In this document: positions 1 through 62,842 of the stretch, one piece after another
Position numbering within the stretch: position 1 is the first letter of the stretch
Layout: each line of letters begins with the position of its first letter
Assembly (NCBI GenBank): GCA_025937835.1
Contig: JAICQO010000031.1
Span: 1 to 62,842, forward strand
Source of the DNA: Polyangiaceae bacterium
Lineage (GTDB): Bacteria > Myxococcota_A > Polyangia > Polyangiales > Polyangiaceae
Direction: 5' to 3'
Length of the DNA stretch: 62,842 bases
Program-made: the position numbers and the translations under genes
The notes under the pieces: generated by a model
Told to the model about the DNA's origin: nothing
The model's input: only the letters and a program-made list of their open reading frames with translations
The model's database searches: none

Positions 1-423
1 AAGCTCGAAAAGATCGCGACCTTCATCATCCTGTCGCTGGCGATCCTGGTCGCGAGCTTCTGCATCATCTGTACGTTGCTCTTGATGGTCACCGAAAAGA
101 GCAAAGAAATCGCGATCTTGAAGGCGCTCGGCGCGAGCGACCGCGGGATCTTGCGGATCTTCATGGTCGAAGGCGTGATGATCGGCGGCATCGGCACGGT
201 CTTCGGAGTGGCGACGGGCCTCGCGGCGGCGCTCGGTCTGCGCTGGTTCGGGGTTCGCCTCGACCCGGACGTGTATTACGTCGATCGCCTGCCGATCAAC
301 GTGGAGCCTTCGGACTTCGCGATCGTGGCGCTCAGCGCCTTGTTCATCACCACTCTGGCCACGCTGTACCCGGCGTTCGCGGCCAGTCGCCTGCGACCCG
401 TCGAAGGGATCCGCTACGAGTGA
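1..423 (+). CDS. Lipoprotein-releasing ABC permease (LolC/LolE type), C-terminal part
   Basis: The open frame runs in from the left edge without a start, so only the last 140 residues are present. It shows a membrane segment, then the conserved cytoplasmic stretch EKSKEIAILKALGAS, then two further hydrophobic segments ending in the TLYPAFAASR motif. That is the C-terminal half of the FtsX/MacB permease domain of LolC/LolE. These proteins sit in the inner membrane and pull mature lipoproteins out for transfer to LolA. The stop lies 19 bases before a LolD-type ATPase, the usual lolC-lolD order. LolC and LolE cannot be told apart from this fragment. Confidence 0.9.
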   Translation, partial: KLEKIATFIILSLAILVASFCIICTLLLMVTEKSKEIAILKALGASDRGILRIFMVEGVMIGGIGTVFGVATGLAAALGLRWFGVRLDPDVYYVDRLPINVEPSDFAIVALSALFITTLATLYPAFAASRLRPVEGIRYE

Positions 424-431
424 GCGGGTTT

Positions 432-437
432 AAGGAG
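432..437 (+). promoter_or_regulatory. Ribosome binding site fixing the TTG start of lolD
   Basis: The hexamer AAGGAG ends five bases before the TTG at 443. No other start codon lies at a suitable distance, so this site decides the unusual TTG start of the ATPase gene. Confidence 0.7.
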
Positions 438-442
438 CTGAA

Positions 443-1174
443 TTGGACGCCCTGGTTCTGATCGAAGATCTGAAGAAGAGCTTCCAGCACGAGGGGCGCA
501 CCCTCGACGTGCTCAAAGGCATCGACCTCAACATTTACCAGGCGCAGATCCTGGCCATCGTCGGGCCGTCGGGCGCCGGCAAGAGCACGCTGCTCCACTG
601 CATCGGCACGCTGGATCTGCCGAGCTCGGGGCGGATCCGCCTGGCGGGAGAAGAGCTCACGACCATGAGCTCGAGCCGATTGGCGGCCGTGCGCAACCGC
701 ACGATCGGCTTCGTGTTTCAGTTTCATCATCTGCTGCCGGAGTTCACCGCGCTCGAAAACGTGATGCTGCCCGGCCTGATCCAGGGCAAAAACCGGCGTG
801 AAATGGAGCGTCGCGCGCGCTCGCTGCTCGAAGAGGTGAAGCTCGATCACCGCGCCACGCACCGCCCCGGCGAGCTGTCCGGCGGCGAACAGCAGCGCGT
901 GGCCGTCGCGCGCGCGCTGGCGCTCGATCCCAAGATCGTGCTCGCCGACGAACCGACGGGAAACCTCGACACCGCGACCAGCGATGCCATCCACGATCTG
1001 TTCTTTCAGATCAACCGCGAGCACGGCACGACGATCGTGGTCGTGACTCACAACCCGGCGTTCGCCGAGCGCATGCCGCGCGTCGTGCGCATGAAGGACG
1101 GCCGCGTCGATCACGACGACGTTCGCTCGCTGCCCGACGCAGCGCCCAAGCCGACGGACTCGCCGATCCTCTGA
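443..1174 (+). CDS. lolD: Lipoprotein-releasing system ATP-binding protein LolD
   Basis: A 243-residue ABC ATPase. Walker A is GPSGAGKS at residues 41-48, the Q-loop lies in the FVFQFHHLL stretch, the ABC signature is LSGGEQQR at 145-152, Walker B is KIVLADE at 164-170, and the switch histidine is in VVVTHN. The FQFHHLLPEFTALENV segment is typical of the LolD/MacB/FtsE subgroup. The protein would energise the permease encoded just upstream to extract outer-membrane lipoproteins. The TTG start is supported by AAGGAG five bases upstream. It is co-transcribed with the upstream permease and is about ten residues longer than E. coli LolD. Confidence 0.93.
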   Translation: MDALVLIEDLKKSFQHEGRTLDVLKGIDLNIYQAQILAIVGPSGAGKSTLLHCIGTLDLPSSGRIRLAGEELTTMSSSRLAAVRNRTIGFVFQFHHLLPEFTALENVMLPGLIQGKNRREMERRARSLLEEVKLDHRATHRPGELSGGEQQRVAVARALALDPKIVLADEPTGNLDTATSDAIHDLFFQINREHGTTIVVVTHNPAFAERMPRVVRMKDGRVDHDDVRSLPDAAPKPTDSPIL

Positions 1175-1180
1175 GGCCGC

Positions 1181-2275
1181 TCAGCCTTCGCTCGCCGGTC
1201 GCGACGAAGGGCTCGGAGCGCGCGCTGCGCCGAGCCCCAGCACCCAGGCGGGCTCGCCGGCCCGGAGCCCGAGCTCAGTGGCGGCGCTCTCGGAGAGCAC
1301 CAGCTCTCCTTCGCTCGTGAGGTCCGCTGCGGCGGGCAGGGCCCGGAAGTACGGCGCGCCCTTGAAGCTGCGAGCGACCAGCGCGCGCACGGCTTTCTTC
1401 CCCGGCTCGGCCAGGCGCGACACGGTCCGCTGCGCGCTGCTCTGCACGAGGCTGATCTCGTCCATGGCCGCTACGAAATGCGGTCCGCCGTCGAACGGGT
1501 CGATGCGCTCCGCATAGCGAAAGCCGATCCGCCGCAGCATTTTCTCGACGCCGCGGGTCTGCGCGCCGACGCGGCCGATCACGCTGCGAGCCTCGGGGCT
1601 GAGCAAGGTGGCGTAGATGTCTCCGCTCGGGAACAGGTCGCGGATGAACGACTTGTTCGTGCTCGAGAGCAGATCGGCCTCGGCGTAGCTCATGCCGGTG
1701 AAGCGCCGGCCGAGCGCCTCCCACAGGTGGCTCGTGCCGTCGGGCTCGAGCGGCGGCATCAGCTCGGCCAAGATCTCGTCGCGGAACAGCTCGCGGTGCA
1801 TGGCCAGGTACAAGAACCGCACGTACGAGATCAACAGGCCGAGCCGCTCCGGATCCTTGCGCCGATCGGGGCGGACCACCAGGCCGCCGATTTCCGTCGG
1901 GCCGTTGTACGAGAAGCCGATCTTGAGCACCGTGTGCTGGAAGTGGCGATCGGTGTCTTGCGAGTACTTCTCCTCGCTGATCACGTCGAGGTAGATGTAG
2001 GGCGCGTCACGGCGCCCGAGCTGCGCCACGATCATCGACGTACCCACGGCCGCGTTTTGTTGCCGATCGCGTAGCAAGAACACGAACTTGCGGTGAGCGC
2101 GCGGGCCTTCGCCGCGAAAGCTCTTCTCCGAATGTTCGAGCAGGCGCCGCACGTGGGCGCGATCGTTCGGCAGGTTGACGGTGTTGAGGTGCGCGGCGAG
2201 CCCGAGTAACTCCTCTTCGTCGCTCTCGACCGCGGCTCGGATCTCGTAGCGCGTTGCTGCGCTGGCCTCCGTCAC
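1181..2275 (-). CDS. Arginine N-succinyltransferase-like protein (AstA family)
   Basis: A 364-residue protein resembling AstA/AruF, which transfers succinyl from succinyl-CoA to arginine in the AST catabolic pathway. N-terminal IRAAVESDEEELLGLAA and the later IYLDVISEEKYSQ, GGLVVRPDRR, LAELMPPLEPDG and DPFDGGPHF blocks match the family order (GNAT-like fold). The GTG start at 2275 overlaps the upstream TGA in a GTGA arrangement, showing translational coupling to the cytochrome-rhodanese gene. An upstream in-frame ATG at 2449 would lie deep inside that gene and encodes low-complexity Arg-rich sequence, so I reject it. No other ast genes are visible, so the substrate may not be arginine. Confidence 0.75.
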   Translation of the reverse strand: MTEASAATRYEIRAAVESDEEELLGLAAHLNTVNLPNDRAHVRRLLEHSEKSFRGEGPRAHRKFVFLLRDRQQNAAVGTSMIVAQLGRRDAPYIYLDVISEEKYSQDTDRHFQHTVLKIGFSYNGPTEIGGLVVRPDRRKDPERLGLLISYVRFLYLAMHRELFRDEILAELMPPLEPDGTSHLWEALGRRFTGMSYAEADLLSSTNKSFIRDLFPSGDIYATLLSPEARSVIGRVGAQTRGVEKMLRRIGFRYAERIDPFDGGPHFVAAMDEISLVQSSAQRTVSRLAEPGKKAVRALVARSFKGAPYFRALPAAADLTSEGELVLSESAATELGLRAGEPAWVLGLGAARAPSPSSRPASEG

Positions 2276-3435
2276 GGGTGTTTCACGCTCGGTGCCGGTG
2301 CCGCGGACGGTGCCGGCGTGGCCGCCGAGCCTGCGAGCGGGTAGCCCTTGTCTTTCCAGAACAGGATGCCCTCGTCGAGCACGGCCGTGTGCCGGTAGTT
2401 GCGCTTGCGCAGCGCGTCGACCACCTCGCCCGAAGCGTGATGAGGACACGCGCAGTAAGCCACGACCCAGGTGCCGTCGTTGGGCAGCTTCTCGAGCTTC
2501 TCGGTGTCGTAGTACGGGATCGGCACCGAGCCGGGGATGTGGAAGAGCAGCCAGTCGGCGGGCGAACGCGCGTCGACGATCACCATCCGCTGCTTTGCAT
2601 CGAGCGCTTTCTTCACTTGTTCGGCGGAGACATAGCGCTCGTCCCGCAGCTTGAAGCTCGGCTTGCCGCCCTTCGGGTTGATCACCAGCGCCAGATTGTC
2701 CGGCACCTTGGCGTCCGCAGGGGCGGCGCCGGGCAGAGTGGCGAGCGCCCGGACGTAGGCGACGATCGAGTCGATTTCTTCGGCCTTGAGCCGCTCTCCG
2801 AAGGGCGGCATCGGGGTCGGCGGGCGTCCGTGGACGATCGCGTGGCGGATGAAGGCCGGCGTGGCGCTGGCGAGGAACTCCGGGTTGTGGAGCTGAGGAG
2901 CGGTGCCGCGCTGGCCGGGCGGGGCGTGGCAGGTGATGCAGTACTGCGTGTAGAGCTTGCCGCCCTTGGCCGCGTCACCCGGCCCCGGCGCGGGGAGGGC
3001 GAGCGGAGCCGGACCCTTGCTGCGGTAGAAGCGAACCAGGGCGGTGATCTGCCGTTCGTCGAGCGGCCCGCCGCGGCTCGAGCCGTACGCCGCCATCGCC
3101 GTGTTCGGGCGACCGTTACGGATCGCCGTCGCGATGAACGCGTCCGTCGCGCTCTCGAGGAAGCGCTGGCTCACGAGCGAGGGCGCGTTGTCGGCGGCGT
3201 AGCCCTTGGCCTCCTTGCCGTGGCACAACGCGCAATAGCGTTCGTGGAGCTTGGCCCCATCCGTCTCTGACGCAGCCTTCGTCACGCCGGCGACGGACGC
3301 TACGGGCGCGTGCGCGGACGGGGGCGGGGACGCCTGGGACGGAATTTCCTGAGCCCCACTGCGCCGACTGCAGTTCGGAGCCAGGAACAACAAGGCGGCG
3401 AGGAGCAGAGTCCGCATTTTGAGAAATCGATGCAT
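2272..3435 (-). CDS. Exported dihaem cytochrome c fused to a rhodanese domain
   Basis: A 387-residue exported protein. Residues 1-25 look like a signal or lipoprotein peptide (hydrophobic core, then a Cys at 22, though the lipobox is poor). Two cytochrome c domains follow, with haem motifs C68-x2-C71-H72 and C166-x2-C169-H170 and possible axial methionines at 114 and 209. Residues about 285-370 form a rhodanese-like domain with the family motif VIVDARSP and a loop carrying C328 and C330 in VVAYCACPHHASG. The layout suggests periplasmic electron transfer linked to sulfur or persulfide chemistry, but the partner is unknown. It is first of a coupled pair with the AstA-like gene. The start shares a short intergenic region with the divergent aminotransferase. 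Confidence 0.85.
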   Translation of the reverse strand: MHRFLKMRTLLLAALLFLAPNCSRRSGAQEIPSQASPPPSAHAPVASVAGVTKAASETDGAKLHERYCALCHGKEAKGYAADNAPSLVSQRFLESATDAFIATAIRNGRPNTAMAAYGSSRGGPLDERQITALVRFYRSKGPAPLALPAPGPGDAAKGGKLYTQYCITCHAPPGQRGTAPQLHNPEFLASATPAFIRHAIVHGRPPTPMPPFGERLKAEEIDSIVAYVRALATLPGAAPADAKVPDNLALVINPKGGKPSFKLRDERYVSAEQVKKALDAKQRMVIVDARSPADWLLFHIPGSVPIPYYDTEKLEKLPNDGTWVVAYCACPHHASGEVVDALRKRNYRHTAVLDEGILFWKDKGYPLAGSAATPAPSAAPAPSVKHP

Positions 3436-3514
3436 GACACAGGCCGGACCGAGAGCCTAGCGCGATGCTGCCGAGCCTTGTCACCGGGAGCAATCGTGAT
3501 AAGGGAGGGCGCCC

Positions 3515-4720
3515 GTGTCACAGGTTTGGCCCTTTCCGCGCGCCGACGTCCTCCCTCCCTATGCGTTCGTGGTCACGGACGCCGCCAAGGCGAAGGTGGT
3601 CGCTCGCGGAGCCGATCTGATCGACCTGGGCCTCGGCAACCCCGACCGGCCGACCCCGAAGGAGATCGTCGCCCAGCTGCACGAGCAGGCCGACATCGGC
3701 AAGAACCACCGCTACTTCCCGGGCCGCGGGCTCCCCGCGCTGCGTGACGCCACCGCGCGCTGGTACCAGCGCCGCTACCAGGCGGCGTTCGACCCGGAAC
3801 GCGAGATCGTGATCACGATGGGTGCCAAGGAGGGCATGAGCCATCTGTGCCTCGCGATCCTGAAGGAGGGGGACATGACGCTCGCCCCCGACCCCTGCTA
3901 TCCGATCCACGCAGGTGGGCCGGCCATCGCGGGCTCGGACGTGGAGTTCTACCGCACGGGCACGGGCCTGAGCCCTTCTCAGGCGATAAAGGGCGCGATC
4001 GATCGCGTGCTGTCGCGGGGCCGGCGCCCCAAGCTCGTCATCGCCAACTACCCGCAAAACCCGACCGGTGAGGTCGTGACGCGCGAGGAGCTCGGCCGGT
4101 TGGTGAGCGCCGTCGAGGCGTCGGGGGCGATGCTGCTGAACGATCTGGCCTATGCGGATCTCGACTTCCAGCACCGCTACGCGCCCAGCATCTTCGACTG
4201 CGGCGTGCCGTTCGAGCGGGTGAAAGCCTTCGCCGTCGAGGCCTTCTCGATGTCGAAGAGCTACAACATGGCCGGTTGGCGTATCGCCACGATGGTCGGC
4301 AACGAGCGCATGATCGGCGCGCTCGCGCACTTGAAGACCTACCTCGACTACGGCACGTTCGCTCCGCTTCAGTACGCGGCGGCCTGGGCCCTCGACCACG
4401 GCGATCAGTTCGCAGAGGGCTTTCGCGAGCTCTACCGCGGTCGGGCGCAAGCGCTGGTCTCTGGCCTCACCCGCGCGGGTTGGCCCGGGCTCGACGAGCC
4501 GCGCGGCACCATGTTCGTCTGGGCGCCGATCCCGGAGCGCTTTCGGGGCCTCGGCTCGATCGGTTTCACAACCAAGCTCATCGAAGACGCCCAGGTGGCG
4601 GCGTCTCCCGGCGTCGGGTTCGGGCCGGGCGGCGACGGGCACGTGCGCTTTGCGTTGATCGAAGATCCGCCGCGGCTGGCCGAGGCGTGCGAGCGCATTC
4701 GAAAATTCTTGGCGAGCTGA
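3515..4720 (+). CDS. PLP-dependent class I/II aminotransferase (AlaC / DapL-like)
   Basis: A 401-residue fold-type I aminotransferase. The N-terminal block DLGLGNPDRPTP is followed by a GRGLPALRDA motif, the PLP-ring contact region NYPQNPTGE, the DLAYADL block (Asp contacting the PLP nitrogen) and the Schiff-base lysine in SMSKSYNMAGWR. This pattern fits the AlaC/LL-DAP-aminotransferase-like group that transaminates alanine or related acids with glutamate. The start is GTG, the first in-frame codon that keeps the family N-terminus. The gene stands alone, divergent from the cytochrome operon. Exact substrate cannot be read from sequence. Confidence 0.88.
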   Translation: MSQVWPFPRADVLPPYAFVVTDAAKAKVVARGADLIDLGLGNPDRPTPKEIVAQLHEQADIGKNHRYFPGRGLPALRDATARWYQRRYQAAFDPEREIVITMGAKEGMSHLCLAILKEGDMTLAPDPCYPIHAGGPAIAGSDVEFYRTGTGLSPSQAIKGAIDRVLSRGRRPKLVIANYPQNPTGEVVTREELGRLVSAVEASGAMLLNDLAYADLDFQHRYAPSIFDCGVPFERVKAFAVEAFSMSKSYNMAGWRIATMVGNERMIGALAHLKTYLDYGTFAPLQYAAAWALDHGDQFAEGFRELYRGRAQALVSGLTRAGWPGLDEPRGTMFVWAPIPERFRGLGSIGFTTKLIEDAQVAASPGVGFGPGGDGHVRFALIEDPPRLAEACERIRKFLAS

Positions 4721-4774
4721 CGCGCGCGCTCGCTCGGCTGTTCGACGCCGGCGCCGTGGTAAGCTCGGGCCCGT

Positions 4775-6247
4775 ATGCGGGCTCGGATCGGGTTTTTCTG
4801 GGTCGGACTTGCGTTCACCGGCGCGTGCGGTGGGAGCACGCTGGGCTCTGGCCTCGACACGGAGGTCCATGAAACGGGCGGAGACAGCGGCGTCCTCCCG
4901 CGGGCAGGCAGTGGCGGGCAAGCCACCACTCGAGAGCCGCCCGGCGTAGCGGGAGAAGGCGAGGCCGGCGCGCACTCCGAGCCGGGTGGAGCACCGGGCG
5001 CGGGTGGCGCTTCCGTGGGCGGGGCCTCCGTCGCCCCGCCCGTGTTCGCTGGTTTCGGTGGGATGATCGCGGCAGGCGGCGGCGGTCCTGCCGCGGCGGG
5101 CTCTGCGGCTTTCAGCGGCATGCCCATCCCGCGTAGCGTCCCGGTTCCTCCTCCCGGGCCCGTGTCGCTCGATGAATGCACGTTTGCGGTGAGCTGCGGC
5201 GTCGGCTCTTTCTGCAGCTGTAGCTACTCGTGCGCGGGCGATTCGCCGGCCGCTAGCTGCGGCGAGCGTCCGGAAGGCGGCGTCGACGGCGCGTGGTCGT
5301 GCGAATTGCTTGCTGCAGGGCGTAACGAGCTCTACTTCGTCGGCGGCGTCGACATGGGGACGGCGTGTCAGATCGTGGCCGCCTTGGCCGGCGGTGAGCC
5401 GGAGTACGCCGGGCCCGAGAGCTGTACGCCGGGGGAGCGTGAAGCCTCGGCGACCGGCTGCCACTACGCGGACGTCTGCATGCGCCCGATCGAGCTCGGC
5501 GACGGCACGATGGCCACGCTCGGCCGGACCCGGTCCATCGGTTGTTCGGAGGACCTCTGTCTGGTCGACAACGTCGCGTATCACGCCGACGAGGTCGACG
5601 TCGAAGCTCGCTGCGAGGCGCTGCTTCCCTACGCGGAGCAAGCTCCCGAGCCGATGTTCGCGGAGCCGCCGGAGTGCGCCACGACCATCACCGAGGACGC
5701 CCCTTTCGCGTGTCAGACCCACAGGTTGTGCTCGAAGATGGCCGAGGTCGGGCCCTCGGTGTCCATCGAAAACCAGGAGATCGTCTACGCGGCGTGCGAG
5801 AGCGACGGAGCAGGCGGCTCGCGCTGCGCCTGCTCCCGGGACGACGACGCGTTGCGGTTCGACGCGCCCTGGCCGACGAACGATACGGCTGCCTGCGAGG
5901 TCGCCCGTACCGCGTGCGAAGGTGGCTTCGAGTTCACGGGCGAGGTCGAGTGCCGGCAACGCTACGTCACGGTGGACTTCGAGTTCTGCGAGACGCTGGC
6001 AGATTGCACCCGGCGCGGGACGCTCGCGGACGCGGAGGTCGCCGCGGTCGGGCTCGTTCAAGCGAGCTGCCGGCACGACGGCGACGCCTACGCATGCCAA
6101 TGCGTGAGCGGGAACCAGGTCGAACGGATCCGGGTCGAACAGCTCGCGGGCTTCGACGGCTGCGTGCAGGCCGCTGATGCCTGCCGCGGCGCGGTCGAGC
6201 TCCGCTACTTCGGCGATTTCGGCTCGATCAGCGCGCCGGCTCCGTGA
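4775..6247 (+). CDS. Secreted Cys-rich four-module protein, probable lipoprotein, unknown function
   Basis: I do not recognise this 490-residue protein as a known family. It starts with a short basic/hydrophobic export signal and a possible lipobox ending at C18 (FTGAC). A Gly/Ala-rich, low-complexity linker follows to about residue 130. The rest consists of four related Cys-rich modules at roughly 135-217, 229-301, 313-393 and 405-470. Each opens with Cx4-5C, has a central Cys pair (often CxC) and closes with a Cx3-7C unit, which suggests disulfide-stabilised repeats on the cell surface. It ends five bases before the convergent kinase gene. The modular pattern suggests binding or scaffolding, but no function can be assigned. 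Confidence 0.8.
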   Translation: MRARIGFFWVGLAFTGACGGSTLGSGLDTEVHETGGDSGVLPRAGSGGQATTREPPGVAGEGEAGAHSEPGGAPGAGGASVGGASVAPPVFAGFGGMIAAGGGGPAAAGSAAFSGMPIPRSVPVPPPGPVSLDECTFAVSCGVGSFCSCSYSCAGDSPAASCGERPEGGVDGAWSCELLAAGRNELYFVGGVDMGTACQIVAALAGGEPEYAGPESCTPGEREASATGCHYADVCMRPIELGDGTMATLGRTRSIGCSEDLCLVDNVAYHADEVDVEARCEALLPYAEQAPEPMFAEPPECATTITEDAPFACQTHRLCSKMAEVGPSVSIENQEIVYAACESDGAGGSRCACSRDDDALRFDAPWPTNDTAACEVARTACEGGFEFTGEVECRQRYVTVDFEFCETLADCTRRGTLADAEVAAVGLVQASCRHDGDAYACQCVSGNQVERIRVEQLAGFDGCVQAADACRGAVELRYFGDFGSISAPAP

Positions 6248-6252
6248 GCTAC

Positions 6253-9200
6253 CTAGCTGCGGCCGCCGTCGAGGATGCGGTGGACGCCGTCGAGCTGCAG
6301 GCCTTCGTCCTCGGCGGCCGCGACCAAGCGTGCGTTGTGCGACAGCTCCGTGATGAACAGCCGCGCGTACGGCGTGCCGACCAGGCCCTGCAGGCGGCGG
6401 ATCAGCGGCCCGAGGCCCTGACGGATCGCATCGCGAGCCGTCGCCTGATCGCCGATCTCGAGCGATGCATCGTGGAGAGTGAGGTAGACCGGCGACTCGT
6501 TGAGCAGGCTCGGCGCGCCTTGTTCGAGCAACGCGACGGCCTCGCGCGCCAGGCGCACGGCAGCCTGGACGTTCCCCGAGAGCCGCTCTGCTTCCGCCCA
6601 CATCCCGAGCGCGACCGGTAGCACGTCGCGGTTGCCCGTGTTGCGGTAGCCCTGCGAGGCCATGCGCAGCAGCCCGAGCGCGCGGCGGCTGTGCGATTCC
6701 CCCTTGTTCCGGAGCAGCTCGCAGCCGCGGTAAAACAGCATCCCGAGGTTCGCGCGGTCCGGTGCCGCCCAGATGCCGCTCGCGCTCGCGTCGGCATCGG
6801 CGCGCACCTGCGCCAGGTGCGAGTCGAGGTGACGATCGCTGCCGAAGGTGGCGCACCAGCCGAGCAAGTTCATCTGCGCGTGGCGCACCGCGCCCTGGCT
6901 GCCGATCGCCTCCGCCAGGGAAAGCCCCGACTCGATCGCCGACCGCGCCTCCTGGCGGGCGCCGATCGTGGTCAGCGCGAAGCCGAGGTTGGTGGTCAGC
7001 ATCGCCTCGCGCTCTTTCAAGCCCGCGGTCCGCGCGGCGTTGGCCGCGTTCTTGCGCGCCTCGAGGGCCGCGCCGAGGCCGCCCTGCGTCTGACGGATGA
7101 TGGCTTGCGTCTGGTAGGCGTCGACGGCCGCAGCGCCGTTACCGCGGTGCTCGGCGAGCTGCAGCAAGCGGCGCGCCTCCGCGTCGGCCTCCGAGAAACG
7201 ACCGGCGAAGGCCAGGCGAGAAGCCAGCACCGCCGAGCAGCGGGCCTCTTCGTCGTGCAGGCCGAGGGCCTGGGCTTCGTCGCGGGCCTCCGCCAGGCGC
7301 TGGTCGATGGCTTCACCCTGGCCGCGCGCGTCGTCGTAGCGAGCGCGCGCCCCGCGAGCACGCACCGAGCTGGCCTCGTCGTAGACGTTCTCCTGGAGCG
7401 CGAGGATCGCGGTCTCGCGCTCCCCCGCGCGCGGATCGAGCCGGCTGAACGCCTCGTCCAGGTACGACGCGCGCAAGAACCGCGAGCTCTTGTCTTCGGC
7501 GAAAGCCAGAGCCCTGTCCGCCATGTTCAGGGCGTCGGTCAGCGCGTTGGTCGCGAGCGCGCGCTGGGCCGCTCGCTCCCAGTGGTCGGCTGCCGCCACG
7601 GGCATTGCGCCGAGATCGTAGTGCCCGGCCACGACCGCCGCGTCTTCACCCATGGAGGTGAGCCAGGCGCCGGCCAGCGCGTGGAGCTCCTTCCTCTCCC
7701 GCTCTCCGAGCGAGGCGTAGGCGACGTCGCGCACCAGCGCGTGCTTGAACGTCCACTCGCGCGTGCCGGAGAAGCGCGACACGTTTTGCTCCACCAGGAT
7801 TTCTGCGGCCACGAGCGCCTTCATGATGCCCTCCGCTTCGGGCATGCCGAGCGCTTCGAGCGCAGAATCCCAACAGGTGAGACCGAGCACGCTCAGGCGC
7901 CCGACGGCGTCGCGGCACTCCTCGTCGAGCACGTCCAGGCTGACCTGGATCGCGGCCTGGATCGTCGGGGCGTTGCGCGTATCGCGGCCCGACGCGTGCA
8001 GGCGCGAGAGCTCTTCGGCGAACAGCGGCAGGCCGCCCGACTGCTCGGCGATGCGCTCGAGATCGCGCTCCTCCGCTTCTTCGCCGAGCACCGCGTGCGC
8101 GATGCTGCGGGCGGCGCGCTTGGAGATCGGCCGGAGCTCGATCCGCACGTGATCTCTGCCGACGAATCGCTCCTGATTCGCCGTCCAGAACTCCGGCCGC
8201 ACCATCGCCATCACGAACAACAGGCGGTTCTGAGCGCGGCCCAGCATGTGGTCCAGCCAGCCCACGCTCTCGGGGTCCGCCCACTGCAGATCCTCCATCA
8301 CGATCGCGGTCTGCTCGTTCGACGCCACCTGAAGCACCAGATCGGTCATGGCCAGCCACAGCGCATCGCGCGAGCCGCGCGGATCCAGCCCGTCCGGCAG
8401 CGGCTCGTTGGCGAGCAGCCGCGCCACCAGCTTACGGTTTCGTGCCGTCAGATCGTCGCGCGTGGCAGGCCCGAGGCGCGCCACGATCGCGCGCTCGGCC
8501 TCGTTGCTCGTGGCGCCCTTCGGTAGGCCGACGATCGCGCGCAGCGCGTCGGCTGCGGCGCCGAGCGGCTGGCCCTGCGCGTAGGCCTCGCTGCGTTGCA
8601 GGATCACCTGCGGCGCGCCGGCCTGGGCGGCGATGCGCGCCATCACCTCGCGGCGCAGGCGGCTTTTGCCGATGCCGGGCGGCCCGGTGACGCTGACGAC
8701 GATCGGCGTCTGGTCGCCGCGCGAGCGCTCGAACGCGCTCAGCACCTGCGCGAGCTCCGCGTCGCGGCCGACGAAGGGCGCGCCACCCGCGCGCTCACCG
8801 CGCGGGCCGCGCACCGGCTCACCGACGATCGCAGAGCCGTCGTCCCGGCTCCGGAACTCGTAGCGGCCGCGCCCGAGCTCGCTGGTGGTGGCGTCGGCCA
8901 GCACCGTGCCGGGCTCCGCGTCGCGAGCCAGGGCGGAGGCGCGATCGACGACCTCACCGACCGGGTGCACGGCGCCCGTGTCGCCGAGCATCGTCACCCA
9001 GGCTCGGCCGCTGGCGATGCCGACGTGGGCTCCCGCGCGCGACAGCCGCCGCGCGACCTCGAGCGCGATCGCCGCCTCGTTTCCGACGGCGCGCCGCGCG
9101 CCGAGGTGAGCGACGATGGCGTCCTGGCCGAGCGGCACCGCGTCCGCGCCGCGCTGGCGCAGCGACTCGAGCGCGCGCTCGCGGGCCGAGCCGGACTCGA

Positions 9201-10161
9201 AGCGGATCGCGACGATCGAGGTGATCAGCCGCGAGGCGGAGGAGCCGAGGCGCGACGAGCGCGCGGGCTCGGCGTCGACCCAGCTCGCGCGCGTGATGCC
9301 GCGCAGCGCCTCCTCCAGCATCTCGATCACCTCCGCCATCGTGCTCGGGCGCGCCGCCGGATCGGTCTCGAGCATGCGGTGTACGACCGCGTCGACGATC
9401 GGCGGCACGTCGCGGCGCAGCTCGCTGAGCCGCGCCGGGGGCGTGGTCACGAGCCGCGCGAGCGTCGCGATCACGGTCGGGCCGACGTGCGGCGGGCGCC
9501 CGGCAATCAGCTCGAACAGCGTGGCGCCGAGCGAGTAGATGTCGGAGCGCGCGTCGATGGGCGCGTCCCCGCGCGCCTGCTCGGGCGCCATGTACGCCGG
9601 CGTCCCGACCACGTCACCCGAACGGGTGAGACGGATGTCGCCGCGCGCCGCGACCCCGAAATCGACGAGCTTCGGGATCAGATCGAGCGACGACTCCGGG
9701 ACCTTGTCGGGGTCGTTACACAAGAAGATGTTGCTCGGCTTGATGTCGCGGTGGATGACACCCGCCTCGTGTGCGGCCTCGAGCGCGCGCGCCACCCGCA
9801 ACATCAGCCCGATCGCCTCGGCGATCTCGAGCGGGGCGCGCTTCTGATAGGCGGCGAGGTCCTCGCCGTCCAGCCACTCCATGGCCACGAACGGCATGCT
9901 CGTGTCGTCGAGCACGCCGAAGGCCACGAAGCGCACGATGTTCGGGTGATCGAGCCGCGACAGCACCTCGCCCTCGCGCGTCAAGCGGGCCTCTTCGTCC
10001 GGGACGACGCCCGCTTCGCTGCTGTTGATGACTTTCAGCGCGACCGGCTGTTGGGTGGTCAGGTCGCGCGCGCGGTAGACGATGCCCACGGCTCCGCGCC
10101 CCACCTCGCGTTCGATCACGAAGCGGCCGCCGAGCTTGCGCTGAGCGGGTGCGATCGTCAC
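6253..10161 (-). CDS. Ser/Thr protein kinase with degenerate cyclase-like, AAA ATPase and TPR regions
   Basis: A 1302-residue cytoplasmic signalling giant. Residues 14-285 form a Hanks-type kinase: Gly-rich loop GRGAVG 21-26, Lys43 in ALKV, HRD at 137-139 in VIHRDIKPSN, DFG at 167-169 and an APE block in PAYMAPEQA. Residues about 312-455 have the layout of a class III nucleotide cyclase (VGIASGRAWVT, GEVVDRASAL) but lack the metal-binding aspartates. A predicted ATPase (AAA_16-like) follows from about 462, with VGRDAEL and P-loop GPPGIGKS at 493-500. The rest, from about 830, is helical TPR-like repeats. This kinase-ATPase-TPR layout is known in myxobacteria. Its substrates are unknown. The ATG start keeps the whole kinase N-lobe. 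Confidence 0.9.
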   Translation of the reverse strand: MTIAPAQRKLGGRFVIEREVGRGAVGIVYRARDLTTQQPVALKVINSSEAGVVPDEEARLTREGEVLSRLDHPNIVRFVAFGVLDDTSMPFVAMEWLDGEDLAAYQKRAPLEIAEAIGLMLRVARALEAAHEAGVIHRDIKPSNIFLCNDPDKVPESSLDLIPKLVDFGVAARGDIRLTRSGDVVGTPAYMAPEQARGDAPIDARSDIYSLGATLFELIAGRPPHVGPTVIATLARLVTTPPARLSELRRDVPPIVDAVVHRMLETDPAARPSTMAEVIEMLEEALRGITRASWVDAEPARSSRLGSSASRLITSIVAIRFESGSARERALESLRQRGADAVPLGQDAIVAHLGARRAVGNEAAIALEVARRLSRAGAHVGIASGRAWVTMLGDTGAVHPVGEVVDRASALARDAEPGTVLADATTSELGRGRYEFRSRDDGSAIVGEPVRGPRGERAGGAPFVGRDAELAQVLSAFERSRGDQTPIVVSVTGPPGIGKSRLRREVMARIAAQAGAPQVILQRSEAYAQGQPLGAAADALRAIVGLPKGATSNEAERAIVARLGPATRDDLTARNRKLVARLLANEPLPDGLDPRGSRDALWLAMTDLVLQVASNEQTAIVMEDLQWADPESVGWLDHMLGRAQNRLLFVMAMVRPEFWTANQERFVGRDHVRIELRPISKRAARSIAHAVLGEEAEERDLERIAEQSGGLPLFAEELSRLHASGRDTRNAPTIQAAIQVSLDVLDEECRDAVGRLSVLGLTCWDSALEALGMPEAEGIMKALVAAEILVEQNVSRFSGTREWTFKHALVRDVAYASLGERERKELHALAGAWLTSMGEDAAVVAGHYDLGAMPVAAADHWERAAQRALATNALTDALNMADRALAFAEDKSSRFLRASYLDEAFSRLDPRAGERETAILALQENVYDEASSVRARGARARYDDARGQGEAIDQRLAEARDEAQALGLHDEEARCSAVLASRLAFAGRFSEADAEARRLLQLAEHRGNGAAAVDAYQTQAIIRQTQGGLGAALEARKNAANAARTAGLKEREAMLTTNLGFALTTIGARQEARSAIESGLSLAEAIGSQGAVRHAQMNLLGWCATFGSDRHLDSHLAQVRADADASASGIWAAPDRANLGMLFYRGCELLRNKGESHSRRALGLLRMASQGYRNTGNRDVLPVALGMWAEAERLSGNVQAAVRLAREAVALLEQGAPSLLNESPVYLTLHDASLEIGDQATARDAIRQGLGPLIRRLQGLVGTPYARLFITELSHNARLVAAAEDEGLQLDGVHRILDGGRS

Positions 10162-10193
10162 TGCGGGAGCCTACTTTCTGCTTGCGGGGCTGT

Positions 10194-10223
10194 AAAGGAC
10201 GGCCCGGCGAGCCGGCGCCGTCC
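10194..10223 (-). terminator. Rho-independent terminator after the Kef-type antiporter gene
   Basis: Read on the minus strand, GGACGGC pairs perfectly with GCCGTCC. The loop itself contains a CCGG/CCGG inner stem, and TTTA follows. It sits 18 bases past the antiporter stop and just before the kinase start, so it would insulate the kinase gene from upstream transcription. Confidence 0.65.
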
Positions 10224-10240
10224 CGCGCGACTTACGGAAG

Positions 10241-12283
10241 TCACGACTCGTCGTCGATCGGCGGCAAGGATGGCAGCGACCCACCGCCGACCTTTGCGCC
10301 GAGCAGGATCATCGCAGCCTTCACCGCCTCCTTGCGTCCCACCAGGTAGGCAACGTCGCCCGGCTCGAGGGGGGCTGCGGGATCGGGATCGTCGAGCAAG
10401 CTGTCTCCACGGCGGACCGCGACGATCAGCGCACCCGTGCGCTTGCGCAGCTCGAGAGAGATCAGCGATTGGCCGGCGGCCGCCATGCCCGGCCGGATCA
10501 ACACGCTCTCGATCTTCAGCTCCGAAAGCCCCGCCATCTCGCTCAAGGCACGGCGCGGAAGGGTGTTGGTGCGCTCGGAGCGCTGCGTGGTGCTGCGCAC
10601 CTCGCGTACCTGTTCGTCGATCACGTTGCGCGGGGCTTCGAGCCAGCGCAGAAGCCGCGCCATGATCTCCACGCCGCCCTCGACTTCTTCGGCCACCACG
10701 TCTCTCGCGCCGAGATCGAGCAGCGCGGCGCGCTCGGCCAGGTAGCGGGCTCGCAGCAGGATCGGTACGTGGCTCGCGACGCGCCGCACCGTGTCGACGA
10801 TGCGCTTCACGGCCTGCGCGTCGTTCATCAACAGCACCAGCGCGCGAGAGCTCTCGAGGTGGGCGTGGCCGAGCGCCTCGATGCTGGTTGCGTCGCCGTA
10901 GTACACCGGCTCACCGCGCTCGCGCGCCGCGCGCACCGTGTCCGCGTTGAGCTCGAGCACGATGTAGGGGGTCTCGGTCGCTGCCAGGGACTTGGCGACG
11001 ATCCGCCCCGCGACGCCGTAGCCGACGATGATCACGTGACCGGATTTCACCTCTTCGCTGGTGTCGGCTTCGTCGATGCTGCGCGCTCCGAGCAGCCGCT
11101 CGAGCGGCCCGAGCAGCTTTTCCCCCGCGGTGAAGTGCGGCGCCATGCGCGCGAGCAACGGCGTGAGGAACATGCTGAGCACGCCCGCGGTCAGCCACGG
11201 GTCCATGCTCGCGGCCGTCACCAGCCCGCTCTTTTGCCCGAGACGCACCAGCACGAAGCCGAACTCGCCGAACTGCGCGAGCCCGACCCCGGCGAGCCAG
11301 GCGACGCGCGCCGGGAAGCGCATGGCCAGCGCCGCGAGCGTCGCGAACACGCCCTTGAACACCACGAAGCCGGTGAGCACGAGCCCGACCGTGAGCGGCT
11401 GCTCCACGGCGATCCGCGCGTCGAACATCATGCCGAGTGAGACGAAGAACACGCTCACGAACGCGTCGCGGAGCGGCATGATCTCGCCCATGGCGCGGTG
11501 TCCGTACTCGGTGTCGGCCACCACCATGCCGCCCAGAAAGGCGCCGAGCGCGAGCGACAGCCCGGCCAGCGAGGTGAGCCACGCGGTGCCCATGCACAAG
11601 GCGAGCACGGCCAGGAGGAACACCTCGCGGCTGCGGCTCGCGTCGACCCAGCCGAGGGCCTTCGGCACCACCAACCGCGCGACGATGATCACCAGCGCCA
11701 CCACGGCCGCGGCCTTGGCGAGCGCCACCGCGATGGCGATCGCCACGCCGCTCGAGGAGGTGCCGCTCTGCCCGAGCATGGGCACGATCAACACCATCGG
11801 CACCACGCACAGGTCCTGGAAAATCAGCGTGCCGACGATGAATCGCCCGTGCGGCGCGTCCGTTTCGCGGCGCTCCGTCAGCGCGCGCAGCACGATCGCC
11901 GTGCTGGACAGGGCCATCACGAAGCCGAAGAACAAGCCGCGGCTCGCGGACTCCCCCAACACCACCGCAGCCACGGCCGTGGCGGCGATCGTCAACCCCA
12001 CCTGCAAGAGCCCGCCGACCGCGACCTGACGGAAGATGTGCTTCAAGCGCTCGAGCGAGAACTCGAGGCCGATCGTGAACAGCAGCATCACCACGCCGAG
12101 CTCGGCGAGCGTCTCGATCGCGTCGCGCGAGCGGACGAGCCCGAGCCCGTGCGGGCCGAGCAGGGCGCCCGCGAGCAGCAGCCCGGCGACCGCCGGCAGC
12201 CGCAGCCGGGCGAGGATCACCGTGACGATCACGCCCAGGCCGGCGATCACGGTCAGCTCGTCGAGCAGCGGCAGGTGGCCCAT
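10241..12283 (-). CDS. Kef/YbaL-type monovalent cation:proton antiporter with RCK domains
   Basis: A 680-residue CPA2-family transporter. Residues 1 to about 385 contain some twelve hydrophobic segments, with the family motifs LLFTIGLEFSLERL near the N-terminus and LALGAFLGGMVVADTEYGH in the middle. Residues about 412-530 form a TrkA-N/RCK nucleotide-binding domain starting with HVIIVGYGVAGRIVAKSL (GxGxxG). A TrkA-C domain follows at about 590-665 and ends in VAYLVGRKEAV. Such proteins move K+ or Na+ against H+ in the inner membrane and are gated by NAD(H) or other ligands. A terminator follows the stop. No ancillary KefF/KefG gene is adjacent, so the ion and the gating ligand are open. Confidence 0.9.
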   Translation of the reverse strand: MGHLPLLDELTVIAGLGVIVTVILARLRLPAVAGLLLAGALLGPHGLGLVRSRDAIETLAELGVVMLLFTIGLEFSLERLKHIFRQVAVGGLLQVGLTIAATAVAAVVLGESASRGLFFGFVMALSSTAIVLRALTERRETDAPHGRFIVGTLIFQDLCVVPMVLIVPMLGQSGTSSSGVAIAIAVALAKAAAVVALVIIVARLVVPKALGWVDASRSREVFLLAVLALCMGTAWLTSLAGLSLALGAFLGGMVVADTEYGHRAMGEIMPLRDAFVSVFFVSLGMMFDARIAVEQPLTVGLVLTGFVVFKGVFATLAALAMRFPARVAWLAGVGLAQFGEFGFVLVRLGQKSGLVTAASMDPWLTAGVLSMFLTPLLARMAPHFTAGEKLLGPLERLLGARSIDEADTSEEVKSGHVIIVGYGVAGRIVAKSLAATETPYIVLELNADTVRAARERGEPVYYGDATSIEALGHAHLESSRALVLLMNDAQAVKRIVDTVRRVASHVPILLRARYLAERAALLDLGARDVVAEEVEGGVEIMARLLRWLEAPRNVIDEQVREVRSTTQRSERTNTLPRRALSEMAGLSELKIESVLIRPGMAAAGQSLISLELRKRTGALIVAVRRGDSLLDDPDPAAPLEPGDVAYLVGRKEAVKAAMILLGAKVGGGSLPSLPPIDDES

Positions 12284-12398
12284 CCGCCGGCATCTTGCAT
12301 GAACGGAGCGCTGGTCGTAGGGCCGAACGCTTGCGGAACCCGCTCTCGCTCGGCAAACTGACCGCCCCCTGAGCCGAGAGCTCGGGCCCGATCCCCGC

Positions 12399-14729
12399 GT
12401 GGCTCCGCTCGGCCGTTCCTATTGGATGCTCGTCGCCGCGCTCGCCTATGCGTGCGTCGAGGCAGCGCGTTCGGGCGGCGGGAGCTTGCCGTGGCTCGCG
12501 CTCGCGATCTTGCCCGTGCTGCTCTCCGAGGTGTTCCGGCACAGCGAACGGGCGCGGGCCCGCGGCACGCTGTTTCCGGACGCCCTCTCTGGCTTGCGCA
12601 CCGCCGCGTTCGGCACGTTCCTGTTGATGGCGGCACGCACGGGCGCGGCGGCGCGGCCAGTGCTCGACGCGGCGGCAAACCTCGGCGCGCTCGCCGCGAG
12701 CGTGGGCGCGCTCGTGGTCTTGTCCCGGCTGCCGACGCGGCCCGGCATGTTCTCGCCCTCGCGCTCCGCGCGCTCGCTCGACGCCGCCTCCTTCGTGGGC
12801 GCGTTGTGGGGCCTCGCCGTCGCGGTGCCCGCGGCCTACGCGCTGCTCCCGTCCCCGATGCTGCGCTTCGATCCGCTGCTCATCGACTACGTCACGACGG
12901 GCGCCGGCGCGGGGACGCTGCTCGTGTTCGTGGCTGCGACGTTGCGGCTGCGCTCGCTGCGCAAGCTGGAGCTAGACATCGGCGATCGCGTGCGCTCGGC
13001 GTCCGCGATCGCCATCACCGCGTTCCTGGTGGCGATCCCGGCGGCGTGGTTGGACGTAGCCGCGCCCGATCGGGTGCTGCCCGCGGCCTGCACCGTGGTC
13101 GCGCTGTCCTGCATCTGGGCGGCGATAGCCCCCGACGCCACGCTGATCACGCGGCTCTTGCGCGGCTTGTTGGCGATCACCATGCTGGGCGCGCCGCTGC
13201 TCGTGCTCTCGCCGCTCCTGGCGCGCTTCTTCCCGGAGCGCTCGCCGCTGTTGGTGCTGCTGGTGTCGAGCGCGTCGATCGGCGTCGGCTTGCTGGCGCA
13301 CGCCGTGGCGCGGCCGCTCGGCCCCGAGCGTTCCCGCTGGCTGCTCGCGCTCGATCAAGCCGCGCGCGACGCGCTCGAGCCGGAGCCGCGGACCGCGCTC
13401 CGAGCTGCCCTGGCCGCGCTGTCGAGGATCCACCCTGCCATGCACGGCAGCGCGCAGATCTGGCAGCGCCATCCGCCCGAGGCGTTCAAGGTCGACATCG
13501 CCGGTAACCTGAACGTGGAGCGCGCCGAAGCTCCGGCCAAGCTCTACGAGCTCGGCCTCGACGAGCCGGAGCGCACCGTGCGCGCGGAGGTGTTGCGGGC
13601 GCTGAAGGTGAGGAGACCCGAGCTCCGCGAGCTGCTCGCCTGGTTCGACGGCCTCAAGGCTTTTTCGGCCACGATCATCGTCGATGAAGACGGCCCGATC
13701 GGCTTCGTGCTCTTGCCCCGCGGCGGGCGGCGCGCACCGTTGACCCTGGAAGAGGCGCGGGCGGCGCGTCTGCTGGCCGATCGCATCAGCTCGCTGCTCT
13801 CGATCGTCGCCGCGCTCTCGCGAGCGCGCGAACGAGAGACGCTGGCGACCGAGCGCGCCGATCGCGCCGACGACGAGTGCCGGCGGCTCGAGCACGTGAT
13901 CCACGGCGAGGCGCAGCGCATGCGCGGCTTCGCGGAGCGCCTGGCGCGCCCCGTGCGTCGCGCCGCCTACAGCGGCGCCGCCCGCACTGCGCTCACCGCG
14001 ATCGAGCGGCTGGCGCAAAACCCGTTCGTGGCGCTGATCGCGCCGCCGGGCGTGGACGCGCTCGCGTGGGCGGCGCTCGTGCATTGCTCGGGTCCGCGCG
14101 CCGACGGCCCGCTCGTGATCGCGGACGCCGCCGCATCCGACGAGGAGACTCGGCGCTTGCTCGAGACGGACGCCACGGCGCTGCTGCGCCTCGCCGACGG
14201 CGGGACGCTGGTGGTGATCGGCATGGGCGTACTGCCTCCCGAAGCGCACGAACGTTTCGCGATCGCCCTCTCACAGCGCTCGGCGCACGTCGCTCGCTCG
14301 AGCATACTTCCGCCGGGTGTGGTGCTGATTTCGCCGGTGGACCTCGACGAGGCCGTCGGGCGCGGCGCCCTTGGCTCGAACCTTTCGCGCTGGTTCGCCG
14401 AGCAGACCGTGAAGCTGCCCGCGCTCGCCGATCGCCCCGACGACCTCCGGGCGATCGCGCTGGATCTGCTGGCCAGGCACGCCATCGAGCTCGGCCGTCC
14501 GCCGTCGGGGATCGAGCCGTCGGCGCTGCGCCTGCTCCTCGAGCACGGCTGGCCGGGCAACGAGCTCGAGCTCAGCGCCGTGCTGGCGCGCGCCGTCGCC
14601 CAGAGCCCGGGTGCAGCCGTAACGGCGCAAGACCTCGAGCGCACGGGATTCGTGCCGATCGAGCCGGAGAGCGAGTCTCTGGAGCCGCCGCCGGTCGCGC
14701 GCCGCAGAGCGTCGGTCAGGCCGCGCTGA
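12399..14729 (+). CDS. Membrane protein with GAF-like region and degenerate sigma-54-activator-like module
   Basis: A 776-residue protein. Residues 1-300 hold about eight hydrophobic segments. Residues about 310-475 look like a GAF sensor domain (FSATIIVDEDGPIGFVLLP), followed by a short coiled coil. Residues 525-750 follow the order of a bacterial enhancer-binding AAA+ domain: VALIAPPG where Walker A should be, GGTLVVIGMG where GGTLFLDEI should be, then LPALADRPDDLRAIA and WPGNELEL in the lid. Walker A Lys, Walker B Asp-Glu and the GAFTGA loop are all missing, and there is no C-terminal Fis helix-turn-helix. It is therefore probably an ATPase-dead, membrane-tethered regulator. The ATG start lies divergent from the antiporter gene. 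Confidence 0.75.
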   Translation: MAPLGRSYWMLVAALAYACVEAARSGGGSLPWLALAILPVLLSEVFRHSERARARGTLFPDALSGLRTAAFGTFLLMAARTGAAARPVLDAAANLGALAASVGALVVLSRLPTRPGMFSPSRSARSLDAASFVGALWGLAVAVPAAYALLPSPMLRFDPLLIDYVTTGAGAGTLLVFVAATLRLRSLRKLELDIGDRVRSASAIAITAFLVAIPAAWLDVAAPDRVLPAACTVVALSCIWAAIAPDATLITRLLRGLLAITMLGAPLLVLSPLLARFFPERSPLLVLLVSSASIGVGLLAHAVARPLGPERSRWLLALDQAARDALEPEPRTALRAALAALSRIHPAMHGSAQIWQRHPPEAFKVDIAGNLNVERAEAPAKLYELGLDEPERTVRAEVLRALKVRRPELRELLAWFDGLKAFSATIIVDEDGPIGFVLLPRGGRRAPLTLEEARAARLLADRISSLLSIVAALSRARERETLATERADRADDECRRLEHVIHGEAQRMRGFAERLARPVRRAAYSGAARTALTAIERLAQNPFVALIAPPGVDALAWAALVHCSGPRADGPLVIADAAASDEETRRLLETDATALLRLADGGTLVVIGMGVLPPEAHERFAIALSQRSAHVARSSILPPGVVLISPVDLDEAVGRGALGSNLSRWFAEQTVKLPALADRPDDLRAIALDLLARHAIELGRPPSGIEPSALRLLLEHGWPGNELELSAVLARAVAQSPGAAVTAQDLERTGFVPIEPESESLEPPPVARRRASVRPR

Positions 14730-14829
14730 GGGGACGCCCCGGTGTAAGCGGGATTACCACCGAACTGCGCCTTTCCGGCGTTTTTGAGCTGGCGCGCGAG
14801 GCTACGATGTAGAGTGGTCGTCGAGCTCG

Positions 14830-16146
14830 ATGAAGAAGAACTACGTCGTCGATACCAACGTCCTCCTCCACGACCCCTTCGCGATATTCAAGTTCGAGGA
14901 CAACGACCTGATCATCCCGATCTACGTGATCGAGGAGATCGATCAGTTCAAGCGTGAATCGACGGAGCGCGGGCGGAACGCGCGTACGGTGACGCGCCTG
15001 CTCGACGCCGAGCGCGCCAAGAACGGCTCGCTCCAGGCGGGTGTACCGATCGGCGACGGCGGCACGCTGCGCGTTCACGTTCCCGATCAGCGGCCGACCC
15101 TCGACATCGCGCTCAATCCGAGCAGTGGGGATCACGCGATCCTGATGACGGCGATCCAATTTCGCGACGCCACGCCGGAGACACCGACCATCTTCGTCAC
15201 CATGGACGTGACGCTCAGGATCCGCGCCGATGCTCTGGGCCTGACCACGGAGGCCTACGAGAACCAGGCGGTGGACACCGATCGGCTCGAGACCGGCATC
15301 GTCGAGCTGTTCGGCACCGCCGCGGAGCTCGACTCGTTCTTCGAGAAGGGCGCGATCAAGGCGCCTGCCGGCGAAAAGCTGTACGCAAACGTCAGCGTGA
15401 TCCTGCGCGACGAGGCCAAGACGCGCAGCGCGCTCGGCCGTTACCACGCCGAGTCGGGTGAGATCCGCGCGCTGCACGTGCCGCGCGAGGGGCTGGTCGG
15501 CGTGCGTCCTCGCAACAAGGAGCAGAGCTTCGCGCTCGATCTGTTGCTCGACGACTCGATCCGGCTCGTCACGATCATGGGTAAGGCGGGCACGGGCAAG
15601 ACGCTGCTGGCGATCGCGGCCGGGCTCAAGCGCACCATCGAAGACGGCGCGTTCGCTCGGCTGCTGGTCAGCCGCCCGGTGATGCCGCTCGGGCGGGACC
15701 TCGGCTTCTTGCCCGGCGACGTGAACGAGAAGCTGAACCCGTGGATGCAGCCGATCTACGATAACCTCGAGTTCTTGCTGGCGGCAGGCGGCGGCAAACG
15801 CCGCGGCATCCGCGGCTACGACGACCTGTTCCACAGCGGTCAGCTCCAGGTCGAGCCGCTCACGTACATCCGCGGCCGCAGCTTGCCGCAGCAGTTCGTG
15901 ATCGTGGACGAGGCCCAGAACCTCACGCCCCACGAGGTGAAGACCGTGATCACCCGCTGCGGCGAAGGCACGAAAATCGTGCTGACGGGCGATCCGTTCC
16001 AGATCGACAACCCCTACGTAGACAGCTCTACCAACGGGCTCTCGGCCTCGGCCGATCGCCTGCGTGGCGAGCCGATCGTCGGCCACATCGTGCTCAGCCG
16101 CGGCGAGCGCAGCGAGCTCGCCAACATCGCGGCCAACAAGCTGTGA
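14830..16146 (+). CDS. PIN domain-PhoH family ATPase (YlaK-like)
   Basis: A 438-residue two-domain protein. Residues 1 to about 140 form a PIN nuclease-like domain, opening with YVVDTNVLLHDP and carrying acidic residues in VIEEIDQFK. From about residue 225 a PhoH ATPase follows: P-loop GKAGTGKT at 251-258, the SRPVMPLGRDLGFLPGDVNEK block, and Walker B in VIVDEAQNLTP. PIN-PhoH proteins (PhoH2 type) are linked to RNA unwinding and cleavage in some bacteria. The stop overlaps the next start in an ATGA arrangement, so the downstream metallopeptidase-like gene is translationally coupled. Confidence 0.92.
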   Translation: MKKNYVVDTNVLLHDPFAIFKFEDNDLIIPIYVIEEIDQFKRESTERGRNARTVTRLLDAERAKNGSLQAGVPIGDGGTLRVHVPDQRPTLDIALNPSSGDHAILMTAIQFRDATPETPTIFVTMDVTLRIRADALGLTTEAYENQAVDTDRLETGIVELFGTAAELDSFFEKGAIKAPAGEKLYANVSVILRDEAKTRSALGRYHAESGEIRALHVPREGLVGVRPRNKEQSFALDLLLDDSIRLVTIMGKAGTGKTLLAIAAGLKRTIEDGAFARLLVSRPVMPLGRDLGFLPGDVNEKLNPWMQPIYDNLEFLLAAGGGKRRGIRGYDDLFHSGQLQVEPLTYIRGRSLPQQFVIVDEAQNLTPHEVKTVITRCGEGTKIVLTGDPFQIDNPYVDSSTNGLSASADRLRGEPIVGHIVLSRGERSELANIAANKL

Positions 16147-17228
16147 TGATCCCGGGCCGGCTGCTCCGCGCAGCCAGCGCGCTGGGCCAGGCAGAAAATC
16201 GCATCCGCTTGCTCGACCGCGTGGTCCCGCTGAACCTGGCGAGGGAGCGCGAACGCGCGCGCCGGGCACGTCACGCCGGGCAAGCCTTCGAGCCGAGCTT
16301 CGAGTACGCGCCTTTTCCGGACGCGGCCGAGCTCCGAGCTGGGCTCGAGCGCCTTGCGGCGGAGCTCGGCTCGGGAGACCCGCAAGCGGCGCTGTTCTCG
16401 GAGCGCGCCGCCGAGCTTTCGCTCGAAGCAGCGCTGGCCGAGGCGCTCGGCAGCCCGGCCTTCGCGAGCCTCGCGAGACAGCGCTTCCCCGACGCGACGA
16501 GCGACGAAAGGGAGCCGCTCCGAGCGCTGCTCGAAGCGTTCGAAAGCGCCAGCCGAGACGAGCCCGAGGGCCCGCGCCTCGCAGCGGACTCGCCGGATCC
16601 GCGCAGCCTGCTGCGGGTGCTGGAGCGGCGGCTGCGCGAAGCGCGCTCGAGCGCACGCATCGAGCTGCGCGCGGAGCTCGGCAGCGTGGCAGCCGCCGGA
16701 GACGGCGTGATCTACGTGCGTCCGGGCGCGCGGCTTTCGCCGCCGGAGGCCGAGCGCGTGGCGCTGCACGAAGTCGAGGGGCACGTGCTCCCGCGCCAGC
16801 GTGCGCGCCGCGAACCAAACCCGCTCTTCTCGGTGGGCAGCCGCGCAGCGTCCGAGGACGAAGAGGGCCGCGCGCTCTTGCTCGAAGAGCGCGCCGGCTT
16901 GCAGGGCTCGGAGCGCAGGCGAGAGCTCTTGCTCCGGCATCGGGCAGCCGTGCTGGTCCGCGCGGGCGGGAGCTTTTCCGAGAGCGTTCGAGCTCTGGAA
17001 GGCGAGGGCGCCGAGCCCGAGCGAGCGCTCGAGCTCGCTCTCCGTGCCCATCGCGGCGGCGGGCTAGCGCGGGAGATCGTGTACTTGCCGGCGTTCCTGC
17101 GCGTGAAAGCCGGGCTTTCCCGCGAGCCGGGGCTCGAGGCGTGGCTCGAGCGCGGCCGGGTCTCGCTCGCCGCCGCGCGCACGCTCGCGGAGCTTCAGGG
17201 CTCGGTTTCGATCAATACGGGCGCGTGA
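16143..17228 (+). CDS. DUF1704 / MATCAP-like tyrosine carboxypeptidase family metalloprotein
   Basis: A 361-residue soluble protein. An HExxxH zinc motif appears at 209-214 (LHEVEGHVLPR), followed by the LFSVG block at 228-232. Glu241 in DEEGRALLLEE is the likely third ligand. A later AREIVYLPAFLRVKAG segment matches the conserved YLxGF block of the family. This order is that of DUF1704, whose animal member MATCAP removes C-terminal tyrosine from tubulin. Bacterial members have no settled role. The ATG overlaps the PhoH stop by four bases, and the last 34 bases overlap the convergent exonuclease III gene. Family call is by motif only. Confidence 0.7.
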   Translation: MMIPGRLLRAASALGQAENRIRLLDRVVPLNLARERERARRARHAGQAFEPSFEYAPFPDAAELRAGLERLAAELGSGDPQAALFSERAAELSLEAALAEALGSPAFASLARQRFPDATSDEREPLRALLEAFESASRDEPEGPRLAADSPDPRSLLRVLERRLREARSSARIELRAELGSVAAAGDGVIYVRPGARLSPPEAERVALHEVEGHVLPRQRARREPNPLFSVGSRAASEDEEGRALLLEERAGLQGSERRRELLLRHRAAVLVRAGGSFSESVRALEGEGAEPERALELALRAHRGGGLAREIVYLPAFLRVKAGLSREPGLEAWLERGRVSLAAARTLAELQGSVSINTGA

Positions 17229-17965
17229 TCGGACGGCTTGTCGCCGCGGCGCGGCTCGACGTCGATCACGGCGCTCTTGCAGCGCGCGAGCAACGAGGCG
17301 GTCACGAACGCGTAGTCGATGCGCAGGCCCTGGTTCTTTCCGAAGCCACCGGCGCGGTAGTCCCACCACGAATAGAAGCCGGCTTGATCGTTGAAGTGCC
17401 GGAACGCATCGGTCAACCCGAACTCGAGCACGCGCTCGACGGCGCGGCGTTCGTCGGGGTGGAAATGAACCTTGCCGCGGAACAGCTCGGGATCGAACAG
17501 GTCGCGCTCGTCGCGTGCGACGTTGAAGTCCCCGCACACCACCAGGTCTTGCTGCGGCGACGCGGTCTCGTCCAAGGTGACCCGGAGGCGTTCGAGCCAG
17601 TCGAGCTTCTGCTTGAAGCTCGGTGAGCCGGTGCTGCGACCGTTCGGCACGTAGACGTTGAGGAACCGCACGCCGTCGACCGTGGCGGCGATCGCCCGGC
17701 GCTCGGCGTTCGGCGCCTCCCCGGCGAGGCCGATCCTCACGTCCTTCAAGGTGCCGCGAGCTGCGATCGCCACCCCGTTGTAGGTGGGTTGGCCGGCCAT
17801 CACCACCGCGTATCCGAGGCGCAGGAACTCATCCGTCGGAAAGTCGTCGTCGTCGACCTTCGTCTCCTGCATACACACGACGTCGGGATTCCGCGCGCGC
17901 ACCCAATCCAGGACGGACTGCTCGCGTGCGCGGATCGAGTTCACGTTCCAGCTCGCGATCCGCAC
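17195..17965 (-). CDS. xth: Exodeoxyribonuclease III (AP endonuclease)
   Basis: A 256-residue EEP-fold nuclease, close to the usual exonuclease III length. The start IASWNVNSIRAR, the Mg-binding Glu in VCMQETK, the catalytic VVCGDFNVA and the C-terminal SDHAPVLI all match. It cleaves 5' of abasic sites and removes 3' blocking groups in base excision repair. I chose the GTG at 17965 because the homologous domain starts exactly there. The ATG at 18043 would add 26 mostly Arg/Ala/Ser residues, and its CAT overlaps the ATG of the divergent TonB gene. The 3' end overlaps the metallopeptidase gene. Confidence 0.93.
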   Translation of the reverse strand: MRIASWNVNSIRAREQSVLDWVRARNPDVVCMQETKVDDDDFPTDEFLRLGYAVVMAGQPTYNGVAIAARGTLKDVRIGLAGEAPNAERRAIAATVDGVRFLNVYVPNGRSTGSPSFKQKLDWLERLRVTLDETASPQQDLVVCGDFNVARDERDLFDPELFRGKVHFHPDERRAVERVLEFGLTDAFRHFNDQAGFYSWWDYRAGGFGKNQGLRIDYAFVTASLLARCKSAVIDVEPRRGDKPSDHAPVLIETEP

Positions 17966-18041
17966 GCCTCCCGGATAGCCTCGGCGCCGCGCTCGGGCAA
18001 GCGCTTGTCGCCGGGCCGGCGACGAACTACGAGAGCCAGCC

Positions 18042-20750
18042 ATGCGCCCCAGGAAAGCCCGCTCGGCAGCGATGGTTTTGGGAGTGGTCGCTTTGGCGGC
18101 GCCCCTGCCCGTGAGGGCTCAGGCGGGCGCAGCGGGTGCCGCTCCCACGGCCGAGGGCGAGGCCTCCGCCAAGAAGCCCGAGGTCACGCCGCCGACGCTG
18201 ACGCAGTTCGAGAACGCCGTGTACCCGCCCGAGGCCGAGAAGGCCGGCATCCAGGGCTCGGTCGTGCTGAAGCTGATGATCGACGTCGAGGGCAACGTCA
18301 CTTCGGCGGAGGTGCACGAAGGCGCCGGCCATGGCTTCGACGAGGCAGCGCAGGCGGCCGCGCTCAAGTTCAAGTTCCGCCCCGCGCTGCGCGACGGAAA
18401 GCCCGTTGCTGCCGCGATCCTGTACCGCTATTCGTTCACGCTGAAGGTCGCGCCGGCGCCGGAGCCCGTCGCGGCAGCGCCCGCCGAGGGCGAGCTGCAC
18501 GGCGTCGTGCGCTTGCGCGGTACCGACGAGGTGCTCGCGGGGATCCAGATCGTCGCGACTCTGTCCGACGGTAGCGAACGCCGCGCGCTCACCGACGCCG
18601 AGGGGCGCTTCCAATTCTTGAAGGTTCCCCCCGGGCAGCTGCGGATCCGCTCCGTTGCGCCCGGCTTCAAGGAGTTCAAGGCCGCGGAGGACGTGGCGGC
18701 CGGCGAGGCGACGGAGGTCGTTTACCGAGTCTTTCCGGAGTCCACGGGGATCGAGATCGTGATCGAGGGCGAGCGACCCCCGCGCGAGGTGACGCGCAGG
18801 ACCATCGAGCGCCGTGAAGTCGATCGCATCCCCGGCACGAGTGGCGACGCGCTGCGCTCGCTCGAGAGCTTGCCGGGCGTGGCGCGGCCGCCGCCATTTT
18901 CGGGTCTACTGATCGTGCGCGGCTCCGCGCCGGAAGACACGAACTACTTCTTCGACGGCTCGATGATCCCGCTCGCCTACCACTTCGGCGGTCTGACGAG
19001 CGTGATCCCGACCGAGCTCTTGGATCGCATCGACTTCTACCCCGGGAACTTCAGCGCACGTTACGGCCGCGTTCAGGGCGGCATCGTCGACGTCGGGCTA
19101 CGGACGCCGGACACGCGCTGCTTCGAAGACTACGGCAAGGTCGGACAGAAGAGCGGCTGCTACCACGGGCTACTGCAGCTCGATCTGATCGATGGCCGCG
19201 CCATGCTGCAAGGCCCTTTGTTCGGCAGCAAGGACTGGTCGTTCGCCCTGGCGGGCCGCCGCAGCTGGCTGGATGTCTGGCTCAAACCCGCGCTCGAAGA
19301 GTCGGGCGCGAGCGTCACCAGCGCGCCCGTTTACTACGACTACCAGGCCATCGTCGAGCGCAAGAAGGGGAACTCCCGGCTCAGCTTTCGCGGTTACGGT
19401 TCCGACGATCGGCTGGAAGTCATCGTCACCGATCCGGCCGCAGAAGATCCGGGCTTCGGTGGCGGCGTACGCCTCGGCATCTCGTTCTGGCGCGCGCAGG
19501 TGCAGTACGAGGACAAGCTGAGCCCGGGGGTCAGCGTGCAATCGATGCTGTCGTTCGGCAGGAACCAGTTCGGTTTCCGGCTCGGCACGTTCCGCTTCGA
19601 TCTCGACGTGTGGCCCTTCTACGCGCGCCACGAGTTCGGCTTCGCCGTTGCCGACGGCATCAAGCTGAACCTCGGCCTCGACTTCCTGACCGCGCCGTTC
19701 ACGGTCGGCGTGCGTGCGCCCGACCCACCGCGGCCCGGCGAGCCGCCGGGAGGGCCGTTCATCACCCGGCAGATCCTCGAATCTCACGACGAGGGCACGA
19801 GCTTCCGCCCCGGCTGGTACGGGGAGCTCGAGCTCCAGCCCACGCGTCGGCTGCGCGTGATCCCGGGCGCCCGCTTCGACTACGCGCGCGACAGCGGCCA
19901 CGCCGACTTCAGCCCGCGCCTGAACGCCCGCTACGACCTGATCCCGGGCGCTTCGAGCGAGGAGCAAGCCGCGGGCGTCGACCGCCGTCGCACTACCCTG
20001 AAGGGTGGTGTCGGCATGTTCCACCAGCCGCCCGAGTTCCAGGAGACCGATCCGGTCTTCGGCACGCCCGGCCTGCGCTCGCCGCGGGCGGTGCATTACA
20101 CGGTGGGCGTCGAGCAAGAGCTCACCCAGCAGGTCGATCTGAGCGTCGAGGGGTACTACAAAGATCTCTCGCGTCAGGTCAGCCGCGCGCCGGCGACCTC
20201 GGGCTTCAACTACTCGAACGACGGTACGGGGCGCGCGTACGGCCTCGAGACGATGCTCAAGTACAAGGCCGACGAGCGCTTCTTCGGCTGGCTCGCCTAC
20301 ACCCTGTCACGCAGCGTCCGGAAGGATCCGGACAGGCCCGAGCGGCTGTTCGACTACGACCAGACCCACAACCTGATCGTACTCGGGAGTTACCGGCTCG
20401 GGCGGGGCTGGGAGTTCGGCGGTCGCTTCACGCTGACCTCGGGTCGCCTGGTGACCCCGGCCGTTTCGGCGCCGGCGCTGACCGCGCAGTACGCCGCCGA
20501 CGCGGGGTCGTACGTGATCCTCGAAGGCGATCCGGCGAGCCGCCGCTTGCCGTTCGCTCACCAGCTCGACATTCGCCTCGACAAGCGCTGGCAGTTCCGC
20601 ACCTGGCGGCTCGGTGCCTACCTCGACGTGAAGAACGTCTACAACAACGCCGTCCCGGAGGACCTCGTCTACAACTTCAACGCCAGCGACGAGCAGTATC
20701 AGACCGGCGTGCCGATCATCCCCAGCCTGGGCCTCCGGGGGGAGTTCTGA
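18042..20750 (+). CDS. TonB-dependent receptor with N-terminal TonB C-terminal-like domain
   Basis: A 902-residue outer-membrane protein. Signal peptide about 1-28 (AQA). Residues 50-135 form a TonB C-terminal-like domain (YPPEAEKAGIQGSVVLKLMI, then FKFRPALRDGKPV). Residues 150-230 are a carboxypeptidase-regulatory-like beta-sandwich. From about 255 come the receptor plug (EVDRIPGTSGDALRSLESL, VRGSAPEDTNYFFDG, NFSARYGRVQGGIVDV) and a beta-barrel ending in RLGAYLDVKNVYNN and a terminal Phe. Having the energy-transducer domain on the receptor itself is unusual outside Myxococcota. The ligand is unknown. A lipoprotein gene follows one base after the stop. Confidence 0.88.
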   Translation: MRPRKARSAAMVLGVVALAAPLPVRAQAGAAGAAPTAEGEASAKKPEVTPPTLTQFENAVYPPEAEKAGIQGSVVLKLMIDVEGNVTSAEVHEGAGHGFDEAAQAAALKFKFRPALRDGKPVAAAILYRYSFTLKVAPAPEPVAAAPAEGELHGVVRLRGTDEVLAGIQIVATLSDGSERRALTDAEGRFQFLKVPPGQLRIRSVAPGFKEFKAAEDVAAGEATEVVYRVFPESTGIEIVIEGERPPREVTRRTIERREVDRIPGTSGDALRSLESLPGVARPPPFSGLLIVRGSAPEDTNYFFDGSMIPLAYHFGGLTSVIPTELLDRIDFYPGNFSARYGRVQGGIVDVGLRTPDTRCFEDYGKVGQKSGCYHGLLQLDLIDGRAMLQGPLFGSKDWSFALAGRRSWLDVWLKPALEESGASVTSAPVYYDYQAIVERKKGNSRLSFRGYGSDDRLEVIVTDPAAEDPGFGGGVRLGISFWRAQVQYEDKLSPGVSVQSMLSFGRNQFGFRLGTFRFDLDVWPFYARHEFGFAVADGIKLNLGLDFLTAPFTVGVRAPDPPRPGEPPGGPFITRQILESHDEGTSFRPGWYGELELQPTRRLRVIPGARFDYARDSGHADFSPRLNARYDLIPGASSEEQAAGVDRRRTTLKGGVGMFHQPPEFQETDPVFGTPGLRSPRAVHYTVGVEQELTQQVDLSVEGYYKDLSRQVSRAPATSGFNYSNDGTGRAYGLETMLKYKADERFFGWLAYTLSRSVRKDPDRPERLFDYDQTHNLIVLGSYRLGRGWEFGGRFTLTSGRLVTPAVSAPALTAQYAADAGSYVILEGDPASRRLPFAHQLDIRLDKRWQFRTWRLGAYLDVKNVYNNAVPEDLVYNFNASDEQYQTGVPIIPSLGLRGEF

Positions 20751-20751
20751 G

Positions 20752-21807
20752 ATGAAAAACAAGAGCTTGATCCAGCGCTGGGCGCTGCTCGCGTCGCTGT
20801 CACTCACCAGCGTGGCTTGCGGCGAGGGCTTCGACCCCGTGAGCGACCTGCGCACGCTGCGAGCGATCGGCGTGGCCAAGAACAAGTCGTACGCCAACCC
20901 GGGCGACGAGATCACGATGGAGCTGGTCTGGCAGGACGCATCGAAGGACGCACCGCGCGACGTGACCATCGCCTGGCTGCCGGCCTGCTTCAACCCGCCC
21001 GGCGACCTCTACTACGGTTGTTTCGCCCAGTTCGGAGACCTGAGCCCCGGCAACATGGGCAGCCTCGGCGAGAAGCTCACGTTCACGATCCCGGACGACA
21101 TCGTGAGCAGCCGGCCTCCGGCGGACCCGGGCAACCCGACGTTCGGGATCGCGTTCGGCTTCTTCGCGCTGTGCGCGGGCGACCTGGTGCCGCTCGATCC
21201 GCCGCCGTCGAAGAACGCGTTGCCGCTCGGTTGCCGCGACCGGAGCACCGGCGATCTGCTCGGCCCCGACGACTTCGTCGCGGGCTACGCGCAGGTGATG
21301 GTGTCGACGGAAGGGTTTACCAACGCGAACCCGAACATCACCGGCTTCACCGTGGCAGGCGCCGAAGTCGAACACGACTGCATCGGTAGCGAGTGCGCCC
21401 GGCCGGGCACGCCGGCCGAGCCCGAGCCGGAGCCCTTCGACTGCACGGAGCAGGCGAACGCCGCGCGTTGTATCGCCACTTGCGAAGACGACGGCGACGA
21501 CACTTGCCCCGACATCGACATCTCGCCGATTGTCTCCCGCGACAGCGCCGAGCTCGACGAAGTGGCTGCTCGCTACTACGACCGCAACGACACCGAGCAG
21601 CTGTGGATCGACTACTACTCGGATCGCGGCACGGTCCGCAGCCCCGCGCGCCTGCTCAACGACGCGACGCAGGGCTGGAACGACGACTACGGCGTCGAGT
21701 TCTGGGCGCCGAAGGAGCCGGGCCCGCTCTCGGTCTGGGCCGCCGTGCACGACAACCGCGGCGGGGCGAGCTTCGTGCGCGTACGACTGCAAGCGGAACA
21801 GCGCTGA
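20752..21807 (+). CDS. Putative lipoprotein encoded with the TonB-receptor fusion
   Basis: A 351-residue exported protein that I do not assign to a family. The N-terminus has a basic start, hydrophobic core and a lipobox-like LTSVAC (Cys 23). The mature part begins with an Ig-like region (YANPGDEITMELVWQDASKD) and a Cys-containing middle (WLPACFNPPGDLYYGC). It closes with another beta-rich segment (GVEFWAPKEPGPLSVWAAVHDNRGG) that resembles an invasin or PKD-like fold. The start lies one base after the receptor stop, with a G-rich ribosome site inside the receptor end, so the two are co-translated. It may be the surface partner of the receptor. Confidence 0.8.
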   Translation: MKNKSLIQRWALLASLSLTSVACGEGFDPVSDLRTLRAIGVAKNKSYANPGDEITMELVWQDASKDAPRDVTIAWLPACFNPPGDLYYGCFAQFGDLSPGNMGSLGEKLTFTIPDDIVSSRPPADPGNPTFGIAFGFFALCAGDLVPLDPPPSKNALPLGCRDRSTGDLLGPDDFVAGYAQVMVSTEGFTNANPNITGFTVAGAEVEHDCIGSECARPGTPAEPEPEPFDCTEQANAARCIATCEDDGDDTCPDIDISPIVSRDSAELDEVAARYYDRNDTEQLWIDYYSDRGTVRSPARLLNDATQGWNDDYGVEFWAPKEPGPLSVWAAVHDNRGGASFVRVRLQAEQR

Positions 21808-21841
21808 AAGCCGAGCTGGGCACCCTGGCCCGAGGTGGAGC

Positions 21842-22063
21842 TTAGAGCTCTGTCTCGGGCTTGCCTGCCATCACGATCTTGTTTCCGTAGGCGGGCGGGG
21901 GGGCGATGATCCGCGGCGGCGGATCGTTCGCTTTTTCGCGCCGGCGCGGCGTGAGCTGCGATTCGGCGTCGACCAGCGGCGGCTTTGCTGGCGCTACCGG
22001 TTGACTCGCACAAGCGCTGGCTGCGCTGAGTGCGAACACGGCTGCAAGCAAAATTCGCGGCAC
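21842..22063 (-). CDS. Small proline-rich lipoprotein
   Basis: A 73-residue protein starting at GTG. It has a clean signal of hydrophobic residues followed by a Cys at 18 (SAASAC), then a short Pro/Lys/Arg-rich tail. Its size and pattern match the tiny lipoproteins common in myxobacteria. It is convergent with the lipoprotein gene on the plus strand, ending 34 bases from it. No function can be read from the sequence. Confidence 0.55.
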   Translation of the reverse strand: MPRILLAAVFALSAASACASQPVAPAKPPLVDAESQLTPRRREKANDPPPRIIAPPPAYGNKIVMAGKPETEL

Positions 22064-22617
22064 CCTATCAACCTAGCATTCGTTTCCGTTGACACAAGGC
22101 CTTCCGCGTTCGTGCGTGGGCCTTAGTGCGCTGGTTTTCGCGCGGAGCGCGCGTGCGACGGCTCCTTCGTTTCGTGTTTGCTATCCGTTTTTCGTTCGCG
22201 ATCCGCGATCCACGAGCAATCACATCCACATCACCCGCGCGGATTCGTTCGCGGATCGGATCGCCGCATTTGCGTTCCAATCGGGGGAAGCGGGAGCTTG
22301 CGGTGGCAGGCGGCGCGTTAGAGCTTTTGTTGTTTCGGGGCAAGGGCCTCGCGCGTGGCTTCGACGCGCTGTGGCGAGCGGTTTCTCTGAGGTTTTTCTG
22401 GGCTTTTTTTTCGCGCCGCATTGGGTTTTTCTGGGCTCGGGGAAGGCGCGGTTCTGCGGCGCCGAGCCGATTTTTGCTAGAACGCCGGTTTTTGGGGGGC
22501 TGGCCGGTTCCCCGCGGAGCGGTTTGGCTGTTTCACTGCGGATTGCAGTGTGCAAAGAGATCGGGGAGGCTAGCCGCGCTACCTCGACCAGCTCGATCAC
22601 ACTTACCGGCAGAACGG
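22064..22617. other. Long, T-richer intergenic region ahead of a kinase gene
   Basis: I see no believable gene here. The frame of the kinase stays open upstream to 22126, but the translation is Arg/Phe-rich and unlike any protein. Runs of T and a 14-base direct repeat (22391-22404 and 22424-22437) stand out against the GC-rich surroundings. The region probably holds the kinase promoter and a long leader. Confidence 0.5.
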
Positions 22618-24312
22618 ATGCCCGAGGCTCCCCGAAACGCACCCCCAATCGGCCACGGAACGGTCGTCAACGACCGCTACGAGATCCGGCAGAGCCTCGG
22701 AAAAGGCGGCATGGGCGAGGTTTTTCTCGCTTACGACCGCAGCACCCAGCAGCCTGTCGCGTTGAAGGTCGTGCGCGAAGAGTCGCGCATGCCCGGCGAC
22801 GACGAAGCGCTGCGCCAGGAGCTCTTGCTCGCGCGCTCCGTGAGCCATCCCAACGTCTGCCGCGTTCACGATCTGGCGCCGAGCCCGTGGGGGCCGATCC
22901 TGGTGATGGAGCACATCGCCGGGCAGACGCTGCACACGCACATCCGCCGTCGTAAGGCCCAGGGTGGCTACAGCGCGGACGAGTTTCGCAAGATCGCGAG
23001 CGAGTCTGCGGCCGGCCTTGCGGCAATTCACTCCCAGGGCTTGGTCCACGGCGATCTGAAGCCGGGCAACGTGATGGTCACGAACGATCGAGCCATCATC
23101 CTCGACTTCGGTTTCGCGCAGGAAAGGGCGCGCCTCAGCGCCCGGCGGCCCGGCGCACCGCCCGACGGCGGCACCCCGAACTACATGGCGCCCGAGCGCT
23201 TGCGCTCCGGCGGCGCGAGCCCGGAGGACGACATCTACGCCCTCGGCCTCACGCTCTGGGAGATGTGGACTTGTCGGGTCCCCGAGCCCGGTTATCGGCC
23301 GCGCGCGAAGCCGATGCGCTCGCAGATCATGTTCGACGTTCCGGCAGGGCTGTCCGTCGACGAGGTCAAGCAGATCTTCCGCTGCCTGAGCGACGACCCG
23401 CAGCTGCGCCCGACGGGCCGCCATCTCAGGTTCTTCAACCCCACCTCGCTCACGACCAGTCAGGTGCAGATCCCGCGTGAGCGCGTCTCGCCCGGGACGC
23501 CGCTCGGGCGCGCTGCCAGCGAGTCGTTCGTGCCCGGATCGCAGGCGCTCCTCGTCACGTACTGCACGAACGCGCCGGAGGCTGCCGGCCTGCTGTTCCC
23601 GCTGATCAAGCCGGTGATTCGGATCGGCCGGCGCTCGGATCAGGACATCGTGATGCCCGAGGCGACGGTGAGCGGCGCGCACGCCGTGCTCAAGTGGCAG
23701 GCCGGGTCGTGGACGCTCGAGGACATCGACAGCACCAACGGCACCTACGCGGACCACAGCTACGACCGGAAGAAGACGATCGCGCTGCTGCACGGCGGCG
23801 AGGTGCAGCTCGGTGAGTCTCGCGTCAAGTTGGTGAGCTTCGCCGAGGGGTCTCCGCCCCACGAACGTGCGCGCGCTTACCTCGCGCGGCGCGACGGGCT
23901 GACCGGGCTCCTGCGCCGCGATCAGTTCGTGCGCGCGCTCGAGGAAGACCTCGGCTACGCGGAGTGGTCGAACAACACGCTCACGGTTGCGCGCTACCAC
24001 ATCCGCAGCGCCAACCGACACGTCAGCGATCGCCCGACGATCCTCGAGATGCTGGCGCTGCGGCGGGCGGCGCAGCGCGTCGTCGAGCTGACCGAGATGC
24101 TCCTGCTCAGCATCGTGCCGGTGACGGGCGGGCGGACGGGGCCGCTCAAATTCGCGATCGCCATGACCGGGCCGAGCCTCGACGAGGCGCGCAACGTCGT
24201 GGAGCAGGTGGTGGCTCAGGTGCAGGGGTTGATGCCGGAGTCGTTGGATCTGGCGGCAACCGTCGACAAGGCGGAGCCGGGTCAGCGCGTGCAAACTCTC
24301 CTCGAAGAGTGA
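22618..24312 (+). CDS. Ser/Thr protein kinase-FHA protein with degenerate GGDEF-like tail
   Basis: A 564-residue cytoplasmic protein. Residues 20-275 are a Hanks kinase: G-loop GKGGMGEV, Lys50, catalytic loop HGDLKPGN (143-151, HGD instead of HRD), DFG 163-165 and the APE block. Residues 310-405 are an FHA domain with IGRRSDQDIVM, SGAH and DSTNGTY. Residues about 415-555 begin with RRDGLTGLLRRDQF, like the start of a GGDEF domain, but GGDEF itself is replaced by a stretch around TGGRTGPLKF, so it cannot make c-di-GMP. The ATG at 22618 sits directly before the kinase domain. It is followed 14 bases later by a membrane-anchored protein that may be co-transcribed. Confidence 0.88.
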   Translation: MPEAPRNAPPIGHGTVVNDRYEIRQSLGKGGMGEVFLAYDRSTQQPVALKVVREESRMPGDDEALRQELLLARSVSHPNVCRVHDLAPSPWGPILVMEHIAGQTLHTHIRRRKAQGGYSADEFRKIASESAAGLAAIHSQGLVHGDLKPGNVMVTNDRAIILDFGFAQERARLSARRPGAPPDGGTPNYMAPERLRSGGASPEDDIYALGLTLWEMWTCRVPEPGYRPRAKPMRSQIMFDVPAGLSVDEVKQIFRCLSDDPQLRPTGRHLRFFNPTSLTTSQVQIPRERVSPGTPLGRAASESFVPGSQALLVTYCTNAPEAAGLLFPLIKPVIRIGRRSDQDIVMPEATVSGAHAVLKWQAGSWTLEDIDSTNGTYADHSYDRKKTIALLHGGEVQLGESRVKLVSFAEGSPPHERARAYLARRDGLTGLLRRDQFVRALEEDLGYAEWSNNTLTVARYHIRSANRHVSDRPTILEMLALRRAAQRVVELTEMLLLSIVPVTGGRTGPLKFAIAMTGPSLDEARNVVEQVVAQVQGLMPESLDLAATVDKAEPGQRVQTLLEE

Positions 24313-24326
24313 CGGGCTGACGCCGA

Positions 24327-25007
24327 ATGCCCGGGCCGCCTTCTTCGCGATCCCCGTTTCCCTCGAGCTCGGGTGAACCGTCGCTGCGACGGCTCGGCGT
24401 GGGCGGTGGTCCGGATCGACCGCTGCGCGCGCAGATCGTCGTGGCCCTGGTGACGGCGCTCGCGCTGGTGGCGGTGCCGATGTACCTGATGCGCCGCCCG
24501 AGCGGTCGCCCGCAGGCCAAGGCGGAGGCGTCCGCCGCGCCGTCCGCCGCGGCGCTGGCCTCGGCGCTGCCTTCTGCGGCTCCCGACGCCCAAAAGCCGC
24601 CCGAGCGCTTGAAGCTCGGGCCGGCGCAGCGCGTCCGTTGCGGCAACGGGCGCGGCAATCAGGTCGAGGGCAACGCCTGCGATCAGCTACCGGTCTTCGA
24701 AGAGGCGCTGGCCAAGGCCATCCGCGACACCGAGAATTGCGCGCCGCGCGCCAAGCTGATCGGCACGATCAACCACGTGCTCACGATCGATTTCACCCAG
24801 AAGCGCCTGCACGTGTTCCCGGGAGCGAGCGGAGATTTCCGCGGACCTCAGGCGCGGCGCTCGACCGAGTGCGTCAAGCGGGCGCTGCCGAAGCCCGACT
24901 GGGCCGCCGTGCCGCACCAGTTCCGCCGCTACACGATCGCGATCCTGGCGACCTACGTGCCGGAGAGCGCCGTGCGGGATCCGAACGCGCCGCCCAGCTT
25001 CGAGTGA
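24327..25007 (+). CDS. Membrane-anchored protein of unknown function
   Basis: A 226-residue protein with a Pro/Ser-rich cytoplasmic start, one membrane segment at about 36-53, an Ala/Ser-rich linker, and a C-terminal domain from about 95 with three to four cysteines (RVRCGNG, NACDQL, ENCAPR, TECVKR). The domain looks compact and periplasmic. It starts 14 bases after the kinase-FHA stop, so a role linked to that kinase is possible but not shown. I do not recognise the family. Confidence 0.65.
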   Translation: MPGPPSSRSPFPSSSGEPSLRRLGVGGGPDRPLRAQIVVALVTALALVAVPMYLMRRPSGRPQAKAEASAAPSAAALASALPSAAPDAQKPPERLKLGPAQRVRCGNGRGNQVEGNACDQLPVFEEALAKAIRDTENCAPRAKLIGTINHVLTIDFTQKRLHVFPGASGDFRGPQARRSTECVKRALPKPDWAAVPHQFRRYTIAILATYVPESAVRDPNAPPSFE

Positions 25008-25008
25008 T

Positions 25009-25590
25009 TCACTCCGGCAGGCGCAGTCGGCCTTCGAGCTCGACATCCGCCACCGCCTCGCCGAGGACTCGCCCGCGCTCGGCGCTCGGGGTGCGCTCGC
25101 GCAGCTCCGCGAGCTTCTGGGCGAAGGCCGCGAGCCCGGCGGCGTCGAACACGCGGCGTAGCTCCTCGGAAAGCCGCCTGCCGAGCGCCGGGGCCTTGCC
25201 CGAAGTGCTGACCGAGACCGTCACGAGCCCGGCGCGAGCCTGCGCCATGTGCGCGTAGTTGCTGGCTCGCGGCTCATCGACGGCGCAAAACCAGACGCGT
25301 CGCTCGTTGGCTGCCGCGCCGAGCTCTGCAGCGAGCGCCGGGTCGCGCTCGCTGAACACGGCCAGCCAGCACCCATCCAGATCCGAGCCCCGGGGACGCC
25401 GCTCCGCCAGTGCCAGCCCGTGCTGGGCCACGAACTCGCGGAGCTCGGCGCTCGGGTTCTCGGCGACGAGCGAGACGATCGCGCCCGCTTCGAGCAGCGC
25501 GCTCGCGCGCCGGATCGCCTCGGCTCCGTTCCCCAGCACGACGCAGGGGCGACCATCGACCTCCAAAGCCAGCGGGAAATATCGAGTCAT
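25009..25590 (-). CDS. Precorrin-2 dehydrogenase / sirohydrochlorin ferrochelatase-like (SirC, CysG N-terminal)
   Basis: A 193-residue protein. It opens with YFPLALEVDGRPCVVLGNGAEA, the NAD-binding start of Met8/SirC/CysG-N, and carries the conserved NYAHMAQ and TVSVSTSGKAPALGRRLSEEL blocks. The family oxidises precorrin-2 to sirohydrochlorin with NAD+ in sirohaem synthesis. Met at 25590 is preferred because GGAG lies nine bases upstream and it starts the family domain. An upstream ATG at 25632 would overlap the preceding gene. It is last in a minus-strand run after the outer-membrane protein and the secreted unknown, separated by 38 bases. Confidence 0.85.
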   Translation of the reverse strand: MTRYFPLALEVDGRPCVVLGNGAEAIRRASALLEAGAIVSLVAENPSAELREFVAQHGLALAERRPRGSDLDGCWLAVFSERDPALAAELGAAANERRVWFCAVDEPRASNYAHMAQARAGLVTVSVSTSGKAPALGRRLSEELRRVFDAAGLAAFAQKLAELRERTPSAERGRVLGEAVADVELEGRLRLPE

Positions 25591-25628
25591 GAGCTCTGGC
25601 TCCTGATACCTGATAGGTCGTACCCGAG

Positions 25629-26369
25629 TCACTCTTCACGCGAACGAAACACGCGCGGCACGGTCACGCGCGTCACGAACTTCACCTCGCGCTCGGCGTC
25701 ACCCACGCGTTGCAGGAACAACCCCGTGAAGGTGCTGAACAAGGCGTCTCCCGGCGCCGCGGTTCCTGTGCTGGCCGGGCGCATCACCCAGCGCTGGATC
25801 TTCTTCAAGACCTCCGGGCTGATCGGGTTGACCTGGATCTTGCCGCTGGCGACGAGCGGGACGTCGATCGGGATCTGGCTGCGATCCCCCGCCAGCAGAC
25901 GCCGAACTTCCGCGCAGCGCCGGAGCACGCCCTCGATGGTCGTGGTCCAGCGCACCTGGCTCGAGCCGGGACGCGTGACCTCGACGCGATAGGCTTCTTC
26001 CCAGACGTGCCAGGTGACCTTGCAAGTCTGGGCCGTGGTCGACAGCGGCTCGCCGCCCGTTCCTCGAAAGATCGTGGCCGTGAGCACGATCGTCGTCGGC
26101 AGACCGCGGCGTAGCTTCTCCTGGATCTTCGCGTCGATGATCTCGCGGAAGCCGAGGCTCAAGAACAACACGTTCAGATCCGCGTCCCACTCGAAGGTTG
26201 CCTCGCGCACCGGCTCTTCGGGGCGGGCTTCCTGCGCAGCGGCGGGAGTGGTGAGAAGCAGCAGGGCAGGGATCAGCCACCGGATCAGCTCCGCGCTCGA
26301 GCGCCTGCGCCGTCGTGGCCGGCTCCTTCGCGCCTCGTGCGGTTCAGTCCGCACCGGCTGGACCCTCAC
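25629..26369 (-). CDS. Exported protein of unknown function (DUF4390-like)
   Basis: A 246-residue protein with a long Arg-rich N-terminus and a signal peptide (LIPALLLLTTPAAAQ). The mature part is beta-rich: LFLSLGFREIIDAKIQEKLRRGLPTTI is followed by CKVTWHVWEEAYRVEVT. That resembles the repeated-strand layout of DUF4390 proteins. It overlaps the end of the BamA-like gene by 26 bases, so the two are coupled, and it may act in the periplasm with that outer-membrane protein. The DUF match is tentative. Confidence 0.6.
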   Translation of the reverse strand: MRVQPVRTEPHEARRSRPRRRRRSSAELIRWLIPALLLLTTPAAAQEARPEEPVREATFEWDADLNVLFLSLGFREIIDAKIQEKLRRGLPTTIVLTATIFRGTGGEPLSTTAQTCKVTWHVWEEAYRVEVTRPGSSQVRWTTTIEGVLRRCAEVRRLLAGDRSQIPIDVPLVASGKIQVNPISPEVLKKIQRWVMRPASTGTAAPGDALFSTFTGLFLQRVGDAEREVKFVTRVTVPRVFRSREE

Positions 26370-28032
26370 CGCGAACGGGGAAAAAGCCGAGCAGGTTCGA
26401 GAAAGCGAACGCGAAACCGCCCGCGCTGGTGTCGATCCGGAACCCCAGGTTGCCGGTCAGATCGATCGGAATGCGCGCGAGCCCCGAGTAGCCCTCGGGC
26501 GGGTGCGTCAGGTCGCGCTTGGCGGCGACGCCGTACACGCCGAAGCTCGCGAAGGCGTCGATACCGAACACGGAGCGGCGCCCGCGGTAGAGCGGGATCC
26601 GGTATTCCCCGCTGAGCTTGGCGGCGTACTGGCCGTAGCGGACCTCGACGATCTGCGTGCCGAGCAGGTTCGGCGGCGGACGCCGATCGAAGTTCACGCC
26701 CATCACGCGGTCGGGCAAGAAGTCGCTGAAGTCCCCGACGTAGAACTGCTCGAAGAACGGCGCATTGCCGGCGACGGCCCCGGCGTAAGCACCGATGCGC
26801 AAGACATGCCCGTGCCAGGGCAAGCGAATGTAGTGGTTGGTGTCGACTTCGACCCGCTGGTATTCGTAGTCGGGCGACGCGGGCAGCAACCCGAGCTCAC
26901 CCGTGAGCGAGAGGAACGAACCGCGAGTGGGCAGGATCGGGTGATCGCGCGTGTCGTGCTCGAGCGTGGCCCGCAGCGTGCTGAGCACGCTCGAGCCGCG
27001 GATCACGTCGAAATCGATCGGCTCGCGGGCGAAGCCCCGCAGGTGCGAGGCCTGATCCGGATAGTCGGCGGTGACGCCCTCGAGCCGGTAATGCAGCCAG
27101 AGTTGCGTAGAAATCGAGAGGTCGCGCCCGACGCCGAGCGTTCCGCCGAAGCGCTTGTAGCGGACGATCGCGAAGTCGCGCGGGTCGCCGGTGTTGCCGC
27201 GATCGGATTGCAGCACGCCGGCGTTGCCGAAATAATCCTTGGCATCGGCGAACAGCAGCGTGGCGCTCGTCATCCAAGCGCTGCCGAGGAAAGCCGGATC
27301 CAGGAAGCGCAGGCGCAGCGCCGTCTGGCCTTGCGCTACCGCCGCCGCGACGCCGAGCGTCATGCCAGTGCCGCCGAGGTTGGTCTCCGCCAGATCGATG
27401 CCGGCGTAAGCCGTGAGCGGGCGTGCGTTGCCCTGGGTATCGGCGTCCGCGGACAGACCCATCGAGAGGTCGTTGACGACGATCGTGTTGCGCTCGGCGA
27501 CGTCGATCACCAGCACGATCAGGCCGCGCTCGCTGCCCTTCCTGAGCGAGAACTGAACGTCTCGGAAAAATCCGGTTCCGAGCAAGCGATAGCGCGTCAG
27601 CTCGACTTCGGGATCATCGACATCGAAGACGTCGCCCGGCGAGAACGGCACGTAGCGCAGCACCACGCGCGAGCTGGTGCGGGTGTTGCCGCGGATCTCG
27701 ATCGCTTCGAGCGTGTAGCGAACGCGCGCGTCGTCGAGCCGCCCGCGCCGAGCCTGCGGCTCGCAGTCTGCAGAGGGGAGGGGCCGCGCCGGGGGCGGCT
27801 CCGGAGCGGGCCTGGTCGGCGGCTCTTCGGGCGGGGGAGGCGGCGTTGCCGGCGGCGGCTCGTCGGTGCCCCAGGTGTCGAGCGCCGGCTCCGGCTCCGC
27901 GACGGCGGGCGAACCCTGGGCGCGAGCGGACGACGCCGCGCCGAGCAGCGCGGAGAGCGCCACGAGGAGCCCTAGGGCGCGCCGGATGGCGGGGGCGGAC
28001 CTTCGGGGCTCGTCCCGCTGAGCTCGAACCAA
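26344..28032 (-). CDS. Outer-membrane barrel protein with one POTRA domain (BamA/TamA-like)
   Basis: A 562-residue exported protein. The signal peptide ends near residue 39 (ARAQ), followed by a Pro-rich spacer at about 55-85. Residues 105-180 form one POTRA-like domain (YTLEAIEIRGNTRTSSRVVLR, FSPGDVFDVDDPE, TGFFRDVQFSL). The rest is a barrel of the bacterial surface antigen (D15/Omp85) type with many aromatic strands. BamA has five POTRA domains and TamA three, so this is a reduced Omp85 relative. Coupled to the downstream secreted unknown by a 26-base overlap. Confidence 0.82.
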   Translation of the reverse strand: MVRAQRDEPRRSAPAIRRALGLLVALSALLGAASSARAQGSPAVAEPEPALDTWGTDEPPPATPPPPPEEPPTRPAPEPPPARPLPSADCEPQARRGRLDDARVRYTLEAIEIRGNTRTSSRVVLRYVPFSPGDVFDVDDPEVELTRYRLLGTGFFRDVQFSLRKGSERGLIVLVIDVAERNTIVVNDLSMGLSADADTQGNARPLTAYAGIDLAETNLGGTGMTLGVAAAVAQGQTALRLRFLDPAFLGSAWMTSATLLFADAKDYFGNAGVLQSDRGNTGDPRDFAIVRYKRFGGTLGVGRDLSISTQLWLHYRLEGVTADYPDQASHLRGFAREPIDFDVIRGSSVLSTLRATLEHDTRDHPILPTRGSFLSLTGELGLLPASPDYEYQRVEVDTNHYIRLPWHGHVLRIGAYAGAVAGNAPFFEQFYVGDFSDFLPDRVMGVNFDRRPPPNLLGTQIVEVRYGQYAAKLSGEYRIPLYRGRRSVFGIDAFASFGVYGVAAKRDLTHPPEGYSGLARIPIDLTGNLGFRIDTSAGGFAFAFSNLLGFFPVRGEGPAGAD

Positions 28033-28143
28033 GATGGCCGGGAGATTAGCACCGGAGATCTTGGCAGGACCAGATTGCGATAACCCTGCGCGGGGTGCGT
28101 CGGCAAGGCTGCGAAATCAGCGCCGGCAGGGCCGGGCGGGCTT

Positions 28144-29682
28144 TCAGCGAGCTTCGGGCAAGCGCTCGAAGCTGTCCACGAGCCGTCGCATCTCGAGCGC
28201 GAGCTCTTCCGACGTATCGCCGGGCGCACAGCGATACGTCCAATTGCCGGTGGCGATGCCGGGGACGTTCATGCGCGCCTCGTTGCCCACGCCGAGCAGG
28301 TCTTGCAACGGGAAGATCGCTGTGTTCGCGACCGATGCCAATGCGCAGCGCACGAACCCCCACTGCGGCGCGCGCGGGTCGCTGCCCGCGTAGCAGAGCG
28401 CGCGGTCTCGCTCCGCTTCGAGCACGCGGCGTTGTTCGGGATCTTTCACGCTGCGCGGCGTGTCGAGCCAACCCACGAGCGTGTCGTTGTCGTGCGTCCC
28501 CGTGTAGACGACGCAGTTTCTCGGGTAGCGGTGCGGCTGGTACTCGCGGAAGTCGCCCGCGAACGCGAACTGAAGCACGCGCATGCCGGGGAGCTCGAGC
28601 TCGTCCCGGAGCGCGCGCACCTCGTCGGTGATCAGCCCCAGATCTTCCGCGATGAAGGGCAGCCCGCCGCAGGCTCGCTCCACGGCGCGGAACAGCTCGG
28701 CGCCAGGCACCGTACGGAACCGTCCTTCGCGCGCGGTGGTGGCGCCGGCAGGGACCTCCCAGCAGCGGCTGAAGCCGATGAAGTGATCGAGCCGCACGGC
28801 GTCGAAGCGCTCGAGGGTGTTCTTGAGCCGCGCGATCCACCAGGCGTAGCCGCTCGAGCGCATCGCGTCCCAGTCGTAGACCGGGTTGCCCCAGAGCTGC
28901 CCGTCAGCGGCGAAGTAATCCGGGGGAACGCCCGCAAGCACGCGGCGCTCACCGCGCTCGTCGAGCTGGAAGACGTGCTGATTCGTCCAGACGTCGGCGC
29001 CGTCGTGAGCGACGTACATCGGCACGTCCCCGAGCAGCTTCACTCGACGCTCGCGCGCGTAGGCGTGCAGGCGCTGCCACTGCCGGTCGAACAGGAATTG
29101 CAGAAACTCGGCGTAGCGGACCTCCGCGTCGAGGCTCCGGCGGGCGTGGTCCATGGCCTCGGGGCGCGCGCGCGAAAGGTCCCGCTCCCAGCTCGTCCAG
29201 GGAGCCGGCCCGAGCTTGTGTTTCAGCGCCGAAAACAGCGCGTAGCCGGGCAACCAGTGCTGATTCCGCTCGCGGAATTGCGAAAACTCCCAGCCGAGCT
29301 GGTGGTTTTCGGCGAAGCGCTCGAAGGCCAGGCGCAAGCGCCGGTCGCGGAAGCGCCGTCCGGCCGCGAACCGAGCGCGGGGCGCGGTGACGAGCGCGCG
29401 CGGCGCACCGAGCTCGCGCGCTTCCAGTAGACCATCCTGAGCGACGAGCTCCAGGCTGATGAGGAGCGGGTTGCCCGCGAACGAGGACGGCGTGTCGTAC
29501 GGCGAGTAGCCAGCGCCGACCGGGCTCACCGGCAGCATCTGCCACCAGGTCTGGCCGGCGCGCTCCAGAAAGTCGACGAAGCGGAAAGCGTCTGGTCCGA
29601 GATCGCCGGAGCCGTGGGGCCCGGTCAGGCTGCTCGGGTGCAAGAGGACGCCACTCGTGCGTTGTTCGAAGAGCTTCGCCAT
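28144..29682 (-). CDS. malQ: 4-alpha-glucanotransferase (amylomaltase)
   Basis: A 512-residue GH77 enzyme of normal length. N-terminal SGVLLHPSSLTGPHGSGDLG, the AGYSPYDTPSSFAGNPLLI block, the nucleophile Asp in VRLDHFIGF, the acid/base Glu in FIAEDLG and the transition-state Asp in YTGTHDNDTLVGW are all present. It transfers maltosyl or longer units between alpha-1,4-glucans in glycogen or maltodextrin metabolism. The start MAKLFEQRTSG is preferred to an ATG 13 codons upstream that would add Arg-rich residues. It lies 13 bases after the TerC gene and is probably transcribed with it. Confidence 0.95.
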   Translation of the reverse strand: MAKLFEQRTSGVLLHPSSLTGPHGSGDLGPDAFRFVDFLERAGQTWWQMLPVSPVGAGYSPYDTPSSFAGNPLLISLELVAQDGLLEARELGAPRALVTAPRARFAAGRRFRDRRLRLAFERFAENHQLGWEFSQFRERNQHWLPGYALFSALKHKLGPAPWTSWERDLSRARPEAMDHARRSLDAEVRYAEFLQFLFDRQWQRLHAYARERRVKLLGDVPMYVAHDGADVWTNQHVFQLDERGERRVLAGVPPDYFAADGQLWGNPVYDWDAMRSSGYAWWIARLKNTLERFDAVRLDHFIGFSRCWEVPAGATTAREGRFRTVPGAELFRAVERACGGLPFIAEDLGLITDEVRALRDELELPGMRVLQFAFAGDFREYQPHRYPRNCVVYTGTHDNDTLVGWLDTPRSVKDPEQRRVLEAERDRALCYAGSDPRAPQWGFVRCALASVANTAIFPLQDLLGVGNEARMNVPGIATGNWTYRCAPGDTSEELALEMRRLVDSFERLPEAR

Positions 29683-29695
29683 CGACCGCTTTCGT

Positions 29696-30634
29696 TCACC
29701 CGTCCGGGGCGCTCGGGGCACGGACCGGGCGCAGCAGCGACGCCAACACCGCGACCGAGAGCACCCCGACGATCACGCCCAATGACATCAGCGCCGGCAC
29801 CTTGAGGATGGCACTCAACACCATCTTGCCGCCGATGAACAGCAGGATCACCGCCAGGCCCGTGCCGAGGTAGTGAAAACGCCCCATCATGCCCGAGAGC
29901 ACGAAGTAGAGCGCGCGCAGGCCCAGGATGGCCATGACGTTCGACGTGTACACGACGTAGACGTTGTTCGAAATCGCCAATACGGCCGGCACGGAATCGA
30001 CCGCGAACAAGAGATCCGTGAACTCGACCACGACCAGCACCAGAAACATCGGCGTCGCATGGCGGACGCCGTTCTGCACGACGAAGAACCTGTCTCCGTG
30101 GAACTCGGCGGTGGTGCGGAGGAACTTGCGCGCGACGCGCAGCGCGAGCTGATTCTCGGGATCGACCGACTCTTCTTTGCGCACCAGGAGCTTCGCGCCC
30201 GTGAACAGGAGGAAGCCCCCGAACACGTAGATCATCCAGTGAAAGCGCGACAAGAGCGCCGTGCCGGCCACGATGAAGATGCCGCGCATCACCACCGCGC
30301 CCAAGATCCCCCAGAACAGGATGCGCTGCTGGCGGTGTTCGTTGATCTTGAAGTAGCTGAACAGAACCAGGAAGACGAAGAGGTTGTCGACGGACAACGA
30401 CTCTTCGACGAGGTAGGCGACGAGATACGTGAGCGCGGCGTCGATGCCCTCTCGCATCAGCACGTAGACCGAGAACAGCATGCCGACGGAGATGAAGAAC
30501 AGGCTGCGGACGGCGGCTTCGCGGAACGCGATGTGGTCTTTTTGTCCGCCGAATACCAGGCGATCGACGGCAAGCGCGCTGACGACCACCGCGCCAAAGA
30601 CGGCCCAGTCGACCGGGGTCGCGACAATGGTCAT
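29696..30634 (-). CDS. TerC family integral membrane protein (Alx-like)
   Basis: A 312-residue protein with about eight membrane segments. The paired acidic motifs EESLSVDNLFVFLVLF and VEFTDLLFAVDSVPAVLAI are diagnostic for TerC/Alx, which export manganese or act in metal loading of secreted proteins. The ATG at 30634 keeps the first membrane segment; an in-frame ATG 55 codons upstream would add Arg/Ser-rich residues and run into the divergent lipoprotein gene. The 53 bases between the two starts are too short for an Mn riboswitch. It is followed by malQ. Confidence 0.9.
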   Translation of the reverse strand: MTIVATPVDWAVFGAVVVSALAVDRLVFGGQKDHIAFREAAVRSLFFISVGMLFSVYVLMREGIDAALTYLVAYLVEESLSVDNLFVFLVLFSYFKINEHRQQRILFWGILGAVVMRGIFIVAGTALLSRFHWMIYVFGGFLLFTGAKLLVRKEESVDPENQLALRVARKFLRTTAEFHGDRFFVVQNGVRHATPMFLVLVVVEFTDLLFAVDSVPAVLAISNNVYVVYTSNVMAILGLRALYFVLSGMMGRFHYLGTGLAVILLFIGGKMVLSAILKVPALMSLGVIVGVLSVAVLASLLRPVRAPSAPDG

Positions 30635-30687
30635 AAGTGTGGGCTTTGCTATCACGCGCGGCTTGGGCGTGCTAGAAGCCCGGCTCG

Positions 30688-31302
30688 ATGACGCGCGCGT
30701 GGATCGCGGTAGTTTGCCTCGCAATCTCCTGTAAGAAGGACCCGGAGCCGCCGACGGTTCCGCCGCCCTTGCCGCCGCCGTCGAGCGCGCCGGCCGCACC
30801 GATCGCCCCGCCCGTCGACTCGCGCACGCCGCCGGCCGCGTTGCCGATTGCGGTGACGTGGGAAGATCCGCCGACCTTCCAGCGCCTTTCGGGCAACAAC
30901 CCGATGCGGAAGGCGACGTACAAGGTGCCGAAGGCCAAGGGCGACACCGAGGACGGGGAGCTCGCGGTTTTCTATTTCGGCCCGACGATGGGCGGCAGCA
31001 TCGAAGACAACGTGAATCGTTGGGTGAAGCAGTTCTCCGGTATCCAGCCCGACGACGTGAAGCGCGCCGATCGCGAGGCCAACGGCTTGAAGCAGCACAC
31101 GGTCGAGATCGAGAGCGGCACGTTCAGCTCGGGCATGCCCGGCGGCCCGACCCAGCCCAAGCCCGGCTACGGCCTGCTCGGCGGGATCGTGTCGTCGCCG
31201 AGCGGGGTCTATTTCTTCAAGCTCACCGGCCCGAGCAAGACGGTGAAGGCCGCGCGGGATCCATTTTTCAAGCTGCTGGATAGCGTGAAGGTTTCGAGCT
31301 GA
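30688..31302 (+). CDS. Putative lipoprotein of unknown function
   Basis: A 204-residue protein with a short signal and lipobox LAISC (Cys 15). A Pro-rich linker runs to about residue 50, and a compact beta-rich domain covers about 55-204 (VTWEDPPTFQRL, MRKATYKVPKAKGD, ELAVFYFGP, PSGVYFFKLTGP). The domain's conserved-looking strands suggest a real fold found in related bacteria, but I do not know a function. The gene ends 12 bases before the convergent VIT-VWA gene. Confidence 0.75.
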   Translation: MTRAWIAVVCLAISCKKDPEPPTVPPPLPPPSSAPAAPIAPPVDSRTPPAALPIAVTWEDPPTFQRLSGNNPMRKATYKVPKAKGDTEDGELAVFYFGPTMGGSIEDNVNRWVKQFSGIQPDDVKRADREANGLKQHTVEIESGTFSSGMPGGPTQPKPGYGLLGGIVSSPSGVYFFKLTGPSKTVKAARDPFFKLLDSVKVSS

Positions 31303-31314
31303 GCTCGGCTCGGT

Positions 31315-34300
31315 TCACAGCGGCACGAGACGCGAGCGCGTCTTGATGCTCACGAGCCCCACGGGCCGGCGCGTTTCGTCGAGTCGGAACGGGATCCGGC
31401 GTACCTGTCCGGCGGCGCTGACCACGATGGTGCCGCTGATTTCGCGCTCGGCCTCGGAGTCCGGGCGCACGACCTCGATCACGTAGTCGCCCGGCTTGGC
31501 TCCGCGCACCGACAAGCCCTCGCTCGACGCCGAGGTCACGTCGCGCGCGAAGATCACCGCCCTGGTCGGCGCCCCGAGCCACGAGATGCGATGGCCATCG
31601 GGATCGAGCAGCGACAGATCGATGTCAGCGCCAGAGTCCCAAGTGGCCTCGAGCTTCAGGTCACCCGCGAGCTGGGCGCTCGGCTCGGGGGTCTTGCGTG
31701 ACAGGCGCTCGGCGCTGGCGCGCAGGGCCGGTGCCCCGGCGAGCAGGCGCTCGGCGAGCTCCGGCTCACCCGCTTCGCGACTGCAGCGCGCGGCGTCGGC
31801 GAGCAGCGCCGCGTCGTCGCGACGTAGCTCGGCTGCGGAGACGAGGTGCCGGCAGCCGAGCGCCGCGCGCCCGGCCCAGCGCTGCAGCCGCTCGAGCCGC
31901 CGCTGCGCGCTCACGTCACCGGGGCGCACATCGACGACGCTGCCGAGCAAGCGGATCGCGCGCTCGCGCTCGCCGCGCCGCGCCGCCAGATCGGCGCGTG
32001 CCGTGAGCGCCTCCGGATCGAGCGGATCCTTCTCCACCCAGCCGGCGACGACGTGTTCGGCCCGCTCGAGCTCGCCGGCGAGCGACAAGAGGACGTACAG
32101 CTTGCGCACGGCTTCTCGGCGGTTCGGATTCTGCGCGGCGTCCTGCTCGGCGCGCGCCATGGCGTCGCCGCTCGCCTGCGCGGGGACCCGACGGCCATCC
32201 GAGACTTCTCCGAAGCGCTCCCAGATCCGGCGCATCGGGACGAGCCGGCGAGGCTCCGACACCCACGCGCCGTCGAGCGCGAGCGGGTTCGGCTGCGGCT
32301 GGGCGCGCCGGCGCGGCAGCGCGTTTTCTTCAGGCTTTCGAGGCGTCATGGCCGGGGCGGGGGGCGCGGCGGCGTACTCGCGCCTCTCCTCGCCACGGCT
32401 CGAACGCTTGGCGCGCGGGGCACCCGCGCTGATCTCCTGCTCCAGGATCGCGTCGGCCTTGGGCGCGGACTCTGCGGCGAAGCCGTCGTCCGACAGGGCG
32501 TCGAAGCCGGCGCCCGAGCCGCCCAGCGCGCGCCCGTCCGCCAGGGCAACGCTCTCGCCCTCCGCTTCCTCTTCACCGGTCCAGATCGGCGTCGTGCGCT
32601 GGTTGTCGAGGCCGAAGGCCTTGAACATGGCCGGGCTCTCGAGCACGAGCAGCGACGTGAACCGGCTGGCGACATTGAACTGACTGGAGAGCGCGAGCGC
32701 CGTGCGCCTCGCCTCGGGATCGTCCTTGCGCTCCAGGTCGCGGATGCGCAGCGCCGCGTATTGGCGCGGCACGAAGGCGTTGCCGTCGTTCGAGGTCGCG
32801 GCCAGCCGGAGCGGGTAGCGGCGCTCGAATCGTGCGCCTCCGAGCGTGCCGCGCAACACCACGTCGCCCGTGACCTCGCGACCGCTCATGCGCGCGCCGA
32901 GCAGCGCCTCTCCTCCGGCAGGGATGGCGTCCAGGAGCTCGGGAGACGCCGCGTAGAGTCCCGGAGGCAGCTCCACCTCGACGTCGCGCAGCGCCTTTCC
33001 GTAGGCGGCGCCTAGCACGGCGTGCGCCGTGTCCGTCAGCGGCGCGCCCGGCGCGTACACGAGGGAAACGCCGCCGCCCGCGCGCGACAGCGCTGCCAGG
33101 ACGTCGGAATCGGCTTCCACTCCCACCCCGACGCTGGTCAGCTGCGCGTCTCTCGGCAAGAGCCCGGCGATCGCTCGCTCGAGCTCGGCCGGGCGCGTCG
33201 GGCCCATCGTCGGCGCGCCGTCACCGATGAACACGAGCCGCGCCGCCCGCTCGCCGCGCTCGGCGAGGGCGCGGTAACCGGCCTCGATCGCGCGCACCGG
33301 ATCCGACGCACCGTCGGCCTCGATGCCTCCGAGAAAGCCGAGCACGCGGCTCTCCGCGTCCGCGCCGGGCTTTTCGAGGCCGCCGGGCGCCGTGCGGCAT
33401 TCGCTGTCGCAGGCGAGCACCACCAGGCGGTCATTCGGATCGAGCTCGCGCGCGAGCCGCCCGGCGAGCTTCTTTGCGCGCGTGTAGCTTTCGCCGAACA
33501 TCGAGCGGCTCGAGTCGACGACCACGGCAAACGCACGGCGCGCGCCGTCGGCGGTGCGTGGCAGCTCCGGTCGTAGCGCGAGGGTGACGTAGGGCGCCGC
33601 CGAGTCCGGGACCGCGCTCGCGCCGCTCGTGCTCGGCGCCGTGCTCCCGCTCGTGGCGTAGGCCCAGGCCTTGAGCTCGGCGCCGGGCTCGGTCAGGCCG
33701 TACTCGAGGACGAGGTCGCCGCTCGGGGCGAAGTCACGCCGCTCCATGCCGAGCTCGAGCGCCTCGCCGCCGTCCTTGCGCGTGATGTCGTAACCGTAGC
33801 TCTGGACGCCGAGCGCGCGATCGTGGCCGCGTACGCGCGCATCGAAGCTGAAATGTCCGACGCGCGTCGTCGCGCTCGGATCGTGCGCGAGCGGGTAGAC
33901 GTAGCGCCGGACGTCGCCGGCCGGCTTCAACATCTGGGTGTATGCGAGCACGATCCGCCGCGACCCCCGCTTCGGGATGGGAAAGATCCTGAGCTCGAAG
34001 CGACCGCCCCGCTGCCACTCGAGGAGCGCCGGATCCTTCCAGGGGCCCGGCACCCACACGATCTCTTCGCGCGGGCGCGGCGCGTTCTTGGCGGAGTTGA
34101 CGATCGCGCCGCGCCAGATCGCCGCAGCTCGATCGCGATCCACGAAAGCGCCGTCGAGCAGCTTTCCGTCGACGTCGAGCGCGAGCCGCTCGATCTGAGC
34201 GTCGGGGGGCAGCGGGAAGCGGTAGATGCCTTCCAGCGTCTGATCGGTGCCGTTGCTGAACACCTCCTCGATCTCGGTGCGGGCGACGGCGCCCGCGATG

Positions 34301-35802
34301 CGCACCCGCACCGCGTGGGAGGTGAGCCGAACGCTGCCCTTGAGCTCGTTGTCGGTGCCCGGCTTCTTGGCGCGGAGCTCGCCGAGCCCGCGCGAGCCGA
34401 GCTCGTCGGTGGCTTCTTTCTCGGAGAAACTCAGCGCTCCGCTCGGGTTCGACGAGGCGCTGACTCGAGCCCCGTTCTGGCCGAGGCGGACCTGTTCGCC
34501 GGCCCGTGCCCGGGTCCTCGGGCCGTTGGCCCCGAACAGATCGGCGCCGCCGCGCGTGACCTCGATCACGGTGTCGTCGCCAGCCGAGCGCAGGTTGAAC
34601 GTGCCGGGGCCGAGCTTGCCGCCCCCGTGGCGCACCGTGAGGCCGAGCTCTTCGCCCTCTTCTACGTCGGCGACCAGCATTCCGCGCAAGAGCTCTATCG
34701 CCGTCTTGCCCTCCGGCGACAGCACGAAGACCGTGTTTCGATCGACCAGCACACGCACGCCCTCGTTCAGCTCGATATCGGCGCGCGTCACGGCGTCGCT
34801 CTCGATCCGTGCGCCGTTCGGGATCCGATCGCCGCGAGCGAGGCGCTCGCAGTCCCCATTCGCGTCGCACGCGCGGAGCCCCGGGCCGTCTCCGACGCTG
34901 CTCAGCCGCTCGACCCGTGCACCGCGTTTGCTGATCACGCCGCCGGGGTGCGAGCCGCCGAACCAGACGCCGAGCCCGAGCGCAGCCACCACGCCGAGCG
35001 CGACGGTCAGCGCGATCGCCCTCGATTTGCGGGCGATTCCGGGAAACGCCGGCGCGTCCGCGGGCGCGGGAGCCTGCGTGGTGGTGTGAGCGGACTGGGC
35101 GGCGAGCGCCTGATTGAGCTTTTGCTCCAGCGCCGGTGACTCGCTCACGTCGTCGCCGGCTTGGCGCACGCGATCGATCGCGGCGGACAGATCATGCTTC
35201 GAGTCCCGACAGGCGTCGCAATCCGAGAGGTGCTCGCGCAGCGCGGGTGACAGCCGGTTCTCGATCGCTCGGAGCGCGTCGCTCTCGAGCTTGCGACACG
35301 CCTCGGTCTTGCCCTGGCTCTTGCCGGCAAGCTGTGACAGGCCGCGCGAGAGCCGGTTCTCGACCTCGCCGGCGCGGCTGCGACACAGCACCGCGATCTC
35401 CGCGACGTCGAGCCCGGTCAGGAAGCGCAGCACGAGCGCTTCCCGTTCGCTCGGCCGCAGCCGATCGAGCAGGGCACGCGTCGCGGTCGCGCTCCCCGCG
35501 TCGTCCGCGAGAGGCGAGGGCGCTCGTCGCTCGAGCCGCGCCCAGAGTCGCTTGCGCCCGAGCTCGTAGCCACGCCCGAGCTCGCTCTTCAACTCCGCGG
35601 CGGGGCGTGCGTCGCCGGGCCCGAGCTCCGAGCTCAGCGCGTCCACCTCACCGGCCGAGCCGAGCAAGGCCATCCAGGTGCGTCGCAAGCTGAAGGCCGG
35701 CTCGCGCACGGGGGGCATCGGCTCGGTCACTGGCGCGGGCGCCGTCGCGGTTTCGGTGTGGCTGGATGTAGGTACGGGCGGCGCATCGTCTGTCGGGGTC
35801 AT
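31315..35802 (-). CDS. Sigma-70 region-4-like / zf-HC2 / FecR-like / VIT / VWA / TPR fusion protein
   Basis: A 1495-residue protein. Residues about 36-100 resemble a decayed ECF sigma region 2. Residues 110-160 read as sigma-70 region 4 (RLRPSEREALVLRFLTGLDVA). Residues 169-205 are an anti-sigma zf-HC2 finger (C169, H191xxxC195xxC198). One membrane segment at 261-283 follows, then a FecR-like domain (about 300-445) with RDGLL-like IELLRGMLVADVEEG. A VIT domain (about 470-590) precedes a VWA domain (about 756-930) with intact MIDAS DSSRS at 763-767. The middle is Arg/Pro-rich, and the tail 1200-1370 is TPR-like, closing with a beta domain. This predicts cytoplasmic sigma/anti-sigma and periplasmic sensor parts in one chain. 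Family assignments are by eye. Confidence 0.85.
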   Translation of the reverse strand: MTPTDDAPPVPTSSHTETATAPAPVTEPMPPVREPAFSLRRTWMALLGSAGEVDALSSELGPGDARPAAELKSELGRGYELGRKRLWARLERRAPSPLADDAGSATATRALLDRLRPSEREALVLRFLTGLDVAEIAVLCRSRAGEVENRLSRGLSQLAGKSQGKTEACRKLESDALRAIENRLSPALREHLSDCDACRDSKHDLSAAIDRVRQAGDDVSESPALEQKLNQALAAQSAHTTTQAPAPADAPAFPGIARKSRAIALTVALGVVAALGLGVWFGGSHPGGVISKRGARVERLSSVGDGPGLRACDANGDCERLARGDRIPNGARIESDAVTRADIELNEGVRVLVDRNTVFVLSPEGKTAIELLRGMLVADVEEGEELGLTVRHGGGKLGPGTFNLRSAGDDTVIEVTRGGADLFGANGPRTRARAGEQVRLGQNGARVSASSNPSGALSFSEKEATDELGSRGLGELRAKKPGTDNELKGSVRLTSHAVRVRIAGAVARTEIEEVFSNGTDQTLEGIYRFPLPPDAQIERLALDVDGKLLDGAFVDRDRAAAIWRGAIVNSAKNAPRPREEIVWVPGPWKDPALLEWQRGGRFELRIFPIPKRGSRRIVLAYTQMLKPAGDVRRYVYPLAHDPSATTRVGHFSFDARVRGHDRALGVQSYGYDITRKDGGEALELGMERRDFAPSGDLVLEYGLTEPGAELKAWAYATSGSTAPSTSGASAVPDSAAPYVTLALRPELPRTADGARRAFAVVVDSSRSMFGESYTRAKKLAGRLARELDPNDRLVVLACDSECRTAPGGLEKPGADAESRVLGFLGGIEADGASDPVRAIEAGYRALAERGERAARLVFIGDGAPTMGPTRPAELERAIAGLLPRDAQLTSVGVGVEADSDVLAALSRAGGGVSLVYAPGAPLTDTAHAVLGAAYGKALRDVEVELPPGLYAASPELLDAIPAGGEALLGARMSGREVTGDVVLRGTLGGARFERRYPLRLAATSNDGNAFVPRQYAALRIRDLERKDDPEARRTALALSSQFNVASRFTSLLVLESPAMFKAFGLDNQRTTPIWTGEEEAEGESVALADGRALGGSGAGFDALSDDGFAAESAPKADAILEQEISAGAPRAKRSSRGEERREYAAAPPAPAMTPRKPEENALPRRRAQPQPNPLALDGAWVSEPRRLVPMRRIWERFGEVSDGRRVPAQASGDAMARAEQDAAQNPNRREAVRKLYVLLSLAGELERAEHVVAGWVEKDPLDPEALTARADLAARRGERERAIRLLGSVVDVRPGDVSAQRRLERLQRWAGRAALGCRHLVSAAELRRDDAALLADAARCSREAGEPELAERLLAGAPALRASAERLSRKTPEPSAQLAGDLKLEATWDSGADIDLSLLDPDGHRISWLGAPTRAVIFARDVTSASSEGLSVRGAKPGDYVIEVVRPDSEAEREISGTIVVSAAGQVRRIPFRLDETRRPVGLVSIKTRSRLVPL

Positions 35803-35961
35803 GGTGGCTCCAGGCTTCCGATCCGGAACGCTCGTCCCGGCCGGAGCTTTCAGAGACTCTGTGACGTCGCACAGGGACCGAAGATTTGGGCGGTCCCGCG
35901 ATTGTCCGCCGTAAACAATCTGGATTGGCGCGGGAGCGAAGCGCCGTCCTACGCTGCGCCC
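35803..35961. promoter_or_regulatory. Divergent promoter region between the VIT-VWA gene and fpg
   Basis: The 159-base gap separates two divergently read genes. It contains a 16-base interrupted palindrome CTGTG-ACGTCG-CACAG at 35859-35874 and a weaker one, ATTGT-N9-ACAAT, at 35901-35919. Either could be an operator. No clear -10/-35 pair is visible, so this is a region call, not a mapped promoter. Confidence 0.4.
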
Positions 35962-36894
35962 ATGCCGGAGCTTCCCGACGTCGTGGTGTACGTGGAGCGG
36001 CTCGTGGCGCGCTTCGGCGGCCAGCCAGTCGAGAACCTCCGCGTCAAGAGCCCGTTCGTGATCCGCACCTTCGATCCGCCGGCTTCAGCCGTCGTGGGTC
36101 GCAAGCTCGCATCCGCGTTCCGGGTCGGCAAGCGCATCGCGCTGGTCTTCGACCCGGAGCTCTACTTCGTCGTGCACTTGATGATCGCAGGCCGCTTTCA
36201 CCTCGCACCAAGCGGCAAGGCGCTCGGAAAGATCGCGCTGCTCGGCTTCGACTTTCCGGACGAGACCTTGCTCCTCACCGAAGCGGGAACCAAGAAGCGC
36301 GCCAGCGTGCACGTGGTCGCGACCCGGGAGGAAGCGCTCGCCCTCGGCCGCGGTGGCATCGAGCCGCTCGAGGCGACGCTCGAGGAGTTCGCCGGCGCAC
36401 TCAAGGCCGAGAACCACACCTTGAAGCGCGCGCTCACCGATCCTCGACTGTTCAGCGGTATCGGCAACGCGTACTCCGACGAGATCCTGTTCTGGTGCCG
36501 GCTCTCGCCGATGAAGCGCACGATCGATCTCGATCCAGAGACGATCGAGCGGCTGTACGACACCACGCGCCGCGTGCTCACGACCTGGGTCGAGCGTCTG
36601 CGCCTCGACGCGGGCGACGGCTTTCCCGAGAAGGTAACGGCGTTTCGCCCCGAGATGGCCGTTCACGGGCGCTACAAGCAGCCCTGCCCCGTCTGCGCGT
36701 CGCCCGTGCAGCGCATCGCCTACGCCAGCAACGAGGCCAACTACTGCGCGACTTGCCAGACGGGCGGCCGCTTGCTCGCCGATCGCGCGTTGTCGCGGCT
36801 GCTCCACGGTGACTGGCCGAAGACGCTCGAGGAGCTCGAAGAGTCCAAGGCACAGCGCGCCGCGAGCGTTCTGCCCTCGAAACCGGACAGCTGA
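35962..36894 (+). CDS. Formamidopyrimidine-DNA glycosylase family protein (Fpg/Nei)
   Basis: A 310-residue DNA repair glycosylase. The start PELPDV gives the catalytic Pro2 and Glu3 after Met removal. The middle has the HLMIAGRF and helix-two-turn-helix region (FSGIGNAYSDEILF, with the Asn-Ala block). A C-terminal C4 zinc finger appears in CPVCASPVQRIAYA and NYCATCQTGGR. It excises oxidised bases such as 8-oxoguanine or opens AP sites. The start is the only one that places Pro at position 2. It may be Fpg or a Nei-like enzyme. The gene stands alone, divergent from the VIT-VWA gene. Confidence 0.9.
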   Translation: MPELPDVVVYVERLVARFGGQPVENLRVKSPFVIRTFDPPASAVVGRKLASAFRVGKRIALVFDPELYFVVHLMIAGRFHLAPSGKALGKIALLGFDFPDETLLLTEAGTKKRASVHVVATREEALALGRGGIEPLEATLEEFAGALKAENHTLKRALTDPRLFSGIGNAYSDEILFWCRLSPMKRTIDLDPETIERLYDTTRRVLTTWVERLRLDAGDGFPEKVTAFRPEMAVHGRYKQPCPVCASPVQRIAYASNEANYCATCQTGGRLLADRALSRLLHGDWPKTLEELEESKAQRAASVLPSKPDS

Positions 36895-37090
36895 GCGCCC
36901 TCTCCCCGATCAGGTCCGCGAGTCGGCGAGGGCCGGTTCAGCGCCATGACGCCGAGCTCGGTCCGAGGGCGCCCAGCGTGCAGCGAATGGTCCACGGGTT
37001 CCAGGATTTTTCGAAAGTCCATGACGGGCGCGGGTCAAACCACGCGGAAGTGCTTTTCTGCGGGCTGGCCGCTGGTCTAAACTGGCTCGA

Positions 37091-37468
37091 GTGTCGGGCG
37101 ACAAGTTCGGCTTCGATTCGGATTCCACGATCGTCGGGGAACCGAGCGCGCTCTCGGCGCCGGGGGCACCACGGCGGCCGCCGCGGCTCGAGCTCGTGCA
37201 GGGCCCGGGTGCGCCGCGCGAGTTTCCGTTGATCTCCGAAGAGACGGTGATCGGTCGCTCCACGCAGGCCACCATCTGCATCGAGAGCTTGCTCCTCTCC
37301 CGCCGGCACGCGGCCATCCGCCGAGCCGGCCCGGAGATCCGCGTCGTGGATCTGGAGAGCGCGAACGGCGTGTACCTGAACGGCGTGCGGGTCCACTCCG
37401 CCGGCCTGTTCGAGGGCGACACTATCCAGATTGGCGACGCGCTCCTGATGTTTCGAGAAGGTCGCTGA
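37091..37468 (+). CDS. Small FHA-domain protein
   Basis: A 125-residue protein, almost only an FHA domain (about 35-122). Key blocks are VIGRSTQATICI (Arg that grips phosphothreonine), SRRHAAI and ESANGVYLNG. FHA domains bind phosphothreonine peptides, so this may read the output of Ser/Thr kinases such as those encoded elsewhere in the window. The start is GTG; its ribosome site is weak. The stop lies five bases before an MBL-fold hydrolase, so both are probably one transcript. Confidence 0.85.
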   Translation: MSGDKFGFDSDSTIVGEPSALSAPGAPRRPPRLELVQGPGAPREFPLISEETVIGRSTQATICIESLLLSRRHAAIRRAGPEIRVVDLESANGVYLNGVRVHSAGLFEGDTIQIGDALLMFREGR

Positions 37469-37473
37469 AGACG

Positions 37474-38355
37474 ATGGAGACGTTCGTTCGCTTCTGGGGA
37501 ACCCGCGGCTCGATCCCGACGCCGGGCCACAAGACCCGCCGCTACGGGGGCAACACCTCGTGCGTCGAGGTGCGGATGAACGGCGTGCTGTTCGTGTGCG
37601 ACGGCGGCACGGGCCTGCGAGAGCTGGGGCTCGATCTCAGCGAGCGCGCGCCCGACGGCCTGGAAGCGCACCTGTTGTTCAGCCACATGCACTGGGACCA
37701 CATCCAGGGCTTCCCGTTCTTCGTGCCGGCCTATGCCGCCAAGAACAAGCTGTTCGTCTACGAGACCACGCCGGGCGAGACGCGGGTGCAGCGCCTCCTG
37801 CACCGCCAGATGCAGTCCGAGTACTTCCCGGTCAGCTTCTCGGATCTCGGCGCGACGATCGCGGCCGGTCACTTCGTCGACGGAGAGCTCAACGTCGGGG
37901 ACGTCAAGGTTCGTTGCCTCGAGCAACCGCACCCGGGCAGGAGCTTCGCCTTTTCCTTCGAAGCGGGTGGAAAAAAGGTCGTGTACGCGACCGACAGCGA
38001 GCTCGATCAAGTGATCCAGAACCGCGCGGAGGTCTCCAAGGATCCGCGCGCGCTCCGGCGCCTGCCCGAAGAGATCGTGCGCTTCGTGGCCGACGCGGAT
38101 CTACTGATCGCGGACGGTCAATACACCGACGCCGAGTACCCCCAACGCACCGGCTGGGGCCACGCCACCGCGAGCAGCGTGGTCGATCTGGCCGCGCAGG
38201 GGCGCGTCAAGCAGTGCGCCATCTTCCACCACGATCCGATGCACTCGGACGAGGTCGTCGACGCCAAGATCGCCGACTGTCGCGAGCGCGCTCAGAATCA
38301 CCACTCCGACGTGGTCGTGTTCGGCGCCCGCGAAGGCATCGAGCTCAAGCTCTGA
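37474..38355 (+). CDS. MBL-fold metallohydrolase
   Basis: A 293-residue metallo-beta-lactamase-fold protein. It opens with RFWGTRGSIPTPG, and has the zinc site HMHWDH, a second histidine block (EQPHPG), an Asp in VVYATDSEL and a late His in IFHHDPMH. This subgroup (PhnP or 'ribonuclease Z-like' RGSIP proteins) cleaves phosphodiesters in several cases, but the substrate cannot be read here. The 5-base gap to the FHA gene indicates co-transcription and may mean phospho-dependent control. Confidence 0.88.
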   Translation: METFVRFWGTRGSIPTPGHKTRRYGGNTSCVEVRMNGVLFVCDGGTGLRELGLDLSERAPDGLEAHLLFSHMHWDHIQGFPFFVPAYAAKNKLFVYETTPGETRVQRLLHRQMQSEYFPVSFSDLGATIAAGHFVDGELNVGDVKVRCLEQPHPGRSFAFSFEAGGKKVVYATDSELDQVIQNRAEVSKDPRALRRLPEEIVRFVADADLLIADGQYTDAEYPQRTGWGHATASSVVDLAAQGRVKQCAIFHHDPMHSDEVVDAKIADCRERAQNHHSDVVVFGAREGIELKL

Positions 38356-38367
38356 ACGGCGCCCGCG

Positions 38368-39321
38368 CTACAGCCAGCGGCGGCTGTAGAACCAGTACAG
38401 CATGGTTGCCGGCAGGGCGACGCACGCCGAGAGCACGAGCCACATCAAGGTGTGGGATCGAAACGGCAGCATCTCGAAGTTCTGGCCGAAGAAACCGGTG
38501 ATGAACGTCAGCGGCAGGAACACCGCGGACAGCGCGGTCAGCCGGCGCATGACGTCGTTCGTGCGCTGGGACATCTGAGAGAAATGCGCGTCCAGCACGT
38601 TGCTCGCCAGATCACGGCTGGCCTCGATCGACTCGTTGGCGCGTGCGACCTTGTCGTAGACGTCGCGGAAGTACAGCGCAGTGCGGTCGCTGATCGACGC
38701 GCCCCCGAGCTTGGTCAGGGTCGCGAACAGGTCGCGCTGCGGAGAAAGAAAGCGCCGCGCCGAGCTCAGCGAGCGCTTGAGCGCGAACAGCCGCGGCAAG
38801 GCGGGCGCCTTGCCTTCTTCGAAGAGCTCGCTCTCGAGGTCCTCGATGCTGCCCGCGAGCTCCGACAGCACGTCGTCGTTGGCGCTCGCCACCATGTCGG
38901 CCACCAAGTAGTAGATGAAGCCAACGCCGCGCGCGTAGATCGTGGCGTCCTTGCGCAGCCGCTCGAGCACTCGCTCGAGCTCGAGGCACGGCTCGGCGTG
39001 GACGGTGATCAGCGTGCGCTCCGCGAGGAAGGCGTGGATCTCGTGCCCCGTGAGCTCGCCTTCCTCCTGGACGAGCCGATGGACCACCACGAACAGGTGG
39101 CCCGGGTACTCCTCGAGCTTCGGCCGCTGTTCGAAGGTCAGGCAGTCTTCGATCGCCAGGGGGTGCAGCTCGAACGGGCCCCGCAAGCTTTCCAGCTGCT
39201 CCGCGGTCGGTTGCTCGACGTCGATCCAGCGCAGCCACCCCGGCTCGGGAGGGCCCACGCCGGCCTCCAGCGTGCGGATGACTGGTGCTCCCTTCTCCGG
39301 GATATCCACGACGCGCGGCAC
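38368..39321 (-). CDS. CorA-like divalent cation transporter with GQN signature
   Basis: A 317-residue protein with the CorA layout: an alpha/beta cytoplasmic domain, a long helix and two C-terminal membrane segments. The family's usual GMN loop after the first segment reads GQN (in TGFFGQNFEML, encoded near 38479-38487). CorA carries Mg2+ or Co2+, and variant loops are found in zinc or unknown-ion members (ZntB-like). The ATG start keeps the whole cytoplasmic domain. It is convergent with the MBL gene and close to it. Confidence 0.88.
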   Translation of the reverse strand: MPRVVDIPEKGAPVIRTLEAGVGPPEPGWLRWIDVEQPTAEQLESLRGPFELHPLAIEDCLTFEQRPKLEEYPGHLFVVVHRLVQEEGELTGHEIHAFLAERTLITVHAEPCLELERVLERLRKDATIYARGVGFIYYLVADMVASANDDVLSELAGSIEDLESELFEEGKAPALPRLFALKRSLSSARRFLSPQRDLFATLTKLGGASISDRTALYFRDVYDKVARANESIEASRDLASNVLDAHFSQMSQRTNDVMRRLTALSAVFLPLTFITGFFGQNFEMLPFRSHTLMWLVLSACVALPATMLYWFYSRRWL

Positions 39322-39455
39322 GGTGGCCGTGGATACTAGCCGGATTTTCGAGGGCGGAAGGCGGCCGTGCGCGGGTCCCGCTCCGAGAAAGATCGTCCGC
39401 GGGCAGCTGCTCGGGCTTGCGGGGCCGAGCGATCGGCGGCTATTTTCCCGCGCCC

Positions 39456-39935
39456 GTGAAGCGCGTCCTGCCCTCCCATTGCGTCTCTCGTCACCCGATC
39501 CGGGTTCGGTTCGGGGAAACCGACCTGATGGGGATTGTCCACCATGGCACGTACATCAGCTACTTCGAGGTGGGGCGGGTCGAGTACATGCGGCGGCGAG
39601 GGCTCAATTATACGTCCTGGACGGAGATGGGTTTTCACCTGCCCGTCGTGGAGGCGTATGTGCGCTACCGGCGCAGCGTTCGCTTCGACGAGCTCGTGGT
39701 GATCGAAACCCGACTCACGGAGCTCGCGCGGGTGCGGGTGCGCTTCGCCTATCGCCTGCTCCGGCCGACCGAAAATGGGCTCGAAGAGGTGCTCGCCGAA
39801 GGCAACACCTTGCTCGCCTGTGTCGGGCGGGACCACGTGCCGCGCAGGCTGCCGCAGCAGGCCGAGGCAGTGCTGATGGGACCCGAGCTCGACGAGGATC
39901 TGCCGGAGCTGCCGCGAGCGCTCGGCGCTCAGTGA
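39456..39935 (+). CDS. Acyl-CoA thioesterase, 4HBT/YbgC type
   Basis: A 159-residue hotdog-fold protein. The N-terminal block VRFGETDLMGIVHHGTYISYFEVGR matches the YbgC/4-hydroxybenzoyl-CoA thioesterase active-site signature, where the usual RYxDTDxxG is RFGETDLMG. Such enzymes hydrolyse short or aromatic acyl-CoA and, as YbgC, work beside the Tol-Pal genes, but none is here. I chose the GTG at 39456; an earlier frame start would overlap the CorA promoter and add Arg-rich residues. Confidence 0.85.
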   Translation: MKRVLPSHCVSRHPIRVRFGETDLMGIVHHGTYISYFEVGRVEYMRRRGLNYTSWTEMGFHLPVVEAYVRYRRSVRFDELVVIETRLTELARVRVRFAYRLLRPTENGLEEVLAEGNTLLACVGRDHVPRRLPQQAEAVLMGPELDEDLPELPRALGAQ

Positions 39936-40022
39936 CTGGCGCCGGCGCAGCGTTCGAAAACCGAACGCAAGGCGCCCCCCGGCGAGACGGAAGCCCCAGG
40001 TCGTATTAGACTCGTCTGACGA

Positions 40023-41348
40023 ATGGCCGAGGATCCGAAGCGCATCCGCGCCACCTTGGTCGATGCGGGTTGGGACCAGACCCCACCGCCTCCACCGCCT
40101 CCACCGCCTCCACCGCCACCCGTGCCACGGTCACGTTCGGGTGTCGTGATGACGCCCATTCCGCCGCCGCGCGCGAGCGCCCCGCCGGCCTCGGTCGCTC
40201 CGAGCGTTCCCAGCGCTGCGAGCGTTGCCAGCGCTCCGCCCCCGGCGGAAGCGCGCGTCGAGCCCTCGCGGGAGTTGCCTGCGTACGATATCGACGGGCC
40301 GACGTCCGAGGCCACGCGCGTAGACAGCCACATGGAAGCGCGGGCGCGCATGATGAACCTGCTCGAGGGGCCGAGCTCGTCGATCCCCGCGGCACCCGAG
40401 CGCCGAGCTTCTGCGATGCCGCCGCTGGCCGAGCCGGTGCACGCGCCCGGCTTGCGCGCCGCGATGCTCACCCGCGTTCGCTTCTTGCACGGTGAGGTGC
40501 CGCTTTGGAGCCTGGTCACGCCGCTCCTGCTCGTGGCAGCGCTGGTCGGCGCTTTCGCCGTCGCTTCGGTCAGCACGGCGCTCGGCCTCGCCCCGCCCGC
40601 GGTGGCGCTCGATGCCGCCAAGGCCACGGTGCCCGAGCCCGCCTCGCCCGCGCCGGCCGTGTCACCCCTCGTGGTTTCGAAGACGGACGCGGCGACGACC
40701 GCAACCGCCAGCGTGGCCGCACCGGCGTCGGCCGAGCCGGCCTCGTCTGCCGCGCTGCCAGCGCTCGACGCACTGCCGCCCAAGATACGCGCGGCCGAGG
40801 TGCTCGAGATCGCCGGCAAGCTCGCGGGGCGAGAGCTCGCTCGAGCTCGAGCGCTCGCCGCCGAGCTCGACCGCGATCCGACCCTGGCGCAGGACGAGAA
40901 GACGCAGGCCGAAATGCGGCGTTTGCTCGATAATCCCGAGACGTCCCGGCACATGTTGGCCGTGATTGCGGGCATACCGGGCCCCGTCTCCGCCGATCTC
41001 CTGTACGAGGTCTGGACCGGCACCGTGCTGCGGAACGAGACCACGGATCTGGCGCGTGCGCTGCTGCTGAGCGAAGACGTGCGACCCAAGGCCTCGCCCG
41101 CGCTGTCCGTGTCGCTCGATTTGCGCCAGGCCGAGAGCTGCGCGGACAACGCCAAGGTCTTGCCGAGCGCGATCGAGCACGGCGACCGCCGCGCTCTTCA
41201 CCTCTTGATCAAGCTCACTCGTCGCTACGGTTGCGGCGCGAACAAGCGCGAAGACTGTTACCCGTGCCTGCGCGACTCGGACGCGGTCGAGCAAGCCGTG
41301 AAGGCCGTCAAGAACCGGCGCGAGCCGAAGATCTTCGGCCGGCGCTGA
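40023..41348 (+). CDS. Proline-rich single-pass membrane protein of unknown function
   Basis: A 441-residue protein. A poly-proline run (residues about 21-33) comes from a 9-base tandem repeat of about four copies at 40084-40120. The N-terminal half is Pro/Ala-rich cytoplasmic sequence. One membrane segment lies at about 160-185, and an Ala/Pro linker leads to a helical C-terminal domain from about 250. That domain ends in a Cys-containing stretch, GCGANKREDCYPCLR. This layout of disordered arm, membrane segment and soluble head is common in lineage-restricted myxobacterial proteins. I assign no function. Confidence 0.75.
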   Translation: MAEDPKRIRATLVDAGWDQTPPPPPPPPPPPPPVPRSRSGVVMTPIPPPRASAPPASVAPSVPSAASVASAPPPAEARVEPSRELPAYDIDGPTSEATRVDSHMEARARMMNLLEGPSSSIPAAPERRASAMPPLAEPVHAPGLRAAMLTRVRFLHGEVPLWSLVTPLLLVAALVGAFAVASVSTALGLAPPAVALDAAKATVPEPASPAPAVSPLVVSKTDAATTATASVAAPASAEPASSAALPALDALPPKIRAAEVLEIAGKLAGRELARARALAAELDRDPTLAQDEKTQAEMRRLLDNPETSRHMLAVIAGIPGPVSADLLYEVWTGTVLRNETTDLARALLLSEDVRPKASPALSVSLDLRQAESCADNAKVLPSAIEHGDRRALHLLIKLTRRYGCGANKREDCYPCLRDSDAVEQAVKAVKNRREPKIFGRR

Positions 41349-41367
41349 GCGCGGCTCGCCATTCGAG

Positions 41368-41814
41368 CTAGCGCTTGCTGCCGCTCTCGACGCGTCGCTT
41401 CAGCGCCATGTTCATGTAAGCGAGCCCGCGCGTGCGGCGCGTGACGCCGGCCAGGGCGAGCTTCAAAAATAACCCGGTCTCGTTTTGCCCGTGCACGAGC
41501 CGCGTGCCGCCGCTGCTCGACGGCGAAAGCAGGAGGAAGTGTTCGTGATCGAGCACTCCCTTCATCAGCGAATGGTAGAGGAATCGGAGCTCGTGATCGG
41601 GCTCGCATTTCAGGATCCGCGCGCGGAACGAGCGCTCACGATTGCTCTCCGGTTCGACGGTGGTGAGCTCGAGGCGCGCGTCGTTCTCGAGGGTTCCCGA
41701 GGCGTTGACGATGAACGGGTTCCAGTCCGGATAGTGACGGAGATCCGCGAGCACGCGCCACACCGCGGCGGGTGGCGCTTCGATCTCGATTTCGGTTCTG
41801 ATTTCCATTTGCAA
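41368..41814 (-). CDS. SRPBCC (START-like) family protein
   Basis: A 148-residue protein that begins with the SRPBCC strand IRTEIEIEAPPAAVWRVLAD, followed by PDWNPFIV and a middle strand LRFLYHSLMKGVLDHEHFLLL. The fold has a deep ligand pocket; family members bind hydrophobic ligands or act as polyketide cyclases, and no specific role is visible. It converges on the proline-rich gene, leaving 19 bases, and its start faces the CDF gene. Confidence 0.85.
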   Translation of the reverse strand: MQMEIRTEIEIEAPPAAVWRVLADLRHYPDWNPFIVNASGTLENDARLELTTVEPESNRERSFRARILKCEPDHELRFLYHSLMKGVLDHEHFLLLSPSSSGGTRLVHGQNETGLFLKLALAGVTRRTRGLAYMNMALKRRVESGSKR

Positions 41815-41893
41815 AACTGGGTTTGAAGCTCGAGACTAGGCGATTTCTCGTGCGCTTGCCGATGGCGTTCGCCGGGCACACCATTCGTGAATC

Positions 41894-42817
41894 ATGGCCA
41901 ACGCCGAGCTCGAGCGCGGAAGCCAGGTCCGCCGTGTGTTGTTGCTCACGCTCGGGCTGAACGTCGTCGTCGCCGGCGCCAAGGTCGCCTACGGATTTGC
42001 GGCGGATTCCCTGAGCATCCGCGCCGACGGGTTTCACTCGCTCACCGACGCCTCGAACAACCTGGTCGGTCTGGTCGGCGCGTACTTCGGCAGTCGCCCC
42101 GCCGACGAGGGGCACCCCTACGGCCACGAAAAAGTCGAGATCCTGGCTGCCGGCGTGGTTGGGCTGTCGCTGCTCGGCATGGCGTACGAGGTGCTGAACG
42201 GCGCGTTCACGCGGCTGCGCTTCCCCGAGCAGGCGCCGGAGCTCGACGCGCTGGCCTTCGTGGTGCTCGGGCTGACGCTGCTGGTCAACGTGTTCGTGGC
42301 GAGCTACGAGCGGCGCATGGGGGAGCGGCTGAACAGCCCGTTCTTGATCAGCGACGCCTTGCACACGCGCTCCGACGTGCTCGTCACCCTCGGCGTGCTG
42401 GTCACGACGATCCTGGTCAAGCTCGGGTACCCCGGGCTCGACACCTTCGCCGCGCTGGCGATCGCGGGCTTCATCGCCTGGGCGGGTGTCGGCGTGCTGC
42501 GCTCGAACCTCGGCTACCTCGCCGACGCGCGCGCGGTCGACACGACCGTCGTCGAGCGCGTCGTGCTCTCGGTGCCGGGCGTGGCCAGCACCCACAAGAT
42601 CCGCACCCGCGGCTCGCCTGGCGCGATCCACATCGATCTTCACATCCAGATCGCCCGCCATCTGAACACCGTCGAAGGGCATGCGGTCGCGCATTGGGTC
42701 AGCGACGCAATCAAGGGCGCCGTGCCGGGCGTGCGCGACGTGCTGGTTCACACCGAGCCGGCCGCGCCGGGGCAGCCCTTCAATCCGATTCCGGCCGGGG
42801 AGCCGCGGCGCGGCTGA
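41894..42817 (+). CDS. Cation diffusion facilitator (CDF) transporter
   Basis: A 307-residue protein with six membrane segments and a C-terminal cytoplasmic domain. The metal-site helices carry SIRADGFHSLTDASNN and SDALHTRSDVLVTLG, and the HPYGHEK loop matches CDF exporters of zinc, iron, cobalt or manganese. The second helix retains the HxxxD of the transport site. Its last 38 bases overlap the convergent TsaC gene. The metal is not determined. Confidence 0.93.
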   Translation: MANAELERGSQVRRVLLLTLGLNVVVAGAKVAYGFAADSLSIRADGFHSLTDASNNLVGLVGAYFGSRPADEGHPYGHEKVEILAAGVVGLSLLGMAYEVLNGAFTRLRFPEQAPELDALAFVVLGLTLLVNVFVASYERRMGERLNSPFLISDALHTRSDVLVTLGVLVTTILVKLGYPGLDTFAALAIAGFIAWAGVGVLRSNLGYLADARAVDTTVVERVVLSVPGVASTHKIRTRGSPGAIHIDLHIQIARHLNTVEGHAVAHWVSDAIKGAVPGVRDVLVHTEPAAPGQPFNPIPAGEPRRG

Positions 42818-43766
42818 GGCGATCGAGGATCGCGTGGCCGAGCCCGGACGCCGGGGGCGGCACCGCCACCACCACGTCCATGCCCTGGGCGTCGAAATCG
42901 CGGAGCGCAGCGTACAGCGCGCGGGCATAAGCCGAGGGGTCGGCGACGACCAGGCTCGCGCGCGCCGCGCCCGGGACCGGCACTTCAGCCGGCGCGAGCA
43001 CGGCCACCCGCGCCCCAAGCTTCGCGAGCTCGGCCACGCGTGAATCGAGCGCGTTCGCCTCGCAAACGAGCACGCGCGCCTCGGGCGCGTAGTGCGACGG
43101 AAGCCCGCCAGGAGCCCGCAGCTCGTCGCGCGCGCCTTCGTGCACCGTCTCGCCGAGCGCGTCGCTCAGGGCCTCGAGCGGGACGCCGCCCGGTCGTAAC
43201 ACGAGCGGTGCGGCGCCCGTCAGATCGACGATCGTCGACTCGAGCCCGACCGTGCACGCTCCGCCGTCGAGCACCAGATCCACGGCTCTGCCGAGGTCTC
43301 TTTGCACGTGCTCGGCCGTGGTCGGGCTCACTCCGCCGAAGCGGTTCGCCGACGGCGCCGCGACCGGTCGCCCGAAGGCGCCGAGCAGCGCAAGCGCGAG
43401 CGGATGATCGGGAACCCGGACCGCGACCGTGTCCTGGCCTCCGGTGACGCTCGGCAGCACTGCCGCGCCGCGGGGCACGACCAGGGTGAGGGGACCTGGC
43501 CAGAATTTCTCTGCCAGCCGCTCGGCGGCCTCGCTGAGCTCGGGAGTCAGCGCGGTGAGCGCGGCTGCCTTCGCAATGTGGACGATCAAGGGGTGCGCGG
43601 TCGGGCGGCCCTTGACCCGGAACACCCGGGCTACCGCCGCGGGGTCGTCGGCGGCCGCACCCAGCCCGTAGACGGTCTCCGTCGGGAAAGCGACCAGCCC
43701 GCCGCTCGCCAGCAGGCGCACGGCCTCGCCGATCCGGTCAGGGCCATCGGGGGATAGGGAGGGCAT
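42780..43766 (-). CDS. L-threonylcarbamoyladenylate synthase (TsaC/Sua5)
   Basis: A 328-residue protein, the longer Sua5 form with an extra C-terminal domain. N-terminal VAFPTETVYGLGAAADDP and the VKGRPTAHPLIVHI motif bind the substrates. The SANRFGGVSPTTAEHV block and a SxxSTIVD-type stretch in VGLESTIVDL follow. It makes threonylcarbamoyl-AMP from threonine, bicarbonate and ATP for tRNA t6A37. The ATG at 43766 is preferred to one 23 codons upstream. Its end overlaps the CDF gene. Confidence 0.93.
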   Translation of the reverse strand: MPSLSPDGPDRIGEAVRLLASGGLVAFPTETVYGLGAAADDPAAVARVFRVKGRPTAHPLIVHIAKAAALTALTPELSEAAERLAEKFWPGPLTLVVPRGAAVLPSVTGGQDTVAVRVPDHPLALALLGAFGRPVAAPSANRFGGVSPTTAEHVQRDLGRAVDLVLDGGACTVGLESTIVDLTGAAPLVLRPGGVPLEALSDALGETVHEGARDELRAPGGLPSHYAPEARVLVCEANALDSRVAELAKLGARVAVLAPAEVPVPGAARASLVVADPSAYARALYAALRDFDAQGMDVVVAVPPPASGLGHAILDRLSRAAAPRPESD

Positions 43767-43828
43767 CGGGGCCCGACCATTCCACGGCTCGGTGAGCGCG
43801 CAAGCCGCCTTCCGAAACTCCCGCAATC

Positions 43829-44599
43829 GTGCCACATACCGGCCCCGTGCGGCGTGCCCTCCTGACCCTCGTGACCTGTATCGAGCTGTTCCTGGTGGCG
43901 ACGCTCGGTTTCGTCGTCGTGTTGTGCGTGTACATCCCGACGCGCCTGTTCGATTCGCGCCGGCTGCTCTCGGGGCGGGCGTTGCGTGGGGTCGCCAAGG
44001 CAGCGGCCACGTTCAACCCGTTCTGGCGCTTTCGGGTGGTCGGCGAGGTGCCACGCGAGCGACCGAAACGCGTGGTCTGCGTCAGCAACCACCTCTCTTA
44101 TGCGGACATTTTCCTGATCTGCCATCTGCCCTGGGAGATGAAGTGGATGTCCAAGACCAGCATCTTCAAGATCCCGTGCGTGGGTTGGGGAATGTGGCTC
44201 GTGGGCGATATCGGTATCGAGCGGGCTTCGGCGCACTCCGCCCGCGCCGCGCTCGATCGAGCTGCGGCCTGGCTGTCGCGCGACGTGCCGGTGATGATCT
44301 TCCCCGAGGGCACGCGCTCGGCAACCGGCGAGATGCTCCCCTTCAAGGACGGCGCTTTTCGTCTCGCCATCGAATCTTCCGCCGATATCCTACCGCTCGC
44401 GATCTGGGGCACCCAAACGGCGCTCCCCAAGAAGGATTTCCGCCCCGACTTTTCGCGGGGCTTCGTGCGCGTCGGTGAGCCGATCTCGACGCAAGGCATG
44501 ACCTTGGCCGATGTGCGTCGCCTGAAAGACCTGACTCGCGAGCGCATCCTGGCGCTGCAGGAGACGTTGAAGGCCGAGCACGCGCGCGCGGTTGGTTGA
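43829..44599 (+). CDS. 1-acyl-sn-glycerol-3-phosphate acyltransferase (PlsC-like)
   Basis: A 256-residue membrane-associated acyltransferase with a long hydrophobic N-terminal segment. The catalytic NHLSYADIF (NHx4D) and the FPEGTRS motif are intact, as is the later PLAIWGTQ. It converts lysophosphatidate to phosphatidate in glycerophospholipid synthesis. The start is GTG, and the gene is divergent from tsaC. Acyl donor preference cannot be read. Confidence 0.9.
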   Translation: MPHTGPVRRALLTLVTCIELFLVATLGFVVVLCVYIPTRLFDSRRLLSGRALRGVAKAAATFNPFWRFRVVGEVPRERPKRVVCVSNHLSYADIFLICHLPWEMKWMSKTSIFKIPCVGWGMWLVGDIGIERASAHSARAALDRAAAWLSRDVPVMIFPEGTRSATGEMLPFKDGAFRLAIESSADILPLAIWGTQTALPKKDFRPDFSRGFVRVGEPISTQGMTLADVRRLKDLTRERILALQETLKAEHARAVG

Positions 44600-44836
44600 G
44601 CCAGCGTGGGTGGGGGAGAAATATTGTTTCGCGAAGCGCCCGTCGAACGGCGCCCGTACGATATTTCGCGCGCCTAAATAGCCGGAATAATTGCAAAATC
44701 TCAACTTCCCCACTCGAAACAATGGCGAAGTAATTCGGAAACACCGCAACGGCTAGTTGCTCTTCTGTCCCGCGGGCCAACCGGTCAGGCGTTCGAACGC
44801 CCCCCTGGGTCGCCGGAGTTTCCCAAGGAGTTGGAG
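44600..44836 (+). promoter_or_regulatory. AT-richer leader/promoter region ahead of the ammonium transporter gene
   Basis: This 237-base gap is richer in A/T than its neighbours. It contains a 9-base inverted repeat (ATTGTTTCG at 44623-44631 and CGAAACAAT at 44715-44723). The GC-GG spacing of a sigma-54 promoter is not found. Likely a regulated promoter with nitrogen control, but the regulator is not identified. Confidence 0.4.
44825..44830 (+). promoter_or_regulatory. Ribosome binding site deciding the amt start
   Basis: AAGGAG at 44825-44830 lies six bases before the ATG at 44837. A TTG two codons earlier would leave no spacing, so the ATG is the start. Confidence 0.7.
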
Positions 44837-46285
44837 ATGTTGAAACGATTGCTCGCTATCTTTGCGCTGATTGGACTCGCGCTGGTCGCGCTCCCGTCAG
44901 TCGGCAGGGCGGAGGAGGCGGCCCCGGCTGCTGCTGCGTCGCCAGCCGACCTCGAGGCCCGCATCGCCGACCTGGAAGCGTACGTGAACAACACCGGTCG
45001 TGCGGACAATGCCACGAGCAAGGTCTTCGCTCCTGGTCCGGGCCACAACACTTGGCTGATGGTCTGTTCCGCATTGGTGCTGTTCATGACCTTGCCGGGC
45101 CTCGCGCTCTTTTACGGTGGTTTGGTCCGACAAAAGAACGTGCTCAGCGTGATGGCGCAATGCCTCGGCCTCGCCGGCGCCGTGACGCTCTTGTGGTGGG
45201 CGGTCGGGTACAGTCTGGCGTTCGCGCCTGGCAACCCGTTCGTGGGCGGGCTCGACTTCGCCGCCTTCAACGGCGTCGACGAGAAGCCCGGCCCTCTTCC
45301 GTGGGTGTCTCACAACATCTTCGCGATCTTCCAGCTGATGTTCGCGATCATCACTCCCGCGCTCGTCGTGGGCGCGATCGCCGAACGCATGAAGTACAGC
45401 GCGGTGATGCTGTTCTCGCTGTGCTGGATGCTCGTCGTTTACTTCCCCCTGGCGCACATGATCTGGGGCGGCGACGGCTTCATGAACGGCCTCGGCAACG
45501 CGGACGCGGCCATCAAGGCCATCGACTTCGCCGGCGGCACGGTCGTGCACATGAGCTCGGGTTGGTCGGCGCTCGTGCTCTGCCTGATCCTCGGCAAGCG
45601 CAAGGGCTTCGGTCAGGAGAACTTCGCGCCGCACAGCGTGGTGCTCACCATGGTGGGCACGGGCATGCTCTGGGTCGGCTGGTACGGCTTCAACGCCGGC
45701 AGCGCGGGTGCGGCCGATGGCGTTGCTTCGAACGCCTTCGTGGCAACGACGTTTGCGGCTGCCATCGGGGGTCTCTCGTGGCCCGCCATGGAGTGGATCA
45801 CCCGCGGCAAGCCCACCGTGCTCGGCTTCTGCTCCGGGGTGGTCGGCGGCCTGGTCGCGATCACGCCGTGCGCCGGCTTCGTCACTGCCACGAGCAGCGT
45901 CATCATCGGTGTCCTGGGCGGTGTGGTTCCGTTCTTCGCCTGCACCAAGCTCAAGAACGCGCTCGGCTACGACGACGCGCTCGACACGTTCGGCATCCAC
46001 GGCGTGGGCGGTACGCTCGGCGCGCTGCTGTGCGGCATCTTCGCGGATCCGGCGGCGAACGGCGCTCTGAACAGCGACACGATCAAGGACTACGTCGGCG
46101 GCACGCTCTGGCTCGAGCAGCTGAAGGCGATGGGCTTCACGATCGTGCTCAGCGTCGGGGCTACCGCGGTCCTCGCGTACGCGGTCAAGGCCATCGTCGG
46201 TCTGCGGCCGAGCATCGAGGACGAGGAGACTGGCCTCGACCTGTCGGACCACGGCGAGCGCGGGTACCACCTGGGCGAGGCCTGA
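44837..46285 (+). CDS. Ammonium transporter (Amt family)
   Basis: A 482-residue transporter with a signal peptide of about 25 residues and about eleven membrane segments. The family blocks FYGGLVRQKNVLS, DFAGGTVVHMSSGWSAL and HGVGGTLGAL are present; these include pore-lining His residues. A short Ala/Glu-rich coiled segment precedes the first helix. It moves ammonium into the cell, and is usually controlled by GlnK, which is not adjacent here. Start chosen from the ribosome site. A strong hairpin follows the stop. Confidence 0.93.
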   Translation: MLKRLLAIFALIGLALVALPSVGRAEEAAPAAAASPADLEARIADLEAYVNNTGRADNATSKVFAPGPGHNTWLMVCSALVLFMTLPGLALFYGGLVRQKNVLSVMAQCLGLAGAVTLLWWAVGYSLAFAPGNPFVGGLDFAAFNGVDEKPGPLPWVSHNIFAIFQLMFAIITPALVVGAIAERMKYSAVMLFSLCWMLVVYFPLAHMIWGGDGFMNGLGNADAAIKAIDFAGGTVVHMSSGWSALVLCLILGKRKGFGQENFAPHSVVLTMVGTGMLWVGWYGFNAGSAGAADGVASNAFVATTFAAAIGGLSWPAMEWITRGKPTVLGFCSGVVGGLVAITPCAGFVTATSSVIIGVLGGVVPFFACTKLKNALGYDDALDTFGIHGVGGTLGALLCGIFADPAANGALNSDTIKDYVGGTLWLEQLKAMGFTIVLSVGATAVLAYAVKAIVGLRPSIEDEETGLDLSDHGERGYHLGEA

Positions 46286-46340
46286 TCGAGTCTCGAGTCC
46301 GCTCCGGTTAGCGGAAAATCGAGCAAAACCACAGCGAGTT

Positions 46341-46378
46341 GCGCCCGTGGCGGTCTCCGTCACGGGCGCGGCGCTTTT
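46341..46378 (+). terminator. Rho-independent terminator after the ammonium transporter gene
   Basis: GCGCCCGTG pairs perfectly with CACGGGCGC across an 11-base loop and is followed by a short T run. It lies 55 bases past the amt stop and before the next lipoprotein gene. Confidence 0.65.
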
Positions 46379-46455
46379 GTGGGGTTCCGAGGCCCGCCGC
46401 GGAGGCTCGGGCCTTCGAGTTGCTAACCCGCGCAAACTCTGGTTTACGGTTCGTC

Positions 46456-47214
46456 ATGCGGATCAGCCTGTTCCGACTCGTTCCGGTTGCTCTCGTCCCC
46501 CTGCTTTCCCTCACCGGCTGCGACAAGCTGCCGATCCCGGGGCTGTCCGGCGCGGATCCCGCCAAGTGCACGCAGGCGCTCGAGGTCACGCGTCGCTCGA
46601 TCTCGCTCGAGGACTTCGCGAGCGCACAGACCTGGCGCGAGTACGCCTGGAAGCAATGCGACGATCGGGCCTCGCTCGAGGCGCTCGACAAGGAGCTGAC
46701 CGCAAAGCGCACCGAGGTCGAGACCCGGAAGCACGAGCTCGAGATGAAGAACGCCAATCGGCGCGAGCTGCTCAAGGTGTTCTTGTCGTGGGTGCAGAGC
46801 AACCGCGCGGATCCGTCGCGCGCATCCGCGACGCCAACCTGTGAGCCGCCGGCCGCGGGCGACCCGAAGGGCGAGAAATCGGAAGACCGCTTCTGCAGCG
46901 CGACTCGCAACGCCGGCTCGCACGTCTTCAACGTCCGCTACTACCAGTCGCAGCCGACCGCAGCTCGCTTCTGGGTGCGCCTGCCCGACGCCACGACTTG
47001 TGAAGAGCTCGGCGCCCCGACCGTCGTGAAAAAGTGGCAAGTTCCCGCCGTCGGCGGCCGCACTACCGAGCGTTTCCGCTGCTCCTTCACGTCGGGCCCG
47101 CTCTCCGGCCTGCACGTCGTCGGCAGCCAGGCGGTCAACGCCGAGCTCTACGTCTTCGACCCGACATTTCTGGAGAAAGCGCCGGAGCAAAAGACGCTGT
47201 TGGAAGGCAGCTAG
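46456..47214 (+). CDS. Lipoprotein of unknown function with coiled-coil segment
   Basis: A 252-residue protein. The signal is a clean lipoprotein one: MRISLFR then a hydrophobic core and LSLTGC (Cys 22). A charged helix with coiled-coil pattern covers about 75-110 (DKELTAKRTEVETRKHELEMKN). The C-terminal domain is beta-rich with several cysteines. I chose the ATG at 46456 because it alone gives the lipoprotein signal; the frame is open upstream through the terminator hairpin. No known family. Confidence 0.8.
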   Translation: MRISLFRLVPVALVPLLSLTGCDKLPIPGLSGADPAKCTQALEVTRRSISLEDFASAQTWREYAWKQCDDRASLEALDKELTAKRTEVETRKHELEMKNANRRELLKVFLSWVQSNRADPSRASATPTCEPPAAGDPKGEKSEDRFCSATRNAGSHVFNVRYYQSQPTAARFWVRLPDATTCEELGAPTVVKKWQVPAVGGRTTERFRCSFTSGPLSGLHVVGSQAVNAELYVFDPTFLEKAPEQKTLLEGS

Positions 47215-47238
47215 TCTAGCTAGCCGCCGGCCCCCCGG

Positions 47239-48819
47239 TCACTCCTTCGTCTTCAAAAAGCGAATCTCCGGTGCTTCCTTGGCCGTGGTCTCGAGGTGCC
47301 AGGCGTTGCGCGCGAGGAAAACCGGCTGGTCTCGATGGTCATCGGCCATGTAGCCCTCGTTCTTGCGGGTGAAGGCTTCGAGGGCCTTGTGGTCGTCGGC
47401 CTCGAGCCAGCGCGCGGTGAAAAGGCCCGCGCTCTCGAACGCAACCGGGATGTCGTATTCGGTCTGGATGCGATCGGCGAGCACGTCGAACTGCAGCGCA
47501 CCGACGACGCCGACGATGTAGTAGCCGCCGAAACGCGGCTTGAAAATCCGCGCCACGCCCTCTTCCGCGAGCTGCTCGAGCGCGCGCGTCAGGTGCTTCG
47601 CGCGCATCGGATCGGTCGGACGCACGCGCTGCAGGAGCTCCGGCGCGAAGCTCGGGATGCCCACGAACGTGAGCTCTTCGCCGTCGGACAGCGTGTCCCC
47701 GATCGACAGCTTGCCGTGGTTCGGGATGCCGACGATGTCACCCGCGACGGCTTCTTCCATCAGCTCGCGGTCCTGCGCCAGAAACAGCACGGGGTTGTGC
47801 ACGCTGAGCGTCGCCCCCGAACGCGGGTGGAGCAGCTTGGCGCCGCGCCGGAACAACCCGGAGCACACGCGCAAGAAGGCGATCCGATCGCGGTGCCGTG
47901 GATCCATGTTGGCCTGCACCTTGAAAACGAAGCCGCTGACCCGCTCCTCGGCCGGGTCCACCACGCGCTGTTTGGCTTTCTGCGGTCGCGGCTGCGGCGC
48001 GATCTCGGCGATACCCTGGAGCAGCTCGCGCACGCCGAAGCTGTTGATGGCGCTGCCGAAGAACACCGGCGTCAGATGACCCTCGCGGTAGGCCGAGAGC
48101 TCGAACTTCGGGCACAGGCTCTTCACCATCTCGACCTCTTCACGGAGCTTGTCCGCGGCGCCCTCGGGCAAGATCTCGTCGAGGTTCGGGTCTTCGATGC
48201 CGTGGGAGACACCCTTCGTGCCCTGCACACGCTCGCGGGCGCGCTCGGTCAGGATCAGCTGGTCCTTGAACAGGTCGTAGCAGCCGAGAAAGCTCCGCCC
48301 CATGCCGATCGGCCAGCTCGCGGGCGTGACGTCGAGCGCCAGCGTCTTCTCGATCTCGTCCATCAGATCGAACGGATCGCGGCCTTCGCGGTCGAGCTTG
48401 TTGATGAAGGTGATGATCGGCACGTCGCGAAGTCGGCAGACCTCGAACAGCTTGCGGGTCTGCTCCTCGATGCCCTTCGCGGCGTCGAGCACCATGATCG
48501 CCGAGTCGACGGCCGTGAGCGTGCGGTACGTGTCTTCGCTGAAATCCTGATGTCCCGGCGTGTCGAGCAGGTTCAGGATCTTGCCCTCGAACTCGAAGGT
48601 CATCGCCGACGCGGACACCGAGATGCCGCGCTCCTTCTCGACCTTCATCCAATCCGAGCGCGCCCGGCGCTGCTCGCCGCGGGCCTTCACCGCCCCCGCC
48701 AGCTGGATCGCACCGCCGAACAACAGCAGCTTCTCGGTGAGGGTGGTCTTCCCGGCGTCCGGATGCGAAATGATGGCGAAGGTGCGGCGTCGCGCGACCG
48801 CGGCCTCGAGCGGGGTCAT
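47239..48819 (-). CDS. prfC: Peptide chain release factor 3
   Basis: A 526-residue translational GTPase. G1 ISHPDAGKTTLTEKL, G3 DTPGHQDFSEDTYRTL, and G4 NKLDREGRDP are intact, and the later EERVSGFVFKVQANMDPRHRDR block is typical of RF3. It releases RF1/RF2 from the ribosome after termination. The length matches the family. It converges on the coiled-coil lipoprotein gene with 24 bases between. Confidence 0.97.
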   Translation of the reverse strand: MTPLEAAVARRRTFAIISHPDAGKTTLTEKLLLFGGAIQLAGAVKARGEQRRARSDWMKVEKERGISVSASAMTFEFEGKILNLLDTPGHQDFSEDTYRTLTAVDSAIMVLDAAKGIEEQTRKLFEVCRLRDVPIITFINKLDREGRDPFDLMDEIEKTLALDVTPASWPIGMGRSFLGCYDLFKDQLILTERARERVQGTKGVSHGIEDPNLDEILPEGAADKLREEVEMVKSLCPKFELSAYREGHLTPVFFGSAINSFGVRELLQGIAEIAPQPRPQKAKQRVVDPAEERVSGFVFKVQANMDPRHRDRIAFLRVCSGLFRRGAKLLHPRSGATLSVHNPVLFLAQDRELMEEAVAGDIVGIPNHGKLSIGDTLSDGEELTFVGIPSFAPELLQRVRPTDPMRAKHLTRALEQLAEEGVARIFKPRFGGYYIVGVVGALQFDVLADRIQTEYDIPVAFESAGLFTARWLEADDHKALEAFTRKNEGYMADDHRDQPVFLARNAWHLETTAKEAPEIRFLKTKE

Positions 48820-48891
48820 GGCGGGGGGCTTGTACCACCATCCGCCGGCCGAGCATTCGTCGCCGCCGCCGGGACTTGGTAGCCTCGGCGC

Positions 48892-51372
48892 GTGAAGCTC
48901 AAGCGCGCACTGGCCGTTGCCGGGGCCGCGGCTCTGGCCGCGCTCGGCGGCTGGTTTCTGTTCGGCGGCCGAGGCGAGAAGCCAAGGCGCGCCTTTCCGC
49001 CGCTACCCTACCGAGCGGCCGGGGTCACGATCTCGAGCGTCCCGTCCGGGGGCCTGGCTTCGGGCGAGACCGTCCAGGGGCTCGGCGGCGACTACCTGGT
49101 GCAGAACGGCAAGATCGCCTTCGTCGTCGGTGGCGAGAACCCAGGTCTCGAACGCCGCGCTCGGCGCGGTGCGCTGATCGATCTGGTTGCCCGCGGCGAG
49201 TTCCTGGCGGACGAGCTCATCGATTTTCGCACCATCGCCAACGTCGACGGCAAGCCGCTCAGCCTGCACGTCATCGGCACCGAGCTCGTCACCGCCGCCA
49301 AATTTCCGCACGTGCGGGTCGAGCAGGCTACCCAGGACGGCCGCGTGAAGCTCGTCACCGATCTGCTCGCGGCGCCGAGGTCCCACGGCATCCGCGTCCA
49401 GAGCGAGCTCACGAACCTCGGGGATCGCCCGCTACGCGCGGTCGAGCTCGGAGATCGAACGCGCTGGCCCGGGGCGCCCTCGTTCGCGCCGCGCCTCGGT
49501 TTTCCGAAAGTCGGCACGCGCGCCGAAATCCCGTGGCTCGCGCGACAGGGACGCAGCTTGTCGTACGCGCTGGCGTTTCCGAGCGGGCCCGTCGCGGCGA
49601 GCTTCTTCTTCGATCGCATCGGGCAAATTGGCCAGGAAACTCTGGCGCGGCTCGGCGACCTCCCCGCCGGGGCCTCGGCGCAGTTCACGCGCGACCTGTT
49701 GGTCGTGGAAGGCGATCTCGGGCACGCCGCCGAGCTCGCGTTGAAGGCGACCGGTCGAAAGCTCGGTAAAGTTTCGGGCAAGCTCGAGCCCGCCCCGACC
49801 TGGGCTCGCCTCGACGCCCTCTACCCCGACGGCAAGCCCGCGCTGTCCGTGCGCGCCGCGGACGACGGCCGCTACTCCTTGCCGCTCCCGCCCGGCGATT
49901 ACCTCGTGAAGCTCGAGGCCCCGGGAGGCACCGATCAAGCCCAGGTCCGCGTCGAAGCGGGCGCGACCGTCACTCCGCGCTTGATCGCCCCCGAGGCCGG
50001 CCTGCTCAAGTACCGCGTCGTCAGCGACACCGGCGTGCTCTTGCCGTCGCGGTTGGTGATTCGTGGCATCGCGCCGACCGCTGATCCCGAGCTCGGCCCG
50101 GGCGAGCAAAACGTCGTCTTCACGCGCACGGGTGAGGGTCAGGTCGAGCTCCGCCCCGGTCGCTACAAGGTCGTGTTCACTCACGGCCCCGAATACAATC
50201 TGCTCGAGAAGGAGATCGACGTGAGCTCTGCGATCGGCGACGCCGTGCACGCCACGCTCGAGCGTGTGGTCGACACGCGCGGCTGGATCGGCTGCGACTT
50301 CCATGTCCACGCCGCGCCGTCGCACGACTCCAGCGTCACGCTCGACGATCGCGTGATGTCGCTCGTGGCCGAGGGCGTGGAGTTCGCCGTGCCCACCGAC
50401 CACAACCACGTGACCGATTACGAACCCTCGATCCATCGTGAGAACGCCCAGGCTTCGCTGGGTACGACCTCGGGCGTGGAGGTCACGACCTTGAGCTGGG
50501 GTCATTTCAACGCCTTCCCGTACCCGCTCGCCGAGCCACCTCCGCCGTACGCGGGCGTCGGGCCCCGCGAAATCTTCGCCCACGTCCGAGCGCGCGCGCC
50601 GTCCGCGGTGATCCAGGTGAACCACCCACGCATGCCCGGAGTCGGCTACTTCAACCGCATCGAGCTCGACTCCGCGACGGGGCTCGCCGCCTCCGAAGAC
50701 TCCGCGCTCGAGTTCGACGCGCTCGAGGTCGTCAACGGCTACGACCTCGAGGCGCCCGGCTTCATCCAGCAGAGTTTGCGCGAATACTTCGCCTTGCTCA
50801 ACGTCGGACGCCGCTACACGGCCACCGGCAACTCGGACTCACATCGTTTGATCATCAACTGGGTCGGATACCCCAGAACCTACGTGCGTGTGGCGGACGA
50901 TCGCCCCGGCTCGGTGGGCGGCGCCGACGTCGCGCAGGCGCTCGCTCGCGGTCAGGTCGTGGTCGCAAACGGCATTTTCCCCGTGATTTTGGCGAATGGC
51001 ACGGCCGGCCCGGGGGACACGGTCACCGGCAGGCGGGTGACGATGGACATCGAAGCCAGGGCACCCCGCTGGGTGGACGTGAGCAGCGCGGAGCTGTGGG
51101 TCAACGGCGCCCTGATCGAGTCCGCGCCCCGTCGCGCCTTCAACGGGGGCACACGGCGCCTGCTCTGGCGCACCGAGCTCGATCTCGAAGAAGACGCGTG
51201 GATCGTCCTGGTCGTGCGCGGCGAGCGCCCGATGTCGAGCGTGTTCGTGGGACGCCGCGTGTTGCCCTTCGCCTTCACCAACCCGCTGTTCGTCGACGCG
51301 AACGAGGACGGCGTGCTCGACGCGCCGGAGCAAAAGTCCCCGATGCCCAGCGCTTCGGTCGCGCCACCCTAG
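48892..51372 (+). CDS. CehA/McbA-like PHP-fold metallohydrolase, large exported or membrane-anchored form
   Basis: An 826-residue protein with a GTG start and an N-terminal membrane segment. Residues about 25-460 are beta-rich, with Ig/carboxypeptidase-regulatory-like segments (KPALSVRAADDGRYSLPLPPG). From about 463 the metal site CDFHVHAAPSHDS (H471, H473) and VPTDHNHVTDY match PHP domains of CehA/McbA type, with later NGYDLEA and ATGNSDSHRL completing the ligands. A C-terminal beta domain follows. CehA and McbA hydrolyse carbaryl, but most relatives have no known substrate. The gene is divergent from prfC. Confidence 0.82.
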   Translation: MKLKRALAVAGAAALAALGGWFLFGGRGEKPRRAFPPLPYRAAGVTISSVPSGGLASGETVQGLGGDYLVQNGKIAFVVGGENPGLERRARRGALIDLVARGEFLADELIDFRTIANVDGKPLSLHVIGTELVTAAKFPHVRVEQATQDGRVKLVTDLLAAPRSHGIRVQSELTNLGDRPLRAVELGDRTRWPGAPSFAPRLGFPKVGTRAEIPWLARQGRSLSYALAFPSGPVAASFFFDRIGQIGQETLARLGDLPAGASAQFTRDLLVVEGDLGHAAELALKATGRKLGKVSGKLEPAPTWARLDALYPDGKPALSVRAADDGRYSLPLPPGDYLVKLEAPGGTDQAQVRVEAGATVTPRLIAPEAGLLKYRVVSDTGVLLPSRLVIRGIAPTADPELGPGEQNVVFTRTGEGQVELRPGRYKVVFTHGPEYNLLEKEIDVSSAIGDAVHATLERVVDTRGWIGCDFHVHAAPSHDSSVTLDDRVMSLVAEGVEFAVPTDHNHVTDYEPSIHRENAQASLGTTSGVEVTTLSWGHFNAFPYPLAEPPPPYAGVGPREIFAHVRARAPSAVIQVNHPRMPGVGYFNRIELDSATGLAASEDSALEFDALEVVNGYDLEAPGFIQQSLREYFALLNVGRRYTATGNSDSHRLIINWVGYPRTYVRVADDRPGSVGGADVAQALARGQVVVANGIFPVILANGTAGPGDTVTGRRVTMDIEARAPRWVDVSSAELWVNGALIESAPRRAFNGGTRRLLWRTELDLEEDAWIVLVVRGERPMSSVFVGRRVLPFAFTNPLFVDANEDGVLDAPEQKSPMPSASVAPP

Positions 51373-51482
51373 CGCTGCCGTCGAGCCGTGGCCGCGCGGA
51401 GCTCTGCAGCCAGCGCGATCTCACTCGTTGATTTGCCAGGCGGAATGGGGCGTATGTAGGGAACTGACGGCCTGGCGGAGCT

Positions 51483-52451
51483 TCAGCGAGGAGCCTTCCG
51501 CGACCACAGCTCTCGCAGGTACGGAAACAGCGTTTCGCCCATGGCGTGCAGATGATCGCAGTGAGCCGGAGCATCCATCCCCGCATACCCCTGCACGTGC
51601 AGGTTGCCGCGATCCGCACGGCTCGTGAGCGTCATGCCGGGGCGCGGCCCTTGGCTGTTCTGGCTGACGCGCGGGACGTTCTGCTGCATGAGCAAGAAGC
51701 TCGCGGTCTCCGTGGTGCTCGCGTACGGCGTCGCGATCGACGAGTGCGTGATGGCGAACAGCTTCTCGCCGGCGGCGGCGCGATCGGCGTAGAGGCTGAA
51801 CGGCGCCATGATCAGCGGGTTGATCTGGCGCTGGGCCTTGTGCTCGGGGTCGAAGCCCGCATGCAGTCCGTCGGCCAGCAACACCGCGTCCACGCGATCG
51901 GCCAGCTGCGGTCGATCGAGGATCTTCCAGACCGCGCCGTAGCCGGCGCTCCAGGCGCTCAGCGCAATCCGCCGCTGCTTCTTCGAAGCTCCGGGGCAGA
52001 GGTCGGCGACGACGTCACCGAGACGCACGAGCGCATCTTCGAACGCGCCCTTCTGGGCGAACGTGTCCTCGTACTTGCCCGAGCCGATGCCCAGGTTGAA
52101 GATCGCGAGCACGCCGCCGATCCCCGAGCGCTCGTAGCTCGGCTCCATCGAGGTGGGCGCGCCGTGGAAATGCACGACCAGGTCGTACGGCTGCTCCACC
52201 GAACGGCAGCCCTCGGGGATGAACACGACGCGGCCCTGGCGGGTCACGTGGCGGAGCGGAGCGTCCGTCGCGTCGCTCTTCGTCAATGCGTCGTTCAGCG
52301 AGATGCCGAGCGCGTTGTCGATTTCGCTGCGTGCAGCGGTGGTCATGCCCACGGGCACGCGCGGCATGGTCGCGCCGTTGTCCCCGACCTCTGCGCCCAC
52401 CCGACCCATGACCATGTAGTAGCCGAGCACCAGCGCTGCGAGAATACGCAT
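51483..52451 (-). CDS. Exported alpha/beta-hydrolase-like protein
   Basis: A 322-residue protein with a short signal (MRILAALVLGYYMVMG). The alpha/beta-hydrolase core is visible: oxyanion region VVHFHGAP, nucleophile elbow SAWSAGYG, acidic residue near LLADGLHAGF and histidine in AHCDHLHAMG. It would be a periplasmic or secreted serine hydrolase of unknown substrate. A near-consensus promoter lies directly before its start, giving an almost leaderless message. Confidence 0.75.
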   Translation of the reverse strand: MRILAALVLGYYMVMGRVGAEVGDNGATMPRVPVGMTTAARSEIDNALGISLNDALTKSDATDAPLRHVTRQGRVVFIPEGCRSVEQPYDLVVHFHGAPTSMEPSYERSGIGGVLAIFNLGIGSGKYEDTFAQKGAFEDALVRLGDVVADLCPGASKKQRRIALSAWSAGYGAVWKILDRPQLADRVDAVLLADGLHAGFDPEHKAQRQINPLIMAPFSLYADRAAAGEKLFAITHSSIATPYASTTETASFLLMQQNVPRVSQNSQGPRPGMTLTSRADRGNLHVQGYAGMDAPAHCDHLHAMGETLFPYLRELWSRKAPR

Positions 52452-52460
52452 TGAGTGTAA

Positions 52461-52490
52461 GTTATAGGGGAGTCGTTCTTTGGATGTCTA
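52461..52490 (-). promoter_or_regulatory. Likely sigma-70-type promoter of the exported hydrolase gene
   Basis: Read on the minus strand, TAGACA (52485-52490) and TATAAC (52461-52466) are separated by 18 bases. TAGACA is also the known -35 of a Myxococcus housekeeping promoter. The -10 ends ten bases before the ATG at 52451, so the mRNA would have almost no leader. No transcript data are visible. Confidence 0.55.
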
Positions 52491-52595
52491 CTCGAAATCT
52501 CGCGCAATGAGCGGATCCGTCGCAGGATCTACGCTGTCTCAGCGCTATCGCGCACCTCTCAGGACTCGCGTGGACGCGCGACGGACACTGTAATC

Positions 52596-54017
52596 ATGCA
52601 GCGCTATCGAACGAAAATCGGCGGAAGAACTCGCGAAACCAGCCGCTTCGAGTTGGTGACAAATCCCTACGACGGAACACCAGTGGGTGAAGTGGGTGTC
52701 GGCTCCGAAGCCGAGATTCACGCGGCGATTGCGAGCGCAGCGGATGGATTTCAGCTGACCAAACGGCTCGCGACGCACGAGCGCGCGCTCTTGCTCACCG
52801 CCATCGCCGCGCGTCTCAGCGCGCGTGCCGAAGAGTTCACGCGCCTCATCACCCTGGAGAGTGGCAAGCCGATCCGTTATGCGCGCGCGGAGGTGCTGCG
52901 CGCGATCACCACCTTCACGCTGGCCGCGGCCGAGGTGCGCGGCATGGGGGGCGAGGTGCAGCCGATCGACCAGCAGGCGGGCTACGAAGGGCGCCTGTGC
53001 TTGCACTGCCGGGTGCCGCGCGGCCCGGTCGCGGCGATCTCGCCCTTCAACTTCCCGCTCAACCTCACCGTGCACAAGCTCGCGCCGGCGCTGGCGGTCG
53101 GCGCCGCGGTGGTGTTGAAGCCGCCCGCGCAATCCCCGCTCACCGCGCACGTGCTCTCGGACATCGTCGAACAATCGGGCGCACCGCCCGGCGCGTTCAA
53201 CGTCGTGCATTGCCCTCCGGAGGTCGGCGAGCGGCTCGTGACCGACGACCGCATCCGAGTTCTGAGCTTCACCGGCAGCGCCGATCTCGGCTGGCGACTC
53301 AAGAGCCTGGCCGGCAAGAAGCAGGTCACCCTCGAGCTCGGCGGCAATTCGCCGTGTATCATCGACGCCGGTACCGACCTCGAGCGCGTGATGCCGCGCC
53401 TGGTCGAGGCCGCCTTCGCCAGCGCCGGTCAAGTTTGCATCCGCGCGCAGCGCATGATCGTCCACGCCGACCTGTTCGAGCGCTTCTGTGATCGGTTCGT
53501 GGCGCTCTCCGAGCAAGTGGTTTGCGGTGATCCCCTCGACGAGCGAACCATGGTAGGTCCGCTGATCGAGGCGCGCCACGTGGATCGCGTCCTCAGCTGG
53601 GTCCACGAGGCGCAGTCCAACGGCGCGCGCTTGCTCGCGGGCGGTCGCTGTGAAGGCCGGGTCGTCTCGCCGACGGTGCTCGTCGACGTCAAACCCGACG
53701 CCCGTCTTTCTCGCGAAGAGATCTTCGGCCCCGTGACGATCATCGAGCGCGCCCTGAACTTCGACGAGGCCATCGCGATCGCCAACCGCGGTCGCTACGG
53801 GCTCCAGGCCGGCGTGTTCACCCCGCGCCTCGAGCACGCCATGCGCGCCTTCGATCAGCTCGAGTTCGGCGGAGTCATGGTCAACGACACTCCCATGTTC
53901 CGCAGCGACGCCTACCCCTTCGGTGGCATGAAAGACTCGGGCTTCGGCCGCGAAGGCGTGCGCTTCGCCATGGAAGAGATGACCGAGCACAAGACCCTCA
54001 CCCTGCGCTCCGGCTAA
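52596..54017 (+). CDS. NAD(P)-dependent aldehyde dehydrogenase
   Basis: A 473-residue ALDH-superfamily enzyme. The cofactor region SFTGSADLGWRLK, the catalytic Glu in VTLELGGNSP, the catalytic Cys in AGQVCIRAQR and the EEIFGPV block are all present. The sequence also carries PFNFPLNL, which fixes the N-terminal domain. It oxidises an aldehyde to the acid with NAD(P)+, but the substrate is not clear; it resembles the succinate-semialdehyde/lactaldehyde group. The stop is followed by a non-coding stretch with inverted repeats. Confidence 0.9.
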   Translation: MQRYRTKIGGRTRETSRFELVTNPYDGTPVGEVGVGSEAEIHAAIASAADGFQLTKRLATHERALLLTAIAARLSARAEEFTRLITLESGKPIRYARAEVLRAITTFTLAAAEVRGMGGEVQPIDQQAGYEGRLCLHCRVPRGPVAAISPFNFPLNLTVHKLAPALAVGAAVVLKPPAQSPLTAHVLSDIVEQSGAPPGAFNVVHCPPEVGERLVTDDRIRVLSFTGSADLGWRLKSLAGKKQVTLELGGNSPCIIDAGTDLERVMPRLVEAAFASAGQVCIRAQRMIVHADLFERFCDRFVALSEQVVCGDPLDERTMVGPLIEARHVDRVLSWVHEAQSNGARLLAGGRCEGRVVSPTVLVDVKPDARLSREEIFGPVTIIERALNFDEAIAIANRGRYGLQAGVFTPRLEHAMRAFDQLEFGGVMVNDTPMFRSDAYPFGGMKDSGFGREGVRFAMEEMTEHKTLTLRSG

Positions 54018-54261
54018 CCCGTCACGGCAACGTCGCAGTGCGGCGTTGGGAGATGGATGCAACAGGAAGGCCGGAAAACAAGAAGGCCGGACCCAAGAGA
54101 TTGAGCCGAGCAGGGTCAGGCAAATCGAAGCCAAGCGTTGCAGCGCCTAAACATCGCCGAACAAAGTCGCGCATTGCGCCCCCCCCAACAATCTGGGCTT
54201 CCCATCTTCCCGGCTTCCTGTTGCACCCCCTTTTTCCGCCGCCCGCGCCGTCGCTGAGCCG
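54018..54261. repeat. Convergent intergenic region with long-spaced inverted repeat
   Basis: TGCAACAGGAAG at 54058-54069 recurs inverted at 54214-54225, and both copies continue into related GGAAG(G)CCGG motifs. The region lies between two convergent genes. It could be a terminator-like structure or a small non-autonomous repeat of the genome. No gene is visible here. Confidence 0.55.
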
Positions 54262-55512
54262 TCAGCTCTCCATTGTTTTTACCCGAGCGAGCTCCGGGAA
54301 CAAAAACAGGAAGGCGACCACGACGAGGCAGGTGCCGGCGCCGCCGAGGACGACGGCGGGGACGACGCCGAGCCAGGCGGCGGTGACGCCGGATTCGAAC
54401 TCGCCGAGCTCGTTGGATGCGCCGATGAACAGCAGGTTCACGGCGGAGACGCGGCCTCGCATTGCGTCGGGCGTGCGGAGCTGGACGAGCGTGTGGCGGA
54501 TGACGACGCTGATCATGTCGGCGGCGCCCGCGACGAGCAGCGCTGCTAGAGACAGCGCGAAGTCGCGAGATAGACCGAAGGTCAGGGTCGCGGCCCCGAA
54601 CACGAAGACAGAGCCGTAAAGCCATGCTCCGGCGTTGGCGCGCAGCGGGCGCCGCGCGAGGACGATTGCGACCACGGTGGCGCCGAGGGCGGGAGCGCTG
54701 CGCAGCAAGCCGAGCCCGCTCGGGCCCGTGTGCAGGATGTCGCGCGCGAAGACCGGGAGCAGGGCAACGGCGCCTCCGAGCAGCACGGCGAACAGGTCGA
54801 GCGAGATCGAGCCGAGGATCAGCCGGTTTTGCCAGACGAAGCGCAGTCCCGCGATCACGTCGCCGCTGAACGGCGCGCCGCTCTTGGCATGCCCGGGGCG
54901 CGCCGAGAGCCGAAGCAACAACAGCAACGAACCAAGCTCTGCCACCGCGCACACCGCGAACAGGCGTGGGGCGCCGAGCGGTCCGTAAAGCAGCCCTCCG
55001 AGCGCGGGACCCAGCACGACCGCGACGTGGAAGATCCCCGCGTTCCACGCCACGGCGTTGCTGAAGTGGCGCGTCGAGACGAGGTTCGGGAGCAGCGCTT
55101 GACTGGCAGGACCCGAGAAAGCACGCGCCGCCCCGACCAGCGCGAGGATCGCGTAAATCGTGAGCACGGAGGGGGTCGGGGCGCCCGCCGCGAGCGAGAG
55201 CGCGAGCGACGCGACACCGAGCATGCCGTGGCACAGGGCGGCGATGATCCGGCGATCGAAGCGATCGGCGGCGTAGCCCGTGGCCGGAATCAAGGCGAGC
55301 ATCGGCAGGAACTGCGCGAGCCCGACCAGGCCGAGGTCGAGCGCGCTTCCGGTGATCTCGTAGACGCGCCAGCCGACCGCGACCCCCTGCATCTGAAATG
55401 CGACGACGCCGAGCAGACGTGCGGCCTGGAACAGCCTGAAGTCGCGGTAGTGAAAGGCGGCGACCGCGCCGTCCGTGCTCGGAGCGGGGGCCGCCGGATC
55501 CGGCAAGGTCAC
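54262..55512 (-). CDS. MFS transporter (EntS-like exporter family)
   Basis: A 416-residue protein with about twelve membrane segments. FRLFQAARLLGVVAFQMQGVAVGWRVYEITGSA near the N-terminus and the loop GYAADRFDRR are typical of the MFS_3/EntS group, which exports siderophores or drugs. The GTG at 55512 follows the LysM gene stop by four bases, giving a coupled pair; upstream residues are Arg/Pro-rich and lie inside that gene. The cargo is unknown. Confidence 0.88.
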   Translation of the reverse strand: MTLPDPAAPAPSTDGAVAAFHYRDFRLFQAARLLGVVAFQMQGVAVGWRVYEITGSALDLGLVGLAQFLPMLALIPATGYAADRFDRRIIAALCHGMLGVASLALSLAAGAPTPSVLTIYAILALVGAARAFSGPASQALLPNLVSTRHFSNAVAWNAGIFHVAVVLGPALGGLLYGPLGAPRLFAVCAVAELGSLLLLLRLSARPGHAKSGAPFSGDVIAGLRFVWQNRLILGSISLDLFAVLLGGAVALLPVFARDILHTGPSGLGLLRSAPALGATVVAIVLARRPLRANAGAWLYGSVFVFGAATLTFGLSRDFALSLAALLVAGAADMISVVIRHTLVQLRTPDAMRGRVSAVNLLFIGASNELGEFESGVTAAWLGVVPAVVLGGAGTCLVVVAFLFLFPELARVKTMES

Positions 55513-55516
55513 GCCG

Positions 55517-56686
55517 TCACAAGCCTCGCGGATCGCTCGGAACCAGGTTGCGCGCGGGAGCCGGTCGCACGACCTTGGCGGGCACGGTGCCGCTGCCCGG
55601 GAGCGCGAACCGAGCAGTCCCGGCTGCGGGGAGCGCCGGGATCGGTGCGGGTGGAGCAATCGCGGGCGGCGACGGCGTGGCGCCGGCGACATCGAGCGCC
55701 GGGGTCGGTGCTGCGGGCGGCGCGTTGGGTTCCTCGTCGTGCAGCTCGTTCTCGGCGTGGGCGCGACCGCGAGGGGACTTGCGCGGCGGCTCACCCGGGC
55801 GCGCGTAGTCGACCCAGTACGCGGAGTACTCGCGCACGTCGAGGTGGATGAAGCTCGAGTTCGGGTAGTAGCCGACGCCGACGTTCTGCATGCCGCGCAC
55901 GTAATCGCGCACGACCTCGTTCGGTACGCCGGGGATGCTGAAATCCACGGCGCGGCTCGCCTTGTGCTTCGAGTCCTTGAAGTACGAGCTCCGGCGGTAG
56001 CCGCTGACGATACGCAGCGGGCGCCCGCCGAAATGATCGCTCACGGTGACCAGCGAGCGCAGCAGGCGATCGTCGAGCCGGGGATCGCTGGAGCCGACGC
56101 CGAGCACGCGAGACACACCGCGGCGCGCTCCGGGCAAGACCCGCCCCTTCTTATCGAAGACCTCGCCCTTGAAGCGCTGAGTGTGGCCCACGAGCTCGAG
56201 CCGGCCGCGGTGCTTCGGGGTCCGTGAAAAGGCCTTCGCGGTGCCTGTGGCCGCCGGCCCCTTCGGCTCCGGAATACGCAGGACCTGGCCGACCTTGAGC
56301 ACCGAGCGGCGATCGATGCGGTTGTGCTCGGTGATCGACGCGACCGTCACGCCGTAGCGCCGCGCGATCGACTCCAGGCGTTGGCCCGACTCCACGCGGT
56401 GGAAGGCCTCGGCGACCGGCTCGGCCTCGCGGCGAGCATCCCCCTTCCGAGCGCTCGGGCTCTTTCCGCGGCCCGGGATCACCAGACGTTGCCCCGGGCG
56501 GATCGGGTCGCGGCGACGTATGCCGTTGGCCTCGCACAGCGCTTCGATGCTGACGTTGTAGCGCTTGGCGATACTGCCGAGCCGTTGGCCCGAGCTCACC
56601 ACGTGCGTGGAGGCCGAGTCTTGGGCCGGGGCCGCACCGGCCCAGAAAATCATGGCAAAAAGCCAGGGGATCGCGCGCCGCAGCAT
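55517..56686 (-). CDS. Two LysM domains and M15-like (DUF882) peptidase, exported
   Basis: A 389-residue exported protein. Signal peptide about 1-22. LysM domains at about 27-72 and 95-140 bind peptidoglycan. A DUF882/M15-type peptidase domain at about 190-297 shows SGYRRSSYF, H241 and D248 in KHKASRAVDFSIPG, and H281/D283 in FIHLDVRE, which match the zinc ligands of this family. A Pro/Ala-rich tail follows. It may trim cell-wall peptides. It is coupled to the MFS gene, and shares a 150-base divergent promoter region with another LysM gene. Confidence 0.88.
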   Translation of the reverse strand: MLRRAIPWLFAMIFWAGAAPAQDSASTHVVSSGQRLGSIAKRYNVSIEALCEANGIRRRDPIRPGQRLVIPGRGKSPSARKGDARREAEPVAEAFHRVESGQRLESIARRYGVTVASITEHNRIDRRSVLKVGQVLRIPEPKGPAATGTAKAFSRTPKHRGRLELVGHTQRFKGEVFDKKGRVLPGARRGVSRVLGVGSSDPRLDDRLLRSLVTVSDHFGGRPLRIVSGYRRSSYFKDSKHKASRAVDFSIPGVPNEVVRDYVRGMQNVGVGYYPNSSFIHLDVREYSAYWVDYARPGEPPRKSPRGRAHAENELHDEEPNAPPAAPTPALDVAGATPSPPAIAPPAPIPALPAAGTARFALPGSGTVPAKVVRPAPARNLVPSDPRGL

Positions 56687-56836
56687 CGGATCGGCGGGAG
56701 CATGACCCCAGGTCGGGGCTCCGTCACAAGAAAAGAGCAGGCCGGGCCACTCCGCGAACCAGTCGACAGGACCGTTGGCCGAATTTTCGCAGGAGTCGAG
56801 GCGCTGGCGGCTCGTGCTGTGGTAGGCGGTCTGCAC

Positions 56837-58465
56837 GTGCGGTCGCGCCTCCGGTTGCTCCTGTCCTGTCTCGTCCTGATGCTGTGCGGGACCCGTGTCT
56901 CGATGGCGCGCGCCTCGGAACCGCATTTCGCCGAGCTCACGACGCTCGCCTCCGGGCTCCGCGTCGCCCTGCGCGCCGAGCGCGGTAGCGGCGCCGTGAC
57001 GGTGTGCAGCTCGTTCCCGGCGGGCCTCACCCGCGACGGAGGTCACCGCGGCAGGCTGTCGCGCGTCGTTGCCGAGACCGTGCGCGAGGGCGGACGGCGC
57101 TCGCAGGACGCCGAGTACACGCGGTTGCTCGAGAGCCGCGGTGCGCGCTCGCATCTGTTCCTCGGCCCCGACCGAGCCGAGTTTTGCACCGAGGTACCGT
57201 CGCACGAGCTGCCGCTCGCGCTGTGGCTCGAAGTGGGGCGCGCGGAGCCATACGCATTCACCGAGCAGAACTTCGCCGAACGCCAGCGCGAGCTGTCGCT
57301 GGGGACCGCCGAGGACACCTTCGCCTGGGTCGCACGCACCACGCGCGAGCTCGCGTTCCCGCTACTTTCACCGGGTTCTGCGCGGGTATCGCTCGAGGCG
57401 GCGCGCCGCTTCCACGCCCAGGCGTACCGGCTGGATCGCGCCGTCCTCTCGCTCGCCGGCGATTTCGAGCCGGAGGCCGTGGTGACGCAAATCGAAGCCG
57501 CGTTCGGTGCGGTACCGGCACGCGAGCCCGCCGCGGAGGTCGCGGCCGAGGCTCCGCCGCGGCAGACCAGCCCGCGTTACCTCTCGTTCGAAGATCCGAC
57601 GCTGCTCCTGCCGATCCACGAGCGCGCCTGGGTGGTACCGCGGGCGGGCGTCGCGGAACGAGCAGCGCTCGCGATCGTCGGGGAGCTGTTGGCCGGCAAC
57701 TCGGATTCGGTGCTCGAAGAGGCGCTGATCGCGCCTGGCCTGGCCCGCAGCGTCGTCACCCGGATCGAGCCCCGTGGGAGCGATCTGCTGTTTTCGATCG
57801 TCGTCGAAGTTGCGGCCGCCCGCCACGAGACCGATCTGGTGACGCTGCTCGACCAGGCCGTGCACGGATTGCGGAGCGGCGCAATCCAGACCAGCCAGCT
57901 GGAACGTGCCAGGAAACGCCTGTCTTTGCGGCGCGCCTTCCAACTCCAGAGCGGCCTCGGACAGGCCCGATGGCTTGCCGCACGTGCGAGCAGCGGGTTC
58001 TCGGTGGAGCCGGCCGAGATGGTCGAGGCCGAGGCTCGGGTCGGCGCGGCCGAGGTGCGTCGCGTGATCGATCAATACCTGCTCGAGACGCGCCGGGTGG
58101 TGGTCGAGCTCTTGCCGAGAGAGGCGCGCGAGCCGTTTCGAGCCGCGCAGCCGCGCTTTCATGTCGTGGCGGAGGGCGAGGCCCTGCTCCGGATCGCGAG
58201 GAGCGAGGGCGTTTCGCTGGAGGAGTTGCTGCGGCTGAACGACCTCGACAAGAAGAAGAAGCTCCAGCCGGGGCAGAAACTCAGGCTGCCGCCAGCCAAG
58301 CCGAAGAAGATCCACCACGTGAAGAAGGGCGACACCTTGATCGGCATCGCCAAGCGTTACGGCGTGAGCGTCGACGCAATTCGCCGCAACAACGGGCTCA
58401 AGAAGAACAGCATGATTCGGGCGGGGACCGAGCTGACGATCCCGCGGAGCTCCAATGCCAAATAG
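56837..58465 (+). CDS. Catalytically dead M16-like protein with two C-terminal LysM domains, exported
   Basis: A 542-residue exported protein. Signal peptide about 1-27 from the GTG at 56837. Residues 31-425 have the order of an M16 (insulinase/mitochondrial-processing-like) peptidase, but the zinc motif HxxEH is absent where the RLSRVVAETVREGG stretch appears, so it should not be active. LysM domains lie at about 440-486 (FHVVAEGEALLRIARSEGVS) and 492-537 (HHVKKGDTLIGIAKRYGVS). It is divergent from the LysM-M15 gene. It may act as a wall-bound scaffold. An earlier start is possible because the frame stays open upstream. Confidence 0.82.
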   Translation: MRSRLRLLLSCLVLMLCGTRVSMARASEPHFAELTTLASGLRVALRAERGSGAVTVCSSFPAGLTRDGGHRGRLSRVVAETVREGGRRSQDAEYTRLLESRGARSHLFLGPDRAEFCTEVPSHELPLALWLEVGRAEPYAFTEQNFAERQRELSLGTAEDTFAWVARTTRELAFPLLSPGSARVSLEAARRFHAQAYRLDRAVLSLAGDFEPEAVVTQIEAAFGAVPAREPAAEVAAEAPPRQTSPRYLSFEDPTLLLPIHERAWVVPRAGVAERAALAIVGELLAGNSDSVLEEALIAPGLARSVVTRIEPRGSDLLFSIVVEVAAARHETDLVTLLDQAVHGLRSGAIQTSQLERARKRLSLRRAFQLQSGLGQARWLAARASSGFSVEPAEMVEAEARVGAAEVRRVIDQYLLETRRVVVELLPREAREPFRAAQPRFHVVAEGEALLRIARSEGVSLEELLRLNDLDKKKKLQPGQKLRLPPAKPKKIHHVKKGDTLIGIAKRYGVSVDAIRRNNGLKKNSMIRAGTELTIPRSSNAK

Positions 58466-58612
58466 CCTGGCGGGGTCGGCCAAAAGGCCAATCCCCACGA
58501 ATCAAGCATCCGGCCCGCGTTTCGGCCCGACAGAGTGGTCAGCCGAGTCAGACATGAATTTGAACCCCATGCCCAGAACCTCAAGGACCACCCGCCAGAT
58601 ACCGGGGATGCC

Positions 58613-59692
58613 TTGAACCCTCGCTTCTCTCTCTGGATCCGAAAGTTCGGCTGCTGCTTGATGGTCCTCGGCGCAGTGCTTGCGTTCCCGCTGCGGGCGT
58701 CTGCGCAAGAGCCGTCGCCAACCGAGCTCGCGGTAGCGCGCCGCCTCTTCAACGAGGCAGAGGCCCTGGAGAAGGAGGAGCGCTGGTCGGAGGCTGCGCT
58801 GAAGGTGCGCGAGGCCATCCGTATCAAGGAGACACCGGGGCTCCGCTTCCACCTCGCGTTTTGTGAAGAGCACATGGGGCTCTTGGTCGAGGCGATGAAC
58901 GACTACGCGCGCGCCCGCGACCTGATCGCCGGAGGCATGGCCGCGAGGGACGTCGAGGGCCTGCTCCCCGACAAGCAGAAGGCCTTGAGTCGCCGCGTGC
59001 CGTCGATCGTGATCGTCCCGCCTGCGGGTATCTCGCCGATCCGGGCGTCGATAGACGGCCAGCTCGTCGCGCCCTCCGTGCTGGGCCGCCCCGCCCCGGT
59101 GAATCCGGGCATGCACCGCGTGGTCGTGAGCGCCGAGGGTTACCGCGAGTTCGTCGCCGACGTCACGCTGACCGAGGGTGAGCGCCGGGTGGTCACGGCC
59201 AAGCTCGGCAAGGCGAAGAGCTCGGGCAAGAGCTCCGACGCGCCCGCCCCCAGCGCGCGGACCGAGAAGAAGGAAAGGAGCTCGCCGATCACCGCGCGCA
59301 CGTACGTCCTCGTGGGCGAGGTCGCGGTCACGGCGGCGTCGTTGGCGGTCGGGGTCACGTTTTTGATTGCAGGCAGCCGCGCTGACGACCGCGTGACGCG
59401 CTACAACGGCGTCGTCGATCGCGTCGCCCGTGAAAACGGCGTGACCTCCCCGGTCTGCTCGCAGGTTCAAACGGTCAACGACGTCGTGGAGGCTTGCGCC
59501 GACCTGGCGATCGCGGTGAACGACCGAGACCGCTACCGGCTACTGTCCACGATCGGCTTCGTCGGCGCCGGCGTCAGCGCCTTGGCGACGCTCGGCACCT
59601 TCATCTTCTGGCCGGAGCAAGAGCAGGCCGTGGCCATTGCTCCGTACAGCGACGGGTCCGGGTTCGGCGTGGGCGCGCGCGTCGCGTTCTAG
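58613..59692 (+). CDS. Exported TPR/PEGA membrane protein
   Basis: A 359-residue protein. The TTG at 58613 gives a signal peptide (FGCCLMVLGAVLAFPLRASAQ) and has a GGGGA ribosome site five bases before it; an upstream ATG at 58535 would add a non-signal-like arm. Residues about 40-120 are helical TPR-like repeats. Residues about 125-200 look like a PEGA beta domain (SIVIVPPAGISPIRASIDG). Two membrane segments sit near 230-255 and 310-335. This layout is common in myxobacteria; the function is unknown. Confidence 0.72.
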   Translation: MNPRFSLWIRKFGCCLMVLGAVLAFPLRASAQEPSPTELAVARRLFNEAEALEKEERWSEAALKVREAIRIKETPGLRFHLAFCEEHMGLLVEAMNDYARARDLIAGGMAARDVEGLLPDKQKALSRRVPSIVIVPPAGISPIRASIDGQLVAPSVLGRPAPVNPGMHRVVVSAEGYREFVADVTLTEGERRVVTAKLGKAKSSGKSSDAPAPSARTEKKERSSPITARTYVLVGEVAVTAASLAVGVTFLIAGSRADDRVTRYNGVVDRVARENGVTSPVCSQVQTVNDVVEACADLAIAVNDRDRYRLLSTIGFVGAGVSALATLGTFIFWPEQEQAVAIAPYSDGSGFGVGARVAF

Positions 59693-59702
59693 AAATGCCG
59701 AA

Positions 59703-59731
59703 GGGCGCCGCGTTCAGCAAACGTGGCGCCC
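59703..59731. terminator. Hairpin between convergent genes, possible bidirectional terminator
   Basis: GGGCGCC pairs with GGCGCCC, and the inner CGT/ACG extends the stem. It is 10 bases after the PEGA gene stop and 45 bases before the convergent HTH gene end. There is no long T run, so the call is moderate. Confidence 0.5.
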
Positions 59732-59776
59732 TCATCGGAGCGGGACGTAAGACACCCGCGGAGATCCGCGATCAGC

Positions 59777-60190
59777 TCACTTCGGAAAGTACTGAGTGGC
59801 CCGCTTCTGGCCTTTGGTCCGAATCGACTTGTTGCCGAGCAGCTTCTTGGCAGGGAGGTTCAGCTCGCGAGTCGAGACGCCCATGCCCTTGGCGATCTGC
59901 TCGATGCGCTGGCCGGCGTTGCCCTTCACGTAGGCGAGCAGCCGCCCGGTGAGGCGCTCGAGCTCGTCCTGCGAACGCTTTGCGCCCTTCGGGCGAGCGC
60001 GGCCGCGACCCTCGGCTGCGACCGCGCGCGTCGCACCGCGGCGGCCACCGCGACGGCTCTCGCCTTCGCCCTCGCCACCGAGAACCCTGGCCACCGTGTC
60101 CATCGCGGACTGACGGATGAGCGCGCTGAGCTCATCCACGAATTCTTCGACTCGGGAGCGGATCTGATCGGACACAGCGTTGTTAGCCAT
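59777..60190 (-). CDS. Small DNA-binding protein with HTH/wing-like C-terminus
   Basis: A 137-residue protein. The N-terminal helix (SDQIRSRVEEFVDELSALIRQ) is followed by a Gly/Arg-rich basic linker, then a C-terminal helical domain (LERLTGRLLAYVKGNAGQRIEQIAKGMGVSTREL) that looks like a helix-turn-helix with a possible wing. It probably binds DNA, perhaps as a nucleoid or regulator protein. The ATG at 60190 has AGGA upstream and a strong promoter just before it; a longer N-terminus from 60337 would cross the promoter. Confidence 0.7.
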   Translation of the reverse strand: MANNAVSDQIRSRVEEFVDELSALIRQSAMDTVARVLGGEGEGESRRGGRRGATRAVAAEGRGRARPKGAKRSQDELERLTGRLLAYVKGNAGQRIEQIAKGMGVSTRELNLPAKKLLGNKSIRTKGQKRATQYFPK

Positions 60191-60570
60191 GCGCGGGGTC
60201 CTATAAATTATTTGAGGCACTGTCAATGTAAGCGCGGCAAAAAATCGAGTTGCGAATTCACGCTCGCGCTCCGACGGATTCATCGCGTCCGTGAATCGAC
60301 AAAATGTCTTAACGTTCGAATCCTCGGAAGAGGACATGCGTTCTGAAAGCTGTCTCGAATCGATGCATGTCGGCGCGATTGCGACGCACGCAGGACTCGC
60401 GATGCATGCTGCCGAATCGCCGCCAACGACGATGCACGCTCGCCGGAAGCGACTACAGTCGCTGAATTAGCAGAACTCGGAAAATCTCCCGATTGGCGGA
60501 ATAAGCCCCGCATTAGAGACGTTTGGCGGCCCGCTCCGCGGCGGCAGTGTGTCAAGAAGATAGAGGCAAT
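60191..60570. other. Intergenic region with repeated ATGCAT-like sites and a hairpin
   Basis: No gene is visible. It contains the promoter of the HTH gene, three CGATGCATG/CGATGCACG sites (60361-60369, 60400-60408, 60430-60438), and a perfect hairpin AGCGAC-taca-GTCGCT at 60448-60463. These could be operator sites between the HTH gene and the dehydrogenase gene. Confidence 0.5.
60198..60226 (-). promoter_or_regulatory. Likely promoter of the small DNA-binding protein gene
   Basis: On the minus strand a perfect TTGACA (60221-60226) lies 17 bases before TAGGAC (60198-60203). The -10 ends seven bases before the ATG, so the transcript would start at or near the start codon. Confidence 0.55.
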
Positions 60571-61527
60571 ATGACCCAGATCGTCGTGCTCGACGGGCAG
60601 ACCGTGAATCCAGGTGACAACGATTGGGCGCCCCTTTCGGAGCTGGGTGAGCTCCTCGTTCACGAGCGCAGCGAACGAGAGCAAATCGTGGAGCGAGCGC
60701 GGGTCGCTGCGGTGGTGATCACCAACAAAGTGCCATTGGACCGAGAGATCCTGTCGTCACTCCCCGGGTTGAAGGGGGTGTGCGTGTTCGCGACGGGCTT
60801 CGACATGGTGGACGTCGTGGCCGCGCGGGAGCTCGGGATCCCCGTCTGCAACGTGCCGGAGTACAGCACCGAGAGCGTGGTGGAACACACGTTCGCCCTG
60901 CTCCTCGGCCTGGCCCGGCGCGTGGAGCTGCATTCCGGGCTGGTGGCCGCCGGGGAGTGGTCGGCGTCGCCCGATTTCAGTTTCTGGAAGACTCCTCAAT
61001 TGGAGCTAGCCGGGCTCACGCTCGGGGTGATCGGGTACGGCAGCATCGGCCGCCGAGTCGCCGCCATCGGTTTGGCGTTGGGAATGCAGGTCCTCGCCAC
61101 CCCCTCGAGGCGGCACCCGCCGGACCCAGGAGTCCTGTCTCTCGATATCGACGCCATCTTCGAGCGCGCGGACGTGGTCACGCTGCATTGCCCGCTCCGG
61201 CCCGACACCGCGGGCCTGGTCCGGGCGGACCGCCTGAGGCGCATGAAGCCGAGCGCGTTCCTCGTCAATACTGCGCGGGGTGGGCTCGTGCGCGAGCCGG
61301 ACCTCGCGCTCGCCCTCCGAGAAGGCTGGATTGCCGGGGCCGCCCTCGACACGCTGTCCACGGAGCCGCCGCCGCCCGATCACCCGTTGTTGTCCGGGCC
61401 GAACCTGATCGTGACACCGCACTTGGCGTGGTCGAGTCTGGCGAGCCGTAAACGGTTGTTGACGATCACGGGGCAAAACGTGCGGTCGATCCTGGCCGGT
61501 GCGCCGATCCACGTCGTGAATCCTTGA
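60571..61527 (+). CDS. D-isomer specific 2-hydroxyacid dehydrogenase (NAD-dependent)
   Basis: A 318-residue protein. The NAD-binding motif is VIGYGSIGRRVA, the catalytic Arg is in NTARGGLV, and the active-site His sits in VTPHLAWSS. The EHTFALLLGLAR helix is typical of the family. It may reduce glyoxylate or hydroxypyruvate or act as a D-glycerate dehydrogenase; the substrate is not clear. The ATG at 60571 follows an AGAGG ribosome site at five bases. Confidence 0.9.
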   Translation: MTQIVVLDGQTVNPGDNDWAPLSELGELLVHERSEREQIVERARVAAVVITNKVPLDREILSSLPGLKGVCVFATGFDMVDVVAARELGIPVCNVPEYSTESVVEHTFALLLGLARRVELHSGLVAAGEWSASPDFSFWKTPQLELAGLTLGVIGYGSIGRRVAAIGLALGMQVLATPSRRHPPDPGVLSLDIDAIFERADVVTLHCPLRPDTAGLVRADRLRRMKPSAFLVNTARGGLVREPDLALALREGWIAGAALDTLSTEPPPPDHPLLSGPNLIVTPHLAWSSLASRKRLLTITGQNVRSILAGAPIHVVNP

Positions 61528-61610
61528 AACTTTCGCGCTCCGCGGCCCGGGTGTTGAATAGGCCCGGTTCGTGCAACGTCCGGCAGTAGTATCAGGAAGG
61601 TGCTTTCGAT

Positions 61611-62306
61611 ATGGCCCTCAAACAGTCGCTGGTTCTTGGTGCGGTTACTCTGGGGTTCTCGCTGTCGTTCTCGGCCGTTGCTCTGGCCGAGCCGCCTCCT
61701 CCCTCCGGGCCGCCGCAAGGGAAGATCAACCTGACCACCGCGGCACCGGCGCCGGTGGTGCCGCGCAGCTATCACATGCACGACGGCTTCTACGCTCGCG
61801 GGAGCGTCGGGTTCGGCACCCTGGGCGTGTCGTTCGACGACGGGGACCCGAGCGGCGACAACCTGAGCGGCTCTGGTGCCTCACTCGGCTTCGATCTCAT
61901 GTTCGGTGGCTCCCCGAGCCCGGGCATCGCGATCGGCGGCGGGTTGATCACGCAGGGTGCGTTTTCAGTGAACTTCGAGCGTAACGGCTACGACGTGGAC
62001 CGCTCGGTCTCGATGGCCTTGATCGGCCCGTTCATCGACGGCTTCCCGAACGCCAACAAGGGCTGGCACGTCGGCGGCCTGGTCGGGCTCGCCGCAGTCA
62101 ACGTCGAGGACGGCGACGACGAGGGCCTGAGCAAGACAACCGGCTTCGGCGGCTCGGTGTTTCTCGGCTACGACTTCTGGGTCGCCGACGAATGGTCCGT
62201 CGGTCCGCTGGTGCGCTTCTCGGGCGCCCTCACCAAGGACGGAGATGGCAACGTGGACGCGCAGACTTTCTCGACGGTCGTGTCGTTCACGGCGCTGTAT
62301 CACTGA
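61611..62306 (+). CDS. Small outer-membrane beta-barrel protein
   Basis: A 231-residue protein with a clean signal peptide (AVALA, cut near residue 26), then a Pro-rich stretch and a chain of amphipathic strands rich in Gly and aromatics (GFYARGSVGFGTLGVSF, WHVGGLVGLAAV, GGSVFLGYDFWV). It ends in ALYH, an aromatic residue one place short of the end. The pattern suggests an eight-stranded outer-membrane barrel. A strong terminator follows immediately. Confidence 0.8.
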   Translation: MALKQSLVLGAVTLGFSLSFSAVALAEPPPPSGPPQGKINLTTAAPAPVVPRSYHMHDGFYARGSVGFGTLGVSFDDGDPSGDNLSGSGASLGFDLMFGGSPSPGIAIGGGLITQGAFSVNFERNGYDVDRSVSMALIGPFIDGFPNANKGWHVGGLVGLAAVNVEDGDDEGLSKTTGFGGSVFLGYDFWVADEWSVGPLVRFSGALTKDGDGNVDAQTFSTVVSFTALYH

Positions 62307-62340
62307 CGGGCCCGGGGGGCCCGGGGGGAAGTTTGTTTTT
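62307..62340 (+). terminator. Rho-independent terminator of the small barrel gene
   Basis: CGGGCCC pairs perfectly with GGGCCCG across a three-base loop, starting one base after the stop. A G run and then TTTGTTTTT follow. This is one of the clearest terminators in the window. Confidence 0.85.
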
Positions 62341-62342
62341 GT

Positions 62343-62528
62343 GGGTTCCGGTGTCTGAGGGCGTCTCGCGACTCCAGTAACTTGAGACCAGGCCGCGCCG
62401 GGCTCGCCGGTTTTGTTTCTGGAGTGCGGGTTTTATTTTTTGGGGGTTCCGGTGTCTGAGGGGTCTCGCGACTCCAGTAACTTGAGACCAGGCCGCGCCG
62501 GGCTCGCCGGTTTTGTTTCTGGAGTGCG
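62343..62528. repeat. Direct repeat family A, two copies
   Basis: An 86-base unit at 62343-62428 recurs at 62444-62528 (85 bases) with one indel. Each copy contains TGTCTGAGG, a GTCTC...GAGAC inverted element and ends in GGAGTGCG. The period is 101 bases. Confidence 0.9.
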
Positions 62529-62547
62529 CCGCAAGGGATGATCGAGA

Positions 62548-62723
62548 TCTGTCGTGCTAGGCGGGTGAGGCTTCGCGACGACTCTTCGCGCTCCTACGTC
62601 GGAGTGCGCCGGCGATTTTGGGTTTTGGCTTCGTTTTCGCTGCGCTCCGGTGCTCACGTAGTCTGTCGTGCTAGGCGGGTGAGGCTTCGCGACGACTCTT
62701 CGCGCTCCTACGTCGGAGTGCGC
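62548..62723. repeat. Direct repeat family B, two copies
   Basis: A 62-base unit at 62548-62609 recurs identically at 62662-62723. It ends in GGAGTGCGC, like family A, and contains a CTCC-TACGTC-GGAG hairpin. Period 114 bases. Confidence 0.9.
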
Positions 62724-62744
62724 TGACGGCGGATCCCAGAGGGC

Positions 62745-62842
62745 CGATGACTGATGGCCGGGGCAGTGGGCGGTGGCTGACGGCTGACGGCTGATTCGGA
62801 GCGCTGATTATGGAGCGCTGACTACGAGCGCTGATCGCGGAG
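62745..62842. repeat. Short tandem array continuing past the window edge
   Basis: GCTGACG/GCTGATG-type units occur first, then GAGCGCTGA units repeat with a period of 13-16 bases to the end of the window. No gene is visible in 62341-62842 apart from these repeats. Confidence 0.7.

Follow-up and report, generated by a model that had tools for sequence, protein, structure and literature searches.

In the window (62,842 nucleotides of a Polyangiaceae bacterium contig, to which all coordinates refer), an extracytoplasmic function (ECF) sigma factor gene and the neighboring anti-sigma-FecR-VIT-VWA-TPR gene are fused into one open reading frame, in which the sigma part has decayed. The fused gene sits where related bacteria carry the two genes as an operon, the promoter-like motif of these operons has disappeared in front of it, and its modules evolve at very uneven rates. 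We consider it probable that the operon fused in situ, that sigma signaling was lost, and that a periplasmic VIT-VWA-TPR protein was left with a vestigial cytoplasmic end. In particular, we infer that sigma activity is gone and that the function left to the protein is that of its VIT-VWA part.

A single reading frame joins sigma, anti-sigma, FecR, VIT and VWA modules

The gene and its parts are as follows.

31315..35802, minus strand: fused gene of 1,495 amino acids (sigma remnant, anti-sigma domain, transmembrane segment, FecR, VIT, VWA, linker, TPR, C-terminal domain)
35803..36202, minus strand: region upstream of the fused gene, promoter-like motif absent
35808..35811, minus strand: GGAG, ribosome-binding-like sequence, 5 nt 5' of the ATG at 35802
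35527..35703, minus strand: sigma region 2 remnant, residues 34-92; region 2.2 core lost, 6-amino-acid deletion
35395..35496, minus strand: first half of sigma region 4, residues 103-136; all family-conserved positions retained
35323..35394, minus strand: -35 reading half of sigma region 4, residues 137-160; degenerate
35107..35307, minus strand: zinc-type class I anti-sigma domain, residues 166-232; ligands C169, H191, C195 and C198; fast-evolving
34954..35022, minus strand: membrane segment, residues 261-283; Kyte-Doolittle 2.3, topology by homology
34483..34935, minus strand: FecR-like periplasmic domain, residues 290-440, from Pfam and the structural model; fast-evolving
33940..34344, minus strand: VIT domain, residues 487-621; normally conserved, 59-82% identity to relatives
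33058..33537, minus strand: VWA domain, residues 756-915; MIDAS intact
31693..32292, minus strand: TPR-like helical repeats, residues 1171-1370; normally conserved
31318..31692, minus strand: C-terminal domain, residues 1371-1495; weakly PPC-like (14 bits, under cut-off)

The frame runs from 35802 to 31315 without any internal stop. Its third-position GC lies between 0.77 and 0.97 over residues 1-210 and is high beyond them too. The open reading frame list and the Pfam matches agree with the position and module order given by a first-pass annotation of this DNA, and with its central claim that one chain carries sigma region 4, anti-sigma, FecR and VIT-VWA modules. The FecR-like, VIT and VWA modules that it had read were each above the Pfam cut-off or well scored, with matches to FecR at residues 332-419 (24.1 bits, cut-off 24), to VIT at 493-621 (53.8 bits) and to VWA_3 at 760-912 (27.5 bits, cut-off 27). 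The TPR-like tail fared less well: TPR_19 does match residues 1213-1272, but with 22.2 bits it remains under the cut-off of 25. No receiver domain was found among the Pfam matches of the protein. The membrane segment proposed at residues 261-283 coincides with a hydropathy peak at 263-281; the positive-inside rule is neutral there (3 versus 4 charges), and the orientation of the chain was taken from homology.

Relatives encode the same modules in two adjacent genes

We compared the fused gene with related loci sampled from the same genus out to other Myxococcota families (L004 to L018, L059 to L067 and L080 to L093). In 33 of them, including 3 from the same genus, the sigma factor is a separate ECF gene followed by an anti-sigma-FecR-VIT-VWA-TPR gene, the two typically overlapping by 4 nt or the second starting just past the sigma stop. 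The order of modules for which the first-pass annotation had proposed a survey is thus common to the 33 relatives, but spread over two genes there, and among the loci compared the fusion occurs in the window only. L006 and L081 have no adjacent sigma gene; L062 is cut by a contig edge, as is the N terminus of the gene in genome G001. A candidate second fusion, in genome G044, was rejected, its halves being in the same frame with a stop codon between them. In L011 and L018 both frames agree, with one stop and one codon between the genes. Since a single TGA and one codon separate the genes of L011, a fusion could arise easily. The alignment used here took L011 and L018, each translated through its TGA, as anchors, and MAFFT alignments that misplaced the anti-sigma rows were set aside.

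The nearest available relatives, which belong to the same genus, are about 46% identical to the fused protein (45-46% for the large gene, over about residues 165-1495). One of these loci, L061 in genome G003, has the same neighbors on both sides as the window, in the order MBL-fold, sigma, anti-sigma, lipoprotein, TerC and malQ, which identifies the fused gene as the operon's in-situ orthologue. The six nearest genes in the window encode malQ, TerC, the lipoprotein-like protein, Fpg, the MBL-fold protein and CorA; no TonB-dependent receptor gene is among them. The two immediate neighbors are the following.

30688..31302, plus strand: small lipoprotein-like gene, convergent; no Pfam match, syntenic with L061
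35965..36894, plus strand: Fpg/MutM-type DNA glycosylase gene, divergent; L059, L060 and L093 have a homologue on the stretch that carries the operon

The lipoprotein-like gene has conserved counterparts (50-66% identity) near the operons of L061, L062 and L007, and the Fpg gene lies close to the operon in L059 and L060. Two further genomes of the genus, G002 (98% complete) and G004, gave no match to the fused protein; from this absence, the whole sigma/anti-sigma-VIT-VWA system appears dispensable.

The sigma part has lost region 2 and the -35 reading helix

The decay of region 2 that had been suspected at the N terminus was confirmed. Residues 1-108 have no Pfam match, including to Sigma70_r2, which scores 52-64 bits in the three sigma factors of relatives that were tested. 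Scored against a profile built from the sigma factors of relatives, these residues reach only 2.9 bits, at positions 38-57, and the region 2 remnant retains 9 of 24 family-conserved positions. An intact region 2 was sought in the other frames and 5' of the ATG, and none was found. Furthermore, the linker of the remnant is about 30 residues shorter than in relatives, as judged from the alignment.

Over the whole sigma factor, 48 positions reach at least 85% conservation among the relatives. Of these, 24 are retained in the window, while every relative retains 36 to 48, and nearly all of them 42 to 48. The next lowest, L084 (G024:C24), encodes a separate, strongly diverged sigma factor with 36 of the 48 positions and has no promoter motif; it may represent a half-way stage of decay.

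Region 4 is better preserved. Sigma70_r4_2 matches residues 109-158 with 37.6 bits when the N-terminal part is the query (cut-off 25.7), in keeping with the region-4-like helix-turn-helix previously placed at 110-160. AlphaFold predicts region 4 confidently (pLDDT blocks of 86-95) and the region 2 remnant with middling confidence. In VIA-align, region 4 superposes on that of SigD (3vfz) with a Z score of 11.3 and 0.9 A over 62 residues, and the sigma part on PhyR (2lfw) with a Z score of 9.4 and 5.3 A over 118 residues. In the -35 reading helix, though, the RKR of the family reads ENR. Of the hallmarks of an ECF sigma factor, the window protein thus has the region 4 fold and lacks both a region 2 with the 2.2 motif and the RKR helix of the family. 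No other sigma factor of the same family was found among the top 19 ECF matches of the genome itself, the best of which reaches 81 bits, compared to 163-262 bits with the best partner for nearly all family members.

The conserved upstream motif is missing

The sigma genes of the relatives are preceded by the motif cGGTCACGAA-N-CACATGG, in which the distance from GGTCAC to CACATG is exactly 18 nt in 27 of 32 loci. When each site was scored with itself left out, 26 of 27 fell within 14-37 bits. When 446 kb were scanned, all sites of at least 20 bits lay directly upstream of sigma genes of the family, two of them in L080. Its position and spacing suggest that GGTCAC-N18-CACATG is a candidate autoregulatory ECF promoter. 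Upstream of the fused gene, the best site scores 5.0 bits (shuffled sequences reach 7.4), versus mostly 14-41 bits in relatives. In L081 (genome G032, minus strand), the anti-sigma gene starts at 2221 of the reverse complement, and a motif of 16.1 bits stands just before it; a sigma factor acting in trans and a recent sigma loss are both candidate readings of this locus.

The anti-sigma domain and FecR evolve fast, the VIT-VWA-TPR part does not

The first-pass annotation had read a zf-HC2 finger after the sigma part. All four of its ligands are present, and their columns are C/H/C/C in 27-28 of 33 aligned relatives; the profile, however, gives 14.5 bits, below its cut-off of 22.2, as it does in relatives, where it is equally low (12.3-14.4 bits). 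In L013 and L014, the zinc ligand cysteines at the anti-sigma N termini are substituted (DDDARD and DDDEARD), and the sigma gene is intact.

We then measured terminal branches per region on a topology fixed from the VIT-VWA tree, which has weak nodes and on which long branches are near saturation. The window branch is 2.78 for region 2 (rank 1 of 30, median 0.26), 2.75 for region 4 (rank 1 of 30), 2.36 for the anti-sigma domain (rank 2 of 32) and 1.49 for FecR (rank 3 of 33). Elsewhere it ranks ordinarily (VIT 22, VWA 15, TPR 24). Overall, the sigma, anti-sigma and FecR parts of the window evolve 3 to 6 times faster than the VIT-VWA part.

A similar picture was seen in L006 (5968-9996), an anti-sigma-FecR-VIT-VWA gene in which the anti-sigma domain and FecR are fast as well. 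There is no sigma gene upstream of it, and the motif was looked for there and not found, so that L006 looks like another sigma loss. Because the two domains are fast in both the window and L006, the anti-sigma domain and FecR appear to relax once the sigma factor goes, while VIT-VWA-TPR does not.

The VIT-VWA part is normally conserved

The VWA domain had been described as carrying an intact MIDAS at residues 763-767, and indeed D763-x-S765-x-S767 is complete. In addition, C798 and C802 are invariant in all 33 aligned relatives. An AlphaFold model of residues 290-1390 reached a pTM of 0.80. The best Foldseek match of this model was inter-alpha-inhibitor heavy chain 1 (ITIH1; E value 1.6e-26, target TM score 0.60), and lower matches included PupR and a Parabacteroides anti-sigma protein. 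The genome also encodes a FecR-VIT-VWA paralogue (G000:C152:8652-10643) that begins with a lipoprotein-like signal and lacks any sigma or anti-sigma part. We rejected it as a partner gene of the fused protein, as it has no sigma part and no zinc finger; it would fit with VIT-VWA having a function of its own.

A probable in-situ fusion followed by loss of sigma signaling

The architecture of the two-gene relatives suggests that their cytoplasmic anti-sigma domain holds the sigma factor while the periplasmic part senses a signal, and, together with the motif, that the freed sigma factor would transcribe its own operon from GGTCAC-N18-CACATG. In the lineage of the window, the stop codon between the two genes would have been lost. 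The sigma part would then have lost region 2, with which it bound RNA polymerase, as well as the helix that reads the -35 element and its promoter, and sigma signaling would be gone entirely. The part still under normal constraint would be a membrane-anchored periplasmic VIT-VWA-TPR protein, to which the sigma stub, the anti-sigma domain and FecR would form a vestigial lead-in, presumably kept in frame because no start codon is obvious from which the downstream part alone could be translated. Of the two alternatives left by the first-pass annotation, an active covalent membrane-bound regulator or a sigma part that is only a decayed remnant, the second is thus the one that is supported. The first is not, given the loss of region 2, the -35 helix and the motif, and the fast evolution of the sigma, anti-sigma and FecR parts, which resembles that of the sigma-less L006.

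One observation counts against a mere vestige. The first half of region 4 (residues 103-136) still has all 11 of its conserved positions, and none of the four zinc ligands of the anti-sigma domain has been replaced, which pure drift would not predict. In the -35 reading half (conserved columns in 139-159), only 4 of 13 positions are retained (Fisher p 0.0006, an exploratory test made after the pattern had been noticed). Relative to the family's own level of match, residues 103-136 stand at 0.80-0.84, compared to 0.25-0.48 for residues 137-160 and 0.38-0.57 for region 2, and the decaying sigma factor of L084 has no such split within region 4. The first half of region 4 could therefore have outlived its transcription function as a covalent plug, a pseudo-sigma partner occupying the anti-sigma domain of its own chain. 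Such a plug, an intramolecular counterpart of the sigma mimicry of PhyR, would either stabilize this domain or keep it from titrating further ECF sigma factors, and 44 more ECF-like matches were found in the genome. In known complexes, class I anti-sigma domains contact sigma region 4 with their helix 1 (PMC7406223), and the region 4 fold is confidently predicted. On the other hand, the anti-sigma domain is itself fast-evolving, and in the model of the whole chain, whose pTM is only 0.37, the last region 4 helix and anti-sigma helix 1 are joined without a break (144-183), so that any docking would be putative. We regard the plug as a rather doubtful proposal. If it were true, an anti-sigma factor would have become an inert membrane anchor or a switch with a non-transcription output.

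Alternatively, the protein could be an active single-chain factor of the IutY type, in which proteolysis would free the N-terminal sigma part to start transcription. It shares with IutY the order of sigma part, transmembrane segment and periplasmic FecR-like part, and its region 4 is above the Pfam cut-off. However, IutY itself has a working sigma domain (PMC5411451), whereas here region 2 gives no score, the 2.2 core is deleted, RKR has become ENR and the promoter motif is lost. The sequence argues against the release of a functional sigma factor, and we judge this explanation very unlikely.

Returning to in-situ fusion and decay, two further challenges carry little weight. A one-component membrane regulator like ToxR or CadC, whose region 4 helix-turn-helix would bind DNA directly and have no role as a sigma factor, would make use of the fold that is kept, but the DNA-reading half is the most degenerate (0.25 of the family level at residues 137-145, the lowest stretch of region 4), which makes it highly improbable. 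Just as improbable is a sequencing or assembly error (a lost stop or a frameshift) joining two separate genes: the fusion is known from one assembly of 227 contigs and a single indel would join the many relatives' genes that overlap by 4 nt, but sigma decay and motif loss extend across hundreds of bases, third-position GC is unbroken over the sigma/anti-sigma joint, and no ATG was seen near residue 169 in any frame.

Comparison with known systems

The first-pass annotation knew of no described system with this layout. This is true of the full combination: in the literature searched we found no chain that combines a VIT-VWA-TPR exterior with the remnant of a dead sigma factor. It does not hold for its core, as sigma and anti-sigma parts in a single chain are already known. 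The parts and origin of the fused protein can be considered understood. In IutY of Pseudomonas putida (ECF243), one chain comprises an ECF sigma factor, a membrane segment and a periplasmic anti-sigma part of the cell-surface-signaling type (PMC5411451, PMC8999054), and in the ECF48, ECF52 and ECF53 groups, including SCO4117, the sigma factor is fused to a zinc-finger anti-sigma domain and a transmembrane helix (PMC8999054). The fused protein resembles IutY in carrying sigma and anti-sigma parts in one chain across the membrane. It differs in its zf-HC2-type anti-sigma domain, its added VIT-VWA-TPR part and the lack of an adjacent TonB receptor gene; moreover, IutY has an intact sigma factor that is released by Prc/RseP and serves aerobactin uptake, while the window protein has lost region 2. 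It resembles SCO4117 and the ECF48, ECF52 and ECF53 proteins in the joining of a sigma factor to a zinc-finger anti-sigma domain and a transmembrane helix, but these are actinobacterial, with an intact sigma factor and other extracytoplasmic parts. All of these systems retain a working or presumably working sigma factor, whereas that of the window is degenerate.

PhyR provides a precedent for a sigma-derived domain that has no transcription function and can bind an anti-sigma factor, such binding being only putative in the window. PhyR has a receiver domain; the fused protein has none and carries an anti-sigma domain in its own chain instead. With ITIH1, the periplasmic part shares the VIT-VWA fold at about 15% identity, but ITIH1 is a plasma protein without a regulatory end.

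The closest counterpart remains the two-gene operon of Myxococcota, which has the same modules in the same order, with a separate, intact sigma factor and the motif upstream. We found no account of this operon in the literature searched. Compared to this operon, the fused gene would be a signaling system caught at the point where its output disappears and its extracytoplasmic part persists, with matching losses in the sigma factor, the motif, the anti-sigma domain and FecR. It thereby offers a comparative test of what each part does, suggesting that the anti-sigma domain and FecR serve sigma control and that VIT-VWA-TPR has a function of its own. Overall, these data point to a widespread ECF operon in Myxococcota whose sensor part is of the VIT-VWA type and whose candidate promoter is strongly conserved.
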